A DNA stretch of 64,000 bases from Prochlorococcus sp. MIT 1314. Lineage in GTDB: Bacteria; Cyanobacteriota; Cyanobacteriia; PCC-6307; Cyanobiaceae. The notes under the pieces were generated by a model. The model did no database searches and was not told where the DNA came from. It saw only the letters and a list, made by a program, of their open reading frames with translations. The stretch covers positions 806,001 to 870,000 of the forward strand of contig NZ_CP139300.1 of NCBI RefSeq assembly GCF_034093315.1, given 5' to 3'. The position numbers and the translations under genes are program-made. This document shows, one piece after another, positions 1 to 64,000 of the stretch; the stretch's first letter is position 1; every line of letters starts with the position of its first letter.

Positions 1-100
1 TTTAAGATTGGTTCTTTAATCTTTTACTTTAACTTAATCTATAGTGTATGTATCTTATTTTATTAATTTGAATAACACACAAACATTTGAGGATTAAAAT

Positions 101-667
101 TTGACTAAAAGTATTGTTATATATGAAAACATTGATCAATGTATTCAGCTATTTAATGTTTTCAAAGAAAAATCAGTAATCCTCTCTGAAGCTATTTTGA
201 TCCCACCATCAGGTGAGAAAAGATTATCAGATGAAACCGATTTGCTAAATGCAAAAGCAAATATCCTATTTAAGTCTCAAAAATTTGAAGATATAAGAAT
301 CCTAAATCCTAAACTCGATAGAGAAATCAGACAAAAAGATATGAGTAGATGGCTAATGCCATTTGGTTTTATAGCTGGAATAGCTTTTTCTAACATGACA
401 AATTTATCAACTTTCAGCTTCCTTGGTTTCAATAACCTTGGAGAATCCTTAATTGGAGGTCTTTTGGGAATGGGTTCAGGATATTTGGGAAGCGTTGTTT
501 CTTCTGCAAGTATCAACATTAATAGAAATAAAGAGTTGAGATCAATTATTAATTTTAATAAAGAGGGTAAATGGCTTGTTCTGCTTGAAAATCAAATTGG
601 AACTGAATTGCCTTGGGCTTTAATAAAACAATCAGAAGCTAAAGATATAATTTTTTTGGAAGGCTAA
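101..667 (+). CDS. Conserved hypothetical membrane-associated protein
   Basis: A 188-residue protein starting at TTG, with an AT-rich A-tract region just upstream. The N-terminal half is hydrophilic. Residues about 85-135 form a Gly/Ser-rich hydrophobic stretch with glycine-zipper character (GGLLGMGSGYLGS), followed by a polar C-terminal part. I do not recognise a family. It ends one base before the ATG of the S4-domain gene, so the two are probably co-transcribed. The hydrophobic centre suggests membrane insertion or oligomerisation; the function is unknown. Confidence 0.75.
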   Translation: MTKSIVIYENIDQCIQLFNVFKEKSVILSEAILIPPSGEKRLSDETDLLNAKANILFKSQKFEDIRILNPKLDREIRQKDMSRWLMPFGFIAGIAFSNMTNLSTFSFLGFNNLGESLIGGLLGMGSGYLGSVVSSASININRNKELRSIINFNKEGKWLVLLENQIGTELPWALIKQSEAKDIIFLEG

Positions 668-1459
668 ATGATTGACTTGAAAGAAATCTTAATAAATTCA
701 AACTTTAAAAAAGAAACTGAGGAATTAATAAATATAGCTAACTTAGCTTACAAGCACTGGGAAACTTATTGGACTGGATTTCATTCAACTTATATTTGTG
801 AAGAGATTCTAAAAGATTTTGGAAATTTGAATGATTTCAAATTTTTTGTTTATGGAGGATTCTCCTCTTCTCAAAGATCTAGAATAGCTTGCTTCAGAGG
901 TGATCACATTCCTGAGGAGGATGCTCTAAAAAGTGATTTTCCAGCTAAAGGGATAAAAATTAATGGCAATTTTTTATTTGATAATGCTACGCAAGACGAC
1001 TTTAGATCCCTATTAATTGAAAATGGGTTAAATGATAAAAAAGTAGGGGATATATGGACTATTGGGGATAGGGGAGCACAAGGGATAATTGATAGTTCAG
1101 ATGTTAAATATCTAAATGAAAATTTTTTTTATTTGAGAGACGTAAAAGTAAAAATTAATTTAGTTTGTATAGATGAATTACAAATACCTTCTGGAAGATC
1201 AAAAAAACTTGTTAATACAGTAGAGGCTTCAACAAGATTAGACGCTATAGCTTCAGCGGGTTTTAGGATATCACGAACCAAAATTATTGAAAGGATAGAA
1301 AATGGAATGCTCAGATTAAATGGGAGCAAAGTTAATAAGCCAACTATTAATCTAAAAGTTGGCGACAAACTAGAACTTGAAAATAAAGGATTTATTGAAA
1401 TTCTAAATTTAGAAATCACCAAAAGAGAAAGATGGAAAGTTAAATTACTTAGAAAATGA
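668..1459 (+). CDS. Photosystem II S4-domain RNA-binding protein (YlmH-like)
   Basis: 263 residues, ATG start directly abutting the stop of the upstream gene. The C-terminal part (about residues 188-240) is an S4 RNA-binding domain, with the pattern RLDAIASAGFRISRTK..I..G...LNG..V.KP...L..GD. The N-terminal part resembles the YlmH-type domain. Cyanobacterial proteins of this architecture are annotated as PSII S4-domain proteins and are thought to bind RNA or ribosomes; the exact target is not visible here. The length is normal. A tRNA-Val lies about 50 bases downstream. Confidence 0.88.
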   Translation: MIDLKEILINSNFKKETEELINIANLAYKHWETYWTGFHSTYICEEILKDFGNLNDFKFFVYGGFSSSQRSRIACFRGDHIPEEDALKSDFPAKGIKINGNFLFDNATQDDFRSLLIENGLNDKKVGDIWTIGDRGAQGIIDSSDVKYLNENFFYLRDVKVKINLVCIDELQIPSGRSKKLVNTVEASTRLDAIASAGFRISRTKIIERIENGMLRLNGSKVNKPTINLKVGDKLELENKGFIEILNLEITKRERWKVKLLRK

Positions 1460-1508
1460 AACGCAACCTGCTATTTTCTTATAAGGGGGATTTAAAATTC
1501 CTCAATTT

Positions 1509-1580
1509 GGGCGATTAGCTCAGTGGTAGAGCACTACCTCGACACGGTAGTGGCCACTGGTTCGAATCCAGTATCGCCCA
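1509..1580 (+). tRNA. tRNA-Val (anticodon GAC), with C at position 33
   Basis: A complete 72-nt cloverleaf can be drawn. The acceptor stem is GGGCGAT with ATCGCCC and discriminator A1580; CCA is not encoded. The D stem is GCTC/GAGC (1518-1532), the anticodon stem CTACC/GGTAG (1534-1550), and the T stem ACTGG/CCAGT (1556-1572). The anticodon GAC lies at 1541-1543. Base 33 (1540) is C, whereas U33 is almost invariant in elongator tRNAs. The rest of the molecule looks intact. Confidence 0.93.
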
Positions 1581-1648
1581 TTAAAACTTCTGACAACCTA
1601 GGTTATATCCACAGAAAATAATTTCATTTTTTAGATTATTAAAAAAAG

Positions 1649-2266
1649 ATGAAACTTAATCAAATAATTAATCTCCATAAGGGGCTAACAGCGTTTGTAG
1701 TAGTAGGACTTATGATTATTTTTGATAATTTTACAATCGCTCCCTATGTTTATTTAGCTCTGCATGGTACTTATGGATTACTTTGGCTTCTAAAAGAAAA
1801 GATATTTCCTGATCCCTATTTTAAAGAAAAAATCAATTTTTTAACTTCAGTTACTGGTTTTATTTTCCTTGGAAGTTACTGGATAGCTCCTTACATTCTT
1901 ATCTCATCTCATAAATCTGTTCCAAATATAGTAATAGCTGCTTCTATATCTATAAATATTATTGGTGTATTTTTACACTTTGCTAGTGATTCTCAGAAAT
2001 ATTTTTCTCTTAAATTAAAAAAAGATCTTATTAAAGAAGGATTTTTCAAAAATATAAGGAATACAAATTATTTAGGAGAAATACTAATTTATCTATCGTT
2101 CGCCATCCTTTCAATGAGTTTCATTCCATTCGTAATTCTTGCAATATTTTTCTCTATAGTTTTTCTTCCAAGAATGATTAAAAAAGATAAATCGCTCACA
2201 AAATACGATTCATTCGAAGAATACAAAAAGAAAAGTGGCCTTATTTTACCTAAATTAAATGCTTGA
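1649..2266 (+). CDS. Integral membrane protein, steroid-5-alpha-reductase/ICMT-like fold (DUF1295-like)
   Basis: 205 residues with four to six hydrophobic segments. Toward the C terminus it carries the pattern FFKNIRNTNYLGEILIYLSF, followed by a hydrophobic helix and SFEEYKKKSGLILPKL. This matches the C-terminal region of steroid 5-alpha-reductase, DUF1295 and isoprenylcysteine-methyltransferase-like membrane enzymes (N-Y-x-G-E motif). The substrate is unknown. The gene overlaps the start of the next one by 8 bases, which suggests translational coupling. Confidence 0.7.
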   Translation: MKLNQIINLHKGLTAFVVVGLMIIFDNFTIAPYVYLALHGTYGLLWLLKEKIFPDPYFKEKINFLTSVTGFIFLGSYWIAPYILISSHKSVPNIVIAASISINIIGVFLHFASDSQKYFSLKLKKDLIKEGFFKNIRNTNYLGEILIYLSFAILSMSFIPFVILAIFFSIVFLPRMIKKDKSLTKYDSFEEYKKKSGLILPKLNA

Positions 2267-2810
2267 AAAAAACTTACCAAGTTGGAGGCAAGATTTAAAA
2301 TCTTCTAGAAAAAAAGAGGGTAAATCACCATCTAATAGATGGATTCAGCTTGCAACAGTTAGCGAAAAAAATGAGCCGAGATTAAGAACAGTAGTTTTCA
2401 GAGGATGGCATAAAGATAGTTCAATAATTATTTTTACAGATAGAAGAAGTGAAAAAATTGAGCATATAAAATCCAACCCTAATGCAGAAATATTATGGTT
2501 TTTTTTGAAGACTAAATCACAATATAGATTCAAAGGAGAAATCAGTGAATTAAGTGATAACAAAAATTATTGGGATACATTATCCGAAAAATCAAAAGCT
2601 TCATGGTTCTGGGGAACTCCTGGTAATAGAATTAACCCAAAGTTACAGTTTAATTATGAATTACTAAACAAATTACATAAGCCAGAAAATTTTGTAGTTA
2701 TAAATTTTGAAATTTTCTCAGTAGATCTTCTTAAATTAGAACAGCCTATTCATAAAAGATATATCTGGGAAAAGAAATATAAATGGAGAAAACAAGAAAT
2801 TAATCCATAG
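2259..2810 (+). CDS. Pyridoxamine 5'-phosphate oxidase-like FMN-binding protein (Alr4036 type)
   Basis: 183 residues. The motif order (WIQLATV..KNEPRLRTVVFRG, then IIIFTDRRSEKIEHIKSNPNAEILWFF) is that of the split-barrel FMN flavoproteins related to PNPOx. The C-terminal WG-P-x-RI-P-like region (WFWGTPGNRINP) is also present. The family binds FMN, but a specific PNP oxidase role cannot be claimed. The start overlaps the upstream membrane-protein gene by 8 bases. Confidence 0.85.
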   Translation: MLEKNLPSWRQDLKSSRKKEGKSPSNRWIQLATVSEKNEPRLRTVVFRGWHKDSSIIIFTDRRSEKIEHIKSNPNAEILWFFLKTKSQYRFKGEISELSDNKNYWDTLSEKSKASWFWGTPGNRINPKLQFNYELLNKLHKPENFVVINFEIFSVDLLKLEQPIHKRYIWEKKYKWRKQEINP

Positions 2811-2885
2811 AATATTTCTAAATTGTATATTTAGGTTGAAAAACATATAGCAATAAGTCAGTTTAAAAAAAGAAGAATTATTGAT

Positions 2886-3068
2886 ATGAATTTTTCAGAA
2901 ATTCCAGATAACCCTTTCATTTTTTTATGCTGGGTTACTGCTCTAGGTCTTTTTATAAGTCTTACTGAAGCAACTATTAAGATAAAATTCGATAAAAAAA
3001 GTTCTTATCGTAAAAGGGAAAAGCTAATTAATAGTCTTTACCCCAAAAAGTTAGCTTCAGATATCTGA
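2886..3068 (+). CDS. Small membrane protein, unknown
   Basis: 60 residues: one N-terminal transmembrane helix (about residues 10-28) followed by a Lys/Arg-rich tail ending NSLYPKKLASDI. The tail resembles the LYP-containing tail of the 78-residue protein at 13565. Its last 12 bases overlap, convergently, the 3' end of the DoxX-family gene on the other strand. No function assigned. Confidence 0.6.
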   Translation: MNFSEIPDNPFIFLCWVTALGLFISLTEATIKIKFDKKSSYRKREKLINSLYPKKLASDI

Positions 3069-3605
3069 AAGGATATTAGCTTGTATGTATTGAAACAAAC
3101 CAACTTTATTTGTTTCTTCTTTTAATTTGGACTCCTTAGTATAGGAATTCACTTTTTTTGAAGATTTGTCTTCTTCTGTGTCTTCTGATTTAAGAATTCT
3201 AATTATAACTTCATCTATAGAAAAATTTCCAGGGCCTGATAAGGCAATTGAAGTTGCTGAAGCGAAATATAGAAGTAATAGTTCTAATAGAAAAATATTA
3301 AAACCTGAAGTAACAAGTGCGTGATATATAGCTACAGAAATTGTTCCAACAATAGCCAAAGCTCCGAATCTTGTAGCTAAACCAATAATTAATAACCAAC
3401 TTCCACCTATTTCTGAAAATGCTGCAATGTATGATAAAAATATTGGGAATGGGAGATGTAATGGCCTAACAAATGCATCTGCAAAATTCTCGATATTAGC
3501 TAATTTCTCATAACCATGGTGAATGAGAACTGTACCTGTTATGACTCTAAGAATTAATAAAGCTGTATCTTTGCTAAACGATTTAGTAAGAATTGTAGAA
3601 AGCAC
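3057..3605 (-). CDS. DoxX family membrane protein
   Basis: 182 residues on the minus strand. The N-terminal 120 residues match the DoxX pattern: LLILRVITGTVLIHHGYEKL, then four hydrophobic helices with SEIGGSWLLIIGLATRFGALAI. A charged tail of about 50 residues (EDTEEDKSSKKVNSYTKESK) is extra. DoxX proteins are four-helix inner-membrane proteins linked in some bacteria to redox or thiol stress; here the role is unknown. A second, shorter DoxX protein lies at 29732. Confidence 0.85.
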   Translation of the reverse strand: MLSTILTKSFSKDTALLILRVITGTVLIHHGYEKLANIENFADAFVRPLHLPFPIFLSYIAAFSEIGGSWLLIIGLATRFGALAIVGTISVAIYHALVTSGFNIFLLELLLLYFASATSIALSGPGNFSIDEVIIRILKSEDTEEDKSSKKVNSYTKESKLKEETNKVGLFQYIQANILSDI

Positions 3606-3741
3606 AATAAAAAAATATTCTTAAGTAAAAATAACTAGTCACAGATTCCATCGTGGATTAAAGAGCAAAAGTCATATCTAAATAAGTATTTATACTTAAC
3701 TAGCTAGTAATTCTTTTTTTCTGCTTATGAAATTCCATTAG

Positions 3742-4896
3742 TTAAAAATTATTTTTTGAGTAATTTTCAAATATTCTTTGATTAATTTTAGGAATGTTTT
3801 CTTTAAATTTAAAAAATCCTTTTTTGGCGAACTTCCAAGCGAATAAGTCTTCATCCCTAACGAGATTAAATATATGTTTATTGTTTAAAGTTTTAAACTT
3901 AACTATAAAGTCATAATTTTCTCCAACTCCAGGATAAATAATATCTATTTGATTAATATTTTTAAAAGTATCTTCTAGCGAATGAGGGTCAATCTGTTCA
4001 ACTTTATCAAAATGCTCTACAAAGTCAGAAACCAGTTCTTGTTTAAATTTCAAAACAGATTCAGACAATTTAATTTGTCTTTGTTCATTGTTTAGAAGAA
4101 TAATGAATACCTTTTTATATCTGCAGATTAAATTTTTAAGGGTTGGAAGGTGCAGATCATTCTCAAACATTATCAGATTATCTGATTTGGGATCCATATT
4201 GTTTTTATAAATTTCATCTTCTAATGGAATTTGATTAGATTCCTCAAGAAAAATTTGTTTGTTAATTATTTTTTCTACATTAAATCTATTGTTTGAAAAT
4301 TTTCTGAGGTTTGAAGATGAAAAAAGATATTGCTTTCCTTTAGTTTGCAATCCTGCAACCCATCTCCAACTAAGGAGATTAGATGCAGCATCACCATCAA
4401 AAAGATATTTAAAGAAAAACTTTGCTCCCAATTGCCATGGGAGGCCTAAATTGAATATCCAAGTACTCGCAAACCACATCCTTGTATGATTATGCAAATA
4501 GTTATATTTTCTTAATTCATGTACCCAAGAGTTAAAAAAATCTAATTCTGTATTCCCATTAACTGCGCTTTTATATAACTCATGATCATAATCAAGATTT
4601 TTTTCTGAAATAAAATTTTGCCAAACTTTCGGTCTGTTTTCCATCCACCCTTTCCAATAAACTCTCCAGAATATTTCTTCAATGAACTTAGTTGAATTTT
4701 TGACTTTATATTTACTTTCAGTATCATGTATCAGGTCATATTCCAACAATATTCTATGAGTCAAAAATGGTGATAACTTTGAAACTGAACTTTCATTATT
4801 TGGCCCAAAATCAAAATTTCTCAACTTTGCATAATCATTAATTTTATATTTTGCAAAATTCTCCCAAATATCTTGAGCTTTTAATAAAAATGACAT
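3742..4896 (-). CDS. Photolyase/cryptochrome-like FAD-domain protein, probably domain-permuted
   Basis: 384 residues. It begins directly with the helical FAD-binding domain of the photolyase superfamily instead of the usual N-terminal antenna domain. Visible signatures are FLTHRILLEYDL, FWRVYWKGWMENRP, YNYLHNHTRMWFASTW and GDAASNLLSWRWVAGLQTKGK (about residues 40-195). Residues about 240-370 form a separate alpha/beta-looking part starting LIMFENDLHLPTLKNL, which resembles the first strand and loop (LVWFRxDLRLxDN) of a normal antenna domain. This suggests that the order of the two domains is swapped. DNA repair or light sensing is possible; neither is shown. Confidence 0.82.
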   Translation of the reverse strand: MSFLLKAQDIWENFAKYKINDYAKLRNFDFGPNNESSVSKLSPFLTHRILLEYDLIHDTESKYKVKNSTKFIEEIFWRVYWKGWMENRPKVWQNFISEKNLDYDHELYKSAVNGNTELDFFNSWVHELRKYNYLHNHTRMWFASTWIFNLGLPWQLGAKFFFKYLFDGDAASNLLSWRWVAGLQTKGKQYLFSSSNLRKFSNNRFNVEKIINKQIFLEESNQIPLEDEIYKNNMDPKSDNLIMFENDLHLPTLKNLICRYKKVFIILLNNEQRQIKLSESVLKFKQELVSDFVEHFDKVEQIDPHSLEDTFKNINQIDIIYPGVGENYDFIVKFKTLNNKHIFNLVRDEDLFAWKFAKKGFFKFKENIPKINQRIFENYSKNNF

Positions 4897-5176
4897 TTTC
4901 TCATAACTTTAAAGAATTTTTTTTTGTATTGATATAAATTTCAAAAATTAGCCAACAAATTAAGTCTTGAAATTTTTCTATTTAACTTTTAAGTAAATAT
5001 GTTTGATCGAAGTATTTAATTTAAACTCCTAATCAGTTCATTTTATACTATTAAATCGCTCTCTTTGTAGGAAAATATTTAGTTGTCAATTAATTTCTAA
5101 ATCTGTTTTTAATTTTTAAATCATAATTTAAATAAAAATTTTTCTAGAAGATTTTTAAATATTTATCAAAACTACT

Positions 5177-5926
5177 ATGAATAACTTATTAAAGAGAGAT
5201 GTTAAGTACATTGATGAAAAATATAGATTAGGTGACGGTATAATTTCCGATGATGCATTTAAGCAACTTGAGAAGCTCTTTATACCTGTGGATACAGAAT
5301 GTGATTATTTTAATCAAAAAAACAATAGACTTTTACCAAAATTGGCTAAAGAAAATTATAAAGATTTTTTGGGAAGTTTATTTACAAAAACAAGATTAAG
5401 TATTCAACCAAAAATTGATGGCTGCGCTATTGCAATTAGATACATAAATGGCAAGTTTAATAAAGCTATTACAAAAAAAGGATTTGATGTCTCAAGCAAA
5501 ATTAAACAAATTAAAAATGTCCCCGATTGTATTCCTATCAAACGAGATTTTCAAATTAGAGGTGAACTATACTCTACAAACGAAGTTGCCGGAATTTCCC
5601 AAAGAATTGCAAGAAAATACCTCAATGATAATAAAGGGATTGGAGCAAGTCTCAGCTTTTGCTGTTTCCAAATACTTAATGGAAGACTTAACCAATATGA
5701 AACCCTTAACTATCTTAAAAAATGTGGCTTCAGCACCCCCCAAAGTTACTTCACAAATATTACAAGTGAAATCGAAATATTTAAAAAAAATTGGTTAGAG
5801 AGAAAAATATTTGCAAAATATCCAACTGATGGGATAGTTATTAAAATAAATAGTAGGAAACTGCAGTTAAGCAGAGAGAAAAGCTTATCTCAAAATAACG
5901 AATGGCAATATGCAATTGAGAAATAA
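5177..5926 (+). CDS. Stand-alone NAD+-dependent DNA ligase adenylation domain
   Basis: 249 residues. The N terminus (YIDEKYRLGDGIISDDAFKQL) resembles the Ia subdomain of LigA that helps bind NAD+. Nucleotidyltransferase motifs follow: KIDG (K79 as the likely adenylated lysine), IRGELYS, FCCFQI, YPTDGIVIKIN and a C-terminal WQYAIEK corresponding to motif V. The protein stops there. The OB fold, zinc finger, helix-hairpin-helix and BRCT domains of LigA (about 670 residues) are absent. It may self-adenylate but would need help to seal nicks, or it may act on other substrates. Confidence 0.8.
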   Translation: MNNLLKRDVKYIDEKYRLGDGIISDDAFKQLEKLFIPVDTECDYFNQKNNRLLPKLAKENYKDFLGSLFTKTRLSIQPKIDGCAIAIRYINGKFNKAITKKGFDVSSKIKQIKNVPDCIPIKRDFQIRGELYSTNEVAGISQRIARKYLNDNKGIGASLSFCCFQILNGRLNQYETLNYLKKCGFSTPQSYFTNITSEIEIFKKNWLERKIFAKYPTDGIVIKINSRKLQLSREKSLSQNNEWQYAIEK

Positions 5927-6034
5927 TATTAACTAATACCTTCAAAAAGAGCTCACGATACTTACTTCCATTAATTACAGTTAAACGGTAATTAAGTTTT
6001 GGTTAAATTCCAAAGCAATTTGCTGAATTATTAA

Positions 6035-6964
6035 ATGAATTCCACTATTTCAAGACCTAAAATTTCTAACTGGGAAACATCTAATATTCCTAATCTGATT
6101 AACAAAACAGCACTAATTACTGGTGCGAATAGTGGTCTTGGATACTATACGGCAAAGGCCTTAGCCGAAAAAAACGCTCATGTAATCATTGCATGTAGAT
6201 CCCTTGAAAAGGCTAATCAAACGATACAAAAGCTTAAAGCTCTTAATCCTGAAGGAATATTTTCACCTCTAGAATTAGACTTATCAGATTTAAATAATGT
6301 TGTTGAGGTTCAGTCTAAAATTTTTGATGATTTTGAAAATCTGGATTTACTAATCAATAATGCAGGCATAATGCACCCGCCTAAAACACTTAGTGCCCAA
6401 GGATATGAAATACAATTTGCAGTTAATCATTTAGCTCATATGCTTTTAACCCTAAAGCTTCTTCCAATTATTGAAAAAAAAGAGAAATCGAGAATAGTAA
6501 CGGTTACTTCTGGAGCACAATTTTTTGGGAAAGTTGGTTGGGAAAATCTGAAAGCAGAGAACTATTACAACAAATGGGAATCTTACTCCAATAGCAAATT
6601 GGCAAATGTAATGTTTGCTTTGGAACTAAATGAGAACTTAAGGCCCAAAAATATACTTTCTCTAGCTGCTCACCCAGGAATAGCAAAAACAAATCTTTTT
6701 ACTGCTCAAAAGCCCAAACCTAGTCCAATAGAAACATTCTCCATGGAATTATTTAGCCCTATTTTTCAATCTGCTGAGATGGGTGCTTTACCTCAACTTT
6801 TTGCCGCTACTTCACCAGATGCAAAAGGGGGTGATCATTATGGTCCTAAATTTAATTTCAGAGGTCATCCAAAACTATCCCCTACGTCTCCTTTAGCCAT
6901 TAATAAAAAAGAAAGAAAAAATTTATGGGAAAAAAGCCTTGAATTACTGTCTAATTTCTTATAA
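6035..6964 (+). CDS. Short-chain dehydrogenase/reductase (retinol dehydrogenase/POR-like)
   Basis: 309 residues. Classic SDR signatures are present: TGANSGLG (29-36) for NAD(P) binding, NNAG (108-111), VTSG around 157-160, and the catalytic YSNSK with Y184 and K188. The second half (AAHPGIAKTNLF) is typical of the retinol-dehydrogenase/protochlorophyllide-reductase branch, but nothing proves a pigment substrate. The 3' end overlaps the convergent 88-residue gene by 6 bases. Confidence 0.88.
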   Translation: MNSTISRPKISNWETSNIPNLINKTALITGANSGLGYYTAKALAEKNAHVIIACRSLEKANQTIQKLKALNPEGIFSPLELDLSDLNNVVEVQSKIFDDFENLDLLINNAGIMHPPKTLSAQGYEIQFAVNHLAHMLLTLKLLPIIEKKEKSRIVTVTSGAQFFGKVGWENLKAENYYNKWESYSNSKLANVMFALELNENLRPKNILSLAAHPGIAKTNLFTAQKPKPSPIETFSMELFSPIFQSAEMGALPQLFAATSPDAKGGDHYGPKFNFRGHPKLSPTSPLAINKKERKNLWEKSLELLSNFL

Positions 6965-7225
6965 GTTTTTTATTTTTACTAACTTTAGAAAATACTTCAA
7001 GATATGCAACTCACTCTCTGAAAGCTTCATGAATTCTGTTAAGGCATCATAATTTTTTTCATCAATTTTTTTTGATAATTGAATAAAGCTATCATGGTTT
7101 TCCTTTACAAAACGTTCAGCAATCTGAGATGGGGTTAAACCCTTTTCTATTAATTCACCTGGAGCATTTTTCTCCCACTTGTCATAAAACCAAGAGAACC
7201 AATATTTTGCAGTATTATCTTCCAT
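6959..7225 (-). CDS. Small acidic helical protein, paralog of the 17654 gene
   Basis: 88 residues on the minus strand, rich in Glu, Lys and aromatics. It shares a layout with the 105-residue protein at 17654-17971: W-F-x-W near the start, a central PSQIAERFVKENHDS versus PEDVAEDFISNNSIA, and L.EFMKL.ESE.H.L near the end. I do not recognise the family. It is probably a soluble helical protein, and the pair looks like one small picocyanobacterial family. Confidence 0.65.
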   Translation of the reverse strand: MEDNTAKYWFSWFYDKWEKNAPGELIEKGLTPSQIAERFVKENHDSFIQLSKKIDEKNYDALTEFMKLSESELHILKYFLKLVKIKNL

Positions 7226-7325
7226 TAATTAACTTTTATTTGGCGAATTCTATAAATATTTAAGAGTAATCTCATGATTGAATTAAGCCTCAAACACATT
7301 TAATATAAATGCAATTATAAATTTA

Positions 7326-8732
7326 ATGATAAATAATAATCATTTAAGTAAAAGAAAAAATATTAATCTTGTAATTGGATTAGGTAAATCTGGATTTTGG
7401 GCTGCCAAGTATTTGAAAAGAGTCGATAAGAGAGTAATTGTTTGGGAAAGTAAAGATGGGGAAAAATTCTTAGAAGCAAAAAAAGAATTGGAAGAACTTA
7501 ATATATTAGTTTGTCTGAAAAAAGAATTTGTATTTGAAGAAATTGATCCCTTTGTAAAAGAAATTGAATCTGTTGTTATAAGTCCATCAATACCTTATGA
7601 CCATGAAACTATTATTAAATTAAAAAAAAAAGGCATTAAAGTAATTGGTGAAATTAATGTTGCATGGGAAATTTTAAAAGATACAAATTGGATAGGTATT
7701 ACTGGCACTAATGGTAAGACTACTGTTACCCATTTACTAAGCCATATACTCTGCGAGAATGAATTATATGCTCCTTTTGCAGGAAATATTGGTACACCTT
7801 TATGTAAATATGCTTACTCTAAAAAACACAAAAAACTTGACTGGGTTGTGGCTGAAATAAGCAGTTATCAAATAGAAATATCTCCAGAAGTAAAACCTAA
7901 TATTGGAATCTGGACAACCTTCACAGAAGATCATCTTGAAAGACATAAAACACTAGAAAACTATTTCAACATAAAAAAAAGCTTACTAGAAAAATCAGAT
8001 TTTAGAATTTATAATTATGACGATGAAAATCTAAGAAATCATTATAGCTCACTATCAAAAGGGGTTTGGATAACAACTAGTTTAGATAAATCAAATTTGA
8101 TTCAATGCGATTATTGGGTAGATGATAACGCATTCATTGTTGAGAAAGGGAAAAGACTATTCAAACTTGAACATTTTCCTTTAAAAGGAATGCATAATCT
8201 TCAAAATCTTCTATTAGTAATAGCAGCGGCAAGAAAAGTTGGATTATCTGGAAAAAAGATTAAATATTCTTTATCTAATTACAGACAATTACCTCATAGG
8301 ATGGAAACAATTTACAAAAATAATGATCTGGAAATAATTAATGATAGTAAAGCTACGAATTTTGATTCATCTATTGCAGGAATAGATTCTATTGAAGGTC
8401 AAATAATATTAATTTCTGGAGGCAGATTAAAAGGCAATAAATACACGGAATGGATAAAAGTTTTAAAGAAGAAAGTTAAATGTATTTTTCTTTTTGGAGA
8501 AAGCTCAAAAGTCCTAAAAATGGCGCTTATTAATGAAGGATTTAAAAAAGATATTTTTGAATTTCCAGAACTCAAAGAGCTTTTAACTTTTGTTTTTCAA
8601 TATTTACAAAATAATAAGGGTGGAACATTATTATTCTCACCTTCCTGTTCAAGTTTTGATCAATTTAAAAATTATGAAGAGCGAGGAGATCATTTCAAGA
8701 AACTAATAAGTGAAAAACTAAAGATTAATTAA
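7326..8732 (+). CDS. murD: UDP-N-acetylmuramoylalanine--D-glutamate ligase MurD
   Basis: 468 residues, normal for MurD. The N-terminal Rossmann-like domain begins [17 protein letters not shown]. The ATP-binding GTNGKTT lies at 127-133, followed by the central-domain signatures ITSYQ-equivalent EISSYQ, DHLERH, and NDSKATN (the last contacts ATP and D-glutamate). The C-terminal domain ends with [20 protein letters not shown]. It is a cytoplasmic peptidoglycan-precursor enzyme that adds D-Glu to UDP-MurNAc-L-Ala. ATG start; no neighbouring mur genes are visible. Confidence 0.96.
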
Positions 8733-8847
8733 TATAGTTTTTATTTAAAGATCATTAAGTAATTTTCAGGTCGGTCATCACAACCGCTTACCACTAGCAA
8801 ATATTCACTTAATTAGTTAGATTCCGAATAGAAGTTAAATTATAACA

Positions 8848-9162
8848 ATGAGTGAATCTAACAATTTACCTCAAGCAATCAGTCATAAGAAATTAAGTTA
8901 CTTGATGCTTAAGGCACAAAAAGATTCTCATTTTTCTGATGAATTAGCAGAAATAGAAAACCCTGAAAAAAGAGAATTTGACGATTTAATAAACAATTGG
9001 GAAGCTTCAACTAAGAAAGTAATTAACGAGTTATCAAAAAGAAAAGAGAATTTACTAAAAGACAAATCACCAAATTCTTTAATTGCACTTGGTGCTATGG
9101 AAGTTCACCTTAACATGGCTTTGCAAGCTTTAAATGCCTTTAATAAAGGAGTTGATGAGTAA
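8848..9162 (+). CDS. Conserved hypothetical helical protein
   Basis: 104 residues, strongly helical and charged, with no membrane segment or signal peptide. The stretch LIALGAMEVHLNMALQALNAF near the C terminus is hydrophobic and could form an oligomerisation helix. The gene stands alone between murD and the convergent pirin gene. I do not recognise a family; the balanced composition and ATG start support a real protein. Confidence 0.65.
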   Translation: MSESNNLPQAISHKKLSYLMLKAQKDSHFSDELAEIENPEKREFDDLINNWEASTKKVINELSKRKENLLKDKSPNSLIALGAMEVHLNMALQALNAFNKGVDE

Positions 9163-9170
9163 TAGATAAA

Positions 9171-9902
9171 CTATAAAGAAGGCATTGAAAACAAAAGAAA
9201 ATCTAATTCTTTTTCCGTATCTATAGAAATATCTTTAAAATTAATAGCTTCAAAACCCAAGCCATCTCCAGAAGACAGGCTTACTTTTAAATCAGGGTGT
9301 TTGCTTTTTAATAAAAGATCGCCTTCTATTATTTGTATCCAATTATATTTATCAATTGTTAAAGGCAATTTTTTTTCTTTAATAGGATTATATTTACAAC
9401 GCCATAAAGAGATATCTTGATTTACAAAGAGTTTATTATTTTGAACATTTTTGTAATCAACAATAAGATTGTCCCCTAACTTTTCCTTTAATGAAATTTG
9501 GTCATAGCGAGGTTTGATATTTTCATTTTTAGGGAATATCCAGATCTGGAACAACTTGCAGGTCTCATTCTCTTCGTTATTCTCGCTATGCGAGATCCCA
9601 GTACCTGCAGACATAACTTGCACTTCATCTTGGTGAATTTTTCCAAAGTTGTTTAACGAGTCTCTATGAGTTATTGCTCCTTTTGTTACGACGGTAATTA
9701 TTTCCATATTTGAATGAGAATGCGTCTTAAATCCCTCATTAGGAGAAATAATATCTTCGTTTATAACTCTAATATTCCCAAAATTATCCCATTTCGGATC
9801 TTTATGCTCTGCGAAAGAAAAAGAATGCATTGAATTAAGCCATTCTCTACTTGATCTAAATCTTTCTTGAGATTTCCTTATTTTAATTATTTTCAAAGAC
9901 AT
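9171..9902 (-). CDS. Pirin family protein
   Basis: 243 residues, the usual size for short bacterial pirins (YhhW type). The metal-site pattern is visible: GFKTHSHSNMEIITVV, followed by HQDEVQVMSAGTGISHSENN, giving the His/His/His/Glu set of the N-terminal cupin barrel. The second barrel is degenerate, as in YhhW. Some bacterial pirins have quercetinase activity and others act as redox-sensing partners; the sequence does not say which applies here. Convergent with the gene at 8848. Confidence 0.9.
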   Translation of the reverse strand: MSLKIIKIRKSQERFRSSREWLNSMHSFSFAEHKDPKWDNFGNIRVINEDIISPNEGFKTHSHSNMEIITVVTKGAITHRDSLNNFGKIHQDEVQVMSAGTGISHSENNEENETCKLFQIWIFPKNENIKPRYDQISLKEKLGDNLIVDYKNVQNNKLFVNQDISLWRCKYNPIKEKKLPLTIDKYNWIQIIEGDLLLKSKHPDLKVSLSSGDGLGFEAINFKDISIDTEKELDFLLFSMPSL

Positions 9903-9975
9903 AAATTCTTAGAAATAAATATTTTATTTTTAATGAATATGTTTGAAAATTATAAATAAGGAAGATTAATTTTAA

Positions 9976-10104
9976 TTATTTATTAATTTTACTTTGTGCT
10001 TTATTTGCTTTATTAATTATTTTTTTTGCCTCTTCTCTTGTAGAACATTTTTCTGCCTCAACATTTAAGTTTTTTAGTTTATTTAATTGCTTTGAAACTT
10101 TCAT
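9976..10104 (-). CDS. Small lysine-rich protein (42 aa)
   Basis: An ATG-to-TAA ORF of 42 codons with a helical, heptad-like sequence (MKVSKQLNKLKNLNVEAEKC...EEAKKIINKANKA) and one Cys. It lies between the pirin and DUF1643 genes on the same strand. The composition is typical of the small Lys-rich proteins elsewhere in this window. Unknown function. Confidence 0.5.
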   Translation of the reverse strand: MKVSKQLNKLKNLNVEAEKCSTREEAKKIINKANKAQSKINK

Positions 10105-10187
10105 ATAAATTTAAATTACCAAATAGAAGTTAACACATATTTAATGAAATAGCTAAAAATAATGCCTCTTGTCTTTCAGCCTTATTC

Positions 10188-10724
10188 CTAAAAATAAGAT
10201 TGGAGTATGGAATTATCGGAGCAATATAGAGGGTGAATTGGATTATCTTTGATTGTTTTCTTAATTAAGAGCGGTCCGAGAGGATTATCAAAATTATTTT
10301 TCCTAATTGAACTATATTGCATTATTTTTTTTGATATTTTTTTATTTCTATTTAGAAATTCCCCTTTATTGCCCCAACCTAACCATAAATCACAGTTTTT
10401 ATTTTCAGACCAGTGTTTTAAGTTTTTATAAATATGATGATTATTTAGATAACCAACAGGGTTTTTGTGATTAAAAAGTTTTTCTGGATTGCTTGAAACA
10501 AGAGCAAATAGATTGATTAATTTTACTTTGCCATAATTATTGTTTTTCGAAATCTTGATTATCTTTTTTGTTGTATTATCCAAGAAAACTGCATCTGATA
10601 GTGAAGGATTTAAACCAATAAAAATAATTTCTTTTGTAGATTTATAAATCTTAAAACTTAGACTCCATCTATATTGTTTGTTCTCGCTTATTAAACAATT
10701 TCTTTCTAGAAATAAATTTTTCAA
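10188..10724 (-). CDS. DUF1643 domain protein
   Basis: 178 residues. It starts with RNCLISENKQYRWSLSF and contains IFIGLNPSLSDAVFLDNTTKKI, VKLINLFALVSSNP and LWLGWGNKG, the hallmark order of DUF1643 proteins. The family is soluble and of unknown function, often found near phage or accessory genes. The start overlaps the end of the DUF2214 gene by 4 bases (ATGA type), so the two form an operon. Confidence 0.85.
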   Translation of the reverse strand: MKNLFLERNCLISENKQYRWSLSFKIYKSTKEIIFIGLNPSLSDAVFLDNTTKKIIKISKNNNYGKVKLINLFALVSSNPEKLFNHKNPVGYLNNHHIYKNLKHWSENKNCDLWLGWGNKGEFLNRNKKISKKIMQYSSIRKNNFDNPLGPLLIKKTIKDNPIHPLYCSDNSILQSYF

Positions 10725-11206
10725 CCTAAACCTACACCTCTAGCCATAAGAGTTGCAAACAAAGGTATTGTTGCAAAGCCTACTAATTCGGTGGTAATGA
10801 TAAATTTAAACCTCTTAACAAGGTTCTCAGAAATTTCAGGTAATTTATTCTTACTTAATGGAATTGCCCATAAGATATAGGTTGTTGTTGGGTATAAAGA
10901 AAGTAATCCAACCAAAATGTAAAGAGAAACCTTTATCCAAAACACAGGATTACCTGTATAGAAATCACCGCCTTGACCAAAATACTTAACACGCAATATA
11001 CCAGTAACTAAAATTGCAACTCCTGCCAAGCCATAAACAACATCTGCAATTATCATTGAGATCGTCTCATTTCTGTTTAGATCTACTTTTAGAGTCAATC
11101 TTTCAAATAAAAGAGAACCGAAACACAAAATAATTCCTAAATAATGAACATATGCCACCAATGCACTTTTAGCGATTTCGCCTGTTAATAAAGTTCCTAA
11201 TAACAT
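10721..11206 (-). CDS. DUF2214 family integral membrane protein
   Basis: 161 residues with four predicted transmembrane helices. The opening LGTLLTGEIAKSALVAYVHYLGIILCFGSLLFERLTLK and the central ADVVYGLAGVAILVTGILRVKYFGQG are typical of DUF2214 proteins in cyanobacteria. Unknown function. First gene of a two-gene operon with the DUF1643 gene (4-base overlap). Confidence 0.85.
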   Translation of the reverse strand: MLLGTLLTGEIAKSALVAYVHYLGIILCFGSLLFERLTLKVDLNRNETISMIIADVVYGLAGVAILVTGILRVKYFGQGGDFYTGNPVFWIKVSLYILVGLLSLYPTTTYILWAIPLSKNKLPEISENLVKRFKFIITTELVGFATIPLFATLMARGVGLG

Positions 11207-11293
11207 TTTCTAGTCAAAATTTATACAATACTAACCACCAAATAAAGAATTTGTTTAGAAATAGATTAACAACTAAAAAACACTTTATTGAAT

Positions 11294-12043
11294 CTAAGAG
11301 CCTAAATACCTTTTTTGCCCATCTTCAAAAAAATCCTTTTTATTCCAAACTTCAATAACATCTGGGAAATGTTTTTCCATGCAGTTATCACAGACTCCAT
11401 GGCTAAACCTTATATCACTAATGTTCGAAAGATATTTTTCCAAATGCATCCAATCGCCATCTTTATTTTTTACTTCTCTGCAATATGAACAAACAGATAA
11501 AATACCTTCTTGTTTATGCAAATGAGACAATGCATCTAACAAATTTAATGACTTTTTTCTAAGCTCTAGAAATGAGACAATTTGTTTAGATAATAATTCC
11601 ATAATATTAAATTGCTGCATAGTAAGATTTCCTGGCTTTCTGTCAATTACACAAAGAGTTCCAAGCTTATTACCATCACTAGTTCTAAGAGGAAAACCTG
11701 CATAAAATCGAATTTTTGGGTCTCCTGTTACTAATGGATTATTAATAAATCTTTCATCTTGGTAAGCATCATGAATAATTAAGGGACTATTTTCTTTTAT
11801 TGCATGGGTACAAAAAGACCAATCTCTTCTAGTTTCTGATATTTGAAGTCCTAATTTAGATTTAAACCATTGTTTATCTTTGTCTACTAAAGTCATTAAA
11901 GAAATAGGCACATTACATGTCGCAGCGGCAATTCTTGTAATATCGTCATAACATGATTCAGGCTTAGTTCCCAAAATCCTGTATTCGGCTAAAGCTTTTA
12001 ACCTTCTTTCTTCTTCTTCTTTTTTTGATAAAATATTCGGCAT
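11294..12043 (-). CDS. GAF-domain protein with a C-terminal Cys-rich tail
   Basis: 249 residues. Residues about 25-165 form a GAF domain (ITRIAAATCNVPISLMTLVDKD..WFKS..G; FYAGFPLRTSDGNKLGTLCVID). After a helix comes a tail of about 60 residues with two Cys pairs (VCSYCREVK and HGVCDNCMEKHFP), which could bind a metal. No kinase, cyclase or HTH domain is attached, so it is a stand-alone sensor, possibly a redox or ligand sensor working with a partner protein. Similar GAF-plus-tail proteins occur in other cyanobacteria. Confidence 0.85.
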   Translation of the reverse strand: MPNILSKKEEEERRLKALAEYRILGTKPESCYDDITRIAAATCNVPISLMTLVDKDKQWFKSKLGLQISETRRDWSFCTHAIKENSPLIIHDAYQDERFINNPLVTGDPKIRFYAGFPLRTSDGNKLGTLCVIDRKPGNLTMQQFNIMELLSKQIVSFLELRKKSLNLLDALSHLHKQEGILSVCSYCREVKNKDGDWMHLEKYLSNISDIRFSHGVCDNCMEKHFPDVIEVWNKKDFFEDGQKRYLGS

Positions 12044-12128
12044 TGATCTTCATCAACATTTAAACTTTAAAATTAAAGTTTCTTTAAAAAACTTTTTGAA
12101 AATAATCCTTAATAAAAAAAAGATAAAC

Positions 12129-13391
12129 TTATTGATTTGTTACTTTAAGATTTATCTTTGATACTGCCATTCCAGCTATCCATCCACTTGTCCAACAATG
12201 TTGAAAATTAAATCCACCTGTGATCCCATCAACATCTAAGACTTCTCCAGAGAAAAATAATCCTGGGCAAATTAAACTTTCCATACTTTTAAAACAAACT
12301 TCATTAATTTTCACGCCTCCAGATGTAACAAATTCCTCTCCAAATGGTCCTTTCCCAGAAATCATGTAGTTATCTTTCAAAAGAGTATTTATCATTTTAT
12401 CTCTTTCATCAGAAAGTAATTCAGCCCACTTCTTCTCTTTATCAATACCTATCTTATTTAGTAAAAAAATCCATAATCTTTTTGTTAATGATGGAATAGG
12501 TCTACTATTCATTACATTTACTTTACCTTTATTTAATCTTAAATAATTAATTTTTTCTTTTAACTCTGCATAACTTAGAACTGACCATTTGATTATTAGA
12601 TTAAATCTATATTTTTGGTTAAAAAGTTCCCTTGCTGCAATTGATGAAAGTTTTAACACAACTGGGCCACTAAAACCCCAATGAGTGATTAATAAGTCTC
12701 CTCTATTTTGAAAGGTTTTATTGTTTAATTTGATTTCTATATCTATGTCCTTTATCGATACACCACTACATTCATTCAAATTTTCTTCTTTTGTAGAAAA
12801 AGTAAACAGTGATGGGACAGGTTTAACAATACTATGTCCAAGATTTTGAGCCAATTTATATCCGCTAGGGTGACCACCAGTAGAAATAATAATATTTTTT
12901 GCAATTATATTTTCTTTTTTAAGACTAAAGATATTAAATAGATTATCTGGAGTTTTTACAATTTCCTTTACAAAAAATTTTTTTAATATCTCTACGTTTT
13001 TTAATATTGCACTTTTTCTCAAGCAATTAATAACATCTAAAGAAGAATTAGACTTTGGGAATACTCTTTTATCTTCTTCAATTTTTAATTTTAACCCCCT
13101 TTTTTCAAACCAATCAAATACATCTCCAGCGGCAAATCGATTAAATGACTCCAAAAGCTGAATACCACCTCGAGGATAATTCTCAACTAGTTCATTTGGT
13201 ATCCATGTTGCATTAGTAACATTACATCTTCCTCCTCCACTAATCCTAACTTTCTCCATAAGTTTTGAAGTGCCTTCAAGGATTATTATTCTTTTAACTC
13301 CATTTTCTGCAGCAGTTATTGCTGTCATAAAACCCGCGGGACCACCTCCTACAACAACCAAATCAAAAGGTTCCAAAAAATTATCATTCAA
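12129..13391 (-). CDS. HI0933-like FAD-dependent oxidoreductase (YhiN/BaiN family)
   Basis: 420 residues, the usual family length. The N-terminal FAD-binding Rossmann motif is DLVVVGGGPAGFMTAITAAE. SGGGRCNVTNA follows, then the ATGG-like IISTGGHPSGY, and the C-terminal GGVKINEVCFKSMESLICPGLFFSGEVLDVDGITGGFNFQHCWTSG typical of HI0933 proteins. It is a cytoplasmic flavoprotein whose physiological substrate is generally unknown. Probably transcribed alone. Confidence 0.92.
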   Translation of the reverse strand: MNDNFLEPFDLVVVGGGPAGFMTAITAAENGVKRIIILEGTSKLMEKVRISGGGRCNVTNATWIPNELVENYPRGGIQLLESFNRFAAGDVFDWFEKRGLKLKIEEDKRVFPKSNSSLDVINCLRKSAILKNVEILKKFFVKEIVKTPDNLFNIFSLKKENIIAKNIIISTGGHPSGYKLAQNLGHSIVKPVPSLFTFSTKEENLNECSGVSIKDIDIEIKLNNKTFQNRGDLLITHWGFSGPVVLKLSSIAARELFNQKYRFNLIIKWSVLSYAELKEKINYLRLNKGKVNVMNSRPIPSLTKRLWIFLLNKIGIDKEKKWAELLSDERDKMINTLLKDNYMISGKGPFGEEFVTSGGVKINEVCFKSMESLICPGLFFSGEVLDVDGITGGFNFQHCWTSGWIAGMAVSKINLKVTNQ

Positions 13392-13564
13392 TATGCTTCA
13401 ATCTGATAATAGCAAGGAGATCCCAAGAAAAATTATTCCAAAAGAACTATAAAAAAATATATAAAAAACCCGTGATAATACATAATTAGTAGATGCAGTT
13501 TATTAATATTTTTAATTTTTAAAAAATCAACACAGTCGTTATTTTTATGCACTAACTTAATTGA

Positions 13565-13801
13565 ATGAGTCTAATATTTTCCTACGTTAAATATTCTGAG
13601 GCCAGCTTTCCTATGACTAGCCAGTATACAGCTCTTCTTTTAATAACATCTGTTATTTGGGTTCTACTTTGGTTTGGATATAGACGAAACAAAATAAATG
13701 ATGAGGTCAAGAAAAAAGAAAAAGATGAAAGAATTAATGCAAAAGTTCAAAGAAGAAAGAAGTTAGAAAGTTTATACCCAAGCAGTAAAAAAACAGTTTA
13801 A
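13565..13801 (+). CDS. Small membrane protein with charged tail
   Basis: 78 residues: a hydrophobic helix at about 18-38 (TALLLITSVIWVLLWFGYRR) followed by a Lys/Glu/Arg-rich tail ending KKLESLYPSSKKTV. The ATG at 13565 is one option; an internal ATG (MTSQYTALL) would give a more typical small single-pass protein. The tail shares the SLYP motif with the gene at 2886. Confidence 0.6.
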   Translation: MSLIFSYVKYSEASFPMTSQYTALLLITSVIWVLLWFGYRRNKINDEVKKKEKDERINAKVQRRKKLESLYPSSKKTV

Positions 13802-13827
13802 AGTTAAAATATTATCCTCTAGTAAAT

Positions 13828-13926
13828 ATGAAAACAAATATTTTCAAATCACTAATACAGTACTTACCAGGTATCTTGATTCTTATTTATGTATTTTTTT
13901 TAGTATTTACTCAACTTATAAAATAA
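13828..13926 (+). CDS. 32-residue single-pass membrane peptide
   Basis: ATG-to-TAA ORF: a short polar start (MKTNIFKS) and one long hydrophobic helix (YLPGILILIYVFFLVF). It lies between two + strand genes, 26 bases after the 78-aa gene. It resembles the many one-helix peptides in this window. No function assigned. Confidence 0.4.
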   Translation: MKTNIFKSLIQYLPGILILIYVFFLVFTQLIK

Positions 13927-13947
13927 AATTTCTAAAAATTATTCGTT

Positions 13948-14820
13948 TTGATTGGAATCCTTTCTGCTTTTGGCGCTGCTACATCTTGGACTTATGCGTG
14001 CTTTATTTGGCGCTCGCAAACTCAAAAATATAAATCAGTAGATATTAATTTAATAAAAAATATAATAGCTTTTTTAGTTTTTATACCTGCCTTTATCGGT
14101 CTTAGTTCTACAACTGAACTAAAATACATATTTATCCTACTAATTAGTGGAATAATAGGTATTGGTTTAGGTGATACTTTCTACCTAAAATCATTAAAAA
14201 CAATTGGCACAAGAAAAACCTTATCTGTAGAAACTCTTTCTCCCTTAATGGCAGCTTTGTCAGGTGAAATTTTTATTAATGAAAATTTAACAACTAAATC
14301 ATGGGTTGGAATACTTATAGTATCGATTTCGCTTTTCATAATTCTCAAAAACGGTAACGATTTTAAAGAAGCAAATTCCCCTTTCGTAGAAAAAATTAAT
14401 TTTAAGATTTTTGCTTTTCCTTTTTTATCAGTTTTATGTGCTGTTCTTGGAGGTCTTTTCTCAAGGATGGTTTTCCTTCAAAGCAATTTATCTCCTTTCC
14501 TCACAACTGAGATAAGATTGTTAGGTGCAATATTTTTTTTGATTACTTTAAAAAGATTTAAGATTAATTTTTTCTTAAAAAACATAGAAAAAAAACAACA
14601 AAAAAGATTTTTGCTTTCAATACTTCTTGGAAGCAATATAGGTATATTGCTCCAACAAATTGTGTTTAAAACCCTACCCATAGGAATAGGATGGGCTTTA
14701 TTAAGTACATCTCCAGTAATTTCTTTACTTTTTGCTAAGAATGAAGAAAGAGAAATTACAAAAAAAATAATATTTTTTACTTGTTTTTTATTTTTTGGCT
14801 TGACATTAATAATTCTTTAA
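13948..14820 (+). CDS. DMT-superfamily (EamA-like) transporter
   Basis: 290 residues beginning at TTG. About ten transmembrane helices are arranged as two EamA-like repeats: GILSAFGAATSWTYACFIW at the start of repeat one and FAFPFLSVLCAVLGGLFSRMVF at the start of repeat two. The LSVETLSPLMAALSGEIFINENLT segment is typical of this superfamily. It is probably a metabolite exporter or permease; the substrate is not predictable. It marks the right edge of the first core block. Confidence 0.85.
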   Translation: MIGILSAFGAATSWTYACFIWRSQTQKYKSVDINLIKNIIAFLVFIPAFIGLSSTTELKYIFILLISGIIGIGLGDTFYLKSLKTIGTRKTLSVETLSPLMAALSGEIFINENLTTKSWVGILIVSISLFIILKNGNDFKEANSPFVEKINFKIFAFPFLSVLCAVLGGLFSRMVFLQSNLSPFLTTEIRLLGAIFFLITLKRFKINFFLKNIEKKQQKRFLLSILLGSNIGILLQQIVFKTLPIGIGWALLSTSPVISLLFAKNEEREITKKIIFFTCFLFFGLTLIIL

Positions 14821-14897
14821 TCTAGGGGGCAATGTAATAAATACTCATGTTAATAGAAATCAGATTAAATAAAATTATTCTATAAAGACTCAGAACA

Positions 14898-15014
14898 ATG
14901 AAAATTTTAAAGAAAAAAAAACTAGGAACTTTTGAGGTTTATATTATTTTTCTAAGCTGCATTTATGCAGGCTTTATGGGTTATAAATCTCTATTAAATG
15001 TTTTATTTACTTGA
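14898..15014 (+). CDS. 38-residue membrane peptide
   Basis: ATG-to-TGA ORF with a Lys-rich start (MKILKKKKLGTF) followed by a single hydrophobic helix containing Cys and Gly. It stands alone in the spacer after the transporter. Probably real, judging by its typical positive-inside small membrane-protein layout. Unknown function. Confidence 0.4.
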   Translation: MKILKKKKLGTFEVYIIFLSCIYAGFMGYKSLLNVLFT

Positions 15015-15020
15015 AATTAA

Positions 15021-15155
15021 TTAATTAATTCTTTCTAATGATTTAATCAACTTACCTCCATCTTGGTCATCATCATCATTTGACGTAAAAAATAAAAAAA
15101 ATATCCCTAGAGAAGCTATAGATAATGAAATTGACAATACAGAAAGCTCATCCAT
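15021..15155 (-). CDS. Asp-rich small membrane protein (DDDD-QDGG type)
   Basis: 44 residues: one hydrophobic helix (SISLSIASLGIFFLFF) followed immediately by TSNDDDDQDGGKLI. The acidic block plus GG is shared with the proteins at 16287 and 43611, which marks a family of one-helix proteins with an Asp-rich juxtamembrane segment. Possibly cation binding or an interaction with a positively charged partner at the membrane; this is inference. Confidence 0.55.
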   Translation of the reverse strand: MDELSVLSISLSIASLGIFFLFFTSNDDDDQDGGKLIKSLERIN

Positions 15156-15274
15156 AAATTAAAAATTTTTTTTATAATAATCGAAAAAAAATGAAAGACG
15201 GTAAACAAATACACATTCTCGAAAATAAAAATTTCTTTTATTTGTAAAATAAAAAAATATGTGCGAACTATTTC

Positions 15275-15550
15275 GTGAAAGTTCTAATTACTTCCCCATG
15301 TAGTGCAAGCGTAATAATCCAGTATGGAATAAAAAGTTGGCCTATTTGGGAATGTGAGCCAAGCAAATTTCAATGGAATTACGATGATAAGGAAATTTGC
15401 TTAATTATTGAAGGCAAAGCGAAAATTAGTACTCAAAACGGTGACGTTTATTTTATAAAAGCTGGAGATCTAGTTAAGTTTCCCGCTGGTCTTTACTGCG
15501 AATGGGAAGTAACGAAAAGCATAAAGAAACATTATCGATTGGGCAGCTAA
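15275..15550 (+). CDS. Small cupin-domain protein (Cupin_3/DUF861-like)
   Basis: 91 residues from a GTG start. A single cupin barrel is visible: WPIWECEPSKFQWNYDDKEICLIIEGKAKIST..GDVYFIKAGDLVKFPAGLYCEW. This is the Cupin_3 pattern found in small plant and cyanobacterial proteins. Metal ligands are sparse and the function is unknown. No close neighbours on the same strand. Confidence 0.8.
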   Translation: MKVLITSPCSASVIIQYGIKSWPIWECEPSKFQWNYDDKEICLIIEGKAKISTQNGDVYFIKAGDLVKFPAGLYCEWEVTKSIKKHYRLGS

Positions 15551-15641
15551 ATGTAAGGAAAAAGATTTTTTCTTTATTTATTTTTAGTCAATGCAGATAA
15601 AATATAGTTAATACATAATTTTCAAAAGGGGGACTAATATT

Positions 15642-15812
15642 ATGCCTTTTACTGATCAAGAATATTTTGAGGTTATCGAAAAAAACGAAATAGTAAAAAA
15701 GGCTTATGAAAATATTAAGCAAATATGCATTGATTTACAAAAACAAACAAATTGTCCCGAAGAAGACCTAAAAGATTTTCTTGAGTTTATTTCTAAACAA
15801 TGGAATAAATAA
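15642..15812 (+). CDS. 56-residue soluble helical protein
   Basis: ATG ORF preceded by a strong AAAGGGGGA Shine-Dalgarno-like sequence 8-9 bases upstream, which is unusual here and supports translation. The sequence is acidic and helical (DQEYFEVIEKNEIVKKAYENI...CPEEDLKDFLEFISKQW), with two Cys. Too short for the usual gene-finder limit. Unknown function. Confidence 0.6.
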   Translation: MPFTDQEYFEVIEKNEIVKKAYENIKQICIDLQKQTNCPEEDLKDFLEFISKQWNK

Positions 15813-15877
15813 TAATTAACAAGACTGTTAAAAATCTAGATTTAAAATCTCAATTTAGGTTTCTGACTGAACAAATT

Positions 15878-16009
15878 CTAATCTAATTTATTTTTTGGTT
15901 TTGTATTGATACTGGAAGTTCCTTTTGCAGCATTTACGAAGAAAAAGAAGCCTACAATTCCTGATATACCAAATATAGCAGCCAAAGGATCAAAAGTGAA
16001 AGAAAACAT
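15878..16009 (-). CDS. 43-residue single-pass membrane protein
   Basis: The ORF begins MFSFTFDPLAAIFGISGIVGFFFFVNAAKG and ends in a Lys/Asn tail. The phrase FDPLAAIFG..G..GF resembles small picocyanobacterial thylakoid proteins, but I cannot name it. ATG start, TAG stop, no clear Shine-Dalgarno. Confidence 0.5.
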   Translation of the reverse strand: MFSFTFDPLAAIFGISGIVGFFFFVNAAKGTSSINTKPKNKLD

Positions 16010-16286
16010 AGAATTTATAAAATCAAGATAATAGTTTTTGAATCAAAATTGTACAATCATTGTTAAGTATAAAACATAACAATTGTGCGATTCATTATGT
16101 CATTATTAGTTTCTCAGTAGGTTCAAGAGATTATTATTCAAATTCATATTGAAGAATAAAAATATCAATCCATACCAAAGATATATTCTTAATACAGAAA
16201 ATTTTTTTTAAGAATATAAATAGACATATTGAATAGCACTACCCAAAGGATCCACAATTGTTGTTTCTTTAGATTAGTATTTACCT

Positions 16287-16469
16287 ATGACAGAATTGTA
16301 CACAGCATCTTCCTCAATCAGTCCTTTTACGGCGATACTATGGTGTTTTTACCCATTAGCTATACTTGTAATCATTGAGTTACTCCTCGGAGGTGGCTTT
16401 GATGATGATAATAATGACGATCAAGACGGAGGAATGCTTATACCTGCTTACTCTAGATCTAACGGTTGA
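16287..16469 (+). CDS. Asp-rich small membrane protein (GG-LIPAY type)
   Basis: 60 residues: one hydrophobic helix (about 15-36), then LLGGGFDDDNNDDQDGG and a C-terminal MLIPAYSRSNG. The acidic block and the (L)I-x-P-A-Y end match the 43611 gene inside the hli cassette (DDDDDDDGGGLISPAYNYV), so they are paralogs. The shared neighbourhood with hli genes hints at a thylakoid or stress role; this is inference. Confidence 0.6.
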   Translation: MTELYTASSSISPFTAILWCFYPLAILVIIELLLGGGFDDDNNDDQDGGMLIPAYSRSNG

Positions 16470-16516
16470 AATTATATTGAATTTTAAATTAAAAGTTTTG
16501 AAAGAATTCCAGTTAT

Positions 16517-16657
16517 TTGACTAATAATATAGATATCACTTTTATTTCTCTAATTACACTTACTATTCTTATTATTTCCTCTCTCTCTTGGCTTTTATTA
16601 AGAACCCTTAAAGAAGGTAGAAAAGCTCTTAAAGATATAAATAAGGATAGATCGTAA
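16517..16657 (+). CDS. 46-residue single-pass membrane protein
   Basis: Begins at TTG. The protein has a Ser/Thr/Ile-rich membrane helix followed by a basic tail (LLRTLKEGRKALKDINKDRS). The start codon is uncertain, since TTG is common here but there is no clear ribosome-binding site. Unknown function. Confidence 0.4.
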   Translation: MTNNIDITFISLITLTILIISSLSWLLLRTLKEGRKALKDINKDRS

Positions 16658-16904
16658 ATATCACATAAACTTTTAAAAATATAGAATTTTCATTAGAATT
16701 TTTAAAATCTTAGATTTATAATTTTTACTAACTAAAAAAATATATTCCTAATATTTAAAAACTTTTCCTTATGAAAGTTTGGGGAAATCATAAAAAAATC
16801 AAATAAATACTAGACTTTATAGGATTGCTAAGTTAAACAATTCCCAATGAAATGAAATCCCTTTTATTATAAAATGCATTCTATTAGTAATTACTTAAAT
16901 AAAT

Positions 16905-17000
16905 ATGCATCTAAATTCTTTACTTTATATTTGTTCTATATCTTTATTCATTTATATAATGGCGCTATTTTGGAGAGACTTGCCAAATCAAAAAAAGTAA
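16905..17000 (+). CDS. 31-residue membrane peptide, WRDLxNQK type
   Basis: One helix followed by IYIMALFWRDLPNQKK. The gene at 44912 (minus strand) ends IYVMACLWRDLINQK after a similar helix, so the two are paralogs located in the two accessory regions. The pairing raises confidence that this very short ORF is a gene. Confidence 0.5.
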   Translation: MHLNSLLYICSISLFIYIMALFWRDLPNQKK

Positions 17001-17080
17001 ATAAATAATAAATATTAATTTTGTTGCTTATCAAAATATATTGAGTTATTAATTTAATATTGGATTTAATTTTTTTATAA

Positions 17081-17245
17081 ATGCTTAAAGAATCTTCAAA
17101 TAACAATAACCAAAATATATTCTCAGAAACTACAAGTATTGCAAAAGAAAAGATGATTTGCAAAGACGGATTTTGTTCATTACCAAATCAAGATGAGATC
17201 CCAAAACAAGATTCAAATGATATGAATTTATTTGATCCTATTTAG
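17081..17245 (+). CDS. 54-residue hydrophilic protein with two Cys
   Basis: An Asn/Lys/Asp-rich, probably disordered protein. A central MICKDGFCSLPNQDE holds two Cys four residues apart (C-x4-C), a possible metal or disulfide site. ATG start, TAG stop. Not recognised. Confidence 0.4.
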   Translation: MLKESSNNNNQNIFSETTSIAKEKMICKDGFCSLPNQDEIPKQDSNDMNLFDPI

Positions 17246-17313
17246 TAAATAAATAACATTTTGATAAATTGAAGATTAAATTGATAATGTTAGATTCTTT
17301 GAATTTTTAATTT

Positions 17314-17637
17314 ATGCTTAATGACTTTTTAAATGCATATAGAGAGTTTTGGATTAAAGCTACAGATTTCAAAGGATTCACATCTCGATAGGACTGGTGG
17401 TTAGTTCAATTAGCGAATTTTATAATTTCTTTCCTAACTATAAAAACGTTTGGTTTCAATGCTTATGGAATAGTTTGTATCATTCCTCAAATAGCTATTG
17501 ATATTAGAAGAATCAGAGATTTTGGGAAAGATTGGAAATGGATCTTTATTAATTTAATACCTATCTTCGGATGTATCTTGTGGTTTATCTGGTTAGGCTT
17601 TGGTAAGACCGGTAATGGGAAAAATAAACTTATATAG
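17314..17637 (+). pseudogene. DUF805 membrane protein with in-frame TAG
   Basis: Reading from ATG 17314, codon 26 (17389-17391) is TAG, falling where DUF805 proteins read F-x-G-R-x-S-R-x-E/D-F/W-W. After the stop the frame stays open for 81 codons, with the family hallmarks IDIRRIRDFGKDWKWIFINLIPIFGCILWF and a C-terminal G.G.NKLI. Either a single nonsense mutation, a sequencing error, or readthrough. The rest looks well preserved, so inactivation would be recent. Confidence 0.75.
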
Positions 17638-17653
17638 TATAGAAATTAACTCT

Positions 17654-17971
17654 TTATTTTCTTCTTTTTTTAAAATCTACAAATCTTATCTTGTTTCTTA
17701 ACTCTATTTGCTTTTCAAGAATTCTAAACACATGCCATTCGCATTCAGTTAATTTAAGAAACTGGTCGAGTGTATCTTTATCTTCTTCATCAAAATCCTC
17801 GAAAACTTGTGAAATAGCAATACTATTATTAGAGATAAAATCCTCCGCAACATCTTCTGGATTTTTACCTGATGCGAAATCCTGAAAAGCTTCAAAAGAA
17901 TTAAGTTCTCTTGTTAACCATTGAAACCATGGTTCATTTTTATTGTATTTTTTATTTATGATTTTATTCAT
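17654..17971 (-). CDS. Small acidic protein, paralog of the 6959 gene
   Basis: 105 residues, strongly acidic in the middle (VFEDFDEEDKDTLDQFLKLTECEWHVFRIL). It aligns with the 88-residue protein at 6959-7225 through W-F-x-W, the P-x-x-V/I-A-E-x-F motif and the L-x-x-F-x-K-L-x-E-x-E-x-H segment. Soluble, helical, unknown function. Convergent with the DUF805 remnant. Confidence 0.65.
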   Translation of the reverse strand: MNKIINKKYNKNEPWFQWLTRELNSFEAFQDFASGKNPEDVAEDFISNNSIAISQVFEDFDEEDKDTLDQFLKLTECEWHVFRILEKQIELRNKIRFVDFKKRRK

Positions 17972-18077
17972 GAAAGAATTTTTACTAATTTAATCATCAT
18001 TAGTTATCCATTCTTTGGCAGCTGTACAATTACTCATTTTTATAAATTTAGTTAAAGATAAGAATTAATTTTTAGGT

Positions 18078-18269
18078 TTGCATAAGAAATAAAATAATTG
18101 GTGCTCTTGGTATTGCAGTAGCAATAGCACTTTTTTTGTCGCCTATCAAAAATATTTCATTTCACCTTTTAACAAAGAACTTACGAAAAAGAAAAAAGCT
18201 TTAATTAAAGAACAAAAAGAATTAAATTAGAGATTAGAAAAAATAGAACAAGATTTAAGAAATTCATGA
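18078..18269 (+). pseudogene. Remnant of a small membrane/coiled-coil protein
   Basis: One frame reads KIIGALGIAVAIALFLSPI (a signal-anchor-like helix) without a usable start. Near the point of the family's charged tail the reading shifts into another frame giving FNKELTKKKKALIKEQKELN, then TAG, then RLEKIEQDLRNS and TGA. A frameshift plus a nonsense codon indicate a decayed gene for an anchored coiled-coil peptide. Confidence 0.55.
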
Positions 18270-18381
18270 AATTAAGAATTAAAACTATAAAATTGTTAAA
18301 AATAACTTGATTAAATTTACTTAATGATCTCGAATTCAAGACCTTAATTTTAAAAATAGGAATTATGGTCTATAAGGAATT

Positions 18382-18537
18382 ATGGATAAAGATCATCTTA
18401 TTGACTTAATTGCTTCTAGCCTTATTTGCGATAGTAATGATTCTAAATTATCTGAGAATCTTAATAACTTTAAGAATTACTTGCAAAGATTAAATTTAGA
18501 TCAATTGCGAACTATGTCTAAGGAATTTATTCTTTAG
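18382..18537 (+). CDS. 51-residue protein, MDK-HLIDLI family
   Basis: Begins MDKDHLIDLIASSLICDS and ends LDQLRTMSKEFIL. A 51-residue paralog with the same start (MDKEHLIDLI) and end (LNQLRIISKEFIL) lies at 50521. Equal length and conserved ends with a variable middle argue for a real, conserved helical family. Function unknown. Confidence 0.65.
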   Translation: MDKDHLIDLIASSLICDSNDSKLSENLNNFKNYLQRLNLDQLRTMSKEFIL

Positions 18538-18568
18538 TAAGATTTAGAAAAAAGTTGTTTTTATTTAG

Positions 18569-19729
18569 TTGATAATCAATACTTTTAAAAATTTGTTATG
18601 TTCAGTTAAAAATGTATGGAATATGATCGAAGTAAAAAGAAGTGATTTTTTAATCCAGCCATTTTTAAAAAGAAATAATTTTAGAGCTTTATATCAAATC
18701 ATTTCTACCATAATCCCAATAATTTCTATTTGGTTAATCGTTTATCAAATTATAAATCATCCTTTCCCATTATTAATTAAGGGTTTCTTTTTGATACCTA
18801 TTATTTGCCTTTTAACGCTATTCTCTTCTAGAACATTCTCATTAATGCATGATTGCGGTCATAATTCTCTTTTTACAAAACGTAAATTAAACCGCAGTTT
18901 TGGATTTTTGCTTGGTTTAGTAAATGGTATTCCACAAAAATCATGGTCTATTGATCATGCATTTCATCATAAAAATAATGGGAATTGGGAAACTTATAAA
19001 GGTCCTATAGATATTTTAAGTCTTGAAGATTATAATTCTCTTAAAAAAAGAGAAAGAATATTTTATAGAGTCAGTCGTAAATGGATAATGCTTTTTCCTG
19101 GTGGCTTTTATTACTTAGTTTTAAAACCTAGATTAGGGCTGATTATTATTATTTTTAATTTAATTAAAGATATATTCAAAGAGACTTTCATTAAAGTAAA
19201 AAACAAAGAATTTTCAGAGCTTTTTGCTATTAATTCAAGAATTAAACCACCTTTTTCTGATTATGGAGATAATTTTAGCGAACTTTTTGAATTGATAATA
19301 AATAATATAGTAGTAATAATTGGGTGGATTTTTATGAGCAAATGGTTGGGGTTGTTTTTTTTCTTATCATTTTATTCAGTAGTATCAACCTTATCAGCCG
19401 CAATTCTAATATGTGTTTTTTTCGTGCAACATAACTATAAAAATGCATATGCTAAAAATACAAAGAATTGGAATATAGTCGATGGAGCTATTTTGGGTAG
19501 TAGCAATTTAAATATACCCAGTTGGCTAAATTGGTTTTTAGCAGACATATCCTTCCACAGTATTCATCATCTCTCCGAAAGAATACCAAATTACAACTTA
19601 AGAGCTTGTCATGAAGCAAATATTCATTTACTTCATAAATCAACATTCTTAAAATTAAGCGATTTTCCAAAATGCTTCAAATATATTATTTGGGATAATA
19701 AAAATGAAGAATTAATTCCAATAAGTTAA
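18569..19729 (+). CDS. Membrane fatty acid desaturase
   Basis: 386 residues from TTG 18569; an ATG at 18623 (MIEVKRSDF) is an alternative start that trims 18 residues. The three histidine boxes for the di-iron centre are present: HDCGH (94-98), HAFHH (130-134) and HSIHH (about 330), the last followed by LSERIPNYNL. Four or more hydrophobic helices are spaced as in acyl-lipid desaturases. It probably introduces a double bond in membrane lipids. A second desaturase follows at 21514, but the two are unlike in sequence. Confidence 0.88.
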   Translation: MIINTFKNLLCSVKNVWNMIEVKRSDFLIQPFLKRNNFRALYQIISTIIPIISIWLIVYQIINHPFPLLIKGFFLIPIICLLTLFSSRTFSLMHDCGHNSLFTKRKLNRSFGFLLGLVNGIPQKSWSIDHAFHHKNNGNWETYKGPIDILSLEDYNSLKKRERIFYRVSRKWIMLFPGGFYYLVLKPRLGLIIIIFNLIKDIFKETFIKVKNKEFSELFAINSRIKPPFSDYGDNFSELFELIINNIVVIIGWIFMSKWLGLFFFLSFYSVVSTLSAAILICVFFVQHNYKNAYAKNTKNWNIVDGAILGSSNLNIPSWLNWFLADISFHSIHHLSERIPNYNLRACHEANIHLLHKSTFLKLSDFPKCFKYIIWDNKNEELIPIS

Positions 19730-19732
19730 TAC

Positions 19733-19885
19733 CTAATTAAACCTTCTTCTGAATTTTCTTTTAATAGGAATACTGCTATATGAATGAGTACCAATAGATG
19801 GGGGCAAGTCATTCTTTAATGGATGCATAAAAGCATTTGCCATACTCTCTAACATTTTCGAAAGCCAATTAATTACTGATTTCAT
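19733..19885 (-). CDS. 50-residue basic protein
   Basis: Minus-strand ORF beginning MKSVINWLSKMLESMANAFMHP and ending IPIKRKFRRRF. An amphipathic N-terminal helix is followed by a strongly basic C terminus. The stop lies 3 bases from the convergent desaturase stop. Unknown function; translation is plausible from composition. Confidence 0.45.
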   Translation of the reverse strand: MKSVINWLSKMLESMANAFMHPLKNDLPPSIGTHSYSSIPIKRKFRRRFN

Positions 19886-20139
19886 TTGAAAATCTAACAG
19901 TGTACTTTATTATCTTCTAATTAAATTATTCAAAAGTAAATCAGTCTTTATGCTGATTTTTTTGAATGATTTGCTTTATAAAAAACCATTAGTAAATAAT
20001 CACAATTATTATTTTCATACTTCTTTTAAAAAGACTATTATTACTAACTTTTTTAAGAGAAACTTAGTGAAATTTTAATTTAGTAAATAATACTTATTTT
20101 TTCTAATTCACTTAATAAATTAAATTTTTAGGCAAAATT

Positions 20140-20337
20140 TTGTGCTATATCTCTATTCCAAATAAAGATACCAAATTCATGAATGATTCAGTTATTTCTA
20201 CTAACCAGGAGAAAGAAATAGATTCTATTAATTCATATTTTGAATGTATTACTGAATGCAGTATTCTGGATGGTCATCAAGAATGTATTACTCGTTGTTT
20301 AGAAATTCATTTAAAAGGAGATAATCAAAATGAATAA
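20140..20337 (+). CDS. Small twin-CX3C protein
   Basis: GTG at 20140 gives 65 residues; the ATG at 20179 (MNDSVIST) gives 52 and is more likely. The core is YFECITECSILDGHQECITRC: two CX3C motifs separated by 10 residues. The gene at 34033 has the same twin-CX3C layout. Such a pattern can form a helical hairpin with two disulfides (as in small Tim or CHCH-like proteins) or bind metal. The stop overlaps the next small gene by 8 bases. Confidence 0.6.
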   Translation: MCYISIPNKDTKFMNDSVISTNQEKEIDSINSYFECITECSILDGHQECITRCLEIHLKGDNQNE

Positions 20338-20482
20338 AAAAAATATCCCACAAAGGAAGACAACTTTAAAATGGAACTCAAATGGAGAACTTTCGGAAAT
20401 TGATATGCTAAGAATTTTAGAGAAGATATCATCTAGTGAACTTAATCAATGTGAATTGACATGCGATACTGATGAAATTTAA
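20330..20482 (+). CDS. 50-residue soluble protein coupled to the twin-CX3C gene
   Basis: ATG at 20330 overlaps the 3' end of the preceding gene. An AAAGGAG sequence about 10 bases upstream is a good ribosome-binding site. The protein is basic at its start (MNKKNIPQRKTTLKWN) and ends SELNQCELTCDTDEI, with two Cys as C-x3-C. The overlap suggests a two-gene operon of Cys-containing peptides. Confidence 0.5.
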   Translation: MNKKNIPQRKTTLKWNSNGELSEIDMLRILEKISSSELNQCELTCDTDEI

Positions 20483-20788
20483 ACATTATTAATACTAGAA
20501 CTTTTGTAAAGTAATAAATTATTAATTACCTAAAAAAATTAAATCTATATATTCAAATAAAATGATTTTTAGCAATTACTTTTAGAATGAAAACATAATT
20601 TCTATTAAATTGCATTTTTAACAAAATCTAGTCAGATGAAATTTCAAAATCCCCTTTCATCTGACTTGACTATCTGTACCGATTCAAAAGCAGCTAAAGC
20701 TTTACCTCAACGATATTAAGAATTTAATTTATAAGATTCCAATCAAATTTCACACCCTTTTCTCCAGGTTTTTAAAAATATTGAAAAA
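20483..20788. other. Spacer with one doubtful 27-codon ORF
   Basis: AT-rich spacer. The only coding hint is an ATG at 20636 opening 27 codons (MKFQNPLSSDLTICTDSKAA...), bracketed by a short inverted repeat of ATGAAA/TTTCAT around 20636-20663. I see no family and do not call it a gene. Confidence 0.4.
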
Positions 20789-20929
20789 TTAATTTTTAGA
20801 ATCCTTACTTTTTTTAAAGAATGTTTCACTAATTTCTTTTTTTGTTATTTCAATCTGTTTTAAGAGCCCTGGGTCACCATGAGTTGGACAATAATAGGTC
20901 ATTAGCATCCATTTCTTTTCTTCATTCAT
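20789..20929 (-). CDS. 46-residue protein, unknown
   Basis: ATG ORF reading MNEEKKWMLMTYYCPTHGDPGLL then a Lys-rich helix. The first half looks like a folded core (YYCPTHGDPG) and not random sequence. Alone on the minus strand between + strand genes. Not recognised. Confidence 0.5.
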   Translation of the reverse strand: MNEEKKWMLMTYYCPTHGDPGLLKQIEITKKEISETFFKKSKDSKN

Positions 20930-21128
20930 TAGAAATAACCTCTTCTTAAGAAAACTTATGGATAATTTAATAGGATGAAATATGAGATATTCGGTCTTTT
21001 TTAATATTTTTTTCTTTTTTTCTTAATACTTCATAGAAGTTTTTTAGCAATTCTCACTAAATAGATATAAATACGCATGACTTAGAAAAGAAATCCTGCT
21101 ATTTATTAATAACATTTCAAATTTTTTC

Positions 21129-21260
21129 ATGTCTTTAGAATCTATATTGATGGTAATAGCTCCAATCTGTCTTTTTACTGCAGGAGTAATTGTTTTACCT
21201 ATTTTAGTAAAACCTAGGAAACAATCAGGTCTCACAAAAAGGTATATACGCGGTCTTTAA
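21129..21260 (+). CDS. 43-residue single-pass membrane protein
   Basis: ATG start; helix SILMVIAPICLFTAGVIVLPILV, then a basic tail (KPRKQSGLTKRYIRGL). The layout is that of small thylakoid or plasma-membrane subunits. A longer open frame on the opposite strand looks like a shadow because it lacks such organisation. Confidence 0.5.
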   Translation: MSLESILMVIAPICLFTAGVIVLPILVKPRKQSGLTKRYIRGL

Positions 21261-21513
21261 ATTTAATGAGCTTTAAAAAATCATTATGACAGGTTATGCA
21301 AAAACTAATTGCATGGTTAAATTAAAAAATCTCAAGAAAAGAATAAAATTAAAAATGTCCATAATCAAATTAGTTATTTAAAGATGAAATTTAGCTTTTA
21401 AAAATTCTATTAAAAAAAACAAAATATATATTATTTTCTAGGAAAGATACTCTTTTGGATAATAGAATAAGCAAATTCATTTTTATAAAACTAAATTCTT
21501 ACCTAACAACAAT

Positions 21514-22680
21514 TTGAGTAATATAAAATTTTCAGGTCTTAAAGGCCAAGCGCTTGTAATAGAGAATAAAGATATTCCAAGCATAAAAGAATTTATGGAT
21601 GTTATCCCATTGCACTATTTAAAGTGCGATACCAAAACCTCTTTGAGGTATCTTTTACAATCAGCTTTAATTCAATTTTTTGTTGTTGCGATAGGGTTTT
21701 CTATTCCATTTACTCCAAAAATGATACCAATTTGGATCATTTACTCATTACTATCAGGTACCACTGCGATGGGATTCTGGGTCATTGCCCATGAATGCGG
21801 ACATGGAGCATTCTCTCCAAACAAGACTTTGGAAACGATAACTGGATATTTAATACATTCATTACTGCTAGTTCCATATTTTTCTTGGCAGCGTTCTCAT
21901 GCGGTTCATCATCGATTCACAAATAATGTAACCAATGGTGAAACTCATGTTCCTTTAGTAATCAAGGGCAATGGAGTTACAGAGAAGGTTGGAGGAGAAA
22001 AAGAAATACATTTTTCAAATTACATAGGCAAGAAAAATTACGGCATTCTTCAACTTCTTTTACATCTAATATTTGGCTGGCCTGCTTATTTACTGACAGG
22101 TAGTACTGGAGGTATTAAATATGGGACCTCAAATCATTTTTGGCCAATCAAACCATTTTCCAAAGCATTATGGCCATCAATATGGACTAAGAAAGTTTGG
22201 ATATCAGATATTGGTGTAGCTTTAACATTATTGGGTATTTCTTTCTTTATTTTTAAGTATGGATTATTTCCAGTAATTGCAATGTATATTGGCCCTTTAT
22301 TAGTAGTTAATAGTTGGTTAGTAGTTTATACATGGCTTCATCATACAGATTCAGATGTACCTCATTTTTCAAATACGGGATTTTCTTTTATGAAAGGAGC
22401 ATTCCTATCAATTGACAGGCCTTACGGTAAAATCCTTAATTTTCTTCATCATAATATAGGTTCAAGCCATGTCGTTCATCATGTTTGTCCTACCATTCCT
22501 CATTATCACGCTAAAAGAGCTACTAACTTAATTAAAAAAGCCTTTAAAAAAGTATATCTCTTCAATCCTGATCCAATACCAAAAGCCCTCTGGAATATTG
22601 CTTGCAATTGCGTGGCTGTTAAGCTAGAGAATAAGAGCGGAAGATACATATGGCAATCTTCATACAAAAAAGAAGCCTAA
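21514..22680 (+). CDS. Fatty acid desaturase (omega-6/DesA-like)
   Basis: 388 residues starting at TTG. Histidine boxes: HECGH (93-97), HAVHH (129-133, in SHAVHHRFTNN), and HVVHH near 320, followed by VCPTIPHYHA. Between the last boxes sits TWLHHTDSDVPHF, typical of delta-12/omega-6 acyl-lipid desaturases. Four hydrophobic segments bracket the boxes. It would make linoleoyl-type chains in glycerolipids, needing ferredoxin as electron donor; positional specificity is inferred from the box spacing only. Confidence 0.9.
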   Translation: MSNIKFSGLKGQALVIENKDIPSIKEFMDVIPLHYLKCDTKTSLRYLLQSALIQFFVVAIGFSIPFTPKMIPIWIIYSLLSGTTAMGFWVIAHECGHGAFSPNKTLETITGYLIHSLLLVPYFSWQRSHAVHHRFTNNVTNGETHVPLVIKGNGVTEKVGGEKEIHFSNYIGKKNYGILQLLLHLIFGWPAYLLTGSTGGIKYGTSNHFWPIKPFSKALWPSIWTKKVWISDIGVALTLLGISFFIFKYGLFPVIAMYIGPLLVVNSWLVVYTWLHHTDSDVPHFSNTGFSFMKGAFLSIDRPYGKILNFLHHNIGSSHVVHHVCPTIPHYHAKRATNLIKKAFKKVYLFNPDPIPKALWNIACNCVAVKLENKSGRYIWQSSYKKEA

Positions 22681-22791
22681 AAATGAAATAAATCTTTTAT
22701 CACATTAATTTACGCAAACCTGAAAAGAATATAAAAGAATTAGAGTTATCTTATTTTTCATCTTAAAAAATATTTGAGTGACGATTTTATT

Positions 22792-22953
22792 ATGAGTGGT
22801 GACAATTTACACGGTAAGCAACCTATCAAATTTTATTCAGAGAAAATAACTCTCACAAAAGTGGAATTATTAGAAAGACAGTTGAGTTTAGGGGAGAAAG
22901 TTTCAAATTTAGATGAGAAGCATAAAGCATGGAGCAGAAAACTATCAGGTTGA
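22792..22953 (+). CDS. 53-residue hydrophilic protein
   Basis: ATG ORF reading MSGDNLHGKQPIKFYSEKI then ELLERQLSLGEKVSNLDEKHKAW. Charged and helical, coiled-coil-like, with no membrane segment. Just over 100 bases after the desaturase, same strand; possibly an independent gene. Unknown. Confidence 0.5.
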   Translation: MSGDNLHGKQPIKFYSEKITLTKVELLERQLSLGEKVSNLDEKHKAWSRKLSG

Positions 22954-23053
22954 TAAGTTAAAAAAATAATAATTTTCCATATTTTAGTTAAATTCAATGA
23001 AAAACTTTTTTATCAATTATTGACAAATTTTTTGCCGGCATATTAATAATAGC

Positions 23054-23263
23054 TTGCTAAAGAAAACCATTTTATCTTTCTGTATCACTAACTTCCTTAA
23101 GATTACTAATAACCCAAAGACTATTTCGAATTTAATCAATTATCAAAAAAATAATTGTTTTGACATCCTTTTTTATTTAACTTTTCTCAATTTAGGTGTA
23201 GTAACAAATATTATTTTAAAGCTGAAAAATAATATTGAAACTATGAGAGCAGGCACAATGTAA
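23054..23263 (+). CDS. Doubtful 69-residue ORF
   Basis: TTG-initiated open frame with Leu/Ile/Asn-rich composition and two hydrophobic stretches. Composition is close to what AT-rich noncoding DNA gives by chance, and there is no ribosome-binding site. Listed for completeness with low confidence. Confidence 0.2.
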   Translation: MLKKTILSFCITNFLKITNNPKTISNLINYQKNNCFDILFYLTFLNLGVVTNIILKLKNNIETMRAGTM

Positions 23264-23704
23264 AGTATTAAATCTGAATTCACTAATGAAGGAATTCTTG
23301 AAAAAATCAAATGCATGTAATAAGTAGCGAATGACATTAATTTATATATCTCTAATTTATTAATAGCAATTTTTTAGCTTTTAAGGACTATTATTTTTTT
23401 TAAAAATAAAATATTCTTACAAGTAAGGGTCAGCCTGTATCCCTACTAGCTAACCCTCATATACAGCTTAATTAAAATGATCTCTTAATGAGGATTTACT
23501 CATAAAAAGAAAAAGCTGCGTGTTTATATTTTCTGTTTGAAATTTATAAATATTAGCGCCAAAATCAAATCGCCTATAGAGTATAACTCGATACATATTT
23601 GTCGCATATTTGATATTTATCGCGCAAAATAAGAATTTTATCTTGACTTTCTTTACATTAATATACATATGTGTTATATTTGTTTACAAATTACCTTAAA
23701 AAAA
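23264..23704. other. Long upstream region of the hli pair
   Basis: No convincing gene. At 23423-23458 there is an imperfect inverted repeat (AGGGT...ACCCT, with CTGTAT/ATACAG just outside). A possible promoter lies close to the hli start: TTGACT near 23643 followed by several TATAT/TACAT hexamers. The ATG of hli is at 23705. The second hli copy (44040) has a similar TTACATTAAT-rich upstream region. Confidence 0.45.
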
Positions 23705-23812
23705 ATGACTCCAGAAGCAGAAAGATTTAACGGTTGGGCAGCAATGCTCGGTTTCGTTGCAGCTGTTGGCGCATATGTAACAACAGGACAGATTATTCCG
23801 GGTTGGTTCTAA
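23705..23812 (+). CDS. hli: High-light-inducible protein (35 aa)
   Basis: MTPEAERFNGWAAMLGF is followed by VAAVGAYVTTGQIIPGWF: one chlorophyll a/b-binding-like helix with the conserved E-x-x-N-G-x-x-A-M-L-G-F signature. HLIPs are single-helix thylakoid proteins that bind chlorophyll and carotenoid and protect photosystems under high light. Stop and next start overlap by one base (TAATG). An almost identical gene lies at 43933-44040 on the other strand. Confidence 0.93.
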   Translation: MTPEAERFNGWAAMLGFVAAVGAYVTTGQIIPGWF

Positions 23813-23952
23813 TGAAAAATACTGAACCCAAAACTATAGAAAAAGAAAAAGTAGTAGCTGAAAAGCTAAATGGTAGATTTGCCATGCTAGGTTTTATTGC
23901 ACTTGTTGGAGCTTACCTAACAACAGGTCAAATCATCCCAGGTTTTATCTAA
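23812..23952 (+). CDS. hli: High-light-inducible protein (46 aa)
   Basis: Charged N terminus (MKNTEPKTIEKEKVVAEKL) then NGRFAMLGFIALVGAYLTTGQIIPGFI, with the HLIP signature N-G-R-x-A-M-x-G-F. Translationally coupled to the preceding hli through TAATG. Its near-identical copy at 43793 ends GMV instead of GFI, so divergence starts at the last codons, marking the edge of the duplicated block. Confidence 0.94.
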   Translation: MKNTEPKTIEKEKVVAEKLNGRFAMLGFIALVGAYLTTGQIIPGFI

Positions 23953-23973
23953 TAACAAATTTAAAATTTACAA

Positions 23974-24013
23974 AATAACTGAATTTACATCAAATTCAGT
24001 TATTTTTTTTTGT
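23974..24013 (+). terminator. Rho-independent terminator after the hli pair
   Basis: Perfect 13-bp stem (AATAACTGAATTT paired with AAATTCAGTTATT), 5-base loop, followed by a run of nine or more T. Placed 22 bases after the second hli stop. Confidence 0.85.
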
Positions 24014-24152
24014 TTTTTTTTAATATTCGAAATAAATTAAGAATTAAATATTCTTTTAAAAATTTAAATAATATGATAAAAATCAGTATAAAAACTCTAC
24101 CTTAATACTAAAAATACAATTATATTAATTGTATTGATTGGAGGTGAATCAC

Positions 24153-24254
24153 ATGGTAAACGTAGGTTTGGAAATAGTTTTTTGGTTAATTTTACTAATG
24201 TACATTGGCGCAAGACTATCTCAAACGAAGAAAGGTTTTAAACAGCAGCATTAA
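24153..24254 (+). CDS. 33-residue membrane peptide, LEI-FW-RLSQT family
   Basis: Preceded by a strong GGAGGTG site. The peptide is MVNVGLEIVFWLILLMYIGARLSQTKKGFKQQH. A same-length paralog at 35191 reads MTNLSLEILFWTILISYVGLRLSQTWNGYKQQY, with a GGAGG site as well. One helix then a polar R-L-S-Q-T...G-x-K/Y-Q-Q end. Conservation of both ends and the RBS makes this a confident micro-gene. Function unknown. Confidence 0.75.
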   Translation: MVNVGLEIVFWLILLMYIGARLSQTKKGFKQQH

Positions 24255-24337
24255 AGATAATTTTCGTCTTTTTCTTCTGTTACAATCAAATTAATTTTAT
24301 AATTGATGCTAACTTAATTAAAATAATTCTAGGATTT

Positions 24338-24466
24338 ATGAGAGTAAAGCTTGAACCAGAAACAGCATTTATTGGGAAAAAATTTGTATATTTGTTTCTC
24401 GGGGTAATATTTGCTCTTAATGCAATAACGTTTGCTTGGTTTTTTTTATTCTCAAAATTAAATTAA
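24338..24466 (+). CDS. 42-residue single-pass membrane protein
   Basis: MRVKLEPETAFIGKKFVYLF followed by a long hydrophobic helix rich in Phe/Leu/Ala and a short tail. ATG start. Sits between the RLSQT peptide and the minus-strand hli gene. Unknown. Confidence 0.5.
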   Translation: MRVKLEPETAFIGKKFVYLFLGVIFALNAITFAWFFLFSKLN

Positions 24467-24573
24467 CGCAATTTTTAACATATTATTTGGAATTTAATTA
24501 ATTTATAATTTATTCTTTTTATTTTTTTGTATGCTTTTTAAAAGCAATAATTAGTCAAATTTAATAAAATATT

Positions 24574-24780
24574 TTAAAAAATGCCTGGTATGATTTGACC
24601 TGTTGTTAGGTAAGCTCCGACAAGTGCAACGAAGCCAACCATAGCCCATCTGCCATTTACTTTTTCTGCATTTTGAGGATATCCTTCGTAAGATACAGAT
24701 TCATCAATATAAGGCCTAGTTTCAGAAGGGAACATATTTTGCCTTCCGCCTGATTCTGTTGTAATTTCTGAGTTTGACAT
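24574..24780 (-). CDS. hli: High-light-inducible protein (68 aa)
   Basis: The C-terminal half NAEKVNGRWAMVGFVALVGAYLTTGQIIPGIF is a standard HLIP helix. A hydrophilic N-terminal extension of about 38 residues (MSNSEITTESGGRQNMFPS...) distinguishes it from the short hli genes. Convergent with the RLSQT/MRVKLEP genes. Expected role: photoprotection and chlorophyll binding in thylakoids. Confidence 0.93.
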   Translation of the reverse strand: MSNSEITTESGGRQNMFPSETRPYIDESVSYEGYPQNAEKVNGRWAMVGFVALVGAYLTTGQIIPGIF

Positions 24781-25009
24781 TAAAAAGATGTAATTGTTAA
24801 TAAAAGTAACACAAATATTAACTTATGTAAACCAAAAGGAGATAAATTATCTTTAAAAAGTAATTAGTGATCAATGTGTGGCAATAATGTCAAATTAATT
24901 AGTTGTTTGAAAAATATCGATACTTTAATTGCTCCTTCCAATTAAGCCTATAGATAGATTTGGCATAGTAAGCATTTATACTCACAGTAAGTAATTCTAC
25001 TTATTATCA

Positions 25010-25119
25010 TGTATGTAGCATTTAGGAAGTGCTTAGCTGGTTAACATCAGGAAATCTGAATTTAACTAGGTCGTCATGAGCTTGCAGGTGGGATACTTGC
25101 AAGCTCTTTTAATTTTTTA
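25010..25119 (+). ncRNA. Candidate small RNA with terminator
   Basis: The spacer ends with a clear terminator: GAGCTTGCA (25078-25086) paired with TGCAAGCTC (25098-25106), an 11-base loop, then TTTT-AA-TTTTTT. No ORF on the + strand ends close upstream, so the hairpin probably terminates an independent short transcript. Upstream bases (TTAGGAAGTGCTTAGC...) are less AT-rich than the surroundings. I cannot match it to a named Yfr RNA. Confidence 0.5.
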
Positions 25120-25238
25120 AAAGCAAGCAGATAAAATTAACTCTAAATAATCTTTTTTTTAAAAAAATTACTTCAAAGATTAAACTCCGGTCAAAATCTT
25201 AATTTATTGCTAAATAGTAAATAGACCAAAAAATATGT

Positions 25239-25340
25239 ATGTCTTTAGATTTTATTCTAATTCCCTCTTGTATTTTAATCATTCTTTTTCTTTTAAATAG
25301 AGAAAATAAAATTTATAAAAGAAATCAAAAAGCTAAGTAA
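25239..25340 (+). CDS. 33-residue membrane peptide
   Basis: MSLDFILIPSCILIILFLL then NRENKIYKRNQKAK: one helix plus a basic tail. Start and stop clear, no Shine-Dalgarno. The layout matches other micro-membrane proteins in the window. Confidence 0.4.
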   Translation: MSLDFILIPSCILIILFLLNRENKIYKRNQKAK

Positions 25341-25540
25341 TTAAAAAATTCAAAAGAGTATTTAAAGATAAGCTTCAGGAAATTTTTTGTTAATCAATTA
25401 ATATTAGATTTTAAAAACTGGGTAGTTTAGAGTAGATTCTCATTTTGATAGTTTGCTCAAGAAATTATGCTAAGTTTTTCTAAAACTTAAATTTTCCCGA
25501 TATCATTTTTAACTATAAATCTGATCTAATTTATTTTTGC

Positions 25541-25580
25541 AGTGAATGCACTTAAACACCTTGAAAAAGGTTTATTTTTA
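25541..25580 (+). terminator. Orphan hairpin pair with T-run (possible small RNA end)
   Basis: AGTG-AATG-CACT (25541-25552) followed by ACCTT-GAAA-AAGGT (25558-25571) and TTATTTTTA. The second hairpin has a GAAA tetraloop and a T-rich tail, as in an intrinsic terminator. No gene ends nearby on the + strand, so a short noncoding transcript between 25341 and 25580 is possible. The rest of 25341-25767 shows nothing else. Confidence 0.45.
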
Positions 25581-25767
25581 ATTAATTTAATCTTTTTCAA
25601 GAAACCAAATTTCTTGTTTAATTGCAATTACAAATAAATTCTTTTTTGATGAATTTTGGAGAATTAATAATTAAAAATATTCTTCTTAACCACAATTTTC
25701 TATTGGTATCTAAATCATTAATATTTTATAATGCAAGAAAAGATAGTACAAATTAAATAAATTACTT

Positions 25768-26973
25768 TTGAAACTTTCAAATCAATCACTAATTAAAAAA
25801 AATATCAAAAAATTAATTACTCCATGGTATTCAATACCTTTAATAGATAGATGGTTATTAGGACAAATAATACCTCCTATGATATTTGCTATTTCTGCTT
25901 TTACTGTTATTTCATTATCTGTTGGGGTTATGTTCGATCTCATAAGGAAAATAGTTGAGTATGGCTTACCTGTATTACAAGCTTTACAAGCCTTAATTTA
26001 TAGCCTTCCTAGCTTTTTAGTTTTATCATTTCCAATGGCTGTTTTATTGTCCACGCTATTATCTTATGGAAAACTATCATCCAATTCTGAATTATTAGCT
26101 TTAAGGTCATTAGGAATTAAAACATCTCGGATTATAGCTCCAGCTATTGCAGTTTCAATATTCATGACAGGATTAACTTTTTATTTCAATGATAATTTAG
26201 TTCCAACTAGTAATAAGCTTGCCGAATCAACTTTAAGATCTGGGATAGGCAGTTCTTTTAATAAAGGAAAGAGAAAAAATAATATTATTTTTTCTAGAAA
26301 AGGATCAAGAATAGATCCTAACACTAATAAGCCAACGAAAGTAAATACATACTTAACTCATATTTTCTATGCTTCTCGTTTTGAAAATAATATTATGAGA
26401 GAAGTTACTGTATTAGACTTTTCCAGAGAAAATATAAAGCAGATTCTTACTGCAAATAGTGCCATCTTTAATAAAGATAATTCTTCTTGGATATTTATAG
26501 ATGGAAGTATCGTTTCAACTGACTCTTCCGGTCAAACAACAAGCATTAAATTCAAACAATATACATATCCTTTCGTTGAAGGTCCATTGGATCTTGCAAA
26601 AGTTCCAAAAGATGCAAGTGATATGTCTTTAAAAGAAGCTTTAGAGGCTGAGAGAATATATAAAAAAATGGGAAATCTTAAGGAGATTAGAAAGATTCAA
26701 GTACGAATTCAAGAAAAATTTACTTTACCTTGTGCATGTTTGGTTTTTGGATTAATAGGCAGTATTTTAGGATCTAAATCTAATTTAAGATCTTCAAAAA
26801 GTCAGGGATTTGGATTGAGTGTGATTCTCATTTTAGTTTATTATGTAATGTCATTTATTTGCAGTTCTTTTGGAGTTAAGGGATTAATTCCTCCAATAAT
26901 TGCAGCTTGGTTTCCAGTAGTAAGTTCTTTAGTGGGTGGATTTTATTTCTTAAGAAAATCAAGTTCTATATAA
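25768..26973 (+). CDS. LptF/LptG family permease (YjgP/YjgQ)
   Basis: 401 residues from TTG (MKLSNQSLIKK). The N terminus has the family opening DRWLLGQIIPPMIFAISAFTVISLSVG, three helices, then a periplasmic beta-rich domain (about 160-300, with RKGSRIDPN and VLDFSRENIKQILTANSAIF) and three C-terminal helices. LptF/G proteins with the LptB ATPase extract lipopolysaccharide from the inner membrane. Cyanobacteria often encode one such permease. Isolated within the small-gene region. Confidence 0.9.
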   Translation: MKLSNQSLIKKNIKKLITPWYSIPLIDRWLLGQIIPPMIFAISAFTVISLSVGVMFDLIRKIVEYGLPVLQALQALIYSLPSFLVLSFPMAVLLSTLLSYGKLSSNSELLALRSLGIKTSRIIAPAIAVSIFMTGLTFYFNDNLVPTSNKLAESTLRSGIGSSFNKGKRKNNIIFSRKGSRIDPNTNKPTKVNTYLTHIFYASRFENNIMREVTVLDFSRENIKQILTANSAIFNKDNSSWIFIDGSIVSTDSSGQTTSIKFKQYTYPFVEGPLDLAKVPKDASDMSLKEALEAERIYKKMGNLKEIRKIQVRIQEKFTLPCACLVFGLIGSILGSKSNLRSSKSQGFGLSVILILVYYVMSFICSSFGVKGLIPPIIAAWFPVVSSLVGGFYFLRKSSSI

Positions 26974-27056
26974 TCCTTTCTTTAGAAAATTAGACTAATT
27001 TATTTAGTAGAAAAATTAGCATAATTATTTATGAATTAGAAAGTTCCCGACTTTTT

Positions 27057-27638
27057 TTAAATCTTATCTATTCTTTTATAACCAAACCAATCAGGAGTAT
27101 TATTTTCCTGAATTATATTATTTTCTAGAGTTAATTCTATTTCCCAATTACCTATCTTTTTTATAAGTTGGCAATCATCACAACCAATTTTTTTTAAAGA
27201 GGCAATATCATCTTTATGCTTTTTTTGATATCCCTTAAGCCATTTAGATTTTGCTATATTTTTTGCCTCTAATTCACTTGAAGCTACAACTAAACCAAAT
27301 TCATGTTTTTCTTGCATAGAACTTGGATCATAGCCTCCAATATTAACAAACCATAAATTCTTCTTAGTATTGTTTATATTAGAAAATTTTTCATTTGTTA
27401 ATTCCTTATTTTCAATATTTTTTAAAGTTATCTTATGCCCATCAACAAATCTTATTTTTTTATAGCTATCAATATGTAATCCCTCAAAGGTTCCAAACCA
27501 ATCATTTATTAATACATCATATGTATCCTCAATTCTAGAACCTGCAACCCATCTAACATCATGTAATTCCACATTAGCCGTTGTGGAATTTCCTCCTAGA
27601 ACGACCAGAAAGAGATAAGTCTCTTCAATTGTTTTCAC
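27057..27638 (-). CDS. DUF1543 domain protein
   Basis: 193 residues. The start LFLVVLGGNSTTANVELHDVRWVAGSRIEDTYDVLINDWFGTFEGLHIDSYKKI is the DUF1543 signature; a second part (FVNIGGYDPSSMQEKHEFGLVVASSELEAKNIAKSKW) is a repeat of the same fold. Soluble, unknown function. Alone on the minus strand. Confidence 0.85.
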   Translation of the reverse strand: MKTIEETYLFLVVLGGNSTTANVELHDVRWVAGSRIEDTYDVLINDWFGTFEGLHIDSYKKIRFVDGHKITLKNIENKELTNEKFSNINNTKKNLWFVNIGGYDPSSMQEKHEFGLVVASSELEAKNIAKSKWLKGYQKKHKDDIASLKKIGCDDCQLIKKIGNWEIELTLENNIIQENNTPDWFGYKRIDKI

Positions 27639-27768
27639 TATTTAAAAATAAAATTTGATTTCTTCTAATCTAAATTTGATATTAATAAATTGCTAAAAAT
27701 ATTTTATAAAATACTTAAAACTTCAAGATTTATCTTGAAACTATTTATCAATTAACTCAGATAAATAT

Positions 27769-27912
27769 TTAACTAAACCAACCTTTTTTCTTTGCTTTAA
27801 TTTCTGGAGATGTCTTTATTTTAGGGGATTCGTCTTTTCTTCCTTTAAAAATCATTAAAGGGACAATTGCCCAGAGAGCTAAAAATAATATCCAAAATAA
27901 GTAAATGTTCAT
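27769..27912 (-). CDS. 47-residue single-pass membrane protein
   Basis: MNIYLFWILFLALWAIVPLMIFKGRKD followed by a basic, Pro/Lys-rich tail ending KKKGWFS. ATG start on the minus strand, 144 bases upstream of DUF1543 in the opposite-running spacer. Typical anchored peptide; unknown function. Confidence 0.5.
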   Translation of the reverse strand: MNIYLFWILFLALWAIVPLMIFKGRKDESPKIKTSPEIKAKKKGWFS

Positions 27913-28583
27913 TTAATTAAAATTACTATTTTTATAGTAAAGTCCATTAAATAATATCTGTGAGTTTCTTTTTAAAGTTCTTATTTACGTGTATAATAAG
28001 TTGTTCTAATTTTCAAAAAAATTACAATAATTAAAAATATTTACTAAACAAATAAATACTATCAGATGCGTAAAAATGAATGGTTTAAATTAAAAAGATA
28101 TAAAGAATAAATTTCAAGGTTTGTACTCTCAATAACCACTGCTTTGCATCAGAAGATGTTGAGTGCTTCTTTATAATGACATTATAAAAAATCATTCGTG
28201 GCTTTTATTAAATCAAATAATTTAAATACAAAATTTCTTAAGCAAAGTTAAAATAAATTAAAAGATCTGATTTATGTCATAAGAAATATACAGTTCCTTA
28301 GAAGAATAAATCCATAGTTCATCCGAACTGTATTTTTGGTTGTAAAGAATGTTGGAATATTATTTAAAAAAGTGGTGAATACTCATATCGTGAAAAAATA
28401 AAATCAAAATGATAAATTATCTAGCAATCGAAATTGCAAAAACTAATTAAATAATTAGCAACTTGGAATTTAATAAAAATTATATTAAAAAAGGCATTGA
28501 CAATTAATGATGATTTAAAAACATAATTTATGAAATTTACCAACAAAAATAACTTTCCTGTTTTTATTTAATTTATCTTTCTA
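27913..28583. other. Noncoding stretch with alternative hairpins
   Basis: No gene found. At 28288-28333 ATACAGTTC pairs with GAACTGTAT, followed by TTTTTGG. Inside its loop AGTTC-ATCC-GAACT (28315-28328) forms a competing hairpin that shares the 3' arm. These two folds exclude each other, as in an attenuator or a switch-like small RNA. No downstream gene lies closer than 28584. Confidence 0.45.
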
Positions 28584-29054
28584 ATGTACTTTTGTAATAA
28601 AATTTTGTCTTATTTTGCTAAACCCAACTTTTTAGTCTATGACCCTTGGTTTGATGATGATTTAGAAAAAACTAAAATTGATATTGGAAATAAAAAAATA
28701 AAAACTATTTCAAAAATACATGATTTTTTTTATGATCAATCCAACTACAAAGTTGGTGCTTCAGAAAATAATTTTCAATCAAACATTAAAGTAAATGAAA
28801 AAAAAATATTTACTAATAACCATATTGAAAATACTTCAGAAAAATATACTTCAGTATCAAGTAAAAATTTTCGGTTATTTGAAAAACCAACCAAAAGCAA
28901 ACTTAATTTTAATATCACAAAAAAAATAATTTATTCTTTATCAATTTTTGGATTTGTATTCATTTTGGGATTCCTATTATTTTTTATTTCGCAATCTAAA
29001 AAAAATGAATCAAACATAACAACTAAATCATTTCTTCTAGAAAAAGAATTTTAA
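28584..29054 (+). CDS. Hypothetical tail-anchored-like protein
   Basis: 156 residues. A hydrophilic, Asn/Lys-rich region (about 20-115) follows the start YFAKPNFLVYDPWFDDDLEKTK. A single strong membrane helix at about 118-138 (YSLSIFGFVFILGFLLFF) is followed by a short polar end. No signal peptide. Not recognised. The convergent neighbour ends 5 bases away. Confidence 0.6.
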   Translation: MYFCNKILSYFAKPNFLVYDPWFDDDLEKTKIDIGNKKIKTISKIHDFFYDQSNYKVGASENNFQSNIKVNEKKIFTNNHIENTSEKYTSVSSKNFRLFEKPTKSKLNFNITKKIIYSLSIFGFVFILGFLLFFISQSKKNESNITTKSFLLEKEF

Positions 29055-29058
29055 TTTT

Positions 29059-29535
29059 CTAAAAGAAATCATTAATTTCTGTTTTTATAGATTCATAATC
29101 TGAATTAATATCTTGAATAAATTCATCAACTTCTTTTTTAATATTTTTATATTGATTAATTCTTTCTTTGCTTTTCTCATAGAAAATAGATTGAAATATT
29201 CCTGGATTTACAATCTCAATCCAATATCCTGCCAAACAATAAAACTGATTAGGAACAAAAGTTATAATATATGATTTTTTAGAATTTTTATATTGGTCAA
29301 TCATTTTATTAACCAAAGCTCCTTTAGTTTTATTAGTACCAAACAAAGTAATATCCTTTGCAAAATTCTTATAATTCTGTGAAACATTTTTGTTTTTTTC
29401 TAATGCATTTCTAGAAAGTATCTTTTCAAGAGAATAACAATAATCAATTAAATTAGTATTTTCTTTTTTTGAAGGATAAACAACTATTAAAGAACTAAGA
29501 AATAAAAAAAAAGTTAAAAGTAAATTCTTAAACAT
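29059..29535 (-). CDS. Hypothetical exported protein
   Basis: 158 residues with an N-terminal signal-like helix (FKNLLLTFFLFLSSLIVVYPS) and a helical, Lys/Glu-rich mature part. Two Cys (DYCYSLEKIL and FYCLAGYWIE) could form a disulfide after export. No known family recognised. Confidence 0.6.
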   Translation of the reverse strand: MFKNLLLTFFLFLSSLIVVYPSKKENTNLIDYCYSLEKILSRNALEKNKNVSQNYKNFAKDITLFGTNKTKGALVNKMIDQYKNSKKSYIITFVPNQFYCLAGYWIEIVNPGIFQSIFYEKSKERINQYKNIKKEVDEFIQDINSDYESIKTEINDFF

Positions 29536-29731
29536 GTCTAATTTCAGTTAAGTTCATTATTGCATACAAATAAAAAAGAGAATTAATAAATCGCTCTTAA
29601 TTCCATTTTGAAGAATAATAATAATTTAAAAACTTAAATAAATGAACTAAAACTTTTTGAAAATATTTTAAAATTTTAGTGACTAATAAAGTATTTATCA
29701 AACAAATAAAAATTTCTCTTATAATTTAATT

Positions 29732-30112
29732 ATGAAAAAATCTATTTTGGAAAATAAAAGTATCAAATCATTTTTAGATTTTTTTTCTAGAGCATCAATT
29801 TCTGCAATATTTATCTCATCGATACCAGGGAAAATAAATGGTTTTGAAAAAACAGTCGAATATATTTCTTCAAAAGGTATTCCTGATCCAATTTCATCTA
29901 TTCTTCTAATTGGTGCGATTATATGTCTTATCTTAGGTTCGGGTTTTTTTATATTTGGAGAAAATCAAAAAATTGGTGCAGTCTTATTATTACTTTTTCT
30001 TATTCCAACAACAATAATTTTTCATGTATTCCCTTTCCATCAAAGAGCGGTGCTTATGAATCTAGGATTGATAGGTGGATTAATTATTACTGCATTAAGG
30101 GAACCAATATAA
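29732..30112 (+). CDS. DoxX family membrane protein (short)
   Basis: 126 residues: SFLDFFSRASISAIFISSIPGKINGFEKTVEYI, then helices with ILLIGAIICLILGSGFFIFG and FPFHQRAVLMNLGLIGGLI. This is the standard four-helix DoxX layout without the charged tail of the 3057 protein. A terminator follows immediately, so it is monocistronic. Role unknown. Confidence 0.85.
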   Translation: MKKSILENKSIKSFLDFFSRASISAIFISSIPGKINGFEKTVEYISSKGIPDPISSILLIGAIICLILGSGFFIFGENQKIGAVLLLLFLIPTTIIFHVFPFHQRAVLMNLGLIGGLIITALREPI

Positions 30113-30146
30113 TTAGCTTTATCAAATAAAGCTAAATATTTTTTTA
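30113..30146 (+). terminator. Terminator of the DoxX gene
   Basis: TTAGCTTTAT (30113-30122) pairs with ATAAAGCTAA (30126-30135) around a 3-base loop, followed by ATATTTTTTT. It begins directly after the DoxX stop codon. Confidence 0.8.
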
Positions 30147-30164
30147 TTTCTTCGCTCTGAATTC

Positions 30165-30302
30165 TCATAAAAAATTTGTAATTTTAACTAATTCATAAAA
30201 CTCTTTACTATCATATTTTTTATTAGAGATTGGAATTCCTAGCTTTATTTCTCTCTCTTTTTTCCTCTTTTTTATCAATTCTTGTCTTTCAATACTAGAC
30301 AT
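30165..30302 (-). CDS. 45-residue basic protein
   Basis: MSSIERQELIKKRKKEREIKLGIPI then SNKKYDSKEFYELVKITNFL. A strongly basic N-terminal helix. ATG start, TGA stop on the minus strand. Could be a nucleic-acid-binding peptide; this is a guess from composition only. Confidence 0.45.
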   Translation of the reverse strand: MSSIERQELIKKRKKEREIKLGIPISNKKYDSKEFYELVKITNFL

Positions 30303-30449
30303 AGACTAAAATCATTTTTTCTTCTTTATTAATTAGATCTTTATTTGATGCCATTTTTATATCTAAAATTAATCAAATCTGAAATCACACACTCAACGAA
30401 AACTTGCATCTAATAAATTCAATACAATTGGCTGTTAAGGAAATATCAT

Positions 30450-30581
30450 TTAGCGATTAATTATATAAGTAAGAAAACCAGTAAATGTAAGTAATTTAAA
30501 TCCAATAAAGAAAGGCAAATATTTTTTGACCTTTTTACCAACAGGTAATAATTTATTTAATGAATCCACTATGTTTTGCAT
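30450..30581 (-). CDS. 43-residue membrane-associated protein
   Basis: MQNIVDSLNKLLPVGKKVKKYLPFF then a hydrophobic helix ending FLTYIINR. An amphipathic basic segment precedes the helix. ATG start on the minus strand. Unknown. Confidence 0.45.
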   Translation of the reverse strand: MQNIVDSLNKLLPVGKKVKKYLPFFIGFKLLTFTGFLTYIINR

Positions 30582-30714
30582 TTCAAATTTAAATTTTTTA
30601 GTATTCTAACTAATGTTTTTTAAAATTATCCCATTGGATATGTGTAAATTTGAAATAGTAGATATAAACTTGAAGGAATTCCTCCAATATATTCTTTTGA
30701 ATGATAAGGCAAAA

Positions 30715-31084
30715 ATGATTTCATTATTAGATTAGTTTGCTAATCCAAAAAATGGCTTCATTTTTTGTTGACAATTAGACTTCAGATTTATTATTCATAA
30801 GACCAAGTGGTAATCCTATAAATGCTGAAGTATTTAAAAAAATGAATTCTGGTGATGTAGTTTAAGAAAAGACAGAAATAACCAAAATTCACCGATCAGA
30901 ATTTTTAAGTGAAAATATAGTAATGTGCATTTTTATACTAACTAGTTGCAAAATTTACTTATAAAGGAATACCTAACAATGAATTGCAAAAGTTACTTAT
31001 ATGTTTAAAAAAGTGGATAATGTTTGGAAAATTTATTGGATGCAAAGATCTACAGGAAATTCAGATTTATCTTTATGGGATTAG
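30715..31084 (+). pseudogene. Decayed DUF3804/SnoaL-like gene
   Basis: Interrupted reading from ATG 30715: KMISLLD-stop-FANPKNGFIF, a frameshift, then FVDN-stop-TSDLLFIRPSGNPINAEVFKKMNSGDVV-stop-EKTEITKIHRSEFLSENIVMC..., ending with VTYMFKKVDNVWKIYWMQRSTG. The order resembles small NTF2/SnoaL-like proteins (DUF3804) known from marine picocyanobacteria. Several in-frame stops and at least one frameshift show it is dead. Confidence 0.65.
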
Positions 31085-31193
31085 CAAAATTAATAGACCT
31101 ATTAATTTTACTACTACTTTGAGGTAGCTCTTTTGTTGGTTTAATTATTTTTTTATAAAATAAATTGTATAAAAAATCACTAATACCTAATAT

Positions 31194-31301
31194 TTATTTA
31201 ATTATTTTTGACTGAGTAATTTCTTTTTCAGGAAAAATATAAACTTTAGAAAGACATACACCTATATCTAAAGCTAAAAAAGCAATTATTAACTTACTCA
31301 T
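31194..31301 (-). CDS. 35-residue peptide, second of a coupled pair
   Basis: MSKLIIAFLALDIGVCLSKVYIFPEK then a short polar tail. The hydrophobic N terminus resembles a signal or anchor. Its ATG overlaps the stop of an 18-codon ORF (ATGA, 31298-31301), which hints at translational coupling. Small, modest confidence. Confidence 0.4.
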   Translation of the reverse strand: MSKLIIAFLALDIGVCLSKVYIFPEKEITQSKIIK

Positions 31302-31354
31302 TTTTTAGAACTCTCAACTATTTTTTTGTAAAGTTCTTCAGTAATTGGTTGCAT
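31298..31354 (-). CDS. 18-codon leader ORF
   Basis: MQPITEELYKKIVESSKK ending in TGA that overlaps the next ATG. It may be a leader peptide that couples translation of the 35-residue gene, or a truncated gene. Evidence is the overlap only. Confidence 0.3.
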   Translation of the reverse strand: MQPITEELYKKIVESSKK

Positions 31355-31543
31355 AATCTTAATATGACTTGATTACAAATTAATTATTTTAAGATTGGTT
31401 TCTCGTCACAAAATATACAAATCAATAATTTTTAAAGTAAGCAAAAACTATTTTTAGTATAAGTTATTCTTATAAAATATCAAAAAATACTTGGTTAGAA
31501 ATAACTTAAAAAGGCCAAAAATTTCCTAAGAAATAATTTTAAA

Positions 31544-31633
31544 TTATCTAGCTTTTTTAAGCTTAATTTCTCTTCTAATCAAGAAAGCAATAACAATAAT
31601 GAACATATTGATTAAAAATACTTGCGATGGCAT
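31544..31633 (-). CDS. 29-residue membrane peptide
   Basis: MPSQVFLINMFIIVIAFLIRREIKLKKAR: one helix and a basic tail. ATG to TAA on the minus strand. The positive-inside layout supports expression, but it is very short. Confidence 0.35.
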   Translation of the reverse strand: MPSQVFLINMFIIVIAFLIRREIKLKKAR

Positions 31634-31704
31634 TAATCCAATAATTTATAAAGAAAACTAATTTTCAAAGAATTACTAGATATATAAATTTTAGAGTGCT
31701 TTGA

Positions 31705-31812
31705 TTATCTCTCTCTTCTCCAATAATCCAAAAATAAAAGATTCCTTTTTGGAGAATCTAATGCGTACATTTTCTCATCGAATCTGACAAAAGGGTGATT
31801 AATAGATTTGAT
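31705..31812 (-). pseudogene. Start-less paralog of the 52566 gene
   Basis: The frame reads IKSINHPFVRFDEKMYALDS then a variable part and DYWRRER-stop. It aligns with the 44-residue protein at 52566-52700 (MKFTNSPFAILDKNMNALDY...EEYWVREN). No ATG, GTG or TTG is found at the equivalent start; an internal ATG at 31770 would give only 21 residues. Probably inactivated by loss of its start, or it uses an ATA/ATT codon. It follows a DUF4278 gene, as its paralog does. Confidence 0.5.
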
Positions 31813-31862
31813 ATTAATTATTAAATAATTGCTTATTGTATACCAAAAAAATATTAGAAATC

Positions 31863-31964
31863 TTATTTCAAGTAACAGATTCCTCTATAAGTAAGCTTTA
31901 TTGCCTTCTCTTCTTGCTTTTTACAATATACGAAGGACTTTCCATTGAAATACATTTTTACCAT
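31863..31964 (-). CDS. DUF4278-like small protein
   Basis: 33 residues: MVKMYFNGKSFVYCKKQEEK then AIKLTYRGICYLK. The K-L-x-Y-R-G-x-x-Y ending is the core of DUF4278 (a cyanobacterial short motif). A good AAAGGAG site lies 9-10 bases upstream. The paralog at 52756 differs at about a fifth of positions. Both are preceded by the same structured leader. Confidence 0.65.
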   Translation of the reverse strand: MVKMYFNGKSFVYCKKQEEKAIKLTYRGICYLK

Positions 31965-31983
31965 GATGTAGCTCCTTTATTTA

Positions 31984-32075
31984 CTCAAGTCCCCGTCCTA
32001 TAGCTTGATTCGTAATGCGGTCTATCCCATGGTAGATCGGACGATTTTTGTAGTATATGCTACATCCTAGTTTTA
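31984..32075 (-). promoter_or_regulatory. Conserved structured 5' leader of DUF4278 gene (copy A)
   Basis: On the minus strand, the 64 bases at 31984-32047 match 52877-52940 at 59 positions by eye, better than the adjacent coding regions do. Possible pairings kept in both copies: CGTCC with GGACG, CTA with TAG around the variable CCATGGGA/CCATTTGA, and TCAAG with CTTGA flanking the GGACG. Just upstream GTAG-N6-CTAC forms another small hairpin. It looks like a cis-acting RNA element or a small RNA. Confidence 0.6.
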
Positions 32076-32099
32076 AAGTATTTATACTTAGCAGTCAAG

Positions 32100-32733
32100 C
32101 ATTAAGTTAAACAAAACTTCAATTTAAAATTAGATTATTTTCTCATAAAAACACTACAAAGAATAAAGAAAATATAACTACTAGTAACTCCTAATATATT
32201 AAGAAATAAATACTAGGCAAAAACAAGAATAGTAACTTTTGCTCTAGAGCCATTTTTAGTTTAGTGATAAATATAGAGCTCGCAAAGTTCCAATTTTCCA
32301 TTAGGATTTAGTCCGCTGCCAAAAGTTATAAATCTGACCTGATTAATATAAAATTACTTAATTTTGATATAAATATCTTGGTTACTTGATAGATTTTTTT
32401 ATGTAATTTGCTATTAAATAATTTTTAAGGTTATCTTATTAGTGACTAAATCCTCTTAGGAAAATCTTTAATTAACTTTTTTTACTGTTTACTAATGATA
32501 TCAACCTGATCACATTATGGAGAATCATTAATTTCAATAAAGTTCCACCTAATTCGATAAAAAGTTTTTATTAATTTTAAATCATTTTTTATTTGAAGAT
32601 TTTAATATTTAAATTCATAATTTAATTAAATTCACTAATAAAATTTAATTTAAATTAGTTAATTATCTCTATTGCCAATAACTATAAGGTTGTTAATGTG
32701 GCATTTAAAGAAGATACTTAATTTCTTAAACTG
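32100..32733. other. Noncoding stretch
   Basis: Mostly AT-rich spacer. On the minus strand around 32267-32350 a stop-free piece without a start reads RFITFGSGLNPNGKLELCELYIYH-stop, which looks like the C-terminal end of a lost protein. I see nothing else that can be supported. Confidence 0.4.
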
Positions 32734-32943
32734 ATGCAATTTGATCATTTTAATTTAAAGCAAGATGAAGGACTCATGTCAATAGAAGATTTAAGAGCTT
32801 TACGTCTTCGAAAACAGAAAATTGAAAGCGACAAAAAAGCTAGAAAGTATATCTTAGAGATAAATAAAAGATATAGAAAAATGAGAGACTACAAAAGTAA
32901 TAACTTTTTTCAAAATATGAACCCTTTTAAAAAGGCAGCTTAG
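32734..32943 (+). CDS. 69-residue basic helical protein
   Basis: MQFDHFNLKQDEGLMSIEDLRALRLRKQKIESDKKARKYI... ending NPFKKAA. Charged, probably one long helix, no membrane segment. The start could also be MSIEDLRAL at 32776. It resembles small basic cyanobacterial proteins but has no recognised family. Confidence 0.55.
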   Translation: MQFDHFNLKQDEGLMSIEDLRALRLRKQKIESDKKARKYILEINKRYRKMRDYKSNNFFQNMNPFKKAA

Positions 32944-32989
32944 ATTATGTAATTTTTATTTTTGAATTTGTTAGAATTTACAACTTTTA

Positions 32990-33060
32990 AATTAAAGTTA
33001 TGAAGGTGTTTCTTTGGAAGAGTTTCACCAAGAGGGGCTTTTAAAAAGCCCCTTCTTACC
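32990..33060 (+). ncRNA. Two-hairpin element ending in a terminator
   Basis: GGTG-(17)-CACC hairpin (about 33005-33029) containing TTTCTTTGGAAGAG, followed at 33030-33057 by a strong stem AAGAGGGGCTTTT/AAAAAGCCCCTTCTT. It may simply end the 69-residue gene, but the first conserved-looking hairpin and its distance (about 50 bases from the stop) fit a small RNA equally well. Confidence 0.5.
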
Positions 33061-33179
33061 TAAAAGTATTTCTTTAATTGACAGTCTTTCTAAAATTAAA
33101 AAAGTAAATCCTCTTTGACAATGAATAAAAGATTTATAGTTGCAAAGATAATAACGCTTATTATTTCTTTAATTAACTA

Positions 33180-33296
33180 ATGAATATTTCACCTCACCTT
33201 TTAATTGATGCTTTTATACTTAGTGCAGCACTTACAATTACTCTAGTATTAAGAGCTAAAGGTAATGCTGCCAGAAAAGACAAAGAAATTAAATGA
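33180..33296 (+). CDS. 38-residue single-pass membrane protein
   Basis: MNISPHLLIDAFILSAALTITLVLRAKGNAARKDKEIK: one helix then a basic tail. The stop overlaps a 21-codon ORF (ATGA at 33293). ATG start. A typical micro-membrane protein with unknown function. Confidence 0.5.
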   Translation: MNISPHLLIDAFILSAALTITLVLRAKGNAARKDKEIK

Positions 33297-33427
33297 TTAC
33301 TAAAAAAGAAGAAAAAGAATTTAAAACACTAAATTATTTAAAATTCGGAACTTTCTGATTTATGCCAGTTTATAGCTATTGGAATTTTTTTAGTTTACCT
33401 ATATTCCCCTTATATATTTATAAATAA

Positions 33428-33523
33428 ATGACACACATTTATGGCATAGCTCTTAGTTATGGAATATTTAGTCTTTTATTACTTATTGTGTTTACTTATA
33501 TTACTTTTACAATGAAACGCTAA
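33428..33523 (+). CDS. 31-residue membrane peptide
   Basis: MTHIYGIALSYGIFSLLLLIVFTYITFTMKR. Nearly all helix with a basic end, the size of small photosystem or cytochrome b6f subunits but not matching PetL, PetN or PsbT that I know. Clear start and stop. Confidence 0.45.
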   Translation: MTHIYGIALSYGIFSLLLLIVFTYITFTMKR

Positions 33524-33746
33524 TTAAATTTTCATTTCCTCTTTAATAAAAGATTTCTTGGATAAAATTTTTTATTTGTGTAAAGGAAATCAACAAAATT
33601 CCAACCCAAAAAATATCTGAAGTTTGAAAAGATTACAAAGATAGATAGGATTGTTTAAAATTTTAGCTTATAAATTCCAATAGATTAAAAGTAAATAATT
33701 TTCAAAAAATCAATTTTTTTTAGAAGTATTTCTTATGAAATGGTTA

Positions 33747-33887
33747 TTATTTACTAGTAAATTGAAAGTCTTTTAAAATAGAACTTTTAGTATAAATAAT
33801 CAATTTTCTCTTTCTAAATAAATCTTCTTTGATTACTTTAATATATTTATAATCAGTATTTGTGCTCTTGAGATTTTCAATTATCAA
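33747..33887 (-). CDS. Possible 46-residue basic protein
   Basis: TTG-initiated minus-strand ORF reading MIIENLKSTNTDYKYIKVIK then EDLFRKRKLIIYTKSSILKDFQF. Its alternating strand-like pattern with basic residues looks protein-like, but there is no ribosome-binding site or paralog. The rest of 33524-33922 is empty. Confidence 0.3.
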   Translation of the reverse strand: MIIENLKSTNTDYKYIKVIKEDLFRKRKLIIYTKSSILKDFQFTSK

Positions 33888-33922
33888 TTGTAAGTTAGTC
33901 CCACTGATTGAGTTTTAACTTC

Positions 33923-34030
33923 ATGAGTACTTACAAAACGAAATACTTTAAAAAAACAAAAAAGATTAACAACACATTATGGTTGGACAAATTAATTAAT
34001 CAACTTGAAAAACAAGCAAAGGGACTTTAA
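33923..34030 (+). CDS. 35-residue protein, WLD-LIN family
   Basis: MSTYKTKYFKKTKKINNTLWLDKLINQLEKQAKGL. The paralog at 42237 begins MSTQN and contains TEWLDELINKIENMKN, so W-L-D-K/E-L-I-N-x-x-E is the conserved core. A small amphipathic helix. Followed 2 bases later by the twin-CX3C gene, presumably in the same transcript. Confidence 0.55.
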   Translation: MSTYKTKYFKKTKKINNTLWLDKLINQLEKQAKGL

Positions 34031-34032
34031 CT

Positions 34033-34191
34033 ATGAATACTTTTAGAAATAAACAATTCAAAAATGAATTAGATCCCAAGTATGCCTTTTATGATTGTCT
34101 TCGCAGTTGTGAAATAAAGAGCTCTTCTGAAAAATCTCTAGAAGATTGCAAAAAGAGTTGTGATAGGGAATCTTCATCAGAGGATTCATAA
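34033..34191 (+). CDS. Twin-CX3C small protein
   Basis: 52 residues with YDCLRSCEIKSSSEKSLEDCKKSCDRE: two CX3C motifs separated by 13 residues, hydrophilic ends rich in Ser/Glu. Same arrangement as the 20140 gene (CITEC...CITRC). The ATG is preceded at a short distance by AAAGGGA. Possible disulfide-stapled helical hairpin; function unknown. Confidence 0.6.
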   Translation: MNTFRNKQFKNELDPKYAFYDCLRSCEIKSSSEKSLEDCKKSCDRESSSEDS

Positions 34192-34251
34192 TAACGAAAT
34201 ATAAGAATGGGACTTACCAGGCTCCAAACATAACTCAATTAAAAAATTTTT

Positions 34252-34364
34252 TAAAAATTATCTAGAACAATTTGACCGGTAAATTAGTAAGCCCCTAAAA
34301 GAGCAAACATTCCATATTTTGCAGCTTTACCGATAAGCTATTCAGTTTTTTCGGTCATAAATTT
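34252..34364 (-). pseudogene. Degenerate hli copy
   Basis: Reads KFMTEKTE-stop-LIGKAAKYGMFALLGAY-stop-FTGQIVLDNF. It aligns along its length with the intact hli at 49886 (KFMTEKAEKLNGKAAMLGMFALIGAYYFTGQIVPGIF). Two nonsense changes and loss of the M-L-G-M core show it is dead. Confidence 0.8.
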
Positions 34365-34492
34365 TTTATCAATAAAACTAAATTCTGACAGCAAAAACTC
34401 AATAAAAGGTTTAAAAACTTTCTGAGTCATATTTTTATAAGGATTTCCGCTAGAGTTAATTAACCTTCTTCTCTGAAATTATTAATCGTCCG

Positions 34493-34654
34493 CTAATCAG
34501 TTATGCAATAGGGATTACTTTGTGATTTAACGCAAAAAATATTTTTGTGTAGATGAGCTCTCATACCTTTTTGATAAAAATTTTGTGTCATAAAGACACC
34601 AAAATAAATTAGTGAAGCAGTCAATATAAGAAGCTCTAATCCTGGAATGGTCAT
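34493..34654 (-). CDS. 53-residue membrane protein with Cys-containing tail
   Basis: MTIPGLELLILTASLIYFGVFM forms a helix, followed by a basic amphipathic part and the end CVKSQSNPYCITD with two Cys nine residues apart. ATG start. The pattern resembles the Cys-rich ends of the MKL...YCD family but is not clearly homologous. Confidence 0.45.
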   Translation of the reverse strand: MTIPGLELLILTASLIYFGVFMTQNFYQKGMRAHLHKNIFCVKSQSNPYCITD

Positions 34655-34879
34655 TAAAATAACCTACTTTGGGCTAGTAATTATTTAGGATCTATTCTAT
34701 ATAAAAATCAAGAGTGGTAATACCTAAAAATAAGAGGCATTTATTTACCCTCTTAAAGTCTTATGCACCCCGCTTTCCACAAAGTCGATGAAGTGATTTT
34801 AAACGCAAAATTATACCTACTGCAACAAAATGATTAAAGGTGGTCGTGACAACCCACAAGCAATTCTACTCGGGTAGAA

Positions 34880-34939
34880 ATACCCTATACATTTCAAGCT
34901 GAAAGGAGGATAATGAAAGAGTAGAGATAAGGAGGTTTT
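34880..34939 (+). promoter_or_regulatory. Leader with two Shine-Dalgarno sites and a 3-codon ORF
   Basis: Upstream of the 34940 gene lies GAAAGGAGGATAATG followed by AAAGAGTAG, i.e. a complete ribosome site and the micro-ORF Met-Lys-Glu-stop. A second perfect AAGGAGG then precedes the real ATG by 6 bases. The 53191 paralog also has two GGAGG sites at similar spacing and shares TTTCAAGGCT/TTTCAAGCT just before the first one. Strong double RBSs are exceptional in this window. Confidence 0.6.
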
Positions 34940-35104
34940 ATGAAACTCACTACTCCATTCACTGCTCTAAGAAATGCCACTTCAGATATATGGAGAATGG
35001 ATGATTTCAATTATCAATCATCCAAAAAAGATTTAAAAGAATATTGGGATCAAGAATGTATGGCACATCCTACTAGTAGTCATTGCAAAATTTATTGTGA
35101 TTAA
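34940..35104 (+). CDS. MKL...HC-YCD family small protein
   Basis: 54 residues. The start is MKLTTPFTALRNATSD. The end is EYWDQECMAHPTSSHCKIYCD. The paralog at 53009 ends DYWKRECREHPTNQHCLVYCD, and a frameshifted one at 35305 ends RCIDYPFEEECLVCYHK. Conserved pattern: Y-W-x-x-E-C-x-x-H-P-T-x-x-H-C-x-x-Y-C-D with three Cys and two His, a possible metal site or disulfide knot. Very strong RBS (AAGGAGG). Confidence 0.75.
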   Translation: MKLTTPFTALRNATSDIWRMDDFNYQSSKKDLKEYWDQECMAHPTSSHCKIYCD

Positions 35105-35190
35105 TATTTGATCTTTTTTAGGTATTCTTACGCTTGATTTTATATTTTATCCGTACTAAATCTCAGTTAATAAAAAAGGAGGAAAATTAG

Positions 35191-35292
35191 ATGACTAATT
35201 TAAGTTTAGAGATTCTTTTTTGGACAATCTTAATTTCTTATGTTGGATTAAGGTTGAGTCAAACTTGGAATGGTTACAAGCAACAATATTAA
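35191..35292 (+). CDS. 33-residue membrane peptide, LEI-FW-RLSQT family
   Basis: Same length and ends as the 24153 gene: LEILFWTILISYVGLRLSQT, then GYKQQY. Preceded by AAAGGAGG. The pair defines a tiny conserved membrane-protein family; overlapping longer frames here are shadows. Confidence 0.72.
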   Translation: MTNLSLEILFWTILISYVGLRLSQTWNGYKQQY

Positions 35293-35304
35293 AAGGCGGA
35301 AAAA

Positions 35305-35501
35305 ATGAAACTACAAACACAATTCACTGTTCCCAAAAAAGATATGCGAGATCTTCAGTTCGCCAAGAAACTGGAAACTTTAGAAAAAACATTAAAAAAA
35401 GGTGTATAGATTATCCATTTGAGGAAGAGTGTTTAGTTTGTTACCACAAAGTGTCATTAAATAATTATTTTTTGCAAATAAATTCTAATCTTATTTATTA
35501 A
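35305..35501 (+). pseudogene. MKL...YCD family member split by a frame change in an A-run
   Basis: ATG 35305 opens MKLQTQFTVPKKDMRDLQFAK and continues to a TAG after LEKTLKKGV. A -1 shift at the A7 run (TTAAAAAAAGG, 35394-35402 region) leads into RCIDYPFEEECLVCYHK, which matches the Cys-rich end of the 34940 and 53009 proteins. It may be a frameshift mutation, or programmed slippage on the A-run yielding a full-length protein. Confidence 0.55.
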
Positions 35502-35524
35502 TTCACTAGCAAAGAGGTTGAATT

Positions 35525-36043
35525 ATGGAATTAAAATTCTGCCCTGCAACCATTTTTAGAGAAACCCCCAAAGTAACTTTTTTTGATGCAGGGATATTAT
35601 CATCGAACGGTTGTGATGTAGTTATGCATTCAGGAGCGGCTGTATCGCCTCCAGATCAAATTGAGGATGAGCATTACTATATGCACAATCATCAAATAGA
35701 TCACAATTTAGTTATTACTGGTGAGAGGAAATTTATTTTGATAAATCCAAATTGGGACGAGCCCCATCATGTGATTTACCTAAAAAGATCTATGGGAGCA
35801 CTTGAAATTCCTGCAGGAACTTATCATAGGTCAATCTCGGGTAAAGAAGGAAGCATTGTTTTGAATCAACCTATTAGGGATGAACTTTTTGATTCAAAAA
35901 AAGAATTTGTTCCGCAGAAACTAAAAACATTAAGCCTAATTAACGCTAGGAAAAGCCCCCCCGTTTATTGGATTTGGGAAAATGATCAAATCAAAAGATT
36001 AATGTTTAATCCTTTAGGTAAAAGGACTGCAAAAGCAAGCTGA
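35525..36043 (+). CDS. Cupin-like conserved cyanobacterial protein
   Basis: 172 residues. A barrel-like core is visible: EHYYMHNHQIDHNLVITGERKFILINPNWDEPHHVIYLKRSMGALEIPAGTYHRSIS. The His pair in HNHQIDHN and the later P-A-G-T-Y-H are positioned like cupin metal ligands. ATG start preceded by AAAGAGG. Unknown function. It begins the core-like PhoH block, 49 bases ahead of phoH. Confidence 0.7.
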   Translation: MELKFCPATIFRETPKVTFFDAGILSSNGCDVVMHSGAAVSPPDQIEDEHYYMHNHQIDHNLVITGERKFILINPNWDEPHHVIYLKRSMGALEIPAGTYHRSISGKEGSIVLNQPIRDELFDSKKEFVPQKLKTLSLINARKSPPVYWIWENDQIKRLMFNPLGKRTAKAS

Positions 36044-36092
36044 TATTAAAACTCAAACTAAATTCACACTTAACTTAAATAGGAACTTAATT

Positions 36093-37484
36093 ATGAAAAA
36101 AAGAGTTATAGTTCTTGACACAAATGTTTTATTACATGATCCAGAATCAACCTTTCATTTTGCTAATGAAAATGTTGTAATTCCAATTCAAGTAGTTGAA
36201 GAAATTGATAGATTCAAGCGCGATCCTGGAGAGAAGGGTCGTAATGCGAGAAGAGTCTCTAGATTATTAGATAGTCTACGAGAGAGAGGTAATCTATCTT
36301 CGGGTGTAAAAATTACTAATAAATGTGAGGGGAAAATAAAAGTTGCATTTTGCAGAAAAGAGACCACTGATAGATTGCCTTCGGAACTAACTGATAGTAG
36401 CGGAGATAATAAGATTTTAGCTGTCGCTCTTGAAGAAAAAAATACCAAAGTCTTATCAGATTTTCCTGAAGTGGTAATTATTTCAAAAGATACAAATTTG
36501 CGAATCAAGGCAGATGCTCTTGGTCTTAAAGCAGAAGACTATACTAAAGATAAGGTTTCTTTAGATAATTTAGAAAAGGGTTTTAGGGAAATAAGTTCCA
36601 ATTCGGATGAGATAAATAAGGTTCAAAAAGATAGTTTTATTTATTTGAAAGATATTAAATCAAAATTTGAACCATCTTTAGTGAGTAATGAGGGTGTAAT
36701 CTTGAGAGATAATTTCAAAGAAAATCATACTTATTTAACAAGATATGATCAATCTGAAAAAAAGTTAGTAGGTTTAAATTTTTTAAAAAGATCAAATTTA
36801 GGTAAAGTAAAACCTAAGAATCTTGAACAAAGTTTTGCTTTAGATTTACTGCTAGATCCAAAGGTTCAATTAGTAAGTCTTGTTGGAAAAGCTGGAACAG
36901 GGAAAACTTTACTTGCTTTGGCAGTTGGACTACATCAAGTTGCAGATGAAAATATATACGAAAGATTATTAGTATCTCGACCACCAATTCCTTTAGGCAA
37001 AGAATTAGGCTATCTCCCAGGTAGCCTTGATGAAAAATTAGCTCCTTGGATGAAGCCAATAATTGATAATTTAGATTATTTAACAAGTCCAAAGTCAAAT
37101 AAAAAGGGAGAAATCGTTAATCGAAAAGAAAGAGATATTAACTCTAAAAATTCATGGGAAGATTTAAGAGGTATGGGGCTCTTGGAAGTAGAGGCAATAA
37201 ACTACATTAGGGGAAGATCGATACCACATCAATTTATTCTTATTGATGAAGCCCAAAATTTAACACCTTTAGAAGTAAAAACTATTGTTACTAGAGCTGG
37301 AGAAGGAACAAAGATTGTTTTTACCGGAGATCCAAATCAAATAGATCATCCATATCTTGATTCTGATAGTAACGGATTGACTTGGTTAGCTAAAAAATTG
37401 CATGGTCAAGCCATAATTGGGCACATAACTTTATCTCAAGGAGAAAGAAGTGATTTAGCAGAATTAGCTGCAGATCTTTTGTAG
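36093..37484 (+). CDS. PhoH family protein (PIN domain + PhoH ATPase)
   Basis: 463 residues. The N-terminal PIN nuclease domain opens VIVLDTNVLLHDP and keeps acidic residues in VVEEIDRFKRD and SKDTNLRIKADALG. The C-terminal PhoH ATPase has Walker A GKAGTGKT (265-272), SRPPIPLGKELGYLPG and Walker B FILIDEAQN. This PhoH2 architecture is associated with RNA helicase plus RNase activity in some bacteria. Length and order are normal. Confidence 0.93.
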   Translation: MKKRVIVLDTNVLLHDPESTFHFANENVVIPIQVVEEIDRFKRDPGEKGRNARRVSRLLDSLRERGNLSSGVKITNKCEGKIKVAFCRKETTDRLPSELTDSSGDNKILAVALEEKNTKVLSDFPEVVIISKDTNLRIKADALGLKAEDYTKDKVSLDNLEKGFREISSNSDEINKVQKDSFIYLKDIKSKFEPSLVSNEGVILRDNFKENHTYLTRYDQSEKKLVGLNFLKRSNLGKVKPKNLEQSFALDLLLDPKVQLVSLVGKAGTGKTLLALAVGLHQVADENIYERLLVSRPPIPLGKELGYLPGSLDEKLAPWMKPIIDNLDYLTSPKSNKKGEIVNRKERDINSKNSWEDLRGMGLLEVEAINYIRGRSIPHQFILIDEAQNLTPLEVKTIVTRAGEGTKIVFTGDPNQIDHPYLDSDSNGLTWLAKKLHGQAIIGHITLSQGERSDLAELAADLL

Positions 37485-37518
37485 AAAAGCCTTAAAATAT
37501 TGATATTGAAAAAACAAA

Positions 37519-38412
37519 ATGGAGAACAATATGAAAGACAAATTTAAATGCAATTATGAACAAGAAAAAAGTAACGAGGTTGAATTAGTTGCTAGTAATT
37601 TAGAAGAAATTTTAAAATCTAGTACTTATAAACTTGCCCATGAAGATATTGACTTATTGAATACTGATGAAATGCGAGGGGTGAGGATGCTTCTTGAAAT
37701 CACAAAGCCTGAGCAGGTAATTAAAAAAGAAAATATAATTTCAACTGTAATTGTTTTTGGAGGAGTGCACATTTCAGAAGAAATTACTTCCAAAAGAAGA
37801 CTAGATGAAGCAGAAAAACTTCTTTCAAGTAATCCTAAATCAAAATCTTCAAAGATAAATATCGATAGATTAAGAAATTTGCATTCACTCTCACATTATT
37901 ATTCCTCTGCTAGAGAATTATCTAAATTAATCTCGCTGGATAGTAAAACGAAAAGTCCTTATTCACATGTAATAGTTACTGGTGGCGGACCAGGGATTAT
38001 GGAAGCAGCTAACAGAGGGGCGTTTGATGCTGGATGTAAATCTATTGGCTTAAATATAAGCCTACCCAATGAGCAACACCCTAATTCTTTTATAACTCCA
38101 GGATTATGTTTTAAATTTAATTATTTTGCTATGAGGAAATTTCATTTTGTCATGAGATCTACTGCCGCAGTTTTTTTCCCTGGAGGATTTGGGACTTTAG
38201 ATGAATTATTTGAATTATTAACATTAAGGCAGACTGGGATGAAGAAGAATATTCCAATAATTTTGTTTGGCAGAAGTTACTGGGAAAAGGTTATTAATTT
38301 TCAATTCCTTTCTGATATGGGTTTAATTGGAGAAAATGATTTGTCTATTTTTAAATACGCTAATACGGCAAACGAGGCTTGGAATTTAATAAAAAGTTTT
38401 TCAAAAAGTTAA
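37519..38412 (+). CDS. LOG family protein (lysine-decarboxylase-like, TIGR00730 type)
   Basis: 297 residues. The signature motifs are VTGGGPGIMEAANRGA and FFPGGFGTLDELFELLTLRQTG (PGG-x-GT-x-x-E). Proteins of this family hydrolyse cytokinin riboside 5'-monophosphates or AMP/IMP-like nucleotides. A 100-residue N-terminal extension precedes the domain. Downstream of phoH by 34 bases, same strand, probably one operon. Confidence 0.88.
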   Translation: MENNMKDKFKCNYEQEKSNEVELVASNLEEILKSSTYKLAHEDIDLLNTDEMRGVRMLLEITKPEQVIKKENIISTVIVFGGVHISEEITSKRRLDEAEKLLSSNPKSKSSKINIDRLRNLHSLSHYYSSARELSKLISLDSKTKSPYSHVIVTGGGPGIMEAANRGAFDAGCKSIGLNISLPNEQHPNSFITPGLCFKFNYFAMRKFHFVMRSTAAVFFPGGFGTLDELFELLTLRQTGMKKNIPIILFGRSYWEKVINFQFLSDMGLIGENDLSIFKYANTANEAWNLIKSFSKS

Positions 38413-38674
38413 AAGTATTAATTTCAAATACTTCATATCAGCTCTAAATTTTCTAAAAAGGAAATTTTATGAATAATCAGTTTAAATAAAAGTTACCCAA
38501 ATTTTATAAAAATTTCATTATTTTGCCAAAATCGGTTCATATGAAAACAGAAAAGTTTTAACTAATTTAAGGTAAATCTTCGTTTATCCATAAATGGAAT
38601 CTCAAGGATCTACATTTTTTATTTCAACTTTTAATAATTAACAATCAATCTAAAATTTCTAGCACTTAGCTCCT
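38413..38674. other. Spacer at the left edge of the second island
   Basis: AT-rich, no ORF that I can support. It separates the LOG gene from two gene remnants, so the boundary between core and accessory sequence lies here. Confidence 0.5.
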
Positions 38675-38811
38675 TTTTATTAGCAGTAGTTGTATTCAAA
38701 ACTTTTAATGCGGGACAATTATAGATGGTGATCATCCGCCTCTTGTTTGGATTTTTTTGATAACTAATCCTCTTTGATCTATTTACGGATTAATTAAAAA
38801 ATACAAATAGA
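38675..38811 (+). pseudogene. C-terminal remnant of the 54555 membrane gene
   Basis: The DNA matches the last third of the intact gene at 54555-54950. TTAGCAGTAG, AACTTTTAA-GC-GGGACAATT, GATGG, CCGCC and TTTGGATT recur in order, as does ATTTA-GGATTA near the end. The copy has a frameshift (AATTATAGATGG) and stops, and lacks the first two thirds. Confidence 0.7.
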
Positions 38812-38871
38812 ATGCTTAAATACTTACACTAATATTTTATATTAAATTCCTAAAAATTTATTTCTTATTCA

Positions 38872-39166
38872 ATGTCGAAAGGATTTTGGCTCGTTACTAC
38901 AACAGTTACAAATCCGAGGTTGCTGAATAGGTTGAAGCATTTCAGCCTTGGATCGAATCAGTAGGTAGCTCTATATTTGAAAATGATATAGATGCTCAAA
39001 CTGTGGAAGGGGAAGGTAGTAAATTAGAATTAATTATTGAGTTCCAATCAAAGAAAGCCACAATTAATGCTTAAAAAGTTTGGGAAATCAAAAACTCAGA
39101 AAACTAAGATGGGCTAATTCAATCAAGACTAATATAACTATTATGGATCACGACGTAACTCATTAA
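38872..39166 (+). pseudogene. Decayed DUF1330 gene
   Basis: MSKGFWLVTTTVTNP is followed by a frameshift, then EVAE-stop-VEAFQPWIESVGSSIFEND and EGEGSKLELIIEFQSKKATINA-stop, and an end reading NITIMDHDVTH. This is the DUF1330 (dimeric alpha/beta barrel) order. At least one frameshift and two nonsense codons are present. Confidence 0.75.
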
Positions 39167-39182
39167 AACTTATTTCATAAAA

Positions 39183-39542
39183 TTATTTTATAAGAATTGT
39201 TTGAGATCCATCTTTATTATCTTTTACGGTTATTTCTTTATCTGGAAATGACTTAGATAATAATCTTTTCAATTTTGAATGTTCATAAAAAATTTTATTT
39301 TTGGAACCTTCTGAATTAACTTTACAATTTTGATCAACTTTTAATTCTCTTTCAATCTTAGTTTTGTTTTCAATTAAAGCTTTCTTTTGATATTTCAGTA
39401 TTAAGTCAACCAATAATGCCTTGTTTTTTCTACTATACAAAGGGATTGACAATTTCTTTGCTTCTTGACGCAATATTCTGACTTTAAGTTTAGATAACTG
39501 ATCTTTCTTGTTTTCTTCTTTATCAAGGGGATTTTTAATCAT
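39183..39542 (-). CDS. Hypothetical basic protein with SAP/Rho-N-like segment
   Basis: 119 residues, strongly basic. Residues about 15-52 (LSKLKVRILRQEAKKLSIPLYSRKNKALLVDLILKYQ) have the spacing of a SAP or Rho-N helix-extended-helix nucleic-acid-binding motif. A charged tail ends KEITVKDNKDGSQTILIK. DNA or RNA binding is inferred from this motif. Confidence 0.6.
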   Translation of the reverse strand: MIKNPLDKEENKKDQLSKLKVRILRQEAKKLSIPLYSRKNKALLVDLILKYQKKALIENKTKIERELKVDQNCKVNSEGSKNKIFYEHSKLKRLLSKSFPDKEITVKDNKDGSQTILIK

Positions 39543-39657
39543 AATATTAAAAACTTCTATGGAAGATAGTATGAAATTCCTTAATAATGCAACGTATTAA
39601 TTAATTATTAATAATTAAAAGTAGATATATTCTTAATAAACCAAACTTAAATAGTTT

Positions 39658-39792
39658 CTATTTTAGAGCTATGAAAAGTACACCAAAAATAAGTGTTGAT
39701 GTTATAAAGCCAACTCCTAATAAAGCAGCAATTATGCTGGTATTTAAATAAACCTTTACCGTTGCTAGTTCATTTCCTTCTTTTTTAACCAT
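39658..39792 (-). CDS. 44-residue membrane protein
   Basis: MVKKEGNELATVKVYLNTSII, then a Gly-containing helix ending FGVLFIALK. Minus-strand ATG to TAG. The K-V-Y-L-N-T-S segment followed by a helix is reminiscent of small NADH-dehydrogenase or cytochrome-oxidase-associated peptides, but I cannot assign it. Confidence 0.5.
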   Translation of the reverse strand: MVKKEGNELATVKVYLNTSIIAALLGVGFITSTLIFGVLFIALK

Positions 39793-39867
39793 AATAAATT
39801 TTAATTAAATAACGATCTTTTAAAATATCAATTCTTACAAAAAATTTTAAGTGTCTGATACAAATAT

Positions 39868-40383
39868 TTATTTAGAATATAAATTCTTTAAATTGTTAAA
39901 TAAAAAACCAGTTTTTTCATAAATATGAATTCTTTTTCTTCTCAATTCAATACCATAAGGATTCGTAAATATAGCCAATAAGATTCTTAGAAATCTAAGT
40001 AAATTAGTTTTTGTTGCTGGTTCCATATCAAATGACTTGTTAAGTTGGGCAAAACACTCCTGATTAATAATTTTATTTTCTAATAAGTCCCTTGAAACTT
40101 TTTTTCTTACTTCAAGAGAAAGACTACTTAAAAGAACTTGTAAACCTTTCAATGAAGATAAATCTCCGTTAATTATTTCTCTTATAATACTTTGAAATAA
40201 TATCTCCCACTTATAAGGTTCTTTCTCGAACAGATATAAAGCTGGACTATCTTTATTAGCAATTGATAACCTATTCTTTTCATCCAAATCATTTTGGTCT
40301 GAATGCCAATAAGAATATAAAGGCGAAATATTTTCAAGCTTAGATAAATCAACCAAAAACTTAAAAAAAAAATTCATTAACAT
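39868..40383 (-). CDS. Conserved hypothetical soluble protein
   Basis: 171 residues. Helical, with YLFEKEPYKWEILFQSIIREII, LKGLQVLLSSLSLEVRKKVSRDLLENKII and a basic end (YGIELRRKRIHIYEKTGF). No signal peptide or membrane helix except a weak hydrophobic start (MLMNFFFKFLV). Not recognised. Confidence 0.6.
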   Translation of the reverse strand: MLMNFFFKFLVDLSKLENISPLYSYWHSDQNDLDEKNRLSIANKDSPALYLFEKEPYKWEILFQSIIREIINGDLSSLKGLQVLLSSLSLEVRKKVSRDLLENKIINQECFAQLNKSFDMEPATKTNLLRFLRILLAIFTNPYGIELRRKRIHIYEKTGFLFNNLKNLYSK

Positions 40384-40546
40384 TATAAGTTAACAAAAAA
40401 AATATAATCATCAATAACCTTATTATTAATAATTAAATAAACAATTAAGACTTTAAGTTCTTAATAAATTGGGTATTTCTTTCAGCTGGTAAAATTATTT
40501 TACTTAGTGAAAATAGTTATATAAAAATCTAATTTTTCTAAAAATT

Positions 40547-40765
40547 ATGCATTATTTAATTTTTTTTGGAACTAGTAATTGGGTTCCATCATATTACCTT
40601 ATATATATTATCCTGATTGTTGGAGGAATATTAACAGCTGGCGTAGCTATGTCTGTTTTTTCATTCTACGAAGATCACTATTGGGGAGATGAGAATTTTA
40701 GGAATAAACTTAGATTTCATTCTTCACATAGGAGTTTCTCAAATCAAAATCCTCGGAAAGTCTGA
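40547..40765 (+). CDS. 72-residue membrane protein
   Basis: One or two helices in the first half (YYLIYIILIVGGILTAGVAMSVFSFY), then an acidic/basic polar tail (EDHYWGDENFRNKLRFHSSHRSF). Proline-rich last residues. ATG start. Sits just before the repeated island. Unknown. Confidence 0.5.
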   Translation: MHYLIFFGTSNWVPSYYLIYIILIVGGILTAGVAMSVFSFYEDHYWGDENFRNKLRFHSSHRSFSNQNPRKV

Positions 40766-40784
40766 AAAAATAATTAAAACAAAA

Positions 40785-41065
40785 GCTTGCCTATATACCT
40801 AAATAAAGCTCATGCAGATTTTTTGTGAATAATTATGCTGGCAATCTACAATTAAGTTCTATTATTCGTTCAGCCATTAAGCGACCAATTCTTAAAATTA
40901 ATGCCATATCTACTCTTGAAAATTGTAATTGATAATTTGTAATTAAATCAAATTCAGATTAATTTATCACACCATTTTTATCTACCCTTATAAAGTGAAT
41001 TCCTAAATTCAATTTTTTAGTTAGTTACTTTTTACCCTTTAGCTATCATTACTACTTGCACCAAC
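40785..41065. repeat. Long dispersed repeat R1 (partner R2 at 42912)
   Basis: About 280 bases align with 42912-43195. Shared blocks in order: AGCTTGCCTATAT-CCTAAA, GTGAATAA, AAGTTCTATTATTC, CATTAAGCGACCAATT, TGCCATATCTA and CTTTAGCTATCATTAC. On the minus strand both carry a short ORF (24 codons here, 40833-40907: MALILRIGRLMAERIIELNC; 21 codons in R2). Confidence 0.65.
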
Positions 41066-41311
41066 TGCGACTAACTAATGACTTATAAAAAAGTTTATAA
41101 AATGCCATAACAGCACCGTTGCAACAACCATACTTTAACCATACTTTAACCAAACTATAAGCCATTACTGAACCTAATTACTGGCTAATTAAAAGTACAT
41201 CCGAATAGCCACAAATGTGATCTAAAGAATCTTAATTTTTATACAAACTTTATAAAAATGTATAGCGATCAAAAGTCGATCTAAAATGGAGGGATATAAT
41301 CCTGTTTTTTA
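41066..41311 (+). repeat. EVE-5' repeat unit 1
   Basis: Contains a doublet of ACCATACTTTA (41128-41150), then a remnant of the EVE-gene start at 41164-41208 (ITEPNYWLIKSTSE-stop), and ends GTCGATCTAAAATGG-AGGGATATAATCCT-GTTTTTT directly before the ATG of the 41312 gene. See the finding on the EVE-anchored array. Confidence 0.6.
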
Positions 41312-41494
41312 ATGGAATTATTTTTAGCCTTAGGATTACCAATAGTTTTATTAGTTGGATTAACTCTCTTTTTTATCTCAGATGGTATTCCAATCTGGGT
41401 GCACCAATTCAATAGGAATAGTTCAACTATATGGAACTTCGGTATTGTTGGAATGGGAACTATGACAGTAATAATTTACTTAGCTAAAAGATAA
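41312..41494 (+). CDS. 60-residue membrane protein (cargo of repeat unit 1)
   Basis: MELFLALGLPIVLLVGLTLFFI forms a helix, followed by SDGIPIWVHQFNRNSSTIWN and a second helix. ATG lies one base after the T-run of the upstream hairpin, with no Shine-Dalgarno, so a leaderless or very short 5' UTR is likely. A truncated relative (MELFKKYFRLTILL) follows the same promoter-hairpin block at 44839. Confidence 0.6.
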   Translation: MELFLALGLPIVLLVGLTLFFISDGIPIWVHQFNRNSSTIWNFGIVGMGTMTVIIYLAKR

Positions 41495-41594
41495 TATGCA
41501 GGGACGATGAACCCCTTCCGAAATTATTTAATACTTAAGAAAAAGTTTCTATATAGAGAGCCTTTAATAATATGAAAAAAAGATTAGATAGTAA

Positions 41595-41660
41595 ATGAAA
41601 AGATTTCTAATAACATTAATAGCTACTCTCGTTTTTCCTAAGGGTTTTAATACTGAATAA
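41595..41660 (+). CDS. 21-codon ORF, likely truncated exported peptide
   Basis: MKRFLITLIATLVFPKGFNTE-stop looks like a signal peptide with nothing after it. Probably the surviving N-terminal end of a secreted-protein gene that has decayed. Confidence 0.35.
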   Translation: MKRFLITLIATLVFPKGFNTE

Positions 41661-41721
41661 AAAGGACGACAGTTGGAATTTAGTAAAAGATTAGTTCCCT
41701 TTGAAGTTTTAGATATTGAAT

Positions 41722-41880
41722 AATGCTATGAAAAGTAAGCCTTGAATCATAAGAAAGAGGTTCTCAAAATCTCCCTTAAAAAATGTTCACAACTTGTTCA
41801 CTATTTTTCACATTTATAATTTACTCATAATCAATTGTTATGAATGAGCTTAACTATTATCTAATGAAGAATAAGCTTTA
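41722..41880 (+). repeat. EVE-5' repeat remnants 2 and 3
   Basis: Remnant 2: GCTATGAAAAGTAAGCCTTGA (41725-41745), matching GCTAATGAAAAGTGAGCCTTGA of the 54.1-kb copy. A direct-repeat doublet TGTTCAC-AACT-TGTTCAC follows near 41784-41801. Remnant 3: ATG 41840 opens MNELNYYLMKNKLYD, aligned with MTEPNYWLMKSE of other copies. Confidence 0.6.
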
Positions 41881-42014
41881 TGATTGCAATACCCACCTTA
41901 AAATTCAATAGTAAGGAGTATAAGGAACTTCTGTTTTTAATGAATCGTCATAGTAACTGTCAGCTGACTTTATTAAGATCCAATAAAAGAAATTTAGAAA
42001 TGATTTTTACATAG
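41880..42014 (+). CDS. 44-residue basic protein
   Basis: MIAIPTLKFNSKEYKELLFLMNRHSN then a basic end (LLRSNKRNLEMIFT). ATG overlaps the end of EVE remnant 3. No clear ribosome-binding site. The composition is protein-like; unknown function. Confidence 0.4.
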   Translation: MIAIPTLKFNSKEYKELLFLMNRHSNCQLTLLRSNKRNLEMIFT

Positions 42015-42236
42015 GAATATCTATAGATTTTCTTGATTCAAATCAAAATTTCAGATAAAGACAACAAAGAAAATACTTTTTTAAAACAAATTTAGATTTC
42101 CTTGAGTAGTTTATGATGACGAGCTATGTATGAAATGCTACTAATAATTCTCTTGTCAATCGATTTAGCATAATTGCTTATTGATCCCTCTAATTAATGA
42201 ATATATATTAGACAAACAATATAAATATTAAAATCT

Positions 42237-42353
42237 ATGAGTACTCAAAATAGTCAGAACCATAAAAGACAAGAGCAAAATAATACTGAATGGTTAGATG
42301 AATTAATCAATAAAATTGAAAATATGAAAAACAAAATATCAAGTGCTTATTAA
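42237..42353 (+). CDS. 38-residue protein, WLD-LIN family
   Basis: MSTQNSQNHKRQEQNNTEWLDELINKIENMKNKISS. It shares the start MST and W-L-D-x-L-I-N-x-x-E with the 33923 gene. Amphipathic helix with a polar lead. The spacers on both sides (42015-42236 and 42354-42515) hold nothing I can support. Confidence 0.55.
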   Translation: MSTQNSQNHKRQEQNNTEWLDELINKIENMKNKISSAY

Positions 42354-42515
42354 TGAATCTCATCTTCTAATATTTTAAGCACGACTTATCATTTATTTCT
42401 TTTTAATAATATAAGAATTAAGAGAAATTCTGGAGCGATTAAAATCGGAACACTCTGGAATACTTGATATTGAATAAAAAAATATTTAATCTATATATGT
42501 AAGTGGATTTAAAAA

Positions 42516-42848
42516 TTGAGTTCTTTAACTATTACCAAGACAGCTTCAAGTGAATTGCTAAGACAATCCATATATCGTGGTACACCGGGAAAAATATTCT
42601 TATATTTACAACCTGATATACTTGATGATGGATGGATGTTTCTGAGAGTTAATATTTGTGAAAAATCAGGAATTCCCATTGCAAGAACTGATGGCTTGAC
42701 TGTCTATGCTCCTGAATCTCAGAAAAGTTTATTAGATGAACTTACTATTGATCATTATCAGGATTTAACTGGAGGAGGGTTTTTAATTAGTACTCCAAAA
42801 GGCGCGATCAAAAGTTCTTGTGGTTCGGGTTTTAAATTTAATAAATAA
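42516..42848 (+). CDS. HesB/IscA-like protein with reduced cysteine set
   Basis: 110 residues from TTG. It follows the A-type carrier pattern: LTITKTASSELLRQSI, WMFLRVNICEKSGIPIARTDGLTVYAPESQKSLLDELTIDHYQDLTGGGFLISTPKGAIKSSCGSGF. A normal IscA ends C-G-C-G-x-S-F; here it is C-G-S-G-F, so one of the C-terminal Cys is missing, and the first conserved Cys is doubtful (ICEKSG). Iron or Fe-S binding is therefore uncertain. Confidence 0.72.
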   Translation: MSSLTITKTASSELLRQSIYRGTPGKIFLYLQPDILDDGWMFLRVNICEKSGIPIARTDGLTVYAPESQKSLLDELTIDHYQDLTGGGFLISTPKGAIKSSCGSGFKFNK

Positions 42849-42911
42849 AAACCTATTGGTAATTTTAGTTATTTCTTGGCTACCATTTCTCACATAAACA
42901 TAGAAAATAAA

Positions 42912-43195
42912 AAGCTTGCCTATATCCCTAAAGCAATCTCATTACGATTTATTGTGAATAAATTTTGCTGGTCATCTAAAATGAAGTTCTATTATTCCTT
43001 CATCCATTAAGCGACCAATTTCTAAAACTGGTGCCATATCTAACCTTAAAATATTCTGATTGATGATTTGCAATCCAATCCAATTCGAATAAAGTTATTA
43101 ATCCAGTTGTATTAACTAGGAAAAAAGAATAACTAAATTAATTTTTAGTTTATTGCTTTTTTTCCTTTAGCTATCATTACCACTGGCACTAATAG
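42912..43195. repeat. Long dispersed repeat R2
   Basis: Partner of 40785-41065, described there. On the minus strand it includes an ORF of 21 codons (42972-43037: MAPVLEIGRLMDEGIIELHF) whose core G-R-L-M-x-E-x-I-I-E-L is shared with the R1 version. It lies directly downstream of the minus-strand hli cassette. Confidence 0.65.
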
Positions 43196-43235
43196 ATATG
43201 TAAAGAAGGAGATTAAGAAAATGTCTACATTCATT

Positions 43236-43364
43236 TTAAAAAATACCTGGGATGATCCAGCCAAAAAGACCATAGTTTACTACCAATGCGAATAAACCCA
43301 TCATTGCCATTCTTCCATTGGTTCTCTCGGCATTTTGCCAATAAGTTGGTTTTGAGTTTTCCAT
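43236..43364 (-). CDS. hli: High-light-inducible protein (42 aa)
   Basis: MENSKPTYWQNAERTNGRMAMMGLFALVVNYGLFGWIIPGIF, described by its parts: polar start, E-R-x-N-G-R-M-A-M-M-G core and G-W-I-I-P-G end. Last gene of a six-gene minus-strand cassette (43236-44040). Longer polar N terminus than the 35-residue hli. Confidence 0.9.
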   Translation of the reverse strand: MENSKPTYWQNAERTNGRMAMMGLFALVVNYGLFGWIIPGIF

Positions 43365-43398
43365 TTTTTAATTGTTCTTTAATAAGAGTGATTAAATT

Positions 43399-43494
43399 TT
43401 ATAGTGCGTGAGCAATACTTGGTGCTATCGCAGTGGTTATTATTGCTGTGCCAAAAGTGATATAGCAATTTAGATATGTTGTCATAAGAGTCAT
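43399..43494 (-). CDS. 31-residue membrane peptide in hli cassette
   Basis: MTLMTTYLNCYITFGTAIITTAIAPSIAHAL: hydrophobic, signal-like, ending A-H-A. Its ATG overlaps the TGA of the preceding 34-residue ORF. It could be a signal-like or inserted thylakoid peptide. Confidence 0.5.
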   Translation of the reverse strand: MTLMTTYLNCYITFGTAIITTAIAPSIAHAL

Positions 43495-43595
43495 ACTTTT
43501 CCTGCTGCAAAAACAACAGTAAGAAAGTAACCAAACGCAAAAAGGTCTTTAGCACTTGAAGGGACTGAGTTAAATAAAGATGACATGAAAATCAT
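43491..43595 (-). CDS. 34-residue membrane peptide in hli cassette
   Basis: MIFMSSLFNSVPSSAKDLFAFG followed by YFLTVVFAAGKV. The core S-x-S-A-K/R-D-L-x-x-F-x-x-x-L-T recurs in the peptide at 45031 (HSASRDLLEFFFCLTIGF), making them a family. Overlaps the next ORF by 4 bases. Confidence 0.5.
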   Translation of the reverse strand: MIFMSSLFNSVPSSAKDLFAFGYFLTVVFAAGKV

Positions 43596-43610
43596 TTTGA
43601 TATATATCCT

Positions 43611-43793
43611 CTAAGCCCCTTGGGGAACGTAGTTGTACGCCGGGGAGATTAATCCACCGCCATCATCATCGTCATCGTCATCATTCCATGGCAAATCACT
43701 TAACATTAATGCACTAACAATAAATACTGTTATGACTGGCATAAAAGGAAAAAGTATAGTGTTAATCCAAGTGTTAATTCCTGCCTCAAGCAT
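43611..43793 (-). CDS. Asp-rich small membrane protein in hli cassette
   Basis: 60 residues: helix MPVITVFIVSALMLSDL, then PWNDDDDDDDGGGLISPAYNYVPQGA. Its ATG overlaps the hli stop (TAATG), so it is translationally coupled to the hli pair. Paralogs at 16287 and 15021 share the Asp block and GG. Coupling to hli genes argues for a thylakoid photoprotection-related role (inference). Confidence 0.68.
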   Translation of the reverse strand: MLEAGINTWINTILFPFMPVITVFIVSALMLSDLPWNDDDDDDDGGGLISPAYNYVPQGA

Positions 43794-43933
43794 TACACCA
43801 TGCCAGGAATAATTTGACCTGTTGTTAGGTAAGCTCCAACAAGTGCAATAAAACCTAACATGGCAAATCTACCATTTAGCTTCTCAGCTACTACTTTTTC
43901 TTTTTCTATAGTTTTGGGTTCAGTATTTTTCAT
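43793..43933 (-). CDS. hli: High-light-inducible protein (46 aa), second copy
   Basis: Same protein as 23812-23952 except for the last two residues (GMV versus GFI). Coupled upstream (TAATG at 43933) and downstream (TAATG at 43793). The nucleotide identity over the two hli genes is nearly complete, with only a handful of differences visible. Confidence 0.94.
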   Translation of the reverse strand: MKNTEPKTIEKEKVVAEKLNGRFAMLGFIALVGAYLTTGQIIPGMV

Positions 43934-44040
43934 TAGAACCAACCCGGAATAATCTGTCCTGTTGTTACATATGCGCCAACAGCTGCAACGAAACCGAGCA
44001 TTGCTGCCCAACCGTTAAATCTTTCTGCATCAGGAGTCAT
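43933..44040 (-). CDS. hli: High-light-inducible protein (35 aa), second copy
   Basis: MTPDAERFNGWAAMLGF...: one residue differs from the 23705 copy (Asp instead of Glu at position 4). First gene of the cassette. Upstream of it, TTACATTAAT-type repeats (44056-44105) resemble those upstream of the other copy. Confidence 0.93.
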   Translation of the reverse strand: MTPDAERFNGWAAMLGFVAAVGAYVTTGQIIPGWF

Positions 44041-44317
44041 TTTTAAAAAAGTAATTTATGTAAATTAATGTAACATTAATATTAATTAATGTAAAGATAT
44101 TAGCCAAAATTTCATATAAAACTAATTTTTTTATACAAGTCAGTTACACATATGTAGCTCCTAATTGAATGCCGCTGGAATTATTAACGAACCGCTGTGG
44201 ATTATAAAATAGTAATAGCATGGACATTAATGAATTTGATTGAACGAAATTTACTGTGAGTTGTATTGTTTGATATTGATTTAAATTAGACCTCTAAACT
44301 AATTTGTATTTAATTAA

Positions 44318-44422
44318 ATGGTATTAGTAAATGGAAGTTTTGCTTTTTGCACTTTTTTATTAGTTCACTTATTTTCTTTGTTGAAAGGAAAAATGATTTT
44401 GGAAGAACCGAAAATAAATTAA
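44318..44422 (+). CDS. 34-residue membrane peptide
   Basis: MVLVNGSFAFCTFLLVHLFSLLKGKMILEEPKIN: one helix then a polar tail. ATG start; no clear RBS. Divergent from the hli cassette by about 280 bases. Confidence 0.4.
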   Translation: MVLVNGSFAFCTFLLVHLFSLLKGKMILEEPKIN

Positions 44423-44592
44423 TCATTCATGCAAAGGAGAAAGAAAAGGTTAAAGAAGAAGAAAAAATATCCAACCCACAGTAGGAGACAAAAAAAGAAT
44501 AATTACAAGCAATAAAATTAATCTTTGGTAAATTTTAATGCTTAATATTTTATTTATACAGCTAATATAATTTCAGTAAATTTAATGATTAA

Positions 44593-44748
44593 ATGAATTC
44601 CGCATTTTCAAAAGTCTCAAATTTAAAAATTAATAGGGTTTCTAAAATAACCATCACTCTCGTATCATCAACTTTCTTCCTATACGCATTAGGTCAAGCA
44701 CCAATTCTAAAAAATATTCTTGCAGGTGCTTTCTCTTGTTCTGGCTAA
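44593..44748 (+). CDS. 51-residue peptide with export-like helix
   Basis: MNSAFSKVSNLKINRVSKITITL followed by a helix and QAPILKNILAGAFSCSG. A basic amphipathic lead with a central hydrophobic stretch and a Gly/Ala/Cys end, somewhat like a bacteriocin-type or leaderless peptide. Evidence is composition only. Confidence 0.45.
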   Translation: MNSAFSKVSNLKINRVSKITITLVSSTFFLYALGQAPILKNILAGAFSCSG

Positions 44749-44775
44749 AATAAATTCGCATTTTAGGCACAGTAA

Positions 44776-44883
44776 AGATCTACTATAAAGAATGATTGAC
44801 AGTCGATCTAAACTTAGAGGGATAAAACCCTCTTTTTAATGGAGCTTTTCAAAAAATATTTCCGCCTAACCATATTGCTTTAG
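44776..44883 (+). repeat. Partial repeat unit: promoter-hairpin block plus truncated ORF
   Basis: GATTGACAGTCGATCTAAA is followed by the palindrome AGAGGG-ATAAAA-CCCTCT, TTTTA and ATG (44839). The ORF MELFKKYFRLTILL-stop shares only its first four residues with the 41312 protein. No EVE remnant is seen upstream of this one. Confidence 0.55.
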
Positions 44884-44911
44884 ATATGATTTTACTAAGA
44901 ATTGAAATATT

Positions 44912-45019
44912 TTATTGCTGTATATTTACTTTTTGATTTATAAGATCTCTCCACAAACAAGCCATTACGTAAATTAATATCATGCTCACAAATATTAGAA
45001 AAAATAATGAAGTAGTCAT
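44912..45019 (-). CDS. 35-residue membrane peptide, WRDLxNQK type
   Basis: MTTSLFFLIFVSMILIYVMACLWRDLINQK then a short tail. Paralog of the 16905 gene (same I-Y-x-M-A-x-x-W-R-D-L-x-N-Q-K end). Third gene of a minus-strand run with 45031 and 45139. Confidence 0.52.
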   Translation of the reverse strand: MTTSLFFLIFVSMILIYVMACLWRDLINQKVNIQQ

Positions 45020-45030
45020 TTTGTTATTAA

Positions 45031-45135
45031 TCAAATAAATCCTGGTGAACCTGGTGTAAAACCGATAGTTAAACAGAAGAAAAATTCAAGTAAATCTCTT
45101 GAAGCCGAGTGAATGATAAAACTAAGTTTAGTCAA
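45031..45135 (-). CDS. 34-residue peptide, SASRDLL family
   Basis: TTG start 4 bases after the stop of the 45139 gene. MTKLSFIIHSASRDLLEFFF followed by CLTIGFTPGSPGFI. Related to the 43491 peptide of the hli cassette. Tight spacing suggests co-translation with the lipoprotein-like gene upstream. Confidence 0.45.
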   Translation of the reverse strand: MTKLSFIIHSASRDLLEFFFCLTIGFTPGSPGFI

Positions 45136-45138
45136 TTT

Positions 45139-45333
45139 TTATGACCTTACGGTTTTGTTTAATTCAAACTTTTCAGCTTTTTCAGCTTCACACTCAATAT
45201 CATCTTCAGCGCATTTGATTTCGGCTGTTTTGTTCATATGACTACTGCAACCGCCTGACATAACTGGTAAACCACTCGTAGCTGTGAAACCAGTCAAACA
45301 TGCAAAGGCAATATAAGGAATAAGTCTTTTCAT
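45139..45333 (-). CDS. 64-residue exported Cys-containing peptide
   Basis: Signal-like N terminus (MKRLIPYIAFACLTGFTATSG) then LPVMSGGCSSHMNKTAEIKCAEDDIECEAEKAEKF. Four Cys in total, three in the mature part. The GGCSS could be a lipobox-like site but lacks the usual L-x-G/A spacing. The mature part is acidic. Probably periplasmic. Confidence 0.6.
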   Translation of the reverse strand: MKRLIPYIAFACLTGFTATSGLPVMSGGCSSHMNKTAEIKCAEDDIECEAEKAEKFELNKTVRS

Positions 45334-45460
45334 TTGATTATTACTTTATGTAAACATATTATGTTACATAAAAAGCTCAACTGTGAGTAACTAATTATTT
45401 TATAATTTTCACATAAATTTGTCGATTCATACATAACATGTTGCACGTTGGCATCTACCT

Positions 45461-45675
45461 CATACCACCCATCACTTTCCTAAATAGGAACTTTGATGGA
45501 TAATAAATTTATACCCAAAAAAGTTTGGATAACACATCCTCCGAGCCTTAAAAATCGCCGAGATCCCTTGATTTGACTGAAGAAAATTTTTGGCTAATGA
45601 ACTATGTACCAGTAGTCATAGCAATCGATTTCAAAATTCGTTAAAAAAATGTTCACGATATGTTCACGATTTTTA
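45461..45675 (+). repeat. EVE-5' repeat unit 4
   Basis: Upstream block CATACCACCCATCACTTTCC-TAAATAG...TTTGATGGATAATAAATTTATA, then GCCGAGATCCCTTGA, then the remnant at 45573 (TTG start: LTEENFWLMNYVP). A direct-repeat doublet GTTCACGAT-AT-GTTCACGAT lies at 45651-45670. It does not end in the promoter hairpin but in the terminator at 45691. Confidence 0.75.
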
Positions 45676-45690
45676 ATGTTCAAAAAGCAT

Positions 45691-45722
45691 TAAAAAAGCA
45701 GCTCTAAAGCTGCTTTTTTTCT
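45691..45722. terminator. Bidirectional terminator next to the porin gene
   Basis: AAAAAAGCAGC-TCTAAA-GCTGCTTTTTTT: an 11-bp stem with A-run and T-run on the two sides, so it can work on both strands. It lies 20 bases past the porin stop (minus strand). Confidence 0.85.
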
Positions 45723-45741
45723 TTTTTAATAAACTAATGAA

Positions 45742-47055
45742 TTAGAACCTAAAAATAGTTTCAAAAGCATAAACTGTTTCATCATACAAAAGCCAATCAT
45801 CGCCAGTTCCACCGTTTTTGATAGATGTTCCATTACCGTCTTCATAATCTGCTTCAACTAAATAGATTCCTGCTTTTACACTTACTGCATCATTAACATC
45901 ATGAGTGTAATAAAATTCAAAAGCATCTCCTAATTGATCTATAGTTCCATTGGTATTTAGGAAACTCATATATTTCCAAGCACCACTTATTCTATTATTT
46001 TCGTTAAATTCATAATCCATGGAAAGTGTGGAATAAGTGAACTCAGGAGAGTCTAATCCTATATCCGCATCAATAACTTCTAGTCCAATATTTGTAGTAA
46101 GTTTATCTTTAAGTGTCCAATATCCTCCAACTTGCCAAGCAGTTACTTGAAGTTTAGATACTCCATAATAATCAAGATAATATTGTGCAGTTTTATCATG
46201 ATGCCCCCAAACCGTATCATATTTTGTAAGTATAATTCCGCCTCCAAAATTTTCCGCATCGTAACCTGTCATTAACGTTGCCATCTCAGTACTTTCCTCA
46301 GTCAAAACACCAGTTGAATTACCTGTTACTGATAATAAATTTGCTCCTATATTAAATCCATTATCATAAAATTTAGCGGCAGCAATACCTGTTCCTTTTA
46401 GTCCTGGTAAGGTCCAAACATTATTTCCAGCTCCATTACCTGATAGATAAAAAGCATCAGAATATTTACTTGTTGTTGTTGCTACTAGATCATCTTGTGC
46501 GAGTAATGGACCAACAGCAACATCCCACCCAATGAATGGGAAAGAGTAATAAATCGAAGACACTGATAATTGATCGGCATTTGCAACAACATTAGTACTA
46601 TCTAGTAATACTGTCCCCGATCCATCATTATTACCAGCTTCAATCCCAACAAATAAATTATCTTCTCCGTTAAAGCTTGTATTTAAATCAACGTTATATG
46701 AATAGTGAGCATTTATTGCTTCTGAAGTATCAGTGTAATTTACGAGATCATGATTTCTAATACCTCCAATTACAAATGAAGCAGATCCACTCATAGTTGT
46801 TGTTTCAGAGAAAGAACCGGCTTCAATTAGATTAATTGGTGCTTTTGTATTTTTATTAGAATTATTTGTTTTTGCAAATTCTTGATTAGTAAAAGTTTGG
46901 CTATTAAATCTATTTTTAGAAGATGACTTCTTTCGGGCATAATTGTTCATCTCATTTAGATTTATTTCAGATGCTGCAGTAGTCATTGGTGCTAAAAGAC
47001 CTAATACAGCTTGAGTAACTAGTAAGCTCTTAAAAAGTTTCATAAATTTCCTCAC
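45742..47055 (-). CDS. Outer-membrane porin-like beta-barrel protein
   Basis: 437 residues. Signal peptide MRKFMKLFKSLLVTQAVLGLLAPMTTAAS (start may be MKLFKSLL) and a short linker with EINLNEMNNYARK. From about residue 75 on, alternating strands with aromatic girdle residues (SASFVIGGIRN, FVGIEAGNND, GGIILTKYD, WQVGGYWTL) run to a terminal phenylalanine (YAFETIFRF), the outer-membrane insertion signal. Unlike many cyanobacterial SLH-OprB porins, no SLH domain is recognisable. It lies inside the island between repeat units. Confidence 0.82.
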   Translation of the reverse strand: MRKFMKLFKSLLVTQAVLGLLAPMTTAASEINLNEMNNYARKKSSSKNRFNSQTFTNQEFAKTNNSNKNTKAPINLIEAGSFSETTTMSGSASFVIGGIRNHDLVNYTDTSEAINAHYSYNVDLNTSFNGEDNLFVGIEAGNNDGSGTVLLDSTNVVANADQLSVSSIYYSFPFIGWDVAVGPLLAQDDLVATTTSKYSDAFYLSGNGAGNNVWTLPGLKGTGIAAAKFYDNGFNIGANLLSVTGNSTGVLTEESTEMATLMTGYDAENFGGGIILTKYDTVWGHHDKTAQYYLDYYGVSKLQVTAWQVGGYWTLKDKLTTNIGLEVIDADIGLDSPEFTYSTLSMDYEFNENNRISGAWKYMSFLNTNGTIDQLGDAFEFYYTHDVNDAVSVKAGIYLVEADYEDGNGTSIKNGGTGDDWLLYDETVYAFETIFRF

Positions 47056-47156
47056 ACGAAATTTTGATAATCTAAACTATCACAATTAAATCAAGATTCA
47101 TATTTTAAAGTTGAATTACACATATTTAAACTTATATGCCTATTAGATTCATAAGC

Positions 47157-47432
47157 TATCACTTTCCTAAATAGAAACTTTCTTCGACTAATATTGTTCG
47201 ATAAACTAAATAAAATGCTTTGGATTTGACTGACTTACGAAAAAGTTAACAAAATACCATACCAGCGGCACTATTTCCCGCAAATTATAGACTATGACTG
47301 AACCTAACTACTGGCTAATGAAAAGTGAGCGCGACTAGTTATAGCTGGGATCTCAAGGAATCGTAATTTTTTACTCAAACTTTACTCAAACTTTTTTGAT
47401 TAAAAATCTATCTAAACTAGAGAAATAAAAAC
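47157..47432 (+). repeat. EVE-5' repeat unit 5
   Basis: Begins ATCACTTTCCTAAATAGAAACTT. The remnant at 47294-47338 reads MTEPNYWLMKSERD-stop and contains the unchanged core CTGGCTAATGAAAAGTGAGC. TTTACTCAAAC occurs twice in tandem at 47370-47391. It ends with a degenerate promoter block (AAAAATCTATCTAAACTAGAG). Confidence 0.78.
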
Positions 47433-47456
47433 ATCTTTTTTAACTTTTTCTTACCG

Positions 47457-47741
47457 TTATTCTGATTCCTCTTTAACTGCACTTTCGTTTACCTCTTCCG
47501 CTTTAACTGCACTTTCGTTTACCTCTTCCGCTTTAACTGCACTTTCGTTTACCTCTTCCGCTTTAACTTCCTCTTTTTTAACTTCAACTACTTTTACCTT
47601 TAGCTCTTCCGCTTCAACTTCAACTTCAACTACTTTTGCTGCTATAGATTCAAACTTACCTTTAACAAAATTTACTATGAATATTAATATTGGAACATGG
47701 GCTAGACCACCCATTATCACTTTAGTTTCTGAATAATACAT
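47457..47741 (-). CDS. Repeat protein with membrane helix and KAEEVNESAV repeats
   Basis: 94 residues: an N-terminal helix (GLAHVPILIFIVNFV), a Val/Glu/Lys-rich coiled-coil-like stretch, then three tandem copies of K-A-E-E-V-N-E-S-A-V (30-bp DNA repeats, nearly identical) and a short acidic end. Low complexity resembles the PVEEEK protein at 51702. Probably a membrane-anchored spacer or stalk; function unknown. Confidence 0.6.
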   Translation of the reverse strand: MYYSETKVIMGGLAHVPILIFIVNFVKGKFESIAAKVVEVEVEAEELKVKVVEVKKEEVKAEEVNESAVKAEEVNESAVKAEEVNESAVKEESE

Positions 47742-47832
47742 TTATAAGTTAAGGAGAACTGAAATATTTAAGCATAAATTTAATTTGATAATTACTTATA
47801 TTAAGTTGATATTATGGAGAAATAATTAATTG

Positions 47833-47874
47833 ACAGTCGACCTAAGCTAGGGGAGCAATAAGCTCTTTTTTTTT
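47833..47874 (+). promoter_or_regulatory. Promoter-hairpin block before the 47875 gene
   Basis: TTGACAGTCGACCTAAGCTA, then GAGC-AATAA-GCTC (47853-47865), nine T and ATG. TTGACA fits a -35 box; CAATAA in the loop is 18-19 bases on and could act as the -10, giving a nearly leaderless message. Read as RNA, the same bases form a terminator-like hairpin. Confidence 0.5.
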
Positions 47875-48135
47875 ATGAATACCTTAATAGTTTCTACTTT
47901 TGATTGTTCTTTTGAAGATTTCGATAAATTTGTAGCCGATTTCCATGAAAAGGAGGGACATCGATATGTTGAAGAATATGAACTCATCAAGGTAAATGAA
48001 CATAAAAGTCACTTGATACTTAAAGTCAAAGATTTAGAAGGATTTGCTGCTGCTACAAGTACTCCAGAGATGAAAGATTGGGATAAAAAAAATGGTTATA
48101 AAGATATCTGCTATTCACTAACACCAGTTGAATAA
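47875..48135 (+). CDS. Small alpha/beta (ABM-like) protein, unknown
   Basis: 86 residues. TLIVSTFDCSFEDFDKFVADFHEKEGHRYVEEYELIKVNEHKSHLILKVKDLEGFAAATSTPEMKDWDKKNG: a beta-alpha-beta-beta-alpha pattern like dimeric ferredoxin-fold (antibiotic-monooxygenase-like, DUF3303/3764-type) proteins. ATG directly follows the T-run of the repeat's hairpin. Soluble; function unknown. Confidence 0.65.
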   Translation: MNTLIVSTFDCSFEDFDKFVADFHEKEGHRYVEEYELIKVNEHKSHLILKVKDLEGFAAATSTPEMKDWDKKNGYKDICYSLTPVE

Positions 48136-48150
48136 TATGAAACGCTTACT

Positions 48151-48421
48151 AGTCCCATCACTTTCCTAAATAGATAATTTGATGGATAATAAATTTATAT
48201 AAAAAAGTTTAGATAACACGTCCTCCAAGCCTTAAAAATCGCCGAGATCCCTTGATATGAAAGAAGAAAAGTTTTGGGTAATGAAAAAAGAACGAGATGC
48301 ATTTTGCTTGTCATAGCAAGGGTTTTATTTTTTCCCAAAAATCCTATTCGAACCTCATTCGAACTTTTTATTGATTGATAGTCGATGTAAACTAAGGGGC
48401 AATTAGCTCCTTTTTTTTTAT
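48151..48421 (+). repeat. EVE-5' repeat unit 6
   Basis: Block CCCATCACTTTCCTAAATAG, GATGGATAATAAATTTATA, GCCGAGATCCCTTGAT, then the remnant from ATG 48257 (MKEEKFWVMKKERDAFCLS-stop). ATTCGAAC occurs twice (48345-48365). It ends TTGATAGTCGATGTAAACTA, GGGGC-AATTA-GCTCC and nine T. The following gene starts 56 bases further on. Confidence 0.78.
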
Positions 48422-48476
48422 CTTGCTATATAAATACTAAGAGATGATTTAACTTTTCCTGCTTTAATAAAATATT

Positions 48477-48767
48477 GTGGAATTAACTGAGCTAATCAAA
48501 GATTACGTAGCCACAGAATTATTATCAAGTATTGAACTTGATTTTCTTGAAGGAGAGTTATGGGAAACTACTCAACATATTGCTGAAATAAATACATTTT
48601 TTAAAGCCCCAAAAAAAATATGCGAGCAATTAGACCTAGATGAAAAATCTTGTTGGCAATTATGTTGTGCAGCTGTACTTGACTCCTCAAGACCTTTAAA
48701 GAACGGACAAAAAAGAGTTGAAGATTTTAAAAAATTAATTAAACAATATGAAATTAACTTCATATAA
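48477..48767 (+). CDS. 96-residue soluble protein, unknown
   Basis: GTG start. Acidic and helical with four Cys (KKICEQLDLDEKSCWQLCCAAVLD). No signal peptide. First of three closely spaced + strand genes (48477, 48783, 49076). An open frame on the opposite strand is a shadow. Confidence 0.6.
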   Translation: MELTELIKDYVATELLSSIELDFLEGELWETTQHIAEINTFFKAPKKICEQLDLDEKSCWQLCCAAVLDSSRPLKNGQKRVEDFKKLIKQYEINFI

Positions 48768-48782
48768 AAAATAGAAGAATCG

Positions 48783-49079
48783 ATGAAACATTTGCTTATT
48801 GCATCAATCCTTTTTTTTATACCTTTAGGAGCTTTTGCTGATGAAAGGCAAAGACAAATTGAGTACGAAGCTATAAATCTTGTTATTAAAAAATATGGAA
48901 AAGGCTTAGAAAACAGATTAAAAGGAACTGAATTAAATCCCAATTATCGAAGTTGGTTTGAGAATGATTGTTTTGTAAGTGTTGCCGCTGGTACATACCA
49001 AGAAAGTAATTGGTCCTCAATGGAGTGGTTTAGCGTTAATGTCTGTTCTGATTCTGCTGAAATAATGGAAAGTGAATGA
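48783..49079 (+). CDS. 98-residue exported protein, unknown
   Basis: Signal peptide MKHLLIASILFFIPLGAFA with cleavage expected after A-F-A. The mature part (DERQRQIEYEAINLVIKKYGKG...) holds two Cys (NDCFVSVAAG and SVNVCSDSAE), likely one disulfide. Overlaps the glutamine-amidotransferase start by 4 bases (ATGA). Confidence 0.65.
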   Translation: MKHLLIASILFFIPLGAFADERQRQIEYEAINLVIKKYGKGLENRLKGTELNPNYRSWFENDCFVSVAAGTYQESNWSSMEWFSVNVCSDSAEIMESE

Positions 49080-49813
49080 AGGGAATAAAACGACTATTAG
49101 TTTTGCAGCATTTAGAAATAGAAGGACCTGGTCTTTTTAAACAATTTGCTGAAGAAAGAAATTTAAAAATTGAAATTATTCGTTTGGATAAAAAAGATAA
49201 TCTTCCTAAAACAAAAGAAGGTGATCTAATTTTAATTATGGGTGGACCGATGGGAGTCAAAGATATTGGGAGCGACAAATACTCATGGCTTAAGTTGGAG
49301 AGAGATTTTATAAGAAGAGAATTAGAGAATAAGAGACCTATAATCGGTGTTTGCTTAGGTGCTCAGTTGCTTGCGAGTGCCGCTGGAGGAGATGTTGAAA
49401 TTTTAAAATATGGATACCCTCCAAAAGAATTACCAGAAATTGGATGGTCTCAAATTTTTATTGATAAATCAAATAGTGACTTTAAATCACTGTTTGAAGA
49501 TCCTTTTCATGTACTGCATTGGCATGGAGATAGGATTTTATTACCTAATAAAGCAATACTTATTGCTAGCAGTGCACGTTGTAAGGAACAGTTTTTTAGG
49601 ATTGGTAATTTTGCTTACGGATTGCAATTTCATATAGAGACAACGGGGGTAATGATAAATAAGTGGATTAAAGAAGACAAAGAATTTGTCTTTAAAGGAT
49701 TGGGATCAAATGGTCAGGAAATTTTAAGAGAAGAAAATAAAAAATATAGTGATAAGTCTTTTTTAAAAAGAAAGCTTCTCATAAACAAATTGTTTGAATT
49801 ATTAGAAAATTAA
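49076..49813 (+). CDS. Class-I glutamine amidotransferase-like protein
   Basis: 245 residues. The catalytic Cys lies in IIGVCLGAQLLASAAGG, the oxyanion loop in LILIMGGPMG, and the His/Glu of the triad in LQFHIETTG. HWHGDRILLP is typical of the GuaA-like stand-alone GATase group. It may transfer ammonia to an unknown acceptor or hydrolyse gamma-glutamyl compounds. Coupled to the exported-protein gene by a 4-base overlap. Confidence 0.87.
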   Translation: MKGIKRLLVLQHLEIEGPGLFKQFAEERNLKIEIIRLDKKDNLPKTKEGDLILIMGGPMGVKDIGSDKYSWLKLERDFIRRELENKRPIIGVCLGAQLLASAAGGDVEILKYGYPPKELPEIGWSQIFIDKSNSDFKSLFEDPFHVLHWHGDRILLPNKAILIASSARCKEQFFRIGNFAYGLQFHIETTGVMINKWIKEDKEFVFKGLGSNGQEILREENKKYSDKSFLKRKLLINKLFELLEN

Positions 49814-49837
49814 AAAAAGAAGATTTCTAATCAAATA

Positions 49838-49860
49838 AAAAGGGCTTAATAAAGCCCCTC
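49838..49860. terminator. Terminator between GATase and hli genes
   Basis: AAAAAGGGCTT-AATA-AAGCCCCTC followed by an A-run. It is symmetrical enough to terminate the + strand GATase gene and, read on the minus strand (GGGCTTTATTAAGCCCTTTTT), the hli gene. Confidence 0.75.
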
Positions 49861-49885
49861 AAAAAATTAAAAAAATAATTTTTTT

Positions 49886-50014
49886 TTAGAAGATACCTGG
49901 AACAATTTGACCAGTAAAATAGTAAGCCCCTATAAGAGCAAACATTCCAAGCATTGCAGCTTTACCGTTAAGCTTTTCAGCTTTTTCGGTCATGAATTTT
50001 TTTGCGAATTCCAT
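49886..50014 (-). CDS. hli: High-light-inducible protein (42 aa)
   Basis: MEFAKKFMTEKAEKLNGKAAMLGMFALIGAYYFTGQIVPGIF in pattern: charged start, E-K-L-N-G-K-A-A-M-L-G-M core and G-Q-I-V-P-G end. A dead copy of this gene lies at 34252. The upstream region holds ATT-rich sequence without an obvious operator. Confidence 0.92.
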   Translation of the reverse strand: MEFAKKFMTEKAEKLNGKAAMLGMFALIGAYYFTGQIVPGIF

Positions 50015-50241
50015 AAGTAATTAATTTGGATTTAATATTTACAAACTAATTATTCCTAATAGGTAATTGATGTAGTGTTTCCTACCTAAATCACCTTTTT
50101 TCTAAGAATTTTATTTTTAATTTATTTTTCATTATTAATTCACGAAATTTAAGAAAGAAACTATTTCTAAAGATCTTTAGTTTGAATGAGAAGTAGTTCA
50201 AGAAAGAACTTAAATTTTGTATTTAAGGTAACCACTTTTTT

Positions 50242-50424
50242 GTGAGCACTAATCAGAATAAGGTTCCAACTATTTTTTTTATGCAAAAAGATTTAGATGA
50301 AAATTCTTATCAAAAAAGAATTAAAAATATAGAGAAAGGAAAATCTTATTTAAGAAATAATGGATTTTTCAAATCAAAATCTAACCTATTCGAAGACATA
50401 CATAAATTTATTTATAAAAAGTAA
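50242..50424 (+). CDS. 60-residue basic protein
   Basis: GTG start; MSTNQNKVPTIFFMQKDLDENSYQKRIKN then Lys-rich helices ending HKFIYKK. Hydrophilic, no membrane helix. Moderately protein-like composition; unknown. Confidence 0.45.
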   Translation: MSTNQNKVPTIFFMQKDLDENSYQKRIKNIEKGKSYLRNNGFFKSKSNLFEDIHKFIYKK

Positions 50425-50520
50425 TTTAAAAAAGTTTTTTATTTATCTAAGTATTTTTACTTATATGTTGAGTTGAAGACTTTAAATAATTAATGTTTGT
50501 TTTAGGTTTATATATAAGTA

Positions 50521-50676
50521 ATGGATAAAGAACATTTAATTGATTTAATATCTAATAGCATTATTTCTGAGATTAAAGATCTCGAAATTAATGAGAAAAA
50601 ATTTATTGCAAATAATTATTTAAATAATCTGAATTTAAATCAGCTTAGAATAATTTCTAAAGAATTTATTTTGTAA
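50521..50676 (+). CDS. 51-residue protein, MDK-HLIDLI family
   Basis: MDKEHLIDLISNSIISEIKD... ending LNQLRIISKEFIL. Identical length and matching ends to the 18382 paralog. Helical, soluble. Preceded by GTAATGG with weak RBS. The conservation of two copies in different islands supports a real gene. Confidence 0.62.
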   Translation: MDKEHLIDLISNSIISEIKDLEINEKKFIANNYLNNLNLNQLRIISKEFIL

Positions 50677-50755
50677 TTTTAATTGAATATTGATTTAAAT
50701 AAATGAGATTATCTTTACGATCATTTGAATTTTACTAAGTTAATACCTTTTTTAT

Positions 50756-50941
50756 ATGAATGATTCAGAAGAATTTAAACCTAGCCTTAAACAAATAAAT
50801 GAGGATATCAGACCTACATGGGAAGATATCAAAAAACAATCAGAAGTATTAGTTAACAAACTTGGTTGTCCTAGATCATTTGTAGGAGGGATGCTTCATG
50901 CAATAGCAAGCGACTTCTCTGATATGAAAACTTGGGAATAA
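50756..50941 (+). CDS. 61-residue soluble protein
   Basis: MNDSEEFKPSLKQINEDIRPTWEDIKKQSE followed by LVNKLGCPRSFVGGMLHAIASDFSDMKTWE. Balanced composition and a likely folded C-terminal half. Its TAA is directly followed by the ATG of the next gene. Unknown. Confidence 0.55.
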   Translation: MNDSEEFKPSLKQINEDIRPTWEDIKKQSEVLVNKLGCPRSFVGGMLHAIASDFSDMKTWE

Positions 50942-51091
50942 ATGAAAAACTTATTACTTGCACCACTTTTCAAACTATTCAACAAAAACACTTTCCTCTC
51001 ATCACTAAATCAAAACTCGTGCCCTGTTTTAGATGCTGAAGACATAAAAAAGCAAGAACAGAAAGAAGCTATTGAAAGGTTGTACCCATAA
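50942..51091 (+). CDS. 49-residue CPVLD...LYP protein
   Basis: MKNLLLAPLFKLFNKNTFLSS, then NSCPVLDAEDIKKQEQKEAIERLYP. The paralog at 54947 (TTG start) ends NSCPVLDSEEIKKQEQEDAIGKLYP with the same length. Hydrophobic start plus charged end; the C-terminal L-Y-P recalls the SLYP tails of the genes at 2886 and 13565. Immediately follows the 50756 gene. Confidence 0.62.
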   Translation: MKNLLLAPLFKLFNKNTFLSSLNQNSCPVLDAEDIKKQEQKEAIERLYP

Positions 51092-51149
51092 ACTTTTAAC
51101 AGAAATTTATCAGATCATATATACGATGTAGCACGGTCACATTGACCCC

Positions 51150-51355
51150 GTACCACCCATCACTTTCCTAAATAGTAACTTTGATGGATAATGAATTTAT
51201 ACCCAAAAAAGTTTGGATAACACGTCCTCCAAGCTTTAAAATTCGCTGAGATCCCTTGATATGACTGACATTAACTACTGGCTAATGAAAAGTGAGCCAG
51301 TCTAGCTATTACTAGGATTTCAAGAATTCTAAATTTTCTATTCACACTTTTACAG
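51150..51355 (+). repeat. EVE-5' repeat unit 7
   Basis: GTACCACCCATCACTTTCC, TAAATAGTAACTTTGATGGA, then GAGATCCCTTGAT and the remnant from ATG 51261 (MTDINYWLMKSEPV-stop), with the unchanged core CTGGCTAATGAAAAGTGAGC. The downstream part is degenerate (TTCACACTTTTACAGAC) and runs into a poly-A stretch. Confidence 0.78.
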
Positions 51356-51701
51356 ACTAAAAAAAAAAACCGATATTGCGTTCGGTTCGAAGTAATAAAA
51401 CCCGGAACTATTAATCTCTTTTGATGAATAGCCTTTAAATAACAAAGACACAAAGCACAAAAACTACATTAATTAGCAAGCTAAGTGTCTTGGAAGTAAT
51501 CTTCATTAATAAAAAAGGTTTTTGTACTCGTGTGCAGGAGTGCGGGGTTAACCTTGAAACCGCTAGGCTCAAGTCCTTACAAAAAGGACAAGTCCTTAGA
51601 CCACTTATACCGATAAAATATATTCATGACAAGTTTAGGTAACTTGATTCACTAGCCAAAAACTAATGAAAAGGAAGGTAAATTATTTAATAAATTTCTG
51701 C
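51356..51701. other. Noncoding stretch with tRNA-like inverted repeats
   Basis: Between 51525 and 51615 the composition becomes GC-richer. GTCCTT-ACAAA-AAGGAC forms a hairpin, AAGTCCTT is directly repeated, and GCGG...CCGC encloses GGTTAACC. Read on the minus strand, GTGGTCTAAGGAC followed by a 5-bp stem and 7-base loop resembles a degenerate D arm plus anticodon arm of a serine/leucine-type tRNA. No intact tRNA can be folded. Confidence 0.4.
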
Positions 51702-52172
51702 TTATAATTCTGGCTTCTCCTCCTCAACTGGCTTCTCCTCCTCAACCGGCTTCTCTTCTTCAACTGGCTTCTCCTCCTCAACTGGCTTCTCCTCCTCAAC
51801 TGGCTTCTCCTCCTCAACTGGCTTCTCCTCCTCAACTGGCTTCTCCTCCTCAACTGGCTTCTCCTCCTCAACCGGCTTCTCTTCTTCAACTGGCTTCTCC
51901 TCCTCAACCGGCTTCTCTTCTTCAACTGGCTTCTCCTCCTCAACCGGCTTCTCTTCTTCAACTGGCTTCTCCTCCTCAACCGGCTTCTCTTCTTCAACTG
52001 GCTTCTCCTCCTCAACCGGCTTCTCTTCTTCAACTGGCTTCTCCTCCTCAACCGGCTTCTCTTCTTCAACTGGCTTCTCCTCTCCTTCAGAAAACCTTCT
52101 TTTTAAAAATTCAGAAATTTTTTGGAAAAGATGCTTTAGAAATTCAAAAATTTTATACAGGAAGTTTTTCAT
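51702..52172 (-). CDS. Repeat protein with 20 tandem PVEEEK units
   Basis: 156 residues. An amphipathic, basic N-terminal helix pair (MKNFLYKIFEFLKHLF...EFLKRRF) is followed by S-E-G-E-E-K and 20 perfect P-V-E-E-E-K repeats, ending P-E-L. The DNA repeats are 18 bp, in two alternating spellings that form a 36-bp higher unit in the middle. The acidic, Pro-spaced repeat should form a stiff extended rod (TonB-like spacer). A second open frame over the repeat would encode a basic repeat but lacks the organised N terminus. Confidence 0.7.
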   Translation of the reverse strand: MKNFLYKIFEFLKHLFQKISEFLKRRFSEGEEKPVEEEKPVEEEKPVEEEKPVEEEKPVEEEKPVEEEKPVEEEKPVEEEKPVEEEKPVEEEKPVEEEKPVEEEKPVEEEKPVEEEKPVEEEKPVEEEKPVEEEKPVEEEKPVEEEKPVEEEKPEL

Positions 52173-52317
52173 AAATAAAATTCCCTATTAGTAAGGAATA
52201 AGTGCCATAAACTTTTGAGATAAAAAATTATTGCATGTTTTTTCGATCAATCAAGAAATTTTTATACAAAATTGTGTATTAGCAAAGATTAAAAAAAAGT
52301 TCTAATTATCTCCTTTA

Positions 52318-52560
52318 ACACCCATCACTTTCCTAAATAGGTACTTTGATGGATAATGAATTTATAACCAAAAAAGTTTGGATAACACGTCCTCCAAACC
52401 TTAAAAATCACCGAGATCCCTTGATATGACTGGAGAAAAGTTTTGGCTAATGAAGAGTGAGCGCGACTAGCTATAACTGAGATCTCAAGGAATCGTAATT
52501 TTTTACTCAAACTTTACTCAAACTTTTATTGATTGACAGTCGATTGCTAAAAGGCAAAAG
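52318..52560 (+). repeat. EVE-5' repeat unit 8
   Basis: ACACCCATCACTTTCCTAAATAG, GATGGATAATGAATTTATA, CCGAGATCCCTTGAT, remnant from ATG 52426 (MTGEKFWLMKSERD-stop), then GATCTCAAGGAATCGTAATT (also in unit 5), a TTACTCAAACT doublet (52503-52524) and TTGATTGACAGTCGATTGCTAAA. Confidence 0.8.
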
Positions 52561-52565
52561 GTACT

Positions 52566-52700
52566 TTATTTAAAATCTTCTTTTGTTTGATTATCATTTT
52601 CTCTTACCCAATATTCCTCATATTTTAAATTTATTTTTTGATAATCTAATGCGTTCATATTCTTGTCGAGTATGGCAAAAGGAGAATTAGTAAATTTCAT
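52566..52700 (-). CDS. 44-residue protein following DUF4278
   Basis: MKFTNSPFAILDKNMNALDYQKIN, then YEEYWVRENDNQTKEDFK. Intact relative of the start-less ORF at 31705. Conserved elements: N/H-P-F near the start, A-L-D, and Y-W-x-R-E. It lies 55 bases after the DUF4278 gene on the same strand, presumably in one operon under the conserved leader. Confidence 0.55.
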   Translation of the reverse strand: MKFTNSPFAILDKNMNALDYQKINLKYEEYWVRENDNQTKEDFK

Positions 52701-52755
52701 AGCATAGTACCTCTAAAAAATGGTTTATTAAATATCTAATAGATATGAGATTTAT

Positions 52756-52857
52756 TTATCTCAAGTAACTAGAACCTCTATAATTAAGCTTTATTCTTTT
52801 CTCTTCTTGGCTTTTGCAATATACGAAAGATTTGCCGTTAAAATACATGTTTACCAT
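52756..52857 (-). CDS. DUF4278-like small protein
   Basis: 33 residues: MVNMYFNGKSFVYCKSQEEK then RIKLNYRGSSYLR. Paralog of the 31863 gene with the same core (K-L-x-Y-R-G-x-x-Y-L). Preceded by CTAGGAGC as RBS and the conserved leader. One Cys retained (VYCK). Confidence 0.65.
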   Translation of the reverse strand: MVNMYFNGKSFVYCKSQEEKRIKLNYRGSSYLR

Positions 52858-52876
52858 GATGCAGCTCCTAGGCTTG

Positions 52877-52975
52877 CTCAAGTCCCCGTCCTATGGCTTG
52901 AGTCGTACTGCGGTCTATCAAATGGTAGATCGGACGATTTGGTAGCATTTACTACACTTTATTTATAGAGTATTT
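52877..52975 (-). promoter_or_regulatory. Conserved structured 5' leader of DUF4278 gene (copy B)
   Basis: 52877-52940 matches 31984-32047 at 59 of 64 bases. The pairing sets (CGTCC/GGACG; CTA/TAG; TCAAG/CTTGA) are preserved while loop bases change. Upstream GTAG-N6-CTAC (about 52943-52956) has different inner bases from copy A, but the arms are kept. Confidence 0.6.
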
Positions 52976-53008
52976 ATACTCAGTTGTCAACCCTTAAGAT
53001 TAAAATTC

Positions 53009-53191
53009 TCAGTCGCAATAGACTAAACAATGCTGATTAGTTGGATGTTCTCTACATTCCCTCTTCCAATAGTCTTCAAATAAATGGTTATCTCTATCAA
53101 GATTTCTTGTTATTTCTTCCATTCTGTTTCCAGCATAATTAAATGCTTTTAGGTATCTTGGAAGGATTGTGAATTGATTGAATAGTTTCAT
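53009..53191 (-). CDS. MKL...HC-YCD family small protein
   Basis: 60 residues: MKLFNQFTILPRYLKAFNYAG, a charged helix, and DYWKRECREHPTNQHCLVYCD. Shares start and Cys/His-rich end with the 34940 gene. Two GGAGG sites precede the ATG (near 53196-53200 and 53220-53226 on the minus strand). Possible small metal-binding or disulfide-bonded protein. Confidence 0.73.
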   Translation of the reverse strand: MKLFNQFTILPRYLKAFNYAGNRMEEITRNLDRDNHLFEDYWKRECREHPTNQHCLVYCD

Positions 53192-53642
53192 TTAGACCTC
53201 CTAGATCTATACTTATATTGTCCTCCTATAGCCTTGAAATTTATAGGTCGGTTTGAGGAACTATTAGGTACGGGCAGAGGTATATATTTTGAATCAAAAA
53301 ATACTAAAGCAGTCCTAAAATTAATACATGGTTGTCATGAGGCAGTTGCAGGGATACAACTGAAGCCAACCATAAATTATTAGAGATCAATTCAAGATTT
53401 AAAACACACTCATTATTTAAAAAGAAATCTTCTCCACTTTAGATAAAACTAAAATAAATCAGGATTTGAAAACAATGTAATCATAGATACCAACAGGTAT
53501 TTAGCTAATTGATTATATATTTAACACACGAGTTAACCCGTTCCAATTTGTTGACTCTGAGGTTTTACCGTTGATTCCTTATCTTCTGAAAGTTGTTCCT
53601 TGCAGCTTTAGATTAAAAAACGGTCTTTATTTAATCTAAACC
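53192..53642. other. Leader of the 53009 gene and empty spacer
   Basis: The first 70-130 bases (minus strand) resemble the leader of the 34940 gene (GTGACAACC/ATGACAACC, TTTCAAG-GCT, AGGAGGA, AGGAGGT). Beyond about 53340 I see no ORF, only AT-rich spacer with a T-poor GC patch at 53530-53600. Confidence 0.45.
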
Positions 53643-53780
53643 ATGCAAAAGAAAATCGTAAAAAAATATGCTGAATTAATGCATCAGGCGCAACAAGCTA
53701 CTGGAAGAAAAGAAGCAGTTGGACTAATACATAAAGCAGCAAAGTTAAAAACTAAATTTGATAATTACGAGATGATGTGA
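53643..53780 (+). CDS. 45-residue basic helical protein
   Basis: MQKKIVKKYAELMHQAQQATGRKEAVGLIHKAAKLKTKFDNYEMM. The same C-terminal end (K-F-E-N-Y-E-M-I-stop) survives as a fragment at 54212-54238, so the family once had another copy. Likely a two-helix soluble peptide. Confidence 0.58.
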   Translation: MQKKIVKKYAELMHQAQQATGRKEAVGLIHKAAKLKTKFDNYEMM

Positions 53781-53810
53781 TCATCTACAAAGCAATTTTC
53801 CCAAATAAGA

Positions 53811-53972
53811 ATGTCATTATTTAATAAATTCTCGATTAAAGATATCATTCCCTCAAGCAAAGAGGCATATCAAAAAGAACTCAAGAACAACGGTGTGGGT
53901 TCACAAATAGGTAAGTCATTATTTAATAAATTCTCGATTAAAGATTTTTCCTTCAATATTTCCAACAGATAA
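53811..53972 (+). CDS. 53-residue protein with internal duplication
   Basis: The segment S-L-F-N-K-F-S-I-K-D occurs at residues 2-11 and 36-45, encoded by a perfect 30-base direct repeat (53814-53843 and 53916-53945). Between lies SSKEAYQKELKNNGVGSQIGK. It may be a recent in-frame duplication or an expanded remnant of another gene. Confidence 0.45.
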   Translation: MSLFNKFSIKDIIPSSKEAYQKELKNNGVGSQIGKSLFNKFSIKDFSFNISNR

Positions 53973-54018
53973 GCGTAATTTATAAAGGGGTACCGTCATG
54001 ATATATAGAGGAAAGGGG

Positions 54019-54240
54019 TACACTTTCCTAAATAGAAACTTTGATGGATAATAAATTCATATTCAAAGAAGTTACCCAAACTTTACTCAAACCCTATATA
54101 TTCGCCGAGATCCTATGGTACAACAGGAACCTAGCTACTGGCTAATGAAAAGTGAGCCTTGAGTTATTGCAAGGGTTTTAGAGAACTGATAATTTGATTG
54201 ACTAGCAAAATAAATTCGAGAACTACGAGATGATTTAGTT
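54019..54240 (+). repeat. EVE-5' repeat unit 9 plus gene-end fragment
   Basis: ACACTTTCCTAAATAG, TTTGATGGATAATAAATTCATA, a CAAACTTTACTCAAAC doublet (54077-54092), then the remnant EPSYWLMKSEP-stop (54127-54162) with the unchanged core CTGGCTAATGAAAAGTGAGC. At 54212-54238 a 9-codon end (KFENYEMI-stop) matches the 53643 protein. Confidence 0.75.
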
Positions 54241-54290
54241 TGATATTGTTTGACGAACAATCTAATATGGGTTGAATTATTAATAGAGAT

Positions 54291-54500
54291 ATGAAAATTT
54301 TAGTTTTACTTAGTTTAATTTCTAGTACTTTTTTCCCTGTATTTGCAGAAGGTCATAAGAAGTATAAAGATGAAGACTTTGATAAAATTAAACTTATGAA
54401 AATTGAATATTTAAATAAAAAAATTGATTGCGTAAAAGCTTCTAGTAATTTTAAGGAAATGAAGAAATGCTGGAAAAAAAGAAAAAAGAAGAAGTTGTAG
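54291..54500 (+). CDS. 69-residue exported Lys-rich protein
   Basis: Signal peptide MKILVLLSLISSTFFPVFA with cleavage after F-A. The mature 50 residues are highly basic (EGHKKYKDEDFDKIKLMKIEY...CWKKRKKKKL), with two Cys 15 residues apart (DCVKASSNFKEMKKC). A cationic, possibly disulfide-bonded periplasmic or secreted peptide, with antimicrobial-like properties by composition only. Confidence 0.6.
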   Translation: MKILVLLSLISSTFFPVFAEGHKKYKDEDFDKIKLMKIEYLNKKIDCVKASSNFKEMKKCWKKRKKKKL

Positions 54501-54511
54501 TCTTTTACTGA

Positions 54512-54554
54512 TTGACAGTCGATCTAAAATAAGTAGCAATTAGCTCCTTTATTT
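54512..54554 (+). promoter_or_regulatory. Promoter-hairpin block before the 54555 gene
   Basis: TTGACAGTCGATCTAAAATA, then GTAGC-AATTA-GCTCC, TTTATTT and ATG. Same order as at 41.3, 44.8 and 47.8 kb. TTGACA fits -35 and the CAATTA or TAAAAT hexamer could act as -10. Confidence 0.5.
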
Positions 54555-54950
54555 ATGAAGTTAAAAAATATTTTAAAAACTACTGGGGCACTTCATATTT
54601 TATTGGGATTATTAATTATTTTCCTACTGATTTTTTCTGTGGAAACTATTGTAGGCAAAGCTTCAACTGAAACATTGCTTCTTGTTAGAGGTACTGCAGA
54701 TGTTGTAGCAGCTAGTAATTTAGGAATTGGTTGTTTATTGATTATTTGTAGTTCCATAAGAGATAAAGCCTCTTTAAGAAAAGTTGTATCAGGTGAATTA
54801 GCTTTGATGTTTTGTTTCTTAGCAGTAGCTCTATTCAATACTTTTAACGCTGGGACAATTGTTGATGGAGGACCTCCTCCGCCTTTTTGGATTGTTTTAA
54901 TAGTGAATCCTCTTTTATGTATTTATGGATTAGTTAACAATAAAAATTGA
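54555..54950 (+). CDS. Four-helix membrane protein, unknown
   Basis: 131 residues, four hydrophobic segments (GALHILLGLLIIFLLIF; AASNLGIGCLLIICSSI; LALMFCFLAVALFNTF; FWIVLIVNPLLCIYGL) and a loop VDGGPPPP before the last helix. DUF4345/DoxX-like topology but no matching motif. A dead copy of its 3' third lies at 38675. ATG follows the repeat's T-run directly. Confidence 0.62.
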   Translation: MKLKNILKTTGALHILLGLLIIFLLIFSVETIVGKASTETLLLVRGTADVVAASNLGIGCLLIICSSIRDKASLRKVVSGELALMFCFLAVALFNTFNAGTIVDGGPPPPFWIVLIVNPLLCIYGLVNNKN

Positions 54951-55096
54951 AACTCCAACTCCTCCCACCACTTTTCAAACTATTCAATACAAGCACTTTC
55001 CTCTCATCAATAAATCACAACTCTTGCCCTGTTTTAGATTCTGAGGAAATAAAAAAGCAAGAACAAGAAGATGCTATTGGGAAGTTATATCCATAA
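54947..55096 (+). CDS. 49-residue CPVLD...LYP protein
   Basis: TTG start overlapping the previous stop by 4 bases (TTGA). MKLQLLPPLFKLFNTSTFLSS, then NSCPVLDSEEIKKQEQEDAIGKLYP. Same length as the 50942 paralog. Its coupling to a membrane-protein gene differs from the context of the other copy. Convergent stop-to-stop with the phosphoesterase operon. Confidence 0.6.
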   Translation: MKLQLLPPLFKLFNTSTFLSSINHNSCPVLDSEEIKKQEQEDAIGKLYP

Positions 55097-55098
55097 TT

Positions 55099-55818
55099 TT
55101 ATATCTTTCCAAATCCCTTAATTCTTTTTTCTGATTTATATCCTGCTTGTACGAATTGAGTATTATCAGTCCCTACATCATAAAGAGTATAATTTTTTCC
55201 TGCCCCAATACCAATAACAGCTTTTTGTGGAACTTTCTGCTCTTTCTTACGATTTCCATTTAAATCTTTTACTTCAGAATTAACAGTTCCCTCTGTCAAT
55301 TCCAAATGAAACTGTTGTTTGCTTCTTGCAGTAAATAATCTGTTTACCTGAAGACGTGTAAGTCGATCAAGGAGTGTCAGTGGGGGGGTATCTAGTGTTA
55401 AATTTTCGCCAATATCTTTTGAGCTTCCGTGAATTAAACCACAATCAAGTTCAACAAATCCAAATTGAAGTGCTGCTATCCAATCAAGAAATGATTTGTC
55501 TACAGCATTCGCAAGAGACTTAACTACTTCTTCACCCTTATTTATTCTCAAAGCTTCAGCTCTTTGATCCCCACGGTAACCACTTTCCAATAGGATTTGT
55601 TCTTCCCACCAACCATATATACACCATGGTTGTAAATCATTACTTTTTGGATTAATTAACCTATGGAGAAGCCTATTACAGTTTTTTTCAGGACCTATCA
55701 TATCCCCCAAAACAAAAAGAGTTATATTACCTGGAGTTTTTTTTAAGTCTTTTTGAATAAGTTCATAAGTATCTAGATCCCCTTTAAGACCACTTACGAG
55801 TGCCCAGCGTTCTATCAT
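55099..55818 (-). CDS. Metallophosphoesterase-like protein, degenerate
   Basis: 239 residues. WALVSGLKGDLDTYELIQKDL, LFVLGDMIGPEKNCNRLL and LIHGSSKDIGEN follow the layout of the calcineurin-like phosphoesterase next to it, but the first D-x-H is replaced by S-G-L-K and the late G-H-T-H is missing. Metal binding is therefore doubtful. Overlaps the upstream gene by 4 bases. Perhaps a regulatory or inactive partner. Confidence 0.65.
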   Translation of the reverse strand: MIERWALVSGLKGDLDTYELIQKDLKKTPGNITLFVLGDMIGPEKNCNRLLHRLINPKSNDLQPWCIYGWWEEQILLESGYRGDQRAEALRINKGEEVVKSLANAVDKSFLDWIAALQFGFVELDCGLIHGSSKDIGENLTLDTPPLTLLDRLTRLQVNRLFTARSKQQFHLELTEGTVNSEVKDLNGNRKKEQKVPQKAVIGIGAGKNYTLYDVGTDNTQFVQAGYKSEKRIKGFGKI

Positions 55819-56630
55819 CTTTCACAAACATGAGATGCATCTTCAGCTTGTTCTGCAAATTCGAATCCATTTTTTAAACGCCATGCAAAAATCGGAGGAA
55901 GACCGGCATCTATTATTGCTTTACACGTAAGTTCAAGATCATATTCCACTTCCCTAATTTTTACTTCATTTGTGACTTCGTTATGGACAACATAAGTAGC
56001 TTTAGTTCCTCCATGCCTTGGCTCTCCTACTGAACCTGCATTTACTATTCTTCGCATCGGCAATTGAATTTCTTTTTCTTGAATATCTTTGGGGACAGCG
56101 TTTTTGATTTTTACAGCAATTGAACCATCTGCTAATTCGCGAATATAAGGTTGATGAGTATGACCACAAAATAGAATCTCTGCTCTGGCATTTTCAACTC
56201 TCTCAAGAGCTGCAAATGCATCCATATCGGGTAGAAGATATTCATGTTGACTATTAGGACTACCATGAACAAAAAGACATTTATCTTTACGTATTGAGTA
56301 GGGTAGATTAGCTAGATAATCCTTATTTTCTTTAGTTAATTTATCCGTAGTCCATTGATGAGCAAAATGACCTCTCTTTTCAGCAAGCTGAGAAGGATAA
56401 CTACAATCGCAAGCATCTAATCCATCAACAACGTCTTCGTCCCAACATCCCAGACAAGTAGGAATTTTTTTATCTCTTATTAACTCAATAACCTCATTAG
56501 GTTGAGGACCATAACCCACTAGATCTCCAAGACAGGTAATATTTGTAATTCCTTGGAGTTCAATATCTTTTAAGACAGCCTCTACTGCAGGTAAATTTGC
56601 ATGTAAGCATGAGATGACAGCTTGATTCAT
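55815..56630 (-). CDS. Calcineurin-like metallophosphoesterase (YfcE type)
   Basis: 271 residues. AVISCLHANLPAVEAVL (D-x-H motif changed to C-L-H), CLGDLVGYGPQP (G-D), FVHGSPN and FCGHTHQPY (G-H-T-H) are visible. This group contains diadenosine-tetraphosphatase-like and cyclic-nucleotide phosphodiesterase-like enzymes. Middle gene of a three-gene operon behind the CobW-like GTPase, with an 8-base gap upstream. Confidence 0.85.
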   Translation of the reverse strand: MNQAVISCLHANLPAVEAVLKDIELQGITNITCLGDLVGYGPQPNEVIELIRDKKIPTCLGCWDEDVVDGLDACDCSYPSQLAEKRGHFAHQWTTDKLTKENKDYLANLPYSIRKDKCLFVHGSPNSQHEYLLPDMDAFAALERVENARAEILFCGHTHQPYIRELADGSIAVKIKNAVPKDIQEKEIQLPMRRIVNAGSVGEPRHGGTKATYVVHNEVTNEVKIREVEYDLELTCKAIIDAGLPPIFAWRLKNGFEFAEQAEDASHVCER

Positions 56631-56637
56631 TTTTAAA

Positions 56638-57420
56638 TTAACGGCGAGCAGTTTGTAGTTGTGAATTTCTAAGTGAAGTTTGATGATGATCTAGTACAGC
56701 TTCATTAAGAAGACAATTATGAATCGTTGATTTTATTGACTCGAAGTTTAAATTTTTCCCTTGTATAACAATTTCAGAACATCTTTCTGGTCTTCCATTA
56801 AGAGGGGCAACTTGGTTTAATGTTTGATATTGAGATCCTTGCTGACTAACTATCCAGTTAAACAAGATGTAACGCCCATCCGGCAAGTTCATTAATGCTT
56901 TTGCTCTATATACATCCCCATAAGCACCATTAACTAATTCAAACCAAAAAGTATTCAAGCTTGCAGGATCCCAAATATGCTTTTTAAGATCAAGGCTTAT
57001 TGATTCAATTGCTCTAAAATCTAAAGTATCTTTAATTGATAATTCTGGATCTCTACCAAAATGAAGATATCTATTTGGCTGGAGATTATATTTTTCAAGT
57101 TCATTAATAATTCTCAGATCAACCCCATTAATACCTTGAGATTTAGGTATAAAAAATTGTGGAAATTCAATAATAATTAAAATGTTTTCTTTATCTTTCT
57201 CTGATATTGAGTTTGAAATAGATAAGTCTAATAAGTTAGGAATTTGATCTTTCAAAAAAGCAAAATCAATTTTTGAATTTATAGCTTGCTCTAAATTAAT
57301 TTCGGAATACCCTCCAAGACGTAAGTAACCACAATTACCAGAATAATTCTTAAAAGTATTTAGTATCCAATTTGTCTTACCGCATCCCGGCGACCCTGAT
57401 ATTAACCAAACTTGACTCAT
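56638..57420 (-). CDS. CobW/COG0523-type GTPase, likely zinc-related
   Basis: 260 residues, shorter than the usual 320-400. Walker A is GSPGCGKT (about 9-16); IIIEFPQ stands where the family has I-x-E-x-S-G. The C-terminal CobW domain is seen in RPERCSEIVIQGKNLNFESIKSTIHNCL. The C-x-C-C metal motif is not evident. COG0523 proteins act as metal chaperones or zinc-limitation GTPases. A Zur/Fur-like box 39 bases upstream fits this role. Confidence 0.78.
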   Translation of the reverse strand: MSQVWLISGSPGCGKTNWILNTFKNYSGNCGYLRLGGYSEINLEQAINSKIDFAFLKDQIPNLLDLSISNSISEKDKENILIIIEFPQFFIPKSQGINGVDLRIINELEKYNLQPNRYLHFGRDPELSIKDTLDFRAIESISLDLKKHIWDPASLNTFWFELVNGAYGDVYRAKALMNLPDGRYILFNWIVSQQGSQYQTLNQVAPLNGRPERCSEIVIQGKNLNFESIKSTIHNCLLNEAVLDHHQTSLRNSQLQTARR

Positions 57421-57458
57421 GAAAAATACTAACTTATGTATAAAATTTACACCAATAT

Positions 57459-57477
57459 GAAAATGAAAATCATTTCT
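57459..57477 (-). promoter_or_regulatory. Zur/Fur-like operator
   Basis: GAAAATGAAAATCATTTCT matches the 19-base Fur consensus GATAATGATAATCATTATC at 14 positions by eye and is a near palindrome (GAAAATGA/TCATTTC). It lies 39-57 bases upstream of the GTPase start. With a COG0523 gene downstream, Zur is more likely than Fur. Confidence 0.5.
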
Positions 57478-57545
57478 GTTTTCGATTTTAAATATTTATT
57501 TTGTGATTTAAGTGATAAAAACAATATTATTTAGAGAATTAATTA

Positions 57546-57695
57546 CCCCATACCACCCATCACTTTCCCAAATAGTAAATTTGATGGATAATAAATTTAT
57601 AGTTATTTATTGCGCAGATCAATCTATAAATTGTCACTTTAACTAGCAAGTGACTAGCAGATAACTTACTTACTTTTTCCTCCAAATCCATTGAT
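57546..57695 (+). repeat. Parental upstream block of the EVE gene
   Basis: CATACCACCCATCACTTTCC, CAAATAGTAAATTTGATGGA, TAATAAATTTATA, then a region unique to this copy (about 57600-57670) and CCTCCAAATCCATTGATATG leading into the gene. The other nine units resemble the outer parts of this block. Confidence 0.75.
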
Positions 57696-58154
57696 ATGAC
57701 TAAAGAAAATTTCTGGCTAATGAAAAGTGAGCCTGATGCATACAGCATAAATACTTTAAAAGATGATGGGGTAACTTTGTGGGATGGTATTAGAAATTAT
57801 CAAGCGCGAAATTACATGAGAAATATGAACAAAGGAGATAAAGTATTTTTTTATCATTCAAACTGCAAACCTCCAGGCATTGTTGGACTTATGGAGGTAA
57901 TAGACCTAAATATTGTTGACCCTACACAATTTGATAAAGATTCAAAGTATTTTGATCCAAAATCGAAACCTGAAAATCCGAGATGGGATTGTGTAAAAGT
58001 AAAGTTCATATCTAAATCAAATAAGATTATAAGTTTACCTGAATTAAAAATTTTATTTAGTGAGGATGATTTACTAGTTGTAAAAAAAGGAAATAGGTTA
58101 TCTATATTACCTGTCCGAAATGATATAGCAAAAATACTGCTAAAAAAAATATAA
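57696..58154 (+). CDS. EVE-domain protein (thymocyte nuclear protein 1-like)
   Basis: 152 residues, normal for single-domain EVE proteins. MTKENFWLMKSEPDAYSINTL, LWDGIRNYQARNYMRNMNKGDKVFFYHSNCKPPGIVGLMEVI and FDPKSKPENPRWDCVKVKFI are hallmarks. The EVE fold belongs to the PUA/YTH-like superfamily and is thought to recognise modified bases. Its first 13 codons recur as fragments through the preceding 16 kb. It lies at the right edge of the island. Confidence 0.93.
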   Translation: MTKENFWLMKSEPDAYSINTLKDDGVTLWDGIRNYQARNYMRNMNKGDKVFFYHSNCKPPGIVGLMEVIDLNIVDPTQFDKDSKYFDPKSKPENPRWDCVKVKFISKSNKIISLPELKILFSEDDLLVVKKGNRLSILPVRNDIAKILLKKI

Positions 58155-58160
58155 AAATTT

Positions 58161-58463
58161 TTAGTCCGTAAAATTCATTGAAAACATATTTCCAATATAG
58201 AGTCTAGTTAAATCCCTATTTTGAAATCCTTTTTGCATCAAAAACCCTGCAATAGCAGCTTGAATTATCCTATATTGATCCCAGTTAGGATGTTGCTCAA
58301 CAAATTCTTTCATAGCCTTTTGCAGATTTTCTTGAAGTTCACATTTAAAACTAATTACTTCATCTTTCTGATTTAAAACTTTTGGATTTACATCGTAATT
58401 TAACTTTTGCATATTCAAAAAAATTTTTTGGAATTTAAATCTACAAGTTTTAGTTTTCTTCAA
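58161..58463 (-). CDS. DUF2811 domain protein
   Basis: 100 residues as annotated from the first ATG; MQKLNYDVNP at residue 18 is a plausible shorter start. ISFKCELQENLQKAMKEFVEQHPNWDQYRIIQAAIAGFLMQKGFQNRDLTRLYIGNMF is the DUF2811 pattern, a cyanobacterial soluble family of unknown function. Convergent with the EVE gene. Confidence 0.88.
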   Translation of the reverse strand: MKKTKTCRFKFQKIFLNMQKLNYDVNPKVLNQKDEVISFKCELQENLQKAMKEFVEQHPNWDQYRIIQAAIAGFLMQKGFQNRDLTRLYIGNMFSMNFTD

Positions 58464-58609
58464 AATTACTAAATCGTCAACAAGTATTATTAAGGGATAG
58501 TCTCAGATAATAGAATAATGAGAATTCAGTTATAAAGAGGGAAATCATAGAAATTGAATTTAAAAAATTAAATCTTACTAAAATATAAAGAATTATAAAA
58601 AATCATAAG

Positions 58610-58672
58610 TTTTCCACATGCTATAGGTATTCAGATATTTCTCTAAAAATAGCTGTGGAAAAGTTGTGAAAA
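58610..58672. promoter_or_regulatory. Cluster of DnaA-box-like sites
   Basis: TTTTCCACA at 58610-58618 (+), its inverse TGTGGAAAA at 58654-58662, and TTGTGAAAA (one mismatch, inverse of TTTTCACAA) at 58664-58672. TTTTCCACA is the cyanobacterial DnaA-box form. The remaining spacer (58464-58725) is AT-rich without a gene. It may be a DnaA-binding site; replication-origin function is not implied. Confidence 0.5.
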
Positions 58673-58725
58673 ATTTTTTTGAACTCGGGGAAATATTTTT
58701 CAAAATTTCCGATTTTATTTATCTT

Positions 58726-59097
58726 TTAATCCATTGATTCCCACATTCTTTTTATTTCATTAAATAAAGTTTGTGCTATTTGTATCGGCCAATACATTTC
58801 GAAAGATCTAGTTTGATCTTGACTTTCAAAAACTAACCTCAAACTCCATTCATTCTTTTTACCTTCTAACTCAATATACCAAGGCAGTTTTTCTAATTCT
58901 AAAGTAATAGCCTCTTCATCCATTAATTCATTTTGAATACCTAATAGTTGTTCATTAATTCTTAAAAGCAAGAGATAAAGTGAATGAAATTCGCTTTTTT
59001 GTAACTCAATTGACCAATTATCAACCCCAATCAAAAAACAAAACTTACCTTTTTTAAAATCTTTATGTAATCTCCATCTTTTTTTATCTTCTAACAA
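58726..59097 (-). CDS. DUF1818 domain protein
   Basis: 123 residues. WRLHKDFKKGKFCFLIGVDNWSIELQKSEFHSLYLLLLRINEQLLGIQNELMDEEAITLELEKLPWYIELEG matches the DUF1818 family, found in cyanobacteria and plastids, of unknown function. Located directly downstream of rpoZ (2-base gap), likely co-transcribed. Confidence 0.88.
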   Translation of the reverse strand: MLEDKKRWRLHKDFKKGKFCFLIGVDNWSIELQKSEFHSLYLLLLRINEQLLGIQNELMDEEAITLELEKLPWYIELEGKKNEWSLRLVFESQDQTRSFEMYWPIQIAQTLFNEIKRMWESMD

Positions 59098-59099
59098 AA

Positions 59100-59336
59100 T
59101 TAACCAGGGAGTAAATCTGGTTGGTCTTGTTCATCACTCAGTTCAATAATAGACCTTTGAACAGGTTTAATAGTTGACTCCTCTAATAGTCCATCAAAAT
59201 CATCAAAACGCCTTTGTTTAGCTCTAAAAGCAATTCTAACAGTAGTTAAGTATCTATTAGTTGATTTTCTTATTAAACTCTCACCTCTTTTGGCAAGATC
59301 ATTAGAGTCAATACCGCCATTATTTGATACGTTCAT
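59100..59336 (-). CDS. rpoZ: RNA polymerase omega subunit
   Basis: 78 residues. The cyanobacterial omega signature is unmistakable: [30 protein letters not shown] and [20 protein letters not shown]. Omega assists assembly of the core polymerase. First gene of a pair with DUF1818 on the minus strand; divergent from the Hsp70-like gene. Confidence 0.94.
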
Positions 59337-59436
59337 TAAAAAATTTTTATTACTATAAAATATATTTTACAGTTTATTGGACCGATTCAAAACATAAATT
59401 ACAAAACAAACTTAATTGATTCATAAAAAATTTCTT

Positions 59437-61005
59437 ATGGAAAAAAATTTATCTGGAACGCTTGCTATTGATTTGGGGAATACTAATACTGTAGTAGCTT
59501 TTCAAGATCAAAAAGATATAAATTCTGTTTTAGTTGAGATACCAAATATTACATCATCTCCAGGAGTTATCCCTACAGCAGTTTGGTTTGAGGAACCTTC
59601 AAAAATCCTGAAGATTGGTATTGGTGCTTTAAAGATGAAAGATAACTCTAATTCCGATTTGTTTTTTCATTCAAATTTTAAAAGATTAATTGGAAATCCT
59701 AATGAAAAAATAAACCAAAAAAATATTTTAAGCCCCACTGAATGTGGCGAGAAATTTTTCAAACTTTTGTGGGCAAAAATTCCACAAAAATATGCAATTA
59801 AAAGACTTGTTTTAACTGCTCCAATTGATACATACAAAGGTTATAGAGAATGGTTAGTTAACCTTTGCGGTGAAATATCTGTAGATGAAGTAGCACTAGT
59901 TGATGAGCCTACTGCGGCAAGTTTAGGGATTAATGTACCATTTGGCTCAAAAATAATGACATTAGATATTGGAGGAAGCACAATCGATATGAATATAGTC
60001 AGAATAGAAGGTGGAGAAGGGAAATCTGGTCCAATAGCTGAACTATTAAAATTCAAAGGAAATGATGTCAGCTCAATTTCAAAACAAAAAATAAGGTGTG
60101 CCGAAATAATCAGTAAAACAGGCTCAAAAATTGGAGGTAAGGATATTGATCAATGGATCGTTGATTATTTTATTCCAGATAATAAATATGCAATTAATCT
60201 TTTAAAGGCAGAAGAAATAAAATGTAAACTCAGCTCATCTTCAATCAAATATGAAACTAAGTATGCAACAAAATTATTAACTGAAGGATATCAAGAAAAA
60301 GAATTTTACCTGAGTAAAGAAATATTTGAGAAAATTATTATTGAGAATAATCTCCTCAATCATCTTAACTCCTTACTAAAAGATTTATTAAATGAAGCAA
60401 GGGGCAAATTTTGCACCGTAGATGACTTAAATTTTATTATTTTGGTTGGAGGGGGGACTCAAATACCATTAATTAAAGAATGGCTAACAAAAAAGATTCC
60501 AAAAATTCCAATAAAGTCCCCACCTCCTATTGAATCAATAGCTTTAGGAGCTCTGGCAATGACTCCAGGCGTAAAAATTAAAGACATCTTAAATAAAGGA
60601 TTATCAATAAGATTATTAAATAAAAGAGAACAAAAACACTTTTGGCATCCTATTTTTTGTAAAGGCCAAACATGGCCAACTGAAACTCCATATAAACTGA
60701 TCCTTCAGGCTAGTAAAAGTAATCAGAAAATATTCGAAATAATTATTGGTGAAACAAAAAAAGAAAGAGAATATGATGTGATTTTTGAAAATGGATTACC
60801 AAAATTATCAGAGTTTCAAAGTGAAGAAAAAATTATAAATTGGGGTAAAAAACCACTAAGAATCGAGATAAAGAACAAGCCTAATATTGGAGAAGACAAC
60901 TTAAAACTTTTCTTCAAAATCACTAAAAAAGCTGACTTACTTGTTACGTGTTTCGATATTAAAGATGAATTTTTAGGAGAATATAATTTAGGAAATATCT
61001 TCTGA
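59437..61005 (+). CDS. Hsp70/DnaK-like protein
   Basis: 522 residues from ATG 59437 (an upstream TTG at 59416 would add seven unlikely residues). Actin-like ATPase signatures: LAIDLGNTNTVVAF (phosphate 1), DEPTAASLG, MTLDIGGSTIDM (phosphate 2), LVGGGTQIPLI (adenosine). The C-terminal half is shorter and less conserved than the DnaK substrate-binding domain, with no EEVD-type lid. Family: Hsp70-like proteins of cyanobacteria with unknown clients. Confidence 0.85.
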   Translation: MEKNLSGTLAIDLGNTNTVVAFQDQKDINSVLVEIPNITSSPGVIPTAVWFEEPSKILKIGIGALKMKDNSNSDLFFHSNFKRLIGNPNEKINQKNILSPTECGEKFFKLLWAKIPQKYAIKRLVLTAPIDTYKGYREWLVNLCGEISVDEVALVDEPTAASLGINVPFGSKIMTLDIGGSTIDMNIVRIEGGEGKSGPIAELLKFKGNDVSSISKQKIRCAEIISKTGSKIGGKDIDQWIVDYFIPDNKYAINLLKAEEIKCKLSSSSIKYETKYATKLLTEGYQEKEFYLSKEIFEKIIIENNLLNHLNSLLKDLLNEARGKFCTVDDLNFIILVGGGTQIPLIKEWLTKKIPKIPIKSPPPIESIALGALAMTPGVKIKDILNKGLSIRLLNKREQKHFWHPIFCKGQTWPTETPYKLILQASKSNQKIFEIIIGETKKEREYDVIFENGLPKLSEFQSEEKIINWGKKPLRIEIKNKPNIGEDNLKLFFKITKKADLLVTCFDIKDEFLGEYNLGNIF

Positions 61006-61012
61006 AATAATG

Positions 61013-61549
61013 CTACTCAAGAAAAACTCCTTCTTCATTATCAATATTATTTAGTCGTACGCTAATACTTTCATCTTTACTAGTTGGAACTTTTTTACCG
61101 CAAAAATCGGGTTGAATAGGTAATTCTCTATGACCTCTATCTACCATTACTAACAACATCACTCTTTGAGGTCTGCCCCAAGAATATAATGCATCGATTG
61201 CAGCTCTAATTGTTCTCCCTGTGTAAATTACATCATCTATTAAGAGAATTTCTTGTTTCTCAATAGGAGTAGGAATATCAGTTGCTTTGATTAGGCGCGT
61301 TCCAACTCTATTTTGATCATCTCTATAAAAAGTTGGATCAATTATTCCTTTTCTTATTTTTAAACCTGTTTTGCAGAGTAATTCTTTTTCTAAAACTTCG
61401 GCCAGATCAATTCCTCTAGTAGGAATCCCAATTAAAACAAGATTCTCAAGGTTTTTTACTTTTTCAATAATTTGGGAAGTTAAACGTGCAATGGTTTTTC
61501 TAAACTCTAATTCAGTAAGTATTACGATTCTTTTTGTTTTATTGGACAT
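61013..61549 (-). CDS. pyrR: PyrR bifunctional regulator/uracil phosphoribosyltransferase
   Basis: 178 residues, normal length. The PRPP-binding loop is ILLIDDVIYTGRTIRAAIDAL; LVLIGIPTRGIDLAE and RVMLLVMVDRGHRELPIQPDFCGKKVPTS are typical of PyrR. PyrR senses UMP/PRPP and binds pyr mRNA in Bacillus; whether attenuation operates here is not visible. Convergent with the Hsp70-like gene, divergent from gpmI. Confidence 0.93.
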   Translation of the reverse strand: MSNKTKRIVILTELEFRKTIARLTSQIIEKVKNLENLVLIGIPTRGIDLAEVLEKELLCKTGLKIRKGIIDPTFYRDDQNRVGTRLIKATDIPTPIEKQEILLIDDVIYTGRTIRAAIDALYSWGRPQRVMLLVMVDRGHRELPIQPDFCGKKVPTSKDESISVRLNNIDNEEGVFLE

Positions 61550-61687
61550 GATTTATCAAAAAATAAAATTTGTTCAATATTTTCATAAATTAGCAAAAGC
61601 TAACTATATTGAATATAGATTGTTAAAGAGTAGCTTTTAAAGCTAGATTTAGAGTTGGATCACTTAAACAATTAATTTGATCTAAAT

Positions 61688-63310
61688 ATGTCAAAAATTA
61701 GCAGCAAAAATATAAATAAATTAAGTGTTCCTCAGAGCCCTGTAGTTCTTGCAATACTAGATGGATGGGGCTACCGAGAAGAGATATCACACAATGCTAT
61801 AAAAAGTGCCAATACACCAATCATAGATTCATTGTGGCATGCATATCCTCACACTCTAATAAGCGCTAGTGGATCTAGTGTAGGCCTCCCGGATGGTCAA
61901 ATGGGTAATTCAGAGGTGGGACATCTTACCATTGGTTCGGGAAGAATAATCCAACAAGAACTTGTAAGGATTTCAAATATTGTAAAAAATAATCAGTTAG
62001 GTCTAGTTCATGAGTTAAAGGAGATGGCTGATTCATTAAAGAGAAATAATTCTACTTTGCACATCATGGGATTATGTTCTGATGGAGGAGTACATAGTCA
62101 TATTGATCATTTATTGGGTTTAATAAAATGGGCATCCGATAATGGCATAAAAAAACTAGCAATTCATATTATTACTGATGGCAGAGATACTCCTGCAAAA
62201 AGTGCATCTAAATATCTTAATCAAATAGAGTCATGCATAAAAAAATTCAACACTGGTGAGATTGCCTCCATATGCGGAAGATACTGGATAATGGATAGAA
62301 ATCTTTTATGGGACAGAACAGAAAAATCATATTCTAATTTGACTGATCCAGATATTGAAGTAACAAATATTTCTCCTCAGGATTACATAAAAAAAAGTTA
62401 TGACAAAAATATAACCGATGAGTTTATAGAGCCCATTCGAATTTCGGAAAACTATCTTAAAGATGGGGATAGTTTAATTTGCTTTAACTTCCGTCCAGAC
62501 AGAGCAAGGCAAATAATCAAATCACTTTCAGAGAAAGAATTCTCAGATTTTGAAAGAAAAATTTTTCCAAATCTTGATTTAATTACTTTTACTCAATATG
62601 ACTCAAACTTTTCCGTTAAAGTTGCATTTCCTCCGGAATCTCTCAATAATTTTATCGGCCAAATAGTTTCAGAAAATGGCCTCAAACAATACAGAACAGC
62701 AGAAACAGAAAAATATCCTCACGTAACATATTTTTTTAATGGAGGAGTAGAAATTCCTTTACCTGGAGAAGATAGAAATTTAATTCCCTCTCCAAGAGTA
62801 GCAACTTATGATATGGAACCCAAAATGTCTGCGGAAGAACTAACTATTAGTTGTTCTAAAGCAATTAAAAGTGGAAACTATGCTTTTGTTGTAATCAATT
62901 TTGCTAATCCTGATATGGTGGGTCATACTGGCAATATGAATGCAACAATTAAAGCTATAGAAACAGTAGATAAATGTATAGGTCAAATAGTTAATGCTAC
63001 TGGCGAAATGGGTGGGAGTATTCTTATAACAGCCGATCATGGTAACGCAGAGGTAATGCAAGGTCCTTCAGGAGAACCATGGACAGCACACACTATAAAT
63101 AAAGTTCCATTAATTTTTATTGAGGGTGAAAAAAGAAAAATCCCGAATATGGGTAATGAGATTTATTTAAGGGATAATGCTGGATTAGCAGATATTGCAC
63201 CAACTCTATTACAATTGTTAAATCTTCCAATACCAAAAGAAATGACAGGAAAATCTCTAATTAAAGAAATCGAGTTAAAAGGTTATAATAAAGTAGTACA
63301 GCACGTATAA
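61688..63310 (+). CDS. gpmI: 2,3-bisphosphoglycerate-independent phosphoglycerate mutase
   Basis: 540 residues. Alkaline-phosphatase-superfamily signatures are present: [11 protein letters not shown] (first metal Asp), the catalytic Ser75 in [55 protein letters not shown], and ITADHGNAE plus AHT for the second Mn site. It interconverts 3- and 2-phosphoglycerate in glycolysis and carbon export. secG follows 24 bases downstream. Confidence 0.96.
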
Positions 63311-63334
63311 AGTTTATAAAAAGCCTTTTAAACA

Positions 63335-63562
63335 ATGATTAATCTTTTAAGTTGGATATGGGTATTTTCTGGAATTCTTCTGATACTTTTAGTTTTACTT
63401 CATAGTCCTAAAGGTGATGGAATGGGAGGAATAGCAACTAGTGGAAGCTCAATGTTCAATAGCGCAAGTAGTGCAGAAGCATCTCTCAATAAAATAACTT
63501 GGACCTTTTTAATTATATTTTTGGCTCTCGCAATTATTCTTAGCGCTGGCTGGATTTCATAA
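63335..63562 (+). CDS. secG: Preprotein translocase subunit SecG
   Basis: 75 residues: an N-terminal helix (LLSWIWVFSGILLILLVLLHSPKGDGMGG) and a second helix at the end, separated by a Gly/Ser-rich loop (SGSSMFNSASSAEASLNKITW). Typical two-helix SecG. Same strand as gpmI with a short gap, as in other picocyanobacteria. Confidence 0.93.
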   Translation: MINLLSWIWVFSGILLILLVLLHSPKGDGMGGIATSGSSMFNSASSAEASLNKITWTFLIIFLALAIILSAGWIS

Positions 63563-63579
63563 AATTTGAATAAAAAAAA

Positions 63580-63608
63580 GGGATTATAAAAAATAATCCC
63601 CTAAATTT
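63580..63608. terminator. Terminator between secG and groEL
   Basis: GGGATTAT-AAAAA-ATAATCCC (63580-63600). On the minus strand it is followed by a run of eight T, so it suits groEL well; on the + strand the tail is weaker. Confidence 0.8.
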
Positions 63609-63633
63609 AATAAATTAATTAACTAATCAATAT

Positions 63634-64000
63634 TTAGTAATCAAAGTCACCACCCATACCTGGAGCACCCGCTGGAGCAGATGAATCTTTTTTCTCAGGT
63701 AAATCAGCAACTATACATTCAGTGGTGAGAACCATTCCTGCTATTGAAGCTGCATTTTGCAGACCTGAACGAGTAACTTTTGCAGGGTCAACTATACCAG
63801 CGGAGGACATATCAACATATTCTCCAGTGGCAGCGTTAAATCCATCATTGAATGGTTTAGATTTTACATTCTCTGCAATCACAGCACCATTAGACCCTGC
63901 ATTTTCTGCAATTCTCATAAGAGGTGCAGTCAGTGAAGCTTCGACAATGTTAGCTCCAATTAATTCCTCTCCTTCTAAATTTTTATCAGCCCAATCTTTT
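63634..64000 (-). CDS. groEL: Chaperonin GroEL, C-terminal part (runs off the window)
   Basis: Open to the window edge, so the N terminus is missing. Readable: [43 protein letters not shown], then [46 protein letters not shown], and the Gly/Met-rich tail [10 protein letters not shown]. This is the equatorial domain end of a group I chaperonin. The tail is the short type, ending DFDY. Confidence 0.95.

Follow-up and report, generated by a model that had tools for sequence, protein, structure and literature searches.

Two Glutamine-II riboswitch leaders, each behind a predicted NtcA-type operator, upstream of 33-aa genes in Prochlorococcus sp. MIT 1314

The DNA stretch analysed here (the window: 64,000 nucleotides of Prochlorococcus sp. 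MIT 1314, contig NZ_CP139300.1, positions 806,001 to 870,000) carries two closely similar leaders on its minus strand. By their match to Rfam family RF01704 both are Glutamine-II riboswitches (Downstream-peptide motif; type 2 glutamine), for which ligand binding is predicted. Each precedes a 33-aa ORF and is itself preceded by a GTAN8TAC box. We consider it very probable that the two are Glutamine-II riboswitches in the 5′ UTR of small nitrogen-surplus genes, where NtcA would block transcription at the box, glutamine would act as an ON switch for translation, and the product would be a restraining peptide. The riboswitch itself is of a class with known ligand, structure and direction, and in that respect is already known.

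The two leaders, their class and their genes

A sequence-only reading of the window had held that the two leaders resemble each other more than the genes behind them do, and this is borne out: positions 31984-32047 and 52877-52940 (both minus strand) are identical at 59 of 64 positions, versus 83 of 102 for the genes (31863-31964 and 52756-52857), whose 19 differences fall in 8 synonymous and 7 non-synonymous codons. Its suggestion of a cis-regulatory RNA is supported and can be given a class name, both leaders exceeding the RF01704 gathering score of 33 bits in an Rfam scan of the window (52877-52939, E = 8.4e-12; 31984-32046, E = 4.7e-8). The ORF begins 19 nt downstream of the aptamer in both copies. 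The features are listed below, one per line; A1 is the alignment described in the next section, and crystal numbering follows PMC6698751, cited from the available part of its text.

31984..32046, minus: copy 1 (B position) Glutamine-II aptamer, 63 nt; RF01704 46.2 bits, model 1-60/60
32039..32043, minus: copy 1 pseudoknot 5′ strand CGTCC (crystal 1-5); A1, pair counts
31994..31998, minus: copy 1 pseudoknot 3′ strand GGACG (36-40); followed by G (31993), which pairs with C19
32033..32037, minus: copy 1 P1 5′ strand ATCTA; A1, first pair A.C unpaired, then TCTA
32020..32024, minus: copy 1 P1 3′ strand TAGAC; A1, pair counts
32017..32018, minus: copy 1 linking-strand G18-C19; invariant columns, triple and long-range pair at the glutamine site (PMC6698751)
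32002..32009, minus: copy 1 P2 5′ strand ATCAAGCT; A1, outermost pair A.G non-standard
31984..31991, minus: copy 1 P2 3′ strand GACTTGAG; A1, pair counts
32050..32063, minus: copy 1 GTAGCATATACTAC, fitting GTAN8TAC, predicted NtcA-type operator; start predicted at its first G from the Yfr6 analogy
32070..32075, minus: copy 1 -10-like TAAAAC; from sequence, 17 nt after TTGACT, not among the promoter-scan sites
32077..32088, minus: copy 1 spacer palindrome AGTATAAATACT; from sequence
32093..32098, minus: copy 1 -35-like TTGACT; TTGAC here in 31/31 FNG loci
31972..31976, minus: copy 1 Shine-Dalgarno AGGAG; from sequence
31863..31964, minus: copy 1 33-aa FNG peptide MVKMYFNGKSFVYCKKQEEKAIKLTYRGICYLK; translation
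31708..31812, minus: copy 1 second-ORF remnant, ATC for ATG; translation
52877..52939, minus: copy 2 (A position) Glutamine-II aptamer, 63 nt; RF01704 59.3 bits, model 1-60/60
52942..52955, minus: copy 2 GTAGTAAATGCTAC, fitting GTAN8TAC, predicted NtcA-type operator; consensus fit
52962..52967, minus: copy 2 -10 TATAAA; from sequence, 17 nt after TTGACA, column counts
52969..52980, minus: copy 2 spacer palindrome AGTATAAATACT; from sequence
52985..52990, minus: copy 2 -35 TTGACA; from sequence, column counts
52865..52869, minus: copy 2 Shine-Dalgarno AGGAG; from sequence
52756..52857, minus: copy 2 33-aa FNG peptide MVNMYFNGKSFVYCKSQEEKRIKLNYRGSSYLR; translation
52566..52700, minus: copy 2 second cassette ORF, MKFTNSPFAILDKNMNALDYQK..., 44 aa; like the ORF behind 9 other FNG genes

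The whole genome (one contig, 1,704,447 bases) holds six RF01704 matches. At least one is found in every one of 81 genomes of the genus, this one included, and in 28 of 41 genomes drawn from the family, 3 of these 41 belonging to the same genus. We collected 162 loci: all 6 of the genome itself, 80 of 119 genus matches (25 genomes) and 76 family matches from outside the genus. The genus loci comprise all 62 scoring at most 59.3 bits and 18 of the 57 above; the 39 high scorers left out are assumed to be non-FNG, because every FNG locus examined scored at most 59.3. Loci were classed by regular expressions matched to the first ORF, the search for the box covered 60 nt, and one locus that is probably a chance match (L069, 24.9 bits) is retained in the counts. 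Sorted in this way by downstream peptide, the loci fall into FNG (31), YRG (59), MNxL (62), LONG (5) and other (5). The window pair is of the FNG class, with 33 aa and the pattern MV.MYFNGKSFVYC...KL.YRG..Y. FNG loci are present in 22 of 26 genus genomes (own plus 25), twice in 8 of these 22, and in one genome of another genus. Among the matches listed in a genome scan, nearly all records with the FNG pattern are titled Prochlorococcus or Synechococcaceae; the viral sequences scanned gave 0 matches. For one listed match (L190), the contig with the FNG pattern bears the title Crocinitomicaceae MAG and is probably misbinned cyanobacterial DNA.

Over the 31 FNG loci, mean pairwise identity is 95.5% for the aptamer (406 of 465 pairs, equal length only) and 85.6% for the coding sequence (465 pairs). 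Identity by codon position is 96.1% at the first, 88.3% at the second and 72.5% at the third, with mean dN 0.085 and dS 0.794 (409 of 465 pairs computable); judged by this codon-position variation, the 33-aa ORFs look real and under protein constraint. The sequence-only reading had called the genes DUF4278, but neither window peptide matches Pfam DUF4278 (PF14105, curated score 25.3 bits) at E<=1. Two sister peptides of the same genome (L001 and L002) do match it, at 32.7 and 42.2 bits, and a profile comparison of FNG with YRG gives a probability of 80.6 (E 1.3e-5). Among other loci, the L133 peptide aligns to the last 14 positions of PF14105 (14.1 bits, E 0.064) and that of L012 gives no match. 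The window genes appear, on these comparisons, to be related to the two DUF4278-matching sister genes.

A second ORF of the pattern MKFTNSPF.ILDKNM.ALDYQK follows the first in ten FNG loci, copy 2 included; copy 1 retains a remnant in which ATC replaces the ATG of copy 2. A 60-aa ORF immediately upstream of copy 2 (53009-53191, minus) contains YWKRE, like the YW.RE of the second cassette ORF, and the two are possibly related small proteins. Downstream of copy 2 (51702-52172, minus) is a 156-aa ORF, most of which consists of about 20 PVEEEK repeats. Outside the window, the switch stands before a longer protein in L085 (467-796; 109 aa) and in L083, L084, L088 and L122; in these LONG loci the long protein combines a hydrophobic stretch with a VI....TLWS.LG motif that occurs twice. 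One family genome (G118) carries four scattered copies of a single Glutamine-II cassette (L126-L129) with an identical 35-aa peptide.

This genome and four others (G027, G076, G039, G073) have their two FNG copies on one strand at a distance of 16 to 21 kb; in the other three of the eight two-copy genomes (G036, G023, G067) they are on different contigs. As the spacing is common to four other genomes, the pair predates this strain. Of the two copies, copy 1 shows more wear. Its outermost P2 pair, A.G, is the sole non-standard pair there among 31 FNG loci, it alone adds a wobble at the inner end of P2, and its RF01704 score is the lowest of the 31. Its -35 and -10 are weaker (TTGACT and TAAAAC, against TTGACA and TATAAA in copy 2), and its second ORF is without the usual start codon. 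Copy 1 could therefore be a decaying, non-working duplicate, which we judge unlikely: its peptide, Shine-Dalgarno sequence, predicted operator and ligand-site bases are intact, dN between the copies is 0.13 against a dS of 0.94, and a second FNG copy on the same strand, at a distance of 16-20 kb, recurs in the four other genomes.

Aptamer fold, ligand site and the FNG triple swap

The pairings CGTCC/GGACG and TCAAG/CTTGA proposed in the sequence-only reading occur in both copies and interlock as a pseudoknot; they are, respectively, the pseudoknot and helix P2 of the crystal structure. Two points correct the reading: it missed helix P1 (TCTA/TAGA), which lies between the pseudoknot strands, and in copy 1 the outermost P2 pair is A.G. 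In the available text on the crystal structure, the pseudoknot helix is formed by CGUUC at the 5′ end and GAACG. The glutamine site is at C1:G40, adjacent to the G18>G2:C39 triple; C19 and G41 form a pair, and A33 is opposite G42 (PMC6698751).

Alignment A1 contains 27 of the 162 loci, picked for diversity. Columns C1, G2, U3, G18, C19, A33, A38, C39, G40, G41 and G42 are invariant, in both window copies too, so the ligand-site bases C1, G2, G18, C19, C39, G40 and G41, together with A33 and G42, are unchanged in 27 of 27 sequences. Over 19 pairs, 91.2% of cells are paired and 117 cells are changed on both sides (33.6 when shuffled), values reached in 0 of 500 shuffles each. The covariation score is 0.583, versus 0.215 shuffled and at most 0.131 with the partner slid by one to three columns. 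Of the five covariation measures, two fail to rise clearly above the shuffles: the number of doubly changed pairs (15 of 19, equalled by 39 of 500 shuffles) and that of further pair types (33, equalled by 142 of 500). The P2 pair of columns 50/63 is unpaired in 15 of 27 sequences and the P1 pair of columns 10/32 in 10 of 27. Uncompensated breaks in homologous leaders, which the reading had named as what would refute it, were looked for in the 27 relatives and did not refute it: changes in the pairings are compensated there, although the outer P2 break of copy 1 is uncompensated.

A mapping script extended the ligand-site comparison to 161 of the 162 loci (L070 could not be mapped). Its anchors fix G18, C19, A38 and G40-G42, whose counts hold by construction, and leave free bases 1-5, 33, 35 and the A/G choice at 37. 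Among the free bases, C1 with G40 is kept in 159 of the mapped loci, G2 with C39 in 159 and A33 in 161. At one triple the FNG class departs as a whole: A35>G37:C4 is found in 31 of 31 FNG aptamers and G35>A37:U4 in 130 of 130 others. In 13 other loci, pair 5:36 is likewise exchanged, G:C standing in place of C:G. Concerted changes of this kind are expected of a real pseudoknot.

Variants of riboswitch classes are known, and the FNG aptamers might keep the fold while binding a different ligand or responding over a shifted glutamine range. The swap is class-wide, is seen in 0 of the 130 others and lies next to the ligand site; moreover, the backbone of A37 contributes to the water shell of a bound metal (PMC6698751, available text). 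We nonetheless find this possibility quite unlikely, as FNG keeps the bases seen in contact with glutamine in the crystal structure.

Neither folding nor partner-permutation tests found an OFF structure, that is, a way in which the start site is hidden without glutamine. In folding of 142 distinct loci (28 FNG, 56 YRG, 58 MNxL), the start region paired with the aptamer about as much as in shuffled controls: 0.337 versus 0.306 for FNG (above control in 17/28), 0.235 versus 0.212 for YRG (28/56) and 0.232 versus 0.252 for MNxL (21/58). The linker GCAG can pair with a CTGC just 3′ of the Shine-Dalgarno sequence in 28 of 31 FNG loci, the exceptions being copy 1 (L004), L037 and L133, and this pairing might hide the Shine-Dalgarno sequence when glutamine is absent. 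Overall, own linker partners were no better than permuted ones (367 of 2000 as good, with the linker misparsed in some rows, such as L001 and L091); by class, with the same misparsed rows, 88 of 2000 permutations were as good for FNG, 85 for the 57-aa YRG type and 1890 for MNxL.

The GTAN8TAC box and the start of transcription

The GTAG/CTAC element of the sequence-only reading, which had taken it for a hairpin, is present in both copies just upstream of the aptamer. There, GTAGCATATACTAC (copy 1) and GTAGTAAATGCTAC (copy 2) both fit GTAN8TAC, which we take to be the NtcA consensus. Relative to the aptamer, the box is at -16/-17 in 30 of 31 FNG loci and, among YRG loci, at -14 to -20 in 53 of 59. 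Among 153 distinct upstreams of all classes, 96 have a box at -21..-14 (FNG 28/29, YRG 50/56, LONG 3/3, MNxL 12/60, other 3/5), versus 0 to 2 per round (mean 0.45) in twenty rounds of shuffled upstreams. The window as a whole is weakly enriched, with 12 boxes against 7.31 expected, a number reached by 6 of 100 shuffles. Among MNxL loci, GTAN8TAC within 60 nt is absent from those of this genome and its genus (0/35) and present in 20 of 27 from other genera: at -21 in ten, at -31 to -35 in eight and at -14 in two.

The box could still be a conserved RNA hairpin: among 51 distinct 14-mers, position 4/11 is complementary in 45 and 5/10 in 35, the outer letters being fixed by the search pattern and uninformative on this point. 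A palindrome bound by a dimer gives the same symmetry, however, and complementarity at the inner pairs is confined to 14 (6/9) and 12 (7/8) of the 51, while the fourth pair of the would-be stem is T/C in 4. In MNxL loci the box stands at -21 or -31 to -35 in 18 of 20. Given also the fit to the NtcA consensus, a hairpin is very unlikely, and GTAG/CTAC is probably an NtcA-type DNA operator, as predicted from sequence, rather than an RNA element.

A mapped 5′ end is available in a relative. Genome G010, presumably that of MED4 (by its coordinate match with the published Yfr6), has a Glutamine-II match at G010:C1:627894-627956, inside the published Yfr6 coordinates. Its box starts 16 bases upstream of the aptamer with a first G at 627972, which is the published Yfr6 5′ end, so the box covers +1 to +14 in that relative. 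Axmann and others give Yfr6 as complement(627729..627972), 244 nt, with a possible 33-aa ORF from nt 97 (PMC1242208, available text); by coordinates the ORF starts at nt 98, one off. For the window pair, transcription would by analogy start at the first G of the GTAN8TAC box, Yfr6 belonging to the YRG sister class and the pair to FNG.

The promoters of the FNG loci have TTGAC in 31 of 31 and TATAAA in 24 of 31, and an SD-like string is present in 31 of 31. In copy 2, TTGAC and TATAAA are 17 bases apart, which would place the start at the same first G. Promoter and operator identities of copy 1 among FNG loci are low because of a 1-nt shift. A generic promoter scan of the two stretches gave 2 and 3 sites, no more than in shuffles, and the promoters described here are not among them; TATAAA of copy 2 is absent because the scan rule asks for T at the sixth place.

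Yfr6 was first described and named as a non-coding RNA (PMC1242208, available text), and the leader is better conserved than the gene, yet the separate, trans-acting small RNA overlapping the leader that the sequence-only reading also raised is highly improbable and was rejected, since the available text gives Yfr6 as one 244-nt transcript spanning aptamer and 33-aa ORF, the ORF shows the protein constraint set out above, and the single terminator-like pattern in the two scanned stretches (32018-32039) is on the strand opposite to the leader. In the same text Yfr6 RNA is reduced on nitrogen depletion and also responds to light and cold, a signal that the authors call inconstant (PMC1242208). 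The gif and pirA promoters have NtcA sites near the start (PMC8092223, available text).

Several other elements were observed upstream of the switches. In FNG promoters the spacer between -35 and -10 is taken up by a 12-bp palindrome, AGTATAAATACT, which is exact in 24 of 31 and reads AGTAN4TACT in 27 of 31. The palindrome is no match to GTAN8TAC, and the window has one further exact copy, at 3685-3696 (minus). Of the 35 MNNLL-type loci in this genome and its genus (L005, L006 and others related to them, for instance L041-L065), 19 carry AGTAAN3TTACT upstream. In 29 of 53 YRG loci with a GTAN8TAC box there is also a second box, GTAN8AAC, whose centre is 40.5 to 43.5 bases ahead of the presumed start (26 of 50 distinct YRG upstreams, versus 0 or 1 in shuffles). 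It is found in 0 of 16 YRG loci from the genus and own genome, examples elsewhere being L090 and L093, and in 5 of 5 LONG loci (L083-L085, L088, L122). It lies near the NtcA activator position of -41.5 (PMC8092223, available text), so that one gene would have both an activating and a blocking site. Elsewhere in the window, the small RNA Yfr20 (25016-25105, plus, 90.6 bits) has two GTAN8TAC just upstream, at 24968-24981 and 24987-25000.

Proposed mechanism and relation to known systems

In the riboswitch explanation that we favour, transcription would start at, or a few bases from, the first G of the GTAN8TAC box, and NtcA bound there would consequently block the promoter. When nitrogen is short, NtcA would occupy the box; when it is ample, NtcA would leave and the mRNA would be made. 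L-glutamine would then bind in the pseudoknot and stabilise the CGTCC/GGACG helix, and ribosomes would start on the 33-aa peptide of the glutamine-bound leader. The ON direction presumed for the window pair has been reported for a Prochlorococcus aptamer of the class (PMC6316151, available text). The 33-aa peptide may be a distant relative of DUF4278 proteins, which resemble the N-terminus of the glutamine-synthetase inhibitor IF17; our guess is that it probably restrains nitrogen assimilation by protein contact.

The window pair shares with the RF01704 class its length, P1, pseudoknot, P2, long-range C19:G41 and A33.G42, as well as its place before a short ORF, in several copies per genome, in marine picocyanobacteria. 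The FNG swap of one base triple (A35>G37:C4) is the sole difference in kind seen. Weinberg and others (2010) described the motif ahead of ORFs of 17-100 aa and linked it to yfr6 (PMC2864571, available text). Bolay and others (2018) reported type 2 switches as always multi-copy in marine picocyanobacteria and before DUF4278 genes (PMC6316151, available text), with an NtcA motif at PMM1846 (PMC6316151). With this literature on type 2 switches, DUF4278 and the NtcA motif, the finding is already known in kind.

Three systems are close enough for comparison. Yfr6 of Prochlorococcus MED4 and SS120 has the same order of aptamer, GTAN8TAC box and 33-aa ORF, the MED4 locus being the one compared; it encodes a YRG-type peptide in MED4, whereas the window pair is of the FNG type and has a TTGAC(A/T) promoter with the spacer palindrome. 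PMM1846 of MED4 has the same two inputs, a glutamine riboswitch and an NtcA motif, but encodes a 7 kDa protein with DUF4278 (PMC6316151), whereas the window peptides have 33 aa and fall below the Pfam threshold. In Synechocystis, gifB/IF17 and pirA are small regulators repressed by NtcA and made under ample nitrogen (PMC8092223, available text), as is proposed for the window pair. According to the part of the literature available, gifB also has a glutamine riboswitch, but with a type 1 (glnA) aptamer. PirA and the inactivating factors are reported to be absent from marine picocyanobacteria, which counts against the explanation favoured here (PMC8092223, available text).

What this analysis adds is the FNG class, the triple swap and an operator whose near-fixed position recurs across many loci. 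In the available parts of the literature, with Klahn 2018 known via citing works, we found neither this operator position nor an FNG-wide triple swap described, and both may already be published. Tentatively, and with more doubt than conviction, we suggest that the FNG cassette is a distinct two-input nitrogen-surplus switch, with an NtcA operator at +1 to +14 followed by a triple-swapped Glutamine-II aptamer, and that a genome with up to seven would read several glutamine thresholds, each for a different mini-protein.

The useful remainder is the NtcA-type operator, predicted and near-fixed on most YRG and FNG switches, together with the class-specific triple swap. Both bear on the coupling of two nitrogen signals in a photosynthetic cell that is extremely abundant, and also on the role of its tiny peptides.
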